23,248 nt of DNA from a virus. The position numbers and the translations under genes were made by a program. Below, piece by piece: positions 1 through 23,248 of the stretch. The stretch lies in IMG/VR virus record IMGVR_UViG_3300042446_002135, positions 1 through 23,248 of that record; one strand, 5' to 3'. The stretch's first letter is position 1. Each line of letters starts with the position of its first letter. Under the pieces are notes generated by a model. The model was not told the origin of the DNA. It ran no database searches and saw only the letters and a list, made by a program, of their open reading frames with translations.

Positions 1-1756
1 GTTCAATTGGTTTTACAAAGTTTTTATTAAATAAACTTATAGATATATTTTCACCTGTTTTAGGATACAATTCCCATTTTAAATCTAGATTATATATGTC
101 AGATTTTTCTAATTTAGGATTACCCAATAATTGTGCATTTCTTACAAAATCATAATAAGCAAAATTAGCTACTTCTCTAAATTCAGGTCTGGCTAATGTT
201 TTACTTAGTGAAAATCTATACTTTGTTTTTTCTAAATTGTATGAAAGATTTAATGATGGAAGTGGATCTAAATACTCTCTATTAACATTGATCTTAGTAC
301 CACTAAAATCAGCTGTATTAATTTTAAACACATTATATTCGTTTCTGACGCCAAGGTTAAATTTCCATTTTTTGTATCCTTTATCAAACATTATATAATT
401 ACTAACTAAATCAAAATCGGCTGTGTATTTATCTGTATTATTTGTAATTTCATTTAGCATATCAACGACATCATATCTGAATATTCTTGCTTGAAAATTT
501 CTTACACGCTTAATGTAGCTACTTCCTATTTTTATACTTTTTAAATCAGCATTAAATCCAATATTAAAACTATTTTCATCCATTCCACTCCAAAAACGAT
601 ATGTGTCTCTCCATGCTGTCGCATATGGTTCGTTTGCTCCTAATGATTTTGTAATTGGATTGACTCTGTAGTCAGGTTGGTCACGTAGCATTAAATTATG
701 TCCTAAATTAATAGTCCATATTTTAATCTTAGCATCAAATTGAGTGTTGATGTTATTTTTAATAATAGTGTTGGATGAATTACTTCTTACATTTTGAATA
801 TTATCAAAATTATCACCGTTACGAGTTAAGTATGATTCTTCAATCTGATTATTAAATAATGTTTTTAAGCTGTACCTATTTTTTCCTATATAAGTTACAT
901 TTAATAATCCATTTAATGATTTAGTATTAGCGAATAAAGTATCTTTATACTTATAAGCTAATTCGGTTGATGATTGATAATCTTGTCTATCAATATAGTT
1001 TAATGAATATGAGTTGCGAGTAGTAGAACTAAACAATACATTCCAATTTTTCTTTTTAACACCAAAAGATAAAGCCCCATTAAAGTTGGGGGTAGAGGTA
1101 ATTATTTTAGCAGTGGGGGAAGTGATTAGTTTAGTGTATGCTCTTTTATCTCCATTTCCACTAACACGAAATTTATATGTTGAGGGAAACGTAGATGGAA
1201 AATTAACATGGTCAACTAATTGAAATTTTTTCTTTGTAGATATTAATCCATACCCGCTACCTAAACTTAAATTAAAAAAGTTATTAGATACTTCTTTAGT
1301 TGATATCTGAATTAAACCACCTGCAAAATCACCTGGTAGATTAGCAGATGAGGATTTGTTTACAATTATATTGTCTACTAAATTAGAAGGTATAATATCA
1401 AATGAAAAGGCTCTACGATCCGGTTCAGTAGAAGGAAGCAATGTTTTATTTAACATTGCTAAATTGTAGCGATCAGCTAATCCTCTAACTAATACAAATT
1501 TATCGTTTTGTATAGTAACACCATTTACTCTTTTAAGAGCATCCCCAACAGTTCTGTCGGGAGTATTTTTTATAAAATCAATTGATATGCCATCAGATAC
1601 AGCTAAATTATTTCGAATAATACTAATAACAGCAACTTCAGTAGATTTTTTACCAGCAGAACGAACTGTAATTTCGGTCATGGTTTTGTTAAATGTTGTG
1701 TCCTGGGTTAGCCCAAAAATAGGACACAACATTAACAGAAGCAATAAATATTTCAT
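1..1756 (-). CDS. TonB-dependent outer-membrane receptor (partial, C-terminal end outside window)
   Basis: I translated the minus strand from the ATG at 1756 by eye. The frame stays open for 585 codons to the left edge, so the 3' end is missing. Residues 1-18 look like a signal peptide (MKYLLLLLMLCPIFGLTQ). A TonB-box-like stretch follows near 27-33 (TEITVRS). A plug domain spans about 55-155, with VGDALKRVNGV, FVLVRGLADRYN, PSTEPDRRAFSFDIIPSN and LPGDFAGGLIQISTKE, all hallmarks of Bacteroidota TonB-dependent receptors. The remainder is beta-barrel-like, with a typical late barrel signature (SLSKTLARPEFREVANF, then LLGNPKLEKSDIYNLDLKW). Such proteins import siderophores, cobalamin or glycans across the outer membrane using TonB energy; the substrate cannot be told here. 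The usual N-terminal carboxypeptidase-like domain is absent. The gene starts 37 bases after the phage exonuclease gene on the same strand. Identification is strong; why a phage carries it is inference. Confidence 0.9.
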   Translation of the reverse strand, partial: MKYLLLLLMLCPIFGLTQDTTFNKTMTEITVRSAGKKSTEVAVISIIRNNLAVSDGISIDFIKNTPDRTVGDALKRVNGVTIQNDKFVLVRGLADRYNLAMLNKTLLPSTEPDRRAFSFDIIPSNLVDNIIVNKSSSANLPGDFAGGLIQISTKEVSNNFFNLSLGSGYGLISTKKKFQLVDHVNFPSTFPSTYKFRVSGNGDKRAYTKLITSPTAKIITSTPNFNGALSFGVKKKNWNVLFSSTTRNSYSLNYIDRQDYQSSTELAYKYKDTLFANTKSLNGLLNVTYIGKNRYSLKTLFNNQIEESYLTRNGDNFDNIQNVRSNSSNTIIKNNINTQFDAKIKIWTINLGHNLMLRDQPDYRVNPITKSLGANEPYATAWRDTYRFWSGMDENSFNIGFNADLKSIKIGSSYIKRVRNFQARIFRYDVVDMLNEITNNTDKYTADFDLVSNYIMFDKGYKKWKFNLGVRNEYNVFKINTADFSGTKINVNREYLDPLPSLNLSYNLEKTKYRFSLSKTLARPEFREVANFAYYDFVRNAQLLGNPKLEKSDIYNLDLKWELYPKTGENISISLFNKNFVKPIE

Positions 1757-1763
1757 AAATGAA

Positions 1764-1791
1764 TTTAATTCACTTATACGTATGAATTAAA
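1764..1791 (-). promoter_or_regulatory. AT-rich inverted repeat upstream of the receptor gene
   Basis: A 9-base inverted repeat (TTTAATTCA at 1764-1772 and TGAATTAAA at 1783-1791) flanks a 10-base centre containing the palindrome TACGTA. It fills most of the 37-base gap between the exonuclease stop and the receptor start. It could be an operator, a weak terminator hairpin or a leader structure. There is no GC-rich stem or run of T that would make a convincing intrinsic terminator. Confidence 0.35.
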
Positions 1792-1793
1792 AA

Positions 1794-2582
1794 TTACGAA
1801 GTTATCTTAATACTTATTGGTAATAATTCCGTAATAGGTTTAAAGTCTGGGTTTTCAAGTTTATATATTTCATAAATATTTTTAAACATTTGAAAACTTG
1901 CCGCTATATTACCGTACGAACGTAGCTCCCATCCCTTACCTTGAATTTTACCCTCTTTACCAGCTGTACGAGTAGCTGCTTTTAACCACAATACACCTGT
2001 TTCTTCAATTGGTGTATTATGTGTTTCACTCCACGCCATAGCGTATGCTGCTAACTGTAGGCTAAAGGATGTATGTAGTGAGTTTGACGTTTTAATATCA
2101 AGTAACCATAACTTACCATTAATCTTACAAATTAAATCTGCTGTTCCAGCATACTCATGATTGTCTGAGAATACGTGATATTCAGCTGCAATTAGTTCTG
2201 GTTTGTGTGTATTCCAAAAATCAGCAAACTTTAAAATCATCTTCCAAACATCTAGATTGTACTGGGCTTTACCAAATTCATCAATCCATTGGATTTCTTC
2301 TCCACCAATAAATCTTTCAATAGCATTGTGAACTTGTGTACCTTCACCAGCTGCTTTTTGAGCAATGATATCAGCATTATGTCCAACGTCTTTTAACCAA
2401 GAATGAAAAAATTTATTTTTAGGAAAATAATTAAGTACTGATGTTACAGAAGGATAGTATTTACCATCTCGACTGTAGAATCTACTGTCTAAAACATTAA
2501 CTTGTTTGTCCCCTTCCTTATATTCAACAAGGCGTTTGATTTTGGGGTCCTTAATAATGTTTGCATGTCTTTCAATAATCAT
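1794..2582 (-). CDS. PD-(D/E)XK superfamily exonuclease (RecB/Cas4-like)
   Basis: This 262-residue protein has the motifs of the RecB-like branch of the PD-(D/E)XK nuclease superfamily. They are GTQVHNAIE (His85), AEYHV (Glu134), AGTADLI (catalytic Asp149), LLDIKTS (Asp162-x-Lys164) and the QLAAY motif at 176-180. Such enzymes degrade or process DNA ends with Mg2+ and in phages serve replication, recombination or host DNA breakdown. The ATG overlaps the end of the primase gene by four bases (ATGA), so the two are probably translated together and act in the same replication/repair process. No helicase domain is present, so it is a stand-alone nuclease. The superfamily call is firm; the exact role is not. 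Confidence 0.85.
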   Translation of the reverse strand: MIIERHANIIKDPKIKRLVEYKEGDKQVNVLDSRFYSRDGKYYPSVTSVLNYFPKNKFFHSWLKDVGHNADIIAQKAAGEGTQVHNAIERFIGGEEIQWIDEFGKAQYNLDVWKMILKFADFWNTHKPELIAAEYHVFSDNHEYAGTADLICKINGKLWLLDIKTSNSLHTSFSLQLAAYAMAWSETHNTPIEETGVLWLKAATRTAGKEGKIQGKGWELRSYGNIAASFQMFKNIYEIYKLENPDFKPITELLPISIKITS

Positions 2583-3517
2583 AATTGTAGTTTTTTAAGC
2601 AATAAGCTTTGAAAGTCTAAAGGTTGGGCTTGTTCGATGCAATTTAAAAATCGTTCAAATCCAATTTCACTAGCATCTTTACCATCTAATTCTACTAAGT
2701 AAACATCCTTACCATATGTCATTAATTCTTGAGCATATTTTAAAGCATTCTTAATAGCATCAGGGTCTAGAGCAATGTAAATTCTGTTGACAGAGGAACT
2801 TACTAACTTTTTCATTAATTTTTCGTGAATAATTTTCCCAAATAACGGGATTACGTTGCGTTTTACTGTTAATGCATCAAACATACCTTCAATAAGGATA
2901 ATAGGAGCGTCCCAGTTTATGTATAGTTCTAAACCTATTGCTGATTTAGCATCGGTAGGGGGATTTTTATATTTTTGCATTCCGTCTTTATAAGCACGAG
3001 CTATGAAATAATTTACTATTCCATTTTCATCGTACGATGGTATTATAACTCTATCTTTATATGAACCTTCATTACAGAAACCAATATTATATTTTATTAT
3101 ATCTTCTGGTGTTATACCTCTTGTCCTTAAAAACTTAAGAGCATGCTTAGAATCTATTTGTGTTAATCTATTTAATTTAGTTGTATCAGTTAACGAAATA
3201 AATTCCTTAGGTAATGATAATGCTGTAGTATCTTGTTTGTATTCTGTACCACTAGGAACAATAATCATGTTTAGTTCAGCTAACTTAGTAGCAGGAACTT
3301 TAGCGTTTTTAAGGAGAGATCTAATGGTTTTACCTTTAGCCTCACACACCCAACAATGCCATGGATTCTCTTTTTTTGCGTTTGTTACGCAATTGATTTC
3401 CATTTTATTCTTATGGTGGTTACAAAACGGACATTTAAATGCATAATTACCTCTACTAGTCTTAGCACCAGCACCTAGTATGGATTCCAATAAAATTATA
3501 AGTGCAGCATTTTCCAT
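2579..3517 (-). CDS. DNA primase, zinc-ribbon plus TOPRIM (DnaG-like, functional counterpart of T4 gp61)
   Basis: The 312-residue protein has an N-terminal zinc ribbon with Cys29-x2-Cys32 and Cys55-x2-Cys58 (KCPFC and HCWVC). A DnaG-like catalytic core with a TOPRIM fold follows: ILIEGMFDAL carries Glu210 and Asp214, and IALDPDA carries Asp251 and Asp253, which would bind the catalytic metals. The segment LRTRGITPEDIIKYNIGFC near 130-148 is typical of the region between zinc finger and TOPRIM in DnaG-type primases. It would synthesise RNA primers for lagging-strand replication. It is shorter than bacterial DnaG (about 600 residues) and lacks a recognisable C-terminal helicase-binding domain, as is common for phage primases. 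It is coupled to the downstream exonuclease by a four-base overlap. Confidence 0.88.
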   Translation of the reverse strand: MENAALIILLESILGAGAKTSRGNYAFKCPFCNHHKNKMEINCVTNAKKENPWHCWVCEAKGKTIRSLLKNAKVPATKLAELNMIIVPSGTEYKQDTTALSLPKEFISLTDTTKLNRLTQIDSKHALKFLRTRGITPEDIIKYNIGFCNEGSYKDRVIIPSYDENGIVNYFIARAYKDGMQKYKNPPTDAKSAIGLELYINWDAPIILIEGMFDALTVKRNVIPLFGKIIHEKLMKKLVSSSVNRIYIALDPDAIKNALKYAQELMTYGKDVYLVELDGKDASEIGFERFLNCIEQAQPLDFQSLLLKKLQL

Positions 3518-3543
3518 AATCTCAATATATGAAATTATTTTGC

Positions 3544-3993
3544 CTATACAAAGTCTTTCCTATAAAACTTAGCTAATATATTATCATTATAGCTGTCAAT
3601 GAATAACACATTATCTATAATTTGTTGTTGCATTTCGAGAAATGTAAGTTGTTTTTTGGTATTAGCCTCTCTTAGTATAACTCTTTCAAATTTATCTTCA
3701 CCTAATAACTTAATATCAGCAAGTAATTCTTTAGACGAGCCCCAATATGTTTTCCAACCACTATCAACTTGTTCAGTTTTAGTTGTTGGTTTGCGGCCAC
3801 GGCTAGTAGGTAATGCCGCTATTTCTTTTTTACCTAATTTCTTCTTTTTGTTGTGGATGTATGATTTTTTACCAATGTAAAATTTACCTGTTTCTAGGTT
3901 AGTAATTCTATATATGAAACCATAACTGTCTGTAGTGTAATTTTCATCCATATGGATATTAACTCCATCTAGATTGTATAACCAATTGCTCAT
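3544..3993 (-). CDS. GIY-YIG family endonuclease (Seg-like)
   Basis: The 149-residue protein carries the GIY-YIG signature as GFIYRITN (25-32) followed by FYIGKK (38-43), with a candidate metal-binding Glu120 in FLEMQQ and a C-terminal Asn in YNDNIL. A basic, Lys/Arg-rich stretch (46-72) could bind DNA. The segment WKTYWGSSKEL (80-90) matches the style of free-standing GIY-YIG proteins found in T4-like phages and cyanophages. Seg-type members are homing endonucleases that spread themselves by cutting related phage genomes. It lies 10 bases downstream of the 4004-4315 gene, at the junction between the virion genes and the replication genes. This fits homing-endonuclease activity at a recombination boundary, but a structural or repair role is possible. 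Its substrate is unknown. Confidence 0.75.
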   Translation of the reverse strand: MSNWLYNLDGVNIHMDENYTTDSYGFIYRITNLETGKFYIGKKSYIHNKKKKLGKKEIAALPTSRGRKPTTKTEQVDSGWKTYWGSSKELLADIKLLGEDKFERVILREANTKKQLTFLEMQQQIIDNVLFIDSYNDNILAKFYRKDFV

Positions 3994-4003
3994 GAACTAT
4001 ATT

Positions 4004-4315
4004 TTATGTATCGTATTTAACTATAAATGTCATATCCGTATCAGGTGACATCATTATCGGTTTAGCCACTTTAGCTACCATTAACAGCTCATTATCATCG
4101 TTATACAGCCCGATAGCAGTAGCATACGGGCGAAATGTGGATCCCGTTGTAAATGCAAGTAATGAGCCGCTTTCGTAGCTGCCTGTTACCAATGTGGGAT
4201 TATATGATAAATTAAATTCGCTTTCTTTTACGATACAACGCACCTCATTTTCGTAGATGTTGTGTTCGTTCTGGAATGATAAGTTAAATGATCCTGTATG
4301 TACTATTGCTGGCAT
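4004..4315 (-). CDS. Short protein matching the C-terminal module of the 9421-10392 virion protein
   Basis: This 103-residue protein has no domain I can name. Its second half is clearly related to the last ~80 residues of the structural protein at 9421-10392. Both have an EFN(L/Y)-x2-NP stretch followed by (V/I)G(M/L)YND(N/D)NELL-x-VAK-x2-KP, and both end in a short beta-like tail. It is either a shortened paralogue or the severed end of a duplicated fibre/baseplate gene. By my hand count its GC is about 39 percent, against roughly 25 percent in sampled lines of the next gene upstream (4341-4991), so it may have come from another phage. The likely role is virion-structural, by homology with its longer relative. 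Start choice: the only ATG that keeps the conserved block in frame. Confidence 0.7.
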   Translation of the reverse strand: MPAIVHTGSFNLSFQNEHNIYENEVRCIVKESEFNLSYNPTLVTGSYESGSLLAFTTGSTFRPYATAIGLYNDDNELLMVAKVAKPIMMSPDTDMTFIVKYDT

Positions 4316-4340
4316 GTGTATAAATATAAGTTATTTTGAA

Positions 4341-4991
4341 CTATTTAAAGTATTTATTTTCATATACATTCCCGGGGAGTAATTTGTAGTTTATATTAAA
4401 CTTATGGATTAAATAAGGAAGGCTTAACTGATCTTGTACTGACCATAAACAATTTTGATAGAACCATTCTTTCATTAAATTGTAGTTTTTATTTTCAATA
4501 ACAGATTTTGAATATATAAAAATTCCACACTCAAATAAATAATTATCATTCCACGTATGATCTTTAAAATAATATTCAACCTGCTCTTTCATTTTCTCCC
4601 CATCATATCTATCTAAAAGATATTGATTGCCACCTTCCATTAAACTTAAAACAAAATCTGTCTCTTGCTTTACAGAAGTTCTTGCGCAATGTTTAAAAAA
4701 ACAAGCATCTACACCAATACATTCATCAACTAAGGTTTCTATTGCTTTTTCATCAGATATTGAAAAACTTGAATCCGCCCATATATAATAATCGTAGCCA
4801 GGATGATCTTCCCAAACAATCATTTTAGAGATTTTCCCTCTTAATCTAGGGGACATTGATTTTATTCTTGCTGATTCAGTATAATCATCTATTCTATTAA
4901 ATATTATTTCATATTTATCTGATTTTTGATCTACCCATTTAGAATGTAATCCACTACTAAAGCATGCGGTGGTCACTAATACTTTTATCAT
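4341..4991 (-). CDS. DUF616-like (TOD1/MUCI70-type) putative glycosyltransferase
   Basis: The 216-residue protein starts with a short beta strand (MIKVLVTTACF) as in GT-A folds. It has SPRLRGKISKM (47-57), then HPGYDYYIWADSSFSI (63-78) with a D-x-S in place of D-x-D, then ECGIFIYS (154-161) and QDQLSLPYLI (186-195). This order resembles the DUF616 family of glycosyltransferase-like proteins. A sugar-nucleotide-dependent transferase acting in the cytoplasm of the infected cell is the best guess. It is last in a row of three glycan genes and starts 3 bases after the GT2-methyltransferase gene ends, so the three probably act on the same glycan. GC is very low (about 25 percent in lines counted by hand). 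The family call is from recall of sequence pattern. Confidence 0.6.
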   Translation of the reverse strand: MIKVLVTTACFSSGLHSKWVDQKSDKYEIIFNRIDDYTESARIKSMSPRLRGKISKMIVWEDHPGYDYYIWADSSFSISDEKAIETLVDECIGVDACFFKHCARTSVKQETDFVLSLMEGGNQYLLDRYDGEKMKEQVEYYFKDHTWNDNYLFECGIFIYSKSVIENKNYNLMKEWFYQNCLWSVQDQLSLPYLIHKFNINYKLLPGNVYENKYFK

Positions 4992-4994
4992 TAA

Positions 4995-6401
4995 TTATAG
5001 GTTTTTTAATAAGTGATATTGGCATTCAATTTGTTTTTCTCCATAAAAAGAATGTACCACTTCAAATTTTTCTGAAATATATTCAATAAATTCATTCATT
5101 GTCCACTCTCTTACATGGCATCCATTTAAAGGAGGACCATCCCAAGTTGGACCATATGTAGCAGAAAATCTAGAATTTTTACATAGTGTTTCTCTACAAG
5201 GTGTAGAAATTATATAATATTTTGCATTTAAACTTATTAAATGTTCTAGTAAAACATCTGGGTCAATAATATGTTCTATTACATCACAGCATAAAACAAC
5301 ATCTGTATTTTCAATATTCGGATTAGTAAAAAATGAAGTTTCAGGCTCTCCTGCTAAATACCATTCACGATCAGGATATTTTGATTTAAGTAATGAATAA
5401 CAAGGTTCTGTTTCTGTACCAATTATTTTAAATTCACCTAAATCTTTTATTAATTTAAATCCACTTCCACAACCCACATCTACAATAGTTTGCAAGTTAT
5501 TTAATTTCATAAACTCAGCACAGTATTCATAAACTTCATATTGAGATTGATCTCTCCAATCTGAATCATCGTGGTGGCCAGGACTTAACCTATGTGTATA
5601 TCCTTCTTGAATTTTGTAGGTTTTAAAGGTATCTGTATTTTGTTCTTCCATAAAATCTTTTACTTTTTTAATGTAATCAAATTCCCATTTAGGATCTAAT
5701 TTTATATATCCAGTAGGAATATTGCCTAGCTGTCTTTGACTTTCAATATATTCAGAATGTCTTATAATAACATTTGGTTTATCATCTCCATTATCCGGAC
5801 CCCTACCACTCATATGATATGATCTATCTCCCCAATAATATATCCAACTTACTTCATTATCAGGAGGAGATGCAGATATCCATTTGCTAGGGAATGTATT
5901 TTTTATTTTTATAACAAAAGTCATATCATATCCAGCATTTTCTAAAGGATGACCTCCTATTTCCATCCATGCTTTTTTACTATAAACTATTCCACTGTTT
6001 CCTAAACCTGTTATAGCAGCAACATTAGGTCTATTAAATAAAACTCCTCTATTCCACTGTAATAAAGCAGAATCTTCTTTAAAATATTTAGCTATATTAC
6101 ATAGATGGTTAGGTAAAGCTAAATCATCATCATCCCATACTGCTATTATATCTGCTGAACATTGTTCTATGGCAAAATTTTCCTTCTCTCCTATTGTAGG
6201 AAAAGTATAGTCTAAATTAAATATTTTTACTTCAGGGTGATTAAATTCAAGTTTTTGTAAAGGATAATCATTAACAATAATAAGTTCTTTTTTACCAGGA
6301 TATTCTTGATTAATAAAAGAATATATTGATTCTTCAAGGGTATGTACTCGACCATATGTTATACACTTACACGATATAAAAGGGTAGGTCATATCAAACA
6401 T
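4995..6401 (-). CDS. Bifunctional glycosyltransferase family 2 / SAM-dependent methyltransferase
   Basis: The 468-residue protein is a fusion. The N-terminal part (about 5-240) is a GT2-type GT-A glycosyltransferase: PFISCKCITYGR, LIIVNDYP and a DDDD metal-binding cluster at 90-93 in AVWDDDDLALPNHL. The C-terminal part (about 290-468) is a Rossmann-fold methyltransferase: motif I VDVGCGSGF (307-315) and DVVLCCDVIEHI (367-378), then a late strand YYIISTP. It would add a sugar and then methylate it, or cap a chain. A second ATG at 6392 gives a protein starting MTYPFISC and a four-base ATGA overlap with the gene upstream, against 13 bases for the longer form. I consider 6392 the more likely true start. 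It sits between two other glycan genes and close to Thr-rich virion proteins, its possible substrates. Confidence 0.85.
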   Translation of the reverse strand: MFDMTYPFISCKCITYGRVHTLEESIYSFINQEYPGKKELIIVNDYPLQKLEFNHPEVKIFNLDYTFPTIGEKENFAIEQCSADIIAVWDDDDLALPNHLCNIAKYFKEDSALLQWNRGVLFNRPNVAAITGLGNSGIVYSKKAWMEIGGHPLENAGYDMTFVIKIKNTFPSKWISASPPDNEVSWIYYWGDRSYHMSGRGPDNGDDKPNVIIRHSEYIESQRQLGNIPTGYIKLDPKWEFDYIKKVKDFMEEQNTDTFKTYKIQEGYTHRLSPGHHDDSDWRDQSQYEVYEYCAEFMKLNNLQTIVDVGCGSGFKLIKDLGEFKIIGTETEPCYSLLKSKYPDREWYLAGEPETSFFTNPNIENTDVVLCCDVIEHIIDPDVLLEHLISLNAKYYIISTPCRETLCKNSRFSATYGPTWDGPPLNGCHVREWTMNEFIEYISEKFEVVHSFYGEKQIECQYHLLKNL

Positions 6402-7333
6402 GTTTTTTTAGAAGTTTCTAATATTTCTTCAACATATTTGTATGAACTAAAGTTAGGATCAAATGTATTTTCTATACCATATGGATACGAATTTGTATAA
6501 TTCCCTTTCATAAATAATTTACCATGTTCAGTAACGCCAGCATTATGAAATATAGACACTTCATCCCATCTATTTATATGATCTGTTGCCCAGCAAAAAT
6601 CTAAGCGTTTATCTACTCTTGTTTCATGACCTAATAACCAAGCGTTCCATAGTAATGACCACATTCCTGCTGTCCATTTTTGAATTGGGTATCCTTCACC
6701 TTTATAGTCAGCTTCTGTATCACAGAAATGTTTATATAATTTTATAGAATCAGATTCAACTTTATCCCAATATTCATATGTAGCTCCTTTAATAATATGT
6801 TGAGCTCCACCTGAGTTTGAATTCATTAATTTAGGGATAAGAGGATCAATACCTATTATATCACACATACCTTTATATACATCTTCACCTTTAGTTAAAA
6901 TGTATTGTGTACCTATATATCCTACTGTATCACTTAAATACCAAATGTTATCATTTAGCATTGCACTAAAATCTACTGGTTTAGTAAATAGTATATCTGA
7001 ATCATGGCACATTACTGGTGTAGAGGTCAATTCAGGAAAAGCAGCATAATGTTGCTTTATAATGTTAAAATATATTGATGGTATGTAGTTGCAGTTAATT
7101 CTAGTGTCTTGGTAAAAGAAGAAGCGAACGTAGTTGTAAGTATTAGTTAATTTATTCCATGCTTCTAAAATGTCAGGACGATTAGTTCCTGCATCTGTTG
7201 GGTTGTATGCTACTAGAATATCAATGTCATTTCCACTAATTCCATTTTTTATGAAATTATTGATCATAACTTCCACTTGCCATGCATAATATAAGATGCG
7301 TGGTTGAACACAAATGTAACGTAAATTTTTCAT
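6389..7333 (-). CDS. Putative glycosyltransferase, GT-A-like with DxD motif
   Basis: The 314-residue protein has MCHDSDILF (108-116) with a D-S-D typical of metal-binding GT-A glycosyltransferases. It also has SNSGGAQHIIKG (172-183), a Trp-rich segment (KWTAGMWSLLWNAWLLGH, 219-236) and IFHNAGV (261-267). The arrangement (Gln-rich start, DxD, Gly-Gly acceptor loop, late His-Asn) loosely recalls plant-type hydroxyproline/serine O-glycosyltransferases, but I cannot place it in a named family with certainty. It is the first of three glycan genes, directly downstream of a Thr-rich virion protein, and shares a 14-base leader box with that gene (7338-7351 and 7886-7899). A role in attaching the first sugar to the virion protein is attractive but unproven. 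Confidence 0.6.
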   Translation of the reverse strand: MKNLRYICVQPRILYYAWQVEVMINNFIKNGISGNDIDILVAYNPTDAGTNRPDILEAWNKLTNTYNYVRFFFYQDTRINCNYIPSIYFNIIKQHYAAFPELTSTPVMCHDSDILFTKPVDFSAMLNDNIWYLSDTVGYIGTQYILTKGEDVYKGMCDIIGIDPLIPKLMNSNSGGAQHIIKGATYEYWDKVESDSIKLYKHFCDTEADYKGEGYPIQKWTAGMWSLLWNAWLLGHETRVDKRLDFCWATDHINRWDEVSIFHNAGVTEHGKLFMKGNYTNSYPYGIENTFDPNFSSYKYVEEILETSKKTCLI

Positions 7334-7337
7334 AACT

Positions 7338-7351
7338 GTATTTTTATTTTA
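7338..7351 (-). promoter_or_regulatory. Shared 14-base A-rich leader box, copy 1
   Basis: The minus-strand sequence TAAAATAAAAATAC lies 4 bases before the ATG at 7333. The identical 14-mer occurs before the neighbouring gene (7886-7899). It may be a translation-enhancing A-rich leader, as favoured in Bacteroidota, a promoter part, or a trace of duplication. The function is inferred. Confidence 0.3.
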
Positions 7352-7352
7352 A

Positions 7353-7871
7353 TTAACAATTACCAGCAGCTGAACCAATCTGACCATTACCTGAATTAAT
7401 GTTGTATATATCTCCAACTGCTACATCTACTATAAAACCACCATTTAATAATGGAAGGCTTAAAAGAGAATTTGTGTAAACGACAGTACCAGTTGTAATT
7501 GTTTCTCCAAATGCCGTATATACAGTTTGTGATGGTTCTGCACAAACAGTTAAAAGTGAAAGAGTATTCCTTACAGTGAAAGTTGAAAATGCTACTGTAG
7601 TTGTTGTTGTCGTTGTACTAGTAGTTGTTGTAGTAGTCGTAGTAGTTGGAACTATGGTTAAATCTGTATGATTAGTACAACTACCTGATGATAATACTCT
7701 AATAATAGTAGCAGTATCTGGTACTAAACTAGAAGTATATCCCGTTACTAAAGTAGTTTTAGCTATATTAGTTTCAAATGGTGTTACATAGCTATCATAA
7801 TTTGATAATAAATTAAACGGACCTGTACTAGTTCCAGCTGTTGTTAATTGTATGATTACTGATTTTGCCAT
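7353..7871 (-). CDS. Thr-rich virion protein with mucin-like linker (small)
   Basis: The 172-residue protein has three parts. The N-terminal domain (1-75) has the pattern TGPFNLLSN, LVTGYTSSLVPD and IIRVLSSGSCTN, probably a small beta domain. A linker of 16 Thr and one Ser spans 76-92. The C-terminal beta-rich domain (about 93-172) has TVVYTNSL and DIYNINSGNG and ends in a Cys (AAGNC). I recall similar small modules joined by Thr runs in Bacteroidota phage virion proteins, but cannot name a family. The Thr run is a plausible O-glycosylation site or stiff extended linker. Its position between tail structural genes and glycosyltransferases supports a surface-exposed decoration or fibre-tip role. 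No signal peptide is seen, as expected for a virion component. Confidence 0.6.
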   Translation of the reverse strand: MAKSVIIQLTTAGTSTGPFNLLSNYDSYVTPFETNIAKTTLVTGYTSSLVPDTATIIRVLSSGSCTNHTDLTIVPTTTTTTTTTSTTTTTTTVAFSTFTVRNTLSLLTVCAEPSQTVYTAFGETITTGTVVYTNSLLSLPLLNGGFIVDVAVGDIYNINSGNGQIGSAAGNC

Positions 7872-7885
7872 TTTTGTTTATTCTA

Positions 7886-7899
7886 GTATTTTTATTTTA
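7886..7899 (-). promoter_or_regulatory. Shared 14-base A-rich leader box, copy 2
   Basis: This is an exact second copy of the TAAAATAAAAATAC box, 14 bases before the ATG at 7871 and inside a 34-base intergenic gap. It differs from copy 1 in its distance to the start codon, so a fixed ribosome-binding role is less likely than a promoter or duplication remnant. Confidence 0.3.
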
Positions 7900-7905
7900 T
7901 TAATT

Positions 7906-9417
7906 TTAGCATCCTCCCTGTACTATTCCATATGATGTTACAGCTCTATCTGTTGCTGAGTTAACAATAACAAATTGTTCACATAAAGTACCTACATAAC
8001 CAGGACATATGGCATCAGTTGAGAATGACATTCCATAAACAATAGTATCATCAGTATTATTTGCTACTTTGTACCATATTGTAGTGCCATTAACAACAGT
8101 ATCACTATACTTAATAACACAGGAGGTTGACATTGCCGAACCTCTTCTTGTCCAAGTACCAAATGCACCTGTAGGAGAAGTATATAAAGAAGCAGCATTA
8201 CCTGATGTGCCTAGAAGTTGAGCATATATGTTAATAGTATATGAAGGTGTTGTGGTTGTTGTCGTTGTTGTACTAGTTGTTGTTGTTGTTGTTGGTGTTG
8301 TTTCAACTGCTGAGCCACTTATTCCACAATCTAATGTTGTTGTAGAAGTTGTTGTACTAGTAGTAGTTGTTGGTGCCGTTGTTGTACTTGTTGTTGTACT
8401 AGTAGTAGTTGTAGGTGCCGTAGTTGTTGTAGTTGTTGTACTAGTAGTAGTTGTAGTAGTAGGTGGTGCTGTTGTTACATTTACTCTAACTTTAGCTTTA
8501 TTACTAGTCATTGAACATCCACTATTACATAAACTATCTACAGTGTAATACACATCATACGAACCTACTGTTGTAGTAGTTAATGTTAAAGTACCATTTG
8601 CATTTACGGTGTAATATGGTGAGTTGCTACCTGATATTACTACTGAGCCTGTGTCTATAGCACATGATCGTGCAATGTCATTAGATAATATATCTATTGT
8701 TTTTGGGCTATCTGTATCTAAAAATGTAGCTGAATCGTTATATGCTAATGGAGGTAAAGGAAACATTAACTGATAGTCAGGTTCAGTAATGATTGCTAAT
8801 CCATGAGCATAAAATATATTTCCAACATGAGTATTCCAAGCTGGATCATATGTTAAAAAATATGATTCTGCATTAAAGTAAGATCCTGAAATGTACCCTC
8901 CTAGATTTTTTGATATATCATATAAATTACCATTTCCATCATCCACAATAAAATAAACAGATGATGTTAATTTAAAATTATAAGGTAATATTTTAGTTCC
9001 ATATATATCTTGCTCTATAGATAGTACTCTAATTCCAGCTCCAGAGCCAGTAGGGAAAGTTTTTACTAAACGAGGATTGACGTTATAGTCAAAATATGAT
9101 TGTGTGGGACGTTGTTGAGAAGCGGATTCGTAAGTATTAACATTAAACATTAATGAACCAGTATCTAATAATCTTCCGTTGTATGCTTGATAAAACATAT
9201 GATTCATAGAATCATAAATTAATCTTTCATATTCACCATTAGTGACAGGATCAACAGATGCGTCCTCCGATACAAAAGTACCTGTTATATAGGTACCTTT
9301 ATAAATGTTAAAATAAGGATTAGTTGAAAAGCAGGTATATGGTAAATCCCACTGCTTGTTAGCAGAGTATAAAACAGTTGTGACGTCGGCCTTGCTTAAT
9401 TTTTTGAATACAGACAT
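7906..9417 (-). CDS. Large mucin-like tail/fibre protein with Ig-like domain and poly-Thr linkers
   Basis: This 503-residue protein has an N-terminal region (1-220) rich in Tyr, Asn and Ser, typical of phage tail structural proteins. An Ig-like/cadherin-like domain (about 222-314) contains PLAYNDSATF and KTIDILSNDI, the pattern of bacterial Ig repeats. A Thr-rich linker (315-361) holds two perfect 14-residue repeats, APTTTTSTTTSTTT at 334-347 and 348-361. A short Cys-containing insert and a second Thr run (373-390) follow. A C-terminal beta domain (391-503) ends in GGC. The composition is mucin-like, so the linkers could be heavily O-glycosylated or act as extended spacers. It lies 3 bases after the 9421-10392 gene, so it is probably part of the same adhesin or decoration complex. 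The attachment partner is unknown. Confidence 0.7.
   Translation of the reverse strand: MSVFKKLSKADVTTVLYSANKQWDLPYTCFSTNPYFNIYKGTYITGTFVSEDASVDPVTNGEYERLIYDSMNHMFYQAYNGRLLDTGSLMFNVNTYESASQQRPTQSYFDYNVNPRLVKTFPTGSGAGIRVLSIEQDIYGTKILPYNFKLTSSVYFIVDDGNGNLYDISKNLGGYISGSYFNAESYFLTYDPAWNTHVGNIFYAHGLAIITEPDYQLMFPLPPLAYNDSATFLDTDSPKTIDILSNDIARSCAIDTGSVVISGSNSPYYTVNANGTLTLTTTTVGSYDVYYTVDSLCNSGCSMTSNKAKVRVNVTTAPPTTTTTTSTTTTTTTAPTTTTSTTTSTTTAPTTTTSTTTSTTTLDCGISGSAVETTPTTTTTTSTTTTTTTTPSYTINIYAQLLGTSGNAASLYTSPTGAFGTWTRRGSAMSTSCVIKYSDTVVNGTTIWYKVANNTDDTIVYGMSFSTDAICPGYVGTLCEQFVIVNSATDRAVTSYGIVQGGC
8248..8301 (-). repeat. Poly-Thr coding repeat, second stretch
   Basis: This is a low-complexity run of ACN codons encoding residues 373-390. 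It shares the core GTTGTACTAG (plus-strand reading) with the larger tandem array at 8335-8475 and with the Thr run of the neighbouring gene at 7596-7646. Such shared repeats could recombine and change linker length. Confidence 0.75.
8335..8475 (-). repeat. 42-bp tandem repeat array coding Thr-rich linker
   Basis: Read on the plus strand, the 20-base core GTTGTACTAGTAGTAGTTGT begins at 8351, 8393 and 8435, a period of exactly 42 bases (14 codons), so the array stays in frame. The remaining part of each unit diverges. It encodes residues 315-361 of the large Thr-rich protein, including two perfect APTTTTSTTTSTTT repeats. Gain or loss of units would lengthen or shorten the linker without a frameshift. 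Confidence 0.85.
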
Positions 9418-9420
9418 GCA

Positions 9421-10392
9421 TTAATAATCTAATTTGATTCTAATTAAAGCTTCTTTGGTGAAATCTTTTACCAATGGTTTACTTAATTTAGCTACAGCTA
9501 ATAACTCATTATTATCATTGTACATACCTACTGTAGTTACAAATGTTTGTGGGTTATTAATTAATGTAGTATATAATAAATTACCATTATCATCTATAAT
9601 AGATGGATTAGTAGTATAATTAAATTCGCCGTTCTTAACGCGTGTGAAGAAATAACGTGATGAAATAACTTCTTGAGATTGTGCTTGGAAACTAGCGCCT
9701 GTCTTTATTGAAGCAAATAATTTTAAATGATTATTTACTGATGAAGTTGCTTGACTTGGAGCTTGAATATATGGACTTAATGAACCAGAAGCATTTAAAA
9801 CAACTATTCCTAAATCAGGTAACATTATACCGTAGTAAGTATTAACAGCACTACTAGTAAATGCATTACCATTACTGCCACTAATAATATTATAAATTCT
9901 ATTTTCTCCTAAGAAACGTGTTAAACCTGTTGTATTACTATCATCTGTTAATTTAATAGTAGCACTTCCACTTGTTAAAGTTAAATTAAATGTACCCTGT
10001 TGAATTGATTGCTTATAGCGAGCTCTAGAAATATTAATTACATAGATATCATTTGCTGTTGTAGTACCACCATCAAAACTAAAGTTTGTTGTTTCGGTAC
10101 CATATACTAAGTTTCTATATTGACCATAAACAATACGTGATGGAGAATATCCAATTACAGTAGAATTAATAGGAGCTGAACCAGATCCATTAATATTACC
10201 ATATTGAATATCAAATTGTACTTCTGAGCCAGATGTTGTTGAGCCTGTTTGATACACATCTAAATAATATTCTGTATAAGCACTAGCTGTAAAGAATGTA
10301 GATAAAGTATATGCGTCTCCGACCCACATTGGGCGAACTACGGTTTCGGCGCTTATTACTGAATCATCGGTATTATATCTTGAGAATGACAT
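9421..10392 (-). CDS. Virion structural protein with conserved C-terminal YNDxNELL module
   Basis: The 323-residue protein has no enzymatic motif. It is rich in Ser, Thr, Tyr and Asn, has beta-strand-like alternation and no signal peptide, as expected of tail or fibre proteins. The start MSFSRYNTDDSVISAETVV resembles conserved small structural proteins of T4-like phages. The last ~80 residues hold GEFNYTTNP and VGMYNDNNELLAVAKLSKP, the module repeated in the 4004-4315 protein. The 5' end of the gene is richer in GC (about 45 percent in one 60-base line counted by hand) than its 3' end (about 23 percent), hinting at a mosaic gene. Genes on both sides are virion proteins, so a distal tail role is likely; the exact part is unknown. 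Confidence 0.65.
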   Translation of the reverse strand: MSFSRYNTDDSVISAETVVRPMWVGDAYTLSTFFTASAYTEYYLDVYQTGSTTSGSEVQFDIQYGNINGSGSAPINSTVIGYSPSRIVYGQYRNLVYGTETTNFSFDGGTTTANDIYVINISRARYKQSIQQGTFNLTLTSGSATIKLTDDSNTTGLTRFLGENRIYNIISGSNGNAFTSSAVNTYYGIMLPDLGIVVLNASGSLSPYIQAPSQATSSVNNHLKLFASIKTGASFQAQSQEVISSRYFFTRVKNGEFNYTTNPSIIDDNGNLLYTTLINNPQTFVTTVGMYNDNNELLAVAKLSKPLVKDFTKEALIRIKLDY

Positions 10393-10407
10393 GTTTATAT
10401 ATGTTTA

Positions 10408-11076
10408 TTAGGTTGTACTTACTTTTTGAATATTAATAGGAATAGTAATTCTTGCACCACTATCTCTACCAATTACAGTTAATGTAGTAGTTAAAGTAGT
10501 TAATGTAGTACCATATAATGTATTAACAGTTGTTCCAGTTAATGTGAATGAAGTACCTAGATCAGATTTAGATAATACAGCTCCTGTAGTTGTGTTTAAT
10601 GCACTATTTCCAACAGGTGTTGTTATTGTAATTCCAGTACCTGTAAATGATGATAATAATCTAATATCAGATATTGTAGCTATATATCCATTAGCTTCGA
10701 ATGTACTTGTAGCACCTAAATAATTAAGTGTTTGTGGAGTAATTGTGATTGAAGCACCTTGTTTAAGTGTAATAGTATTGTAACCTAAGCTAACAACAGG
10801 TAGACGAGAAGTACCACGTGGAAGTGTTACTAACTTATAACGCATAATCTGTGTGTCGTTAGGAAATGCTTGAATAATAGGCATTGCCTCAATTGCTTCA
10901 CCATAGAACGCTGAGCCAGATGGTTGATTTGGATTATACAATGTATAATCGATTTCATCATCAGCCAATGAGAATTGTGTAATTTGGAATGAACCATCGT
11001 TACGAGCTAACAATTCGCGACCTTTAGTGGTTAGAATTGCATCTACGGTTACTGTTGTAGGATTTAATATTGCCAT
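10408..11076 (-). CDS. T4-like virion structural protein (conserved TTKGRELLARNDGSF N-terminus)
   Basis: The 222-residue protein starts with a segment I recognise as conserved in structural proteins of T4-like marine phages: TTKGRELLARNDGSF (16-30), then FSLADDEIDYTLYNPN (36-51), then AFPNDTQIMRYKL near 70-82. The C-terminal half is rich in Thr, Ser and Ile and looks like one or two Ig-like beta domains (for example LGTSFTLTGTTVNTLYGTTL). It is probably a tail or baseplate-associated protein that links the baseplate to fibre proteins encoded next to it. A 47-base gap holding an AT-rich octamer (11098-11105) precedes the start. The precise location in the virion is not known. Confidence 0.7.
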   Translation of the reverse strand: MAILNPTTVTVDAILTTKGRELLARNDGSFQITQFSLADDEIDYTLYNPNQPSGSAFYGEAIEAMPIIQAFPNDTQIMRYKLVTLPRGTSRLPVVSLGYNTITLKQGASITITPQTLNYLGATSTFEANGYIATISDIRLLSSFTGTGITITTPVGNSALNTTTGAVLSKSDLGTSFTLTGTTVNTLYGTTLTTLTTTLTVIGRDSGARITIPINIQKVSTT

Positions 11077-11097
11077 GTTTTATGTTTGTATATACTA

Positions 11098-11105
11098 ATA
11101 AATAT
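11098..11105 (-). promoter_or_regulatory. ATATTTAT octamer, candidate late-promoter element
   Basis: Minus-strand ATATTTAT lies 21 bases before the ATG at 11076, in one of the longest intergenic gaps of the window. The same octamer occurs in the gaps before the genes starting at 4315, 18069 and 21334. It is the complement of a T4-late-promoter-like octamer, so its orientation does not match the known T4 signal. This is only a candidate. Confidence 0.2.
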
Positions 11106-11123
11106 ATTAAAATTTAATTTTGG

Positions 11124-12110
11124 TTATGGAGCTGCGTAAATATTTGACGATGCCGTTACAGAATATACTTTACTTGCTGATGCATTAAATGTAAATGACT
11201 GTAAATTTGTATAAGTAGTCACTACTGAATTTAAAGTATTATTATATAATGTTGCAGCATCGGTTTCATTTCTTACTGTAAGAGTAAAGCTACCAGTTTG
11301 TCCAGATGTTGTTTGGCAGTTTTGATTTACATATATAGACGAACCAGATGCAAAACTTAATGAACCGGTTGTATCTGTAACTCCACCTCCTAATAAAACG
11401 TAATCTACGTAAAGATCATTATCAATCCAAGGAGATGGATAATATTCATATTGAGCCCAATTTATTGTAGCATTAAGAGCTGCTGGGTTTACTAATGAAA
11501 ATGTTACTTCATAATTATGAAGAGATAATGGAATAAATGATGTTGAAATAGGAGTATTTATAGATGATCCTGAAAATACAATAGATCCGGATGTCGCGTC
11601 ATTTATGAATAGTGAAGCAGAGTAACTTCCACTTCCAAAAAGAGAACATAAATAACTATTTCCTACAATAGCCGGTATTAATCCACCATTTGAATAAAAA
11701 CTTTGACTAACATAATATAATGAACTAGTTATTTCATATATGGAACATCTACTTCCACTTAATTGAGATAAAGAAAAGGTATTTGGTATATTAAAATCCC
11801 ATATTATACTAGTATATTGAGTTTCATTTTGTGGAGCAATAGGGATATTTGGACTAATATCAATTGGAAATGGAGGATAATATAGATTAGTAGTTTCTAT
11901 AGGAAATGAAGCTGCTAATGTACTACCACTATAAGCTAATATTCTAAGACTACCTAAAGTAGCATCAAATTCAGATCCAGTAGTACTATAAGCGCTAGCT
12001 GATATGATTAAATTATTAATGCCACTCCATGTTTGTAGTAATGTTGAGTCACTACCTGCATCTCTTAATTCTAAACTTTGTGATATAGGAAGATAATATA
12101 AACTTTGCAT
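11124..12110 (-). CDS. Ser/Thr-rich beta-structured virion protein, unknown role
   Basis: I do not recognise this 328-residue protein. It is very rich in Ser, Thr, Tyr and Asn with alternating hydrophobic residues, as in phage tail fibre or decoration proteins. It has no signal peptide, membrane segment or catalytic motif. The C-terminal third (about 235-328) reads as a compact beta domain with a single Cys (VNQNCQTTSG) and repeated strand patterns such as GSFTLTVRNETDA. Its ATG shares one base with the stop of the 1505-residue gene (TAATG), so the two are translationally coupled and likely made in a related amount. A structural role at the baseplate periphery is inferred from this position only. 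Confidence 0.55.
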   Translation of the reverse strand: MQSLYYLPISQSLELRDAGSDSTLLQTWSGINNLIISASAYSTTGSEFDATLGSLRILAYSGSTLAASFPIETTNLYYPPFPIDISPNIPIAPQNETQYTSIIWDFNIPNTFSLSQLSGSRCSIYEITSSLYYVSQSFYSNGGLIPAIVGNSYLCSLFGSGSYSASLFINDATSGSIVFSGSSINTPISTSFIPLSLHNYEVTFSLVNPAALNATINWAQYEYYPSPWIDNDLYVDYVLLGGGVTDTTGSLSFASGSSIYVNQNCQTTSGQTGSFTLTVRNETDAATLYNNTLNSVVTTYTNLQSFTFNASASKVYSVTASSNIYAAP

Positions 12111-15100
12111 TATTTTAAGTTGGTATTAAGAGTTTTAAATATGTTACCTACGCTATTTTTTATTGTATCATTAGCATCGTATGGAACTAATATAGTTTGT
12201 GCTACTTCTCCTGGTTGTTTTATATAATTTACAATTACAGATGTTTCGTTTGGTTTTGGTCTTAATATAGCAAAACTTACAGCACTATTAAAAGTAGAAT
12301 CAAAAGTTCCATTAAAAGTAACATAGGTTTTATTATTAGAAATGTATTTATCTACTACTTCATAATATTTAGAAGTAGGGGAGTTAAATTGTCCTACCCT
12401 AAATAAATCATATTTTTGTATTGTAAAAAGATCTACTACGGGTGAGTAATAGTCTTTTGCAGGAGGAGCAGGGATAAATGTAGGTTGTGCATTTAGTAGT
12501 TGTTGAGCTGTTGTATCAAATACTATGGTGTTACTATTATATTGAGTAAATAAAGGAGGAAGTTGACCGTATGTTGACTCATAATTAAATATAGTAAAAG
12601 GAACATCTAAGTATTTTATTTCTAAATAGGAAAGAGTTGGAAGAGATCCACCGGGCATAGTATTTATGCTAAATTTAATTCTTTTAGTATTATAAAATAC
12701 ACTTTGATTATCTATAATATAAAATTGAAATCGTATATAATCTCCTGCATTTAAAGTAACTGTTTTATCAAGAGTGCAATTTGTTAATAAAGTAACAGAA
12801 TTATCCCATCGTATAGCATTAGTTTGTCTATCTATTACTACTGGTCCTGTAAATGATATAGGATTACTTAAAGTAGTATTAGCTACATATGTCCATTGGC
12901 TATCAGGACTATTAATATTAGATGAACTTTCTACTACACCTACTACTTTAATCCTTACTCCACTAGTAGTCTTATACCATTGAGTGTCATTATCATCAGC
13001 ATCTAAGTAAAAAGGAATTATTCCTTCTAATTTATATTGTCCTGTTCTAGGAACTTTATAAAAATAGCGTTCCCCTATTGGGCTATATGATTGCGGATTT
13101 GATTCTGTATTAGATAATATATTATTAAAATTTAATATATTAAACGCATATACTAATCTTTGGTCAGCTCTATCTCTTCCAGAAAAAATGGATGAAACTG
13201 GAAATGTATTATTAAGGGCAATATTAGTACTATACTTACTAATCCAAGAAGAAGCAGGTATAGCAGAATATGCTATAGCCTGGGTATTTGGGTTAGCAAA
13301 TACATTATTTATATAATATACAGAATTTCCATCCTCTGATTTATCCGAACCACCCCCTAATTGATTAGAAAGTTTATTAGGACCCGTTCCAGTTAATCTT
13401 TGTGTAGTACCGGTAGCCCATGTGTAGTTGTCGTCACATTGAGCTTTAATTCCTAAATATCCCTGAGTTGAACTTATAGGGGTTTCATGTCTAAATGTTA
13501 ATGTTTCATTTAACTCTCTATATAGAATAGGATCATATGAAAAACCACCTTTAAATATAGTTTTAAGACCATTTAAAGAGGTTTGATTAGATGGTACTTG
13601 TACATCAGATATTGATAATATTACTGGTGTTCCTGATTTAAATGTGTTTTGTACTTCAGCTAAATTATAGTTAGCTAATGATAATTCATTTAAGAAATTA
13701 TCTTTATCAACTAAATATTTTAAATCAATAGAAGTTTTATCATAAAAATTTAAACTAGAACTTGGTATATTTTTTACCCAACCTACTTTAAGTGATTGAT
13801 GATCAATAGCGGCCGTTTTACCAAATGAATCATCTCCGGCATATGTTAAAGAAGCACTAGTATATGTGTTATAAAGTAAGCTTGTTGTCTTAGATCCTTC
13901 GTAGCGTGATGTATTATATGATCTTAATGTTAGATATGAGTCTTGTAATTCAGCACTACTAGTAATACTACCAGTTGTACCCCAAGTATATTCTATCTTT
14001 TTTCTAACGTTTGATTCTACACTTTTAGAAACATTGTTTAATAATACATTCCAATCTGAATGAGCAAATGTATTTTGATTAATACTTTGAGTTATATTGT
14101 GTTGTGCATTATATATATCCCAATCACCTAGATATGGATTGTTATTATCTGTGAAATATTGATACACATCTACTACACTACCACTTAATTCGCCTGTATA
14201 AAATGGTTTTTTATCTCCTGATAAATCATCATATAATTTACCATATTGAGCTGATACTTCAGGAGCTGGATATTCTGCATCGTATACTGTTTGTTCAGTT
14301 GCTATAGGAACAGAATATACTGATTTATTTCTTTCTAGTACTGGGGAGTTAATTGTAATTCCTGTTGACAGACTAGCACGCTCCGGAACAAAATCCGAAA
14401 GCATTTTGAATAATGAATTATCAAAAAATTCTATTAATCTAATAAACCCATTATAATCTAATAATGAAGCAGTAAATGGATTAAATCCCGCTACTCCTGT
14501 TTCAAAATATAATTTACGTTGGTCATCTAAATCAGAATAAGAAGCGCTATATTGTTGTCTAGGATCACCTATGTAGTTATCTAAGTTAAATGTAGGGTTA
14601 TTAACCGCTATCGCTCCCGATATGTAAGTATCTATTTGTGTTTGAGGTGAAAATGATATATCAACATAATGCATATCATTATCTCTAAAATCCTTAGATG
14701 CAGAAGGGAATGTTTGTAAACTAAGTTCGTTTGATAAAACACTAGCGGATGTATATATAGTTGTCGCTCTATCTTCAATAGTATTAGGTACAATTCTTAC
14801 TTTATCTTCATTATATCCTTTTATTAAATTAGATTTAGTACTACCACCAAATTCCTTAACATTTAATATACTACTTGTAATACCAAATATTGTGTCAAGA
14901 TGTTCTAAACCAGCAACTGTACCTTTAGTTTTAACTAATAGTGGTAAGTTATGGTATAGGCGTTTATATAGTTCAGATACTAAGTCTTTACGTGGTATAT
15001 TGTTTAAATAACTACCAGTAATGGTAAAGTTATTGTCAAATACACTACTACCGGTATTGGCACCTATTAAATATTGGCCTACTCCTTCACCGGCTTGACT

Positions 15101-16627
15101 GTTATATAACTTAATACCTAACGATTTTAATCGATCATATACTAGATCTTTGGATATGCCTTGTTCTAGGTTGTTATTCGCTAGATTAACGTCCGTTATT
15201 GCTTTTATATACACCCAAATATTATCAAAATAATGACCTACCATATTTAAAAATAACAAATATGGTTGGTTGGTATCATCATCCTTTACGAAAGTTGGGA
15301 CTGCATATTCTAAATTATCATAATTATTATAATCATAGGTTTGTGCAGATGATGTTTGATTGGTATACCAATTTTTAACGGTTATTGATCCAGTAGATAA
15401 TAAGCTAAAAGGTCTAGTAGAATTAGTTTTAGGCCAAGCATACGAACTAGATTCAAAATATAAGTAATATTCATATCCATCAAACTGAGATATAAGTGTA
15501 TTAATATTAGAAGCGTATTGGTTTATTTCAGTTATTAAACTAGGAATAGACGATGTTTGAGCTGTATAAGTACTAATTAAAGTATTATAATCCTCGATCT
15601 GTTTAGCCTTAGTATAGAAATTAGATAAACGTTGGTATGCCGATCCAAAAAATACAAAATCAGTATAATCAGTATAGTCTACATTAATGTCTACACTTTG
15701 TGTAGTCATCAAGTTTAATATTTGATGATAAGATGTTTGTTGTAATGTTTGTAAATTTGTTATTAAACCAGAATAATTATTATATGCTGTAGATATTGTA
15801 TTCTGATTAGCTATAGCTATATCAAAATTAGGACCTCTTAGTTTTGGTCCTGGTGCTAATGTAATTAGCTTATCTAAATTTATGTCGAATAGGTATGGGC
15901 TTGCTTGTTCTTGTACAACCCATAATGTTGATTTTTCTTGTACTTCTAAAGGTAAAGGATTATATAATTTAAATAATACTTCATATCCAGTAGTAGCTTT
16001 ATTTAATGCAACGTTAACGGCTACATATTGTTGATTATCACCAAAATTTAATAAATAATCTACATAATATGTTGGAGTACTATTTATTTCATTTATAAGT
16101 GTATTTGTTGCTGTTTCGATATCAGCATCAGTTAATGTTGTAGAAGCTAATCTTATCTCTGTTCTATCTTGAGATATTTCTTTAACATATAATGCTTTTT
16201 CAGTAGGATTAGATATTTTATTTTGAAATAAATTATATCTAACTTTAAATTCACCTGATGAGTATCCAAAACTTTGTACATCCGTTACAGGATCTATTTC
16301 AATAATAGGGTATATAGCTCCACTTCCTGTATCTAATGTTGATACAATACCTACATTATCTGTTTGTATATTTCCTGCAATATTAGGAGCAGGAACGGTA
16401 TTTGGTTTTAAACCAGTAGTAGTAGGTAGTTTATAGTCTAGATAATTATAATTTGTATTTAATAAATTACTACCAGCATCATATATATAATATTCAATAT
16501 AGTTATCCGTTCCACCAAAATATTCTTTTAATGTGGTGATTGGAATCAAATTAATATCATCAGCATCATAACGTGAAACTGTTGATGTATTTGAAATAGT
16601 ACCTATTATTTTTATATTATCAGCCAT
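12110..16627 (-). CDS. Giant baseplate/tail structural protein (1505 residues)
   Basis: This is the largest gene of the window. The protein is Asn-, Tyr- and Ser-rich without enzymatic motifs. A conserved-looking block at about 455-600 contains NMVGHYFDNIWVYIKAIT, GISKDLVYDRLKSLGIKLYN and LYKRLYHNLPLLVKTKGT followed by GLEHLDTIFGI. The last part is in the style of phage tail protein I-like baseplate proteins. A helical stretch at about 280-380 may be a coiled coil. Size and place, downstream of gp25- and gp6-like genes, make it a candidate for the role of a large wedge protein such as T4 gp7, but I see no direct homology to that protein. The start is preceded by AAAGGAT, one of the few Shine-Dalgarno-like sequences here, lying inside the end of the upstream gene. 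Confidence 0.65.
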   Translation of the reverse strand: MADNIKIIGTISNTSTVSRYDADDINLIPITTLKEYFGGTDNYIEYYIYDAGSNLLNTNYNYLDYKLPTTTGLKPNTVPAPNIAGNIQTDNVGIVSTLDTGSGAIYPIIEIDPVTDVQSFGYSSGEFKVRYNLFQNKISNPTEKALYVKEISQDRTEIRLASTTLTDADIETATNTLINEINSTPTYYVDYLLNFGDNQQYVAVNVALNKATTGYEVLFKLYNPLPLEVQEKSTLWVVQEQASPYLFDINLDKLITLAPGPKLRGPNFDIAIANQNTISTAYNNYSGLITNLQTLQQTSYHQILNLMTTQSVDINVDYTDYTDFVFFGSAYQRLSNFYTKAKQIEDYNTLISTYTAQTSSIPSLITEINQYASNINTLISQFDGYEYYLYFESSSYAWPKTNSTRPFSLLSTGSITVKNWYTNQTSSAQTYDYNNYDNLEYAVPTFVKDDDTNQPYLLFLNMVGHYFDNIWVYIKAITDVNLANNNLEQGISKDLVYDRLKSLGIKLYNSQAGEGVGQYLIGANTGSSVFDNNFTITGSYLNNIPRKDLVSELYKRLYHNLPLLVKTKGTVAGLEHLDTIFGITSSILNVKEFGGSTKSNLIKGYNEDKVRIVPNTIEDRATTIYTSASVLSNELSLQTFPSASKDFRDNDMHYVDISFSPQTQIDTYISGAIAVNNPTFNLDNYIGDPRQQYSASYSDLDDQRKLYFETGVAGFNPFTASLLDYNGFIRLIEFFDNSLFKMLSDFVPERASLSTGITINSPVLERNKSVYSVPIATEQTVYDAEYPAPEVSAQYGKLYDDLSGDKKPFYTGELSGSVVDVYQYFTDNNNPYLGDWDIYNAQHNITQSINQNTFAHSDWNVLLNNVSKSVESNVRKKIEYTWGTTGSITSSAELQDSYLTLRSYNTSRYEGSKTTSLLYNTYTSASLTYAGDDSFGKTAAIDHQSLKVGWVKNIPSSSLNFYDKTSIDLKYLVDKDNFLNELSLANYNLAEVQNTFKSGTPVILSISDVQVPSNQTSLNGLKTIFKGGFSYDPILYRELNETLTFRHETPISSTQGYLGIKAQCDDNYTWATGTTQRLTGTGPNKLSNQLGGGSDKSEDGNSVYYINNVFANPNTQAIAYSAIPASSWISKYSTNIALNNTFPVSSIFSGRDRADQRLVYAFNILNFNNILSNTESNPQSYSPIGERYFYKVPRTGQYKLEGIIPFYLDADDNDTQWYKTTSGVRIKVVGVVESSSNINSPDSQWTYVANTTLSNPISFTGPVVIDRQTNAIRWDNSVTLLTNCTLDKTVTLNAGDYIRFQFYIIDNQSVFYNTKRIKFSINTMPGGSLPTLSYLEIKYLDVPFTIFNYESTYGQLPPLFTQYNSNTIVFDTTAQQLLNAQPTFIPAPPAKDYYSPVVDLFTIQKYDLFRVGQFNSPTSKYYEVVDKYISNNKTYVTFNGTFDSTFNSAVSFAILRPKPNETSVIVNYIKQPGEVAQTILVPYDANDTIKNSVGNIFKTLNTNLK

Positions 16628-16630
16628 TTA

Positions 16631-16954
16631 TTATCCTTTTAAAGCGGTTTGTGTATCTAAAACGGTCTGTCTTAGAGTTGTTATTTCATCTAATAAAGCT
16701 TGAATATCGTCATTATTTAAGTTTACTCCTAAGTAATCAGCTTCTTTTTCAAGGATATATCTATGTGAATTTATATCTCCTTCTTTTGGTATTTGATAAA
16801 ATATTTCTTCATATAGTTTGAAAAATTCGTCTACAGTTAAGGGTTCTGCTACATCAGATGCTAGTGGATTAATCAATTGACTAAATTGAGTATCAACTAC
16901 CTTCTCGAATGTATCTTTATCAAATACTTGTTTTTGTATTAAAATTTGAGACAT
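16631..16954 (-). CDS. Small helical protein of the baseplate operon, unknown
   Basis: The 107-residue acidic, mostly helical protein has a C-terminal heptad-like stretch (ALLDEITTLRQTVLDTQTAL) that could form a coiled coil, and a central segment SHRYILEKEADYLGV. No named domain is recognised. It is wedged between the DNRLRE-like gene (one-base overlap, TAATG) and the giant protein gene (3-base gap). It is therefore probably a small baseplate subunit or chaperone made together with the giant protein. Confidence 0.5.
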   Translation of the reverse strand: MSQILIQKQVFDKDTFEKVVDTQFSQLINPLASDVAEPLTVDEFFKLYEEIFYQIPKEGDINSHRYILEKEADYLGVNLNNDDIQALLDEITTLRQTVLDTQTALKG

Positions 16955-18069
16955 TATCGTATAACTTTAAAGTAGTAATTTTCATCGAATATTATTGTTT
17001 CACCATTAGGTATTATAGATTTAAATAATAACTTATAATAGCGTTCTGGTTCTAAACCATTCATATAAACATCAAAGTAACTACCACTTGCATCACAACT
17101 AATTTTAGTATAATTCGTATCATAATCTACGACAATTTCTTCAGTATCCAAATCTTTTATTGACCAATATGAAGATGAAGGTAAAGCATAATTTACTAAC
17201 GCAAACGAAAATGAAGATGTTTGATACGTTCTAGGGGGATATTTTGCTCTAACTTTAACTTTAAAACGTTGTACTGAGTCTTGTTGATATATATTTTTAT
17301 TATTACCCATGCTAGTAACGTATAAATCAGAGTCCATTACGGCTTGTGAACCGGTAGTATATGATGAATCATCCCATCTAATTTCTAAACATGGGGGATA
17401 AATAGTATGGGTAGTATCAGAAAAATATTTAGTTTCAAATTTAGACGCTGTAGTAAACTCAATTGAACCACTATGTTTAATAATAAAACCATAATTTGGT
17501 ATTCTATTAGTATAACTTGCACTTACAGCGTTTGTTACTTTTAATTCAATATCACTATCTGTTGTAGATGTATAAGTAAATGATTGAGTAGCTGCGTAAC
17601 TAGAAGCAGTGTACCATAAACCACCACCTATATTACTACCAGATTGATATGATCCTGTTTGACCAGCTGGAAAAGATGATGGATTAAACCATGCACTTCC
17701 GCTTAATTGATTTGTATATGCCCAACTAGCACCATCTGTAGTAATTGGTAGATTTGCTAATCTACCTGTGCCCATATTCCAGTCGCTGGCTAAAGGATGA
17801 GAATAAATTGTATAATCTAAAGGAATTTGGGAAACATCGGCTGTAAATAATTTTAAATAACAGTCAAAACTAGATGTTTTTACATTATTAGTAAATACAC
17901 TGTTTATATCCGAGGTTGGAAATTTTAATAATACACGAGATACCTCATTAGTATTATTAATAGAAAGAAAGGTGCTAAGCTCTAGTATCTCATCAAGCCC
18001 CGTATTTAGGGTTGGATAATACGAATAGAGCGTAGCACTTTTTTCAGGAAATATTTTATAAATTGCCAT
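16954..18069 (-). CDS. DNRLRE-like domain virion protein
   Basis: The 371-residue protein begins with a pattern seen in DNRLRE domains: a start with repeated hydrophobic/Tyr residues and a Gly (SATLYSYYPTLNTGLDEILEL), then RVLLKFPTSDI near 45-55, then WNMGTGRLAN and TDGASWAY further on. DNRLRE domains are beta-sandwich modules found in surface and carbohydrate-binding proteins. The C-terminal half contains Tyr-rich strands (RYYKLLFKSIIP) and looks like a further beta domain. In this setting, between the lysin and the giant baseplate protein, it is likely a baseplate or fibre-attachment subunit that could bind host glycans. The domain call is from the sequence pattern only. The gene has a 43-base leader with an AT-rich octamer at 18089-18096. 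Confidence 0.6.
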   Translation of the reverse strand: MAIYKIFPEKSATLYSYYPTLNTGLDEILELSTFLSINNTNEVSRVLLKFPTSDINSVFTNNVKTSSFDCYLKLFTADVSQIPLDYTIYSHPLASDWNMGTGRLANLPITTDGASWAYTNQLSGSAWFNPSSFPAGQTGSYQSGSNIGGGLWYTASSYAATQSFTYTSTTDSDIELKVTNAVSASYTNRIPNYGFIIKHSGSIEFTTASKFETKYFSDTTHTIYPPCLEIRWDDSSYTTGSQAVMDSDLYVTSMGNNKNIYQQDSVQRFKVKVRAKYPPRTYQTSSFSFALVNYALPSSSYWSIKDLDTEEIVVDYDTNYTKISCDASGSYFDVYMNGLEPERYYKLLFKSIIPNGETIIFDENYYFKVIR

Positions 18070-18088
18070 AGTTACATGATTACTACAT

Positions 18089-18096
18089 ATAAATAT
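18089..18096 (-). promoter_or_regulatory. ATATTTAT octamer, candidate late-promoter element
   Basis: Minus-strand ATATTTAT is 19 bases before the ATG at 18069, in the 43-base gap after the lysin gene. The spacing resembles that at 11098-11105 (21 bases), which would suit a shared initiation signal. The evidence is limited to repetition of the octamer. Confidence 0.2.
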
Positions 18097-18112
18097 GACA
18101 GATTATTGCTTC

Positions 18113-18712
18113 TTAAGCTAATAATGCGTGGTATTCATTAAAATGTTTAATGCGATCAGGTAAACCAATCGTACCACCATTAACACGTTTAGTGATAGTT
18201 GTTACTACGGCTTCAGTAGCACCTCCATCAGCTAATTTATGTAAACCATTCTTATGAAAAAACCAAGCGGCTGATAATAATGGATATTTAGTTGCAACTA
18301 GATCTGGTTGTTCAATTAAATTTTCTTCTACTACTTTATCAAATGCACTGTAGTTGTCTTTTCCAGTTAATTGAATATATCCACGACCACGGAATTTATA
18401 ACCTTCACCTGTAGCCTCGGCACCATTACCCATTCTACCACCATAAACTAAATTAGCTATTTTTTCTGGTTTGCGCTCATATAAAGCGGCCTTTGCATCT
18501 GTTGGAAAATATTTACTAAAGATACCACGTAGACCTTTAGCGCCGTAGTTTAAATTTTCATTTACTGCTTTGAATCCACCTGATTCATGTCCTGCTTGAG
18601 CTAAAAAATGTGCTAAGCGTAATGAAGTGTTTAATTCAAATTTTTCAATTGTTTCTGGTAGCATAGCGATTACGCTATCAGGGATGTGTCCTTTTAATTT
18701 GTCTAGATTCAT
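18113..18712 (-). CDS. GH19-type endolysin (chitinase class I-like peptidoglycan hydrolase)
   Basis: The 199-residue protein is a single catalytic domain of the lysozyme-like GH19 class. AQAGHESGGF gives candidate catalytic Glu43, NENLNY gives Glu52 as the likely second acid, and GYKFRGRGYIQLTGKDNY (104-121) and RVNGGTIGLPDR (176-187) are the family's substrate-cleft signatures. It would cleave peptidoglycan glycan strands at lysis, or locally during injection if carried in the baseplate. There is no signal peptide, so release would need a holin, and none was seen nearby. It sits between the gp6-like gene (16 bases) and the DNRLRE-like gene, inside the baseplate block, which leaves open a virion-associated role. 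Confidence 0.88.
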   Translation of the reverse strand: MNLDKLKGHIPDSVIAMLPETIEKFELNTSLRLAHFLAQAGHESGGFKAVNENLNYGAKGLRGIFSKYFPTDAKAALYERKPEKIANLVYGGRMGNGAEATGEGYKFRGRGYIQLTGKDNYSAFDKVVEENLIEQPDLVATKYPLLSAAWFFHKNGLHKLADGGATEAVVTTITKRVNGGTIGLPDRIKHFNEYHALLA

Positions 18713-18728
18713 AATGGGTTTTTAATTT

Positions 18729-20549
18729 TTAAGATGATACAACTCGACCTTGTATATCAATGTCAGGATATCTAACTTCAAATATACTTGGATCTAACGA
18801 TGGATAAATATTACCTTGTCTAGTAGCTCCAGAAATATCATATCCGTATGGGGAATAATTTTCTCCTTGTTTATTTGTTATTTCTACTTTAACTAATGAT
18901 TGTACTCCTTTAATATTACTACCTCCTAAAAGATTAGATATATCGGATAATATAATGGGTTGATTTATAGTCCAATTATTAATGTCAAAATGATTTTTTA
19001 ATGCTATTATACAATTAGTAATTACATCATTATTATTATATCCACTTTGTACTTTAATATCAAAATTAACACCTATATTAATATAAAATGCATCTTTAAT
19101 ATTAACGGCATCAGTAACCATTCTGTATTGGTTAATATAAGTAGCTAAATTTTGTTTTAATGTAGTATTAGCTGTTACTAATTTTTTACTACTATCAAAC
19201 GCTAATATGTACATATCTAGTGATAATGGATTACGCATCTCAGTAGTTGCTACTGTAGACGTAGGAATTAATTCTTGAGCTACATCTTGTGTAACATATA
19301 CTTTAGCTACACTACCATAATCAGCAGGTAAAGATAATGCTCTAACAATATAATCTTCTCTAGTTACAGCACGTAATTGAGATTGATATGCATATAATGC
19401 ATTATTGCGCATTTCTTCAATTTCATCTCCATTTCTACCACCAGTTGCTGGAGATGGATTTGTTGATGCTATACTATCTTTAATTTGGGTAGCTAATGAT
19501 CCTGTTACTCCACTAGGAAATATTGCTGTTGTTTTATCAATAGTAGTTAAATCATTTGATGGAACATTTGATGTTATGCCACCACCTACAAGATAACGTA
19601 CTGTTATATTACTACTTGGAGCTAAACCATATTCTTGTGTAAAAAATACAGATGCTTTATTATAATTATTTGTTAAAGTAGATATACCGGGTACTAAACC
19701 TAAACCTATATTATCTGGGGATGGTAATATTGTTGAATCCGATGCATTAGCTATTCCAGCTCCAAATTCTAATTGTAATGTATTATCTGATAGGAATCTA
19801 GATACATAGCGGCGAGGTACTCTTTCATAATTGACTAAATATGGTACACCATCACTTCCTGAGCTTGGATTTGATGTAGTTTTTAATATTGTTGATTGAG
19901 CTAAATATGGTACTTCATACCATTTATTACTACTAGCATCTGTTGCATCTAATATTTGTAATATATTAGTATCGCTAATATTAGCTACTTGAAATTTTTG
20001 TGGTGTTGTGAAATTTAGTGTTGTTGATTTAATTTCAGCAGATATAACTTTAACTGATTTTTTAAGTAAAAAATAGCTTGCATCTACATACGTTATTTCA
20101 GTATCTGTAGTATCAGTAAAATCTACTTTATCCGTAGTTAAAAATTTAGTACCCGTACTAGCGGATGTTAAAACGGTATTTTCAGGTATACTTAAAGCAT
20201 ATTGAGGATTAGGTACACTTACACTACCAGATGAGGGAATTAATTGGTATATATCTACTACAACATTAGCAGCATATGATACTTTTGGGCGATAACCTAA
20301 AGCATAAGATAAAGCTAATAAATTTTCTTTTTCCTTAGCATATAATAAAAATGTTTCTTGAATTTGAGTATCAGTATAGAATGATGTAACATCACCTATA
20401 TATGAAGACATTTCAATAAACATAGCTCCTGGATTTGCATCTGAGAAGTCATTATATGTGTTAGGGAAATATGTTTTAGCAAAATTAAAAAGACTATCTT
20501 TATAATCACTAAAAGTTTTATTTAAATATGATACTTTATTATCTGCCAT
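18729..20549 (-). CDS. Baseplate wedge protein, T4 gp6-like (baseplate J-like)
   Basis: The 606-residue protein has the N-terminal signature of gp6-like wedge proteins: NTYNDFSDANPGAMFIEMSS (30-49), then FYTDTQIQETFLLYAKEKEN (57-76), then LSYALGYRPK (80-89). The central and C-terminal parts are in the style of baseplate J-like proteins (REDYIVRALSLPADYGSVAK; INIGVNFDIKV). In T4, gp6 forms the dimeric heart of the wedge that joins the inner hub to the tail periphery and moves during contraction. It starts one base after the gp25-like gene stops, as expected for partners assembled together. The length is close to that of T4 gp6 (660 residues). Confidence 0.88.
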   Translation of the reverse strand: MADNKVSYLNKTFSDYKDSLFNFAKTYFPNTYNDFSDANPGAMFIEMSSYIGDVTSFYTDTQIQETFLLYAKEKENLLALSYALGYRPKVSYAANVVVDIYQLIPSSGSVSVPNPQYALSIPENTVLTSASTGTKFLTTDKVDFTDTTDTEITYVDASYFLLKKSVKVISAEIKSTTLNFTTPQKFQVANISDTNILQILDATDASSNKWYEVPYLAQSTILKTTSNPSSGSDGVPYLVNYERVPRRYVSRFLSDNTLQLEFGAGIANASDSTILPSPDNIGLGLVPGISTLTNNYNKASVFFTQEYGLAPSSNITVRYLVGGGITSNVPSNDLTTIDKTTAIFPSGVTGSLATQIKDSIASTNPSPATGGRNGDEIEEMRNNALYAYQSQLRAVTREDYIVRALSLPADYGSVAKVYVTQDVAQELIPTSTVATTEMRNPLSLDMYILAFDSSKKLVTANTTLKQNLATYINQYRMVTDAVNIKDAFYINIGVNFDIKVQSGYNNNDVITNCIIALKNHFDINNWTINQPIILSDISNLLGGSNIKGVQSLVKVEITNKQGENYSPYGYDISGATRQGNIYPSLDPSIFEVRYPDIDIQGRVVSS

Positions 20550-20550
20550 T

Positions 20551-20964
20551 TTATATAAATTGTACTGTAATTTGATCCGCTGTTCCTGATATAGCTAAAC
20601 TATATTTTAATATTATATTATAAGAATTATTGTCTTCATTAGGTTCTACTACTACATCAACTACATTTACCTCAGGGATAAAATAATTAACATTAGTAGT
20701 AATTAAATTTTGTATTAATGCTGAGGTATCTTCTGTTATACCTTCAAATAATACCCTTCTAATATCCGCTCCAAATTCAGGATTAAATACTCGTTCGCCT
20801 TTATTAGTAAGTAATAAATTAATTAAATTAGATTTAATTTGTTCTTTAGTACTATATGTTTTATTAAATGGACCAGATGGACCATTAAAAGGAAGCGATA
20901 CCCCTATTGCAATATTTTTTTGCAAGTCTAAGGGATTAACCCTGGTAGTTTGTGGTATTGGCAT
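20551..20964 (-). CDS. Baseplate wedge protein, gp25/GPW-like
   Basis: The 137-residue protein matches the gp25/GpW-type wedge family in size and in the core motif GERVFNPEFGADIRRVLFEG (about 56-75), including the conserved Glu and Arg of the core. T4 gp25 binds gp6 and nucleates sheath polymerisation. The gene is one base away from both neighbours, between a small unknown and the gp6-like gene, as expected for wedge proteins. I place no weight on the first 10 residues, which vary between members. Confidence 0.88.
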   Translation of the reverse strand: MPIPQTTRVNPLDLQKNIAIGVSLPFNGPSGPFNKTYSTKEQIKSNLINLLLTNKGERVFNPEFGADIRRVLFEGITEDTSALIQNLITTNVNYFIPEVNVVDVVVEPNEDNNSYNIILKYSLAISGTADQITVQFI

Positions 20965-20965
20965 A

Positions 20966-21334
20966 TTAGTCTAAATTTCTTAGTCCGGCTTTATCAGCAT
21001 GACTCATGTTATTAGCTGCATCGTTAATAAAGGCTAAGTATGGATTTACTCGTTCTCCGGTAGATTCATCTACAGCATCTATTACTGCTAATTTAGTTGG
21101 TTGTGATTGTGAGTATCCAAATGATTCTCCCATTTGTGCCATTAATGAACTACGAACATCTTGTGGTAATCCATTAGCAGGTACATTACCGCTGTTAAAA
21201 TTAAATGTTTTACTTTCGCTAATCTGTTGTTTATTTTGTTTAGCTAAGGCTTCATTAATAATATCAGGTAATTCAGTGTGAATAGCCTCGGTTACTGCGT
21301 CTTTAATTAATTTTTTAAATAATGTAACGTTCAT
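20966..21334 (-). CDS. Small hypothetical protein of the baseplate operon
   Basis: This 122-residue protein is not recognised. The N-terminus (VTLFKKLIKDAVTEAIHTEL) is an amphipathic helix. The middle is polar with FNFNSGNVPANGLPQDV, and the C-terminus ends in a helix (INDAANNMSHADKAGL). It has no signal peptide or transmembrane segment. The gene lies one base upstream of the gp25-like gene and 12 bases downstream of the 384-residue protein, so a minor baseplate or assembly-factor role is likely from context alone. An ATATTTAT octamer overlaps the preceding stop (21339-21346). Confidence 0.5.
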   Translation of the reverse strand: MNVTLFKKLIKDAVTEAIHTELPDIINEALAKQNKQQISESKTFNFNSGNVPANGLPQDVRSSLMAQMGESFGYSQSQPTKLAVIDAVDESTGERVNPYLAFINDAANNMSHADKAGLRNLD

Positions 21335-21346
21335 GTAAATAAATAT

Positions 21347-22501
21347 TTAAGCTTGTAAATTTCGTTGATCTATTATTAATTTTAGTTGTTCTATTAAGTC
21401 ATTAGGATCTAATGTGAATGAATAATCACTTTGTAATACTTCTACACCGTCACGATCAATTGCTACTGCAAATTTACGTTTAAGTTTTCCAGCAACAATT
21501 TTTTGATGGGCGCCTAAATTTTCTTCAGCCTTAATAGCAAAATTAAATCCTTTATATTGTTCAAATCCAGTATTATTACCTACATTTGCTAATAATGCAG
21601 CTACTTGATCTTTATCTAAACTATTAGCAACTATACCATCTAATATATCTCCTATCTGTTTAAGTTTTAATTTTAATTTTTCTAAATAATTAATTTCTTT
21701 TTGTAATACAGGACTAATTATTCCTAATATCATATTTAATAATTCAGCTATAGCTTTATATTTTGCTATTCTATCTTTAACTGGAGGAGGTATTATAGGA
21801 AGTGCTTCTAGTATGGATACTATAAGAAGTATTATTGTTAATACAGTACGTACAGTGTCTATTACTTTTTTTATTTGTACTACCTTAGCTTCACTTCTTT
21901 CTAATGTTCTAACAGCGTCTGCTCTTTTTACTTTGGCTGTAGTAAGATAAATTAAATTATTTGATTTATTAGCTAAAGTTATATAGGCATTAGTTTGATT
22001 TACTAATCTTTCTAATTTTTTATTATTAACGACTAATGCTATTATTCCTTTTCCTATTAAATATCCCATTATTGGGGCTAATGCTTTTGAAATTTTTTTA
22101 ATTATTTCTTTTTGCGCTGCAGCTGCATTAGCTTTATTTTCTTTTTCAGCTAAAGATGTTTTAAGATCTGATTGCAATTTTTGTAATTTTTGAGCTGCAA
22201 AAGGATCTATTACTTGAGATAAAATATTTTCTATATTTTTATTTAATCTTTCTTGTTCTTTTTCAAATTCTTGATTTTCTTTTTCAGTAGCTTTATCTCT
22301 TTTTTCCTCAGCAATTTTAATTAAATTTTCTTCATCTACTTTACCTTTAGCTTCATTTACAGATGTTGTATATTTAAGAGTAATATTTTTTAATCTTTCA
22401 ATATGTTCAGTAGATAATTTAACTAAATCATTTTTAAGATTTTTAGCTTTACTTTGTACAGTACCTAAGTACCCAACAGATATAGGATTTGCAATAGCCA
22501 T
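21347..22501 (-). CDS. Long helical protein with coiled coils and hydrophobic segments, baseplate hub region
   Basis: The 384-residue protein starts with strongly charged helices likely to form coiled coils (about 55-95 and 105-138, with LIKIAEEKRDKATEKENQEF). Hydrophobic segments follow at about 142-158 (IMGYLIGKGIIALVV), 216-240 (TVRTVLTIILLIVSILEALP) and 253-266. The C-terminal part (about 313-384) reads as a separate folded unit with FAIKAEENLGAH and LDPNDLIEQLKLIID. It may be a hub, tape-measure-like or membrane-interacting protein that travels with the spike. No family is recognised. Its ATG shares one base with the stop of the gp5-like gene (TAATG), so the two are coupled. Confidence 0.55.
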   Translation of the reverse strand: MAIANPISVGYLGTVQSKAKNLKNDLVKLSTEHIERLKNITLKYTTSVNEAKGKVDEENLIKIAEEKRDKATEKENQEFEKEQERLNKNIENILSQVIDPFAAQKLQKLQSDLKTSLAEKENKANAAAAQKEIIKKISKALAPIMGYLIGKGIIALVVNNKKLERLVNQTNAYITLANKSNNLIYLTTAKVKRADAVRTLERSEAKVVQIKKVIDTVRTVLTIILLIVSILEALPIIPPPVKDRIAKYKAIAELLNMILGIISPVLQKEINYLEKLKLKLKQIGDILDGIVANSLDKDQVAALLANVGNNTGFEQYKGFNFAIKAEENLGAHQKIVAGKLKRKFAVAIDRDGVEVLQSDYSFTLDPNDLIEQLKLIIDQRNLQA

Positions 22502-23248
22502 TAAGAAAGATAATTTATTTTAGAAGTTATATCCTTTATTTTAGGGATTATTTCATTTAATTTTTCACTAAGTGAAGCCCCAGCGGCATTTATATCTACT
22601 AAGGGGGCGCCAGGGGGTGCTGCTACAGCTGATGTTAAAGATGCTGCTAATTTACTTAATTCAAGTAGTAAATCTACTAATATATCTTGTGTGAGACCTC
22701 CTAATAACATAGGTTGATCAGAAAACTGAAATATTTTACCCTCCTCATCTATAGGAGATGCTGGGCCTAGTATTATTTTAGGGGAATTTATATGTACATA
22801 TCCATCAGCATTTAAATTTATTATATTTTTAGTATTTATTTCAATATTTGTTTTAGCAAATATCATTACTTCATCTTTTTTAGAGTTTAAAGTAATTCTA
22901 TCACTATTTATAATGACTTGAGGAAATACATAATTATTAGGTAATAAAGGTTGTGTTATTGGATTTAATATATCATTTTTACTTGGTAATAATGGTAATT
23001 TCTGTGTTGAAGTAAGATAAATAGAAGATAATTCTTTATTTATTTCTTCAATATTGGGATATAAAGAACCGGTATTAGTAGTTACATACCCATTAACTAA
23101 TATAGTTATTGGATCCCCATTATTACCTGTTTTACTCCATTCACTTATATCGGAATAAAATTTTACTGTACTACCAAATCTAATTCCATTTCCCTTTCTA
23201 CCTTGATATATTCTATCACCTTCAAAAGATAATAAATTTCTAATATCT
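22501..23248 (-). CDS. Baseplate hub/spike protein, gp5-like (5' end outside window)
   Basis: The frame ending at 22501 is open on the minus strand to the right edge, giving 248 visible residues, so the ATG at 22866 is internal and not the start. The visible part begins with RNLLSFEGDRIYQGRKGNGI, then RFGSTV and TGNNGDPITILVNG, the pattern of gp5-like hub proteins of T4-like phages. A later part (about DRITLNSKKDEVMIFAKTN and LNADGYVHINSPKIILG) has alternating small and hydrophobic residues, as in the beta-helix needle of spikes. A helical tail (SEKLNEIIPKIKDITSKI) closes the protein. It would form the cell-puncturing tip of the tail. Any lysozyme domain would lie in the missing part. The gene is followed by the 384-residue protein with a one-base overlap. 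Confidence 0.8.
   Translation of the reverse strand, partial: DIRNLLSFEGDRIYQGRKGNGIRFGSTVKFYSDISEWSKTGNNGDPITILVNGYVTTNTGSLYPNIEEINKELSSIYLTSTQKLPLLPSKNDILNPITQPLLPNNYVFPQVIINSDRITLNSKKDEVMIFAKTNIEINTKNIINLNADGYVHINSPKIILGPASPIDEEGKIFQFSDQPMLLGGLTQDILVDLLLELSKLAASLTSAVAAPPGAPLVDINAAGASLSEKLNEIIPKIKDITSKINYLS

Follow-up and report, generated by a model that had tools for sequence, protein, structure and literature searches.

A predicted phage glycosyltransferase family encoded beside poly-threonine tracts of virion proteins

We found that a phage protein family annotated as "unknown function", PHROG 4417 (here P4417), is encoded next to poly-Thr genes in unrelated phages. P4417-dependent O-glycosylation of virion poly-Thr is, with a probability of roughly 0.78, the best explanation of this association, and viruses of the type analyzed here probably put sugars on their own particles, as judged from sequence and predicted structure. 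A broader reading, which we favor somewhat over its negation, is that PHROG 4417 is a phage-wide dedicated poly-Thr O-glycosyltransferase. Together with the poly-Thr "tag", it would form a mobile acceptor-plus-enzyme module that is grafted on capsid, tail-tube, and fiber-locus proteins of unrelated phages, lies here inside an ancestral tail gene, and is interchangeable at one locus with a pair of Pro-Thr/Ser linker and GT60-like enzyme.

The stretch of DNA analyzed (the window) is a 23,248-base IMG/VR virus fragment whose main genes all lie on the minus strand. Baseplate wedge proteins, an endolysin, S1505 (a large tail-region protein), S328, S222, and S323 precede T503 and T172, which are followed by P4417, the GT2-methyltransferase fusion, the DUF616-like gene, Ct103, a GIY-YIG protein, a primase, an exonuclease, and a partial TonB-dependent receptor (Table 1). 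The closest cultured relative found, Flavobacterium phage immuto, shares the order gp25, gp6, S371, S107, S1505, S222, S323, and a T503 homologue, followed by tail fiber and tail spike genes. Because this gene order matches, T503 can be placed at the tail-fiber locus of a Bacteroidota myovirus, and the relatives suggest a Bacteroidota host. An earlier note on this DNA had described two dense-Thr proteins followed head to tail by three glycan-type genes with tight spacing and an ATGA overlap; its coordinates and minus strand are correct, and ORF coordinates and sequence agree on the spacing. From T503 through T172, P4417, and the fusion gene to the 216-aa gene, the junctions are 34 nt, 19 nt, an overlap, and 3 nt; the ATGA overlap is present if the 468-aa protein starts at 6392, and its relatives in loci L003 and L023 have their N-termini close to this Met.

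Table 1. Features of the candidate glycan cassette and its neighbors in the window.
Feature	Positions	Strand	Description
T503	7906..9417	-	Tail-fiber-locus protein; ancestral N-terminal part, Thr linkers, new C-terminal region
T503 residues 1-215	8773-9417	-	N-terminal part of ancestral ~310-aa gene
T503 poly-Thr linkers, residues 320-390	8248..8460	-	Four runs of 12-15 T/S; some AP-spaced
T172	7353..7871	-	Small protein with a single 17-residue poly-Thr linker
T172 poly-Thr linker, residues 76-92	7596..7646	-	
P4417 (phrog_4417), 314 aa	6389..7333	-	Predicted GT-A glycosyltransferase; proposed first actor on poly-Thr
P4417 D111-S-D113 (DxD)	6995..7003	-	Invariant
P4417 H263	6545-6547	-	Invariant
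GT2 (residues 14-112) + SAM methyltransferase (297-427) fusion, 468 aa	4995..6401 (or 6392 start)	-	Accessory glycan gene
TOD1_MUCI70/DUF616-like protein, 216 aa	4341..4991	-	Probable small GT-A glycosyltransferase; accessory
Ct103, 103 aa	4004..4315	-	C-terminal part (~100 residues) of the ancestral gene; its N-terminal part is T503 residues 1-215

The Thr/Ser runs of T172 (17 residues) and T503 (14, 12, 12, and 15 residues) are far above chance, the expectation for a run of at least 12 being 8e-6 in the 7,636 residues of the window, and the remaining window ORFs contain no Thr/Ser run of six or more. The Thr codons of the tracts are as mixed as those elsewhere (entropy of 1.39 versus 1.54 bits; identical neighboring codons at 0.43 observed versus 0.44 expected), which rules out a DNA microsatellite as their origin, and the runs are constrained at the protein level. 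The general O-glycosylation system of Bacteroidetes recognizes the acceptor motif D(S/T)(A/I/L/V/M/T); this motif is absent from the T503 and T172 tracts, which contain no Asp. Other phages also encode T172 family members in tandem, 5' of P4417.

The window protein matches phrog_4417 at 1.4e-63 and has no match over the curated cut-offs of Pfam or NCBIfam; a search of its profile against PDB chain sequences returned only chance matches. Its AlphaFold model (pLDDT 95.8, pTM 0.92) gave 169 Foldseek matches in the PDB at E<=0.001. The best of these are all glycosyltransferases, namely WbbM, UGGT, glycogenin, XXYLT1, and LgtC, with E of 4e-7 to GT-A enzymes, and the top structures are mostly GT8/GT24-like. 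D111xD113, Q178, and H263 are invariant across 52 diverse P4417 sequences. The predicted GT-A fold and the invariant D111-S-D113 uphold the original description of a GT-A-like protein with DSD, and we confidently predict that P4417 is a GT-A fold glycosyltransferase. Since the TM score is only approximately 0.5 to any solved glycosyltransferase, the donor and acceptor cannot be read from the fold. The family occurs in 72 GenBank phage records and in many prophages and environmental viruses.

We analyzed P4417 neighborhoods in 80 IMG/VR loci, 41 GTDB loci, and 8 GenBank phages, scoring poly-Thr as T/S runs; a Thr density of >=6/10 was too loose a criterion, as the beta-rich S222 passes it too. 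A poly-Thr gene lies directly 5' of P4417 in 95 of 109 loci after dereplication at 95%, in 64/76 at 80%, and in 23/28 at 60%, compared to 6-8% of the other ORFs on that strand of these loci, and the median gap between the tract gene and P4417 is 17 nt. Tracts are present in all 8 INPHARED P4417 phages examined. Cultured phages that encode P4417 include Lactococcus phage 1706, whose orf13 has a poly-Thr C-terminus, Lactobacillus phages iLp84 and PLE3, and Chryseobacterium phage MA9V-3. Three apparent exceptions (L019, L051, and L069) carry tracts elsewhere in the contig, and no tract was found in the DNA searched for five loci (L024, L037, L043, L044, and L181). A further apparent exception, L215 of Enterococcus innesii, has its P4417 interrupted by stop codons, and six consecutive ACN codons occur nowhere in that genome.

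The linkage spans Bacteroidota phages to Firmicutes prophages. Tracts in the former are for the most part linkers within the protein; in the latter they are C-terminal tails of major capsid proteins (PF05065, PF03864, and phrog_840) and major tail proteins (phrog_88, 238, and 117), several unrelated families, and often of both proteins within one prophage. In phiFL1A, P4417 is part of the structural operon, preceded by the major tail protein gene and followed by further tail genes. One alternative is that P4417 glycosylates phage DNA or some other target and occurs with poly-Thr because the two are inherited together on a mobile block. The cassette and tract do travel as a block, and phage glycosyltransferases that modify DNA exist (cited in PMC12619734). 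However, block inheritance alone leaves unexplained both why a single prophage can carry poly-Thr tails on several distinct capsid and tail genes and why tracts adjoin P4417 in unrelated protein families, and we regard this alternative as highly improbable.

The association is directional. When 53 viral loci with poly-Thr of mixed codons were sampled at random, P4417 adjoined the tract gene in 9 and lay elsewhere in the contig in 2 more. In the remaining 42, many of them fragmentary, no glycosyltransferase was found among the downstream genes scanned except for a GT60-like match at L234, and we rejected a pan-phage rule that poly-Thr implies a glycosyltransferase. Poly-Thr without P4417 adjoins endolysin or Zot genes and no glycosyltransferase; because this is common, poly-Thr alone does not imply glycosylation. 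Our data indicate that P4417 predicts poly-Thr while poly-Thr does not predict P4417.

Phages that share the tail backbone of the window, identified by scanning with S222, provide a closer comparison. Both P4417 and a tract are present in 25, P4417 only in 4, a tract only in 2, and neither in 47; of the two tract-only loci, L096 has a weak TTTSTT, and L151, with tracts and no P4417 within 33 kb, remains a real exception. A tree of S222 and S323 shows 10 changes of P4417, at least 7 of which fall on supported branches. Across 7 independent pairs, poly-Thr shifts in the same direction as P4417 in 5.7 and in the opposite direction in 0.1 (median p of approximately 0.03), a test that has modest power and is not pseudo-replicated. 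Among these phages, P4417 and the poly-Thr tract are gained and lost together.

Many sisters without P4417 encode a T503 with Pro-spaced Thr/Ser linkers (e.g., TPTPTQT and TRTPSVTATPS). In 12 sisters with such linkers the locus encodes a PF11397 (GT60-like) protein of approximately 417 aa, whose gene follows that of the linker protein, as P4417 does; in eukaryotes, PF11397/GT60 enzymes add GlcNAc to polypeptides. Within the sister set, no locus combines poly-Thr with PF11397 or Pro-Thr with P4417, and none of nine P4417 contigs tested contains PF11397. Neither enzyme is encoded in the stretch examined at 18 Pro-Thr loci; for one of these (L141), another part of the contig contains PF11397. The GT60/Pro-Thr contrast on the backbone tree is consistent with this pairing and underpowered.

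These patterns bear on whether the glycosyltransferases instead modify a host surface polysaccharide, in serotype conversion or receptor masking, with poly-Thr serving only as flexible spacers. Phage glycosyltransferases of that role are well known, and poly-Thr does occur without any glycosyltransferase. Nevertheless, P4417 is tied to the tract gene in unrelated phages and within a structural operon, P4417 and poly-Thr change together on the tree, and linker type and glycosyltransferase type switch together. We consider the polysaccharide reading quite unlikely.

In 22 loci without P4417 and in immuto, the counterparts of the T503 N-terminus and of Ct103 belong to a single ORF of approximately 310-360 aa. 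Among 31 P4417 loci, 28 have them as two ORFs, with the Thr region, P4417, and accessory genes in between. Because enzyme-less relatives have them as one gene, the cassette lies within an ancestral tail gene, and insertion is a simpler reading of the split than fusion. The gene is also split in 11 loci without either enzyme, so the split is a feature of a hotspot and is not specific to P4417.

The earlier domain calls for the two genes after P4417 were also borne out. Both Pfam domains of the 468-aa fusion exceed their cut-offs (Glycos_transf_2, 41.9 versus 23.3 bits; Methyltransf_23, 30.5 versus 27), and the 216-aa protein matches TOD1_MUCI70/DUF616 (PF04765) at E 9e-4, just under the gathering cut-off (19.0 versus 21.4 bits). 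The fold model of the latter is modest (pLDDT 66) with GT-A enzymes as its best PDB matches, and it is a probable small GT-A glycosyltransferase. The two genes recur together in L002 and L003; L003 encodes GT2 and methyltransferase as two separate genes and carries this pair without P4417, yet with Thr tracts. One or two places after P4417, Bacteroidota phages encode GT2 (9/49), GT6, GT11, GT25, GT34, Fringe-like, and hexapeptide families, as well as FkbM and other methyltransferases. Control genes in P4417-less sisters are mainly PF11397 with few others, and since these include some glycosyltransferases, such enrichment at the locus is not unique to P4417. The fusion and DUF616-like genes are variable, swappable accessories. 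The co-occurrence that the earlier note proposed as a check is seen in one direction: P4417 is almost never without a poly-Thr virion-type protein, usually encoded directly 5', while the converse fails (P4417 in 11/53) and the other two genes vary. Its proposal that the phage uses enzymes of its own to put O-glycans on its Thr-rich virion proteins is thus partly supported, for one of the three genes, P4417.

We infer transfer to Thr, the order of action, the sugar, and the benefit to the phage as follows. Soluble P4417, encoded immediately 3' of its substrate, would act first and move a sugar from a host nucleotide-sugar to Thr, perhaps also Ser, in the T503 and T172 linkers. Transfer would occur in the cytoplasm, while the tail is being assembled or earlier. 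The first sugar may then be lengthened or O-methylated by the GT2-methyltransferase fusion and DUF616-like enzyme, for which a methylated sugar is a plausible product; these extension genes are exchanged between phages. The tail-locus proteins would end up with stiff linkers that resemble a bottlebrush, resist proteases, and are decorated in variable ways. Alternatively, virion poly-Thr might be glycosylated with a host enzyme priming and P4417 extending. Further glycosyltransferase genes follow P4417 in Bacteroidota phages, and the first step is not distinguishable from sequence; against this, P4417 is the sole such enzyme noticed beside tract genes in the Firmicutes phages examined, and its strict tie to a peptide tract fits a peptide acceptor. 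Host priming is unlikely in our view.

This explanation offers a likely function for the unannotated PHROG 4417 family and predicts which virions bear O-glycans, and at which residues. The finding bears on phage therapy, because virion glycans are reported to influence immune recognition of mycobacteriophages. If true, an enzyme that acts on poly-Thr in the bacterial cytoplasm would be a useful glycoengineering tool. In a literature search that covered few subscription journals, we found no report linking poly-Thr or threonine-rich proteins to a phage glycosyltransferase; the P4417 enzyme, the poly-Thr acceptor, and their matched swapping appear undescribed.

Virion glycosylation was reportedly described by Freeman et al. 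in 2023 in mycobacteriophages, Che8 and relatives. As cited in PMC11256854 and PMC12619734, these glycans lie at the C-termini of capsid and tail-tube subunits, the same two proteins that bear poly-Thr tails in Firmicutes P4417 phages. Similar to the window, Che8 has a phage glycosyltransferase cassette, and its gp108 is also a GT2-methyltransferase fusion. However, the Che8 glycosyltransferases (gp108-110) are matched by neither the P4417 model, so that homology to P4417 was not found, nor the PF11397 model; the Che8 capsid and tail proteins are without poly-Thr, and its cassette is distant from its targets. P4417 shares the predicted fold, the DxD, and a C-terminal His with GT8/GT24-type GT-A enzymes (glycogenin, UGGT, LgtC, and XXYLT1), although at a TM of only approximately 0.5, with no PDB sequence match and no Pfam or NCBIfam family for P4417. 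The PF11397 GT60 family, known from Dictyostelium Skp1 and trypanosome mucin, takes, in sister phages, the locus position that P4417 has here but is a different family, which goes with Pro-spaced Thr/Ser repeats and not with poly-Thr. Lastly, eukaryotic mucin-type O-glycosylation (GT27) resembles the window in its dense Thr/Ser acceptor tracts and probable extension by further glycosyltransferases, whereas no GT27 domain was found and the window enzymes are predicted to act in the cytoplasm on virion proteins.

In the Enterococcus innesii genome (L215), the copy of P4417, the predicted GT-A glycosyltransferase proposed to modify poly-Thr, is interrupted by in-frame stops, and no run of six Thr codons was found anywhere in that genome. 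At the sequence level, this appears to be decay of the enzyme alongside a lost or lacking acceptor. Within each of four prophages (L186, L190, L203, and L212), the poly-Thr tails of capsid and tail proteins are near-identical, down to the same terminal residues (e.g., TTTSHA, TTTTQA, and TTTAAV), and look as though they had been copied from gene to gene.

Since S323, the tail-backbone protein beside the poly-Thr tail-fibre-locus protein T503, has a C-terminal domain in common with the 103-aa ORF Ct103, we suggest that the two are paralogous tail proteins. For the S323 homologues in L098, L125, and L088, identity in this shared domain is about 34-39%. The 106-aa ORF opposite the linker was rejected as a gene.

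In several related contigs, a TonB-dependent receptor, which in L002 and L008 is 748 aa long with plug and barrel domains, and, after it, a putative lipoprotein of approximately 400 aa (N-terminus MKKLLGFILVLALFSC) sit among phage genes, with an exonuclease on one side; other related contigs lack the pair. Judged from its genes, this is a predicted outer-membrane uptake pair carried by phage, perhaps for superinfection exclusion or nutrient uptake.

Coordinates of features in the window and related contigs
Feature	Window	Strand	Other contigs	Remark
S323	9421-10392			C-terminal domain in common with Ct103
Val/Gly-rich ORF, 106 aa	8228-8548	+		Antisense of poly-Thr linker
TonB-dependent receptor/putative lipoprotein locus	2-1756		L002 14636-18081; L008 9620-13065; L125 13190-16543	

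In L093, L099, L103, L105, L106, L157, and other loci, the gene after T503 encodes a PF11397 (GT60-like) polypeptide GlcNAc-transferase homologue, and these phage homologues go together with Pro-spaced Thr/Ser repeat linkers.
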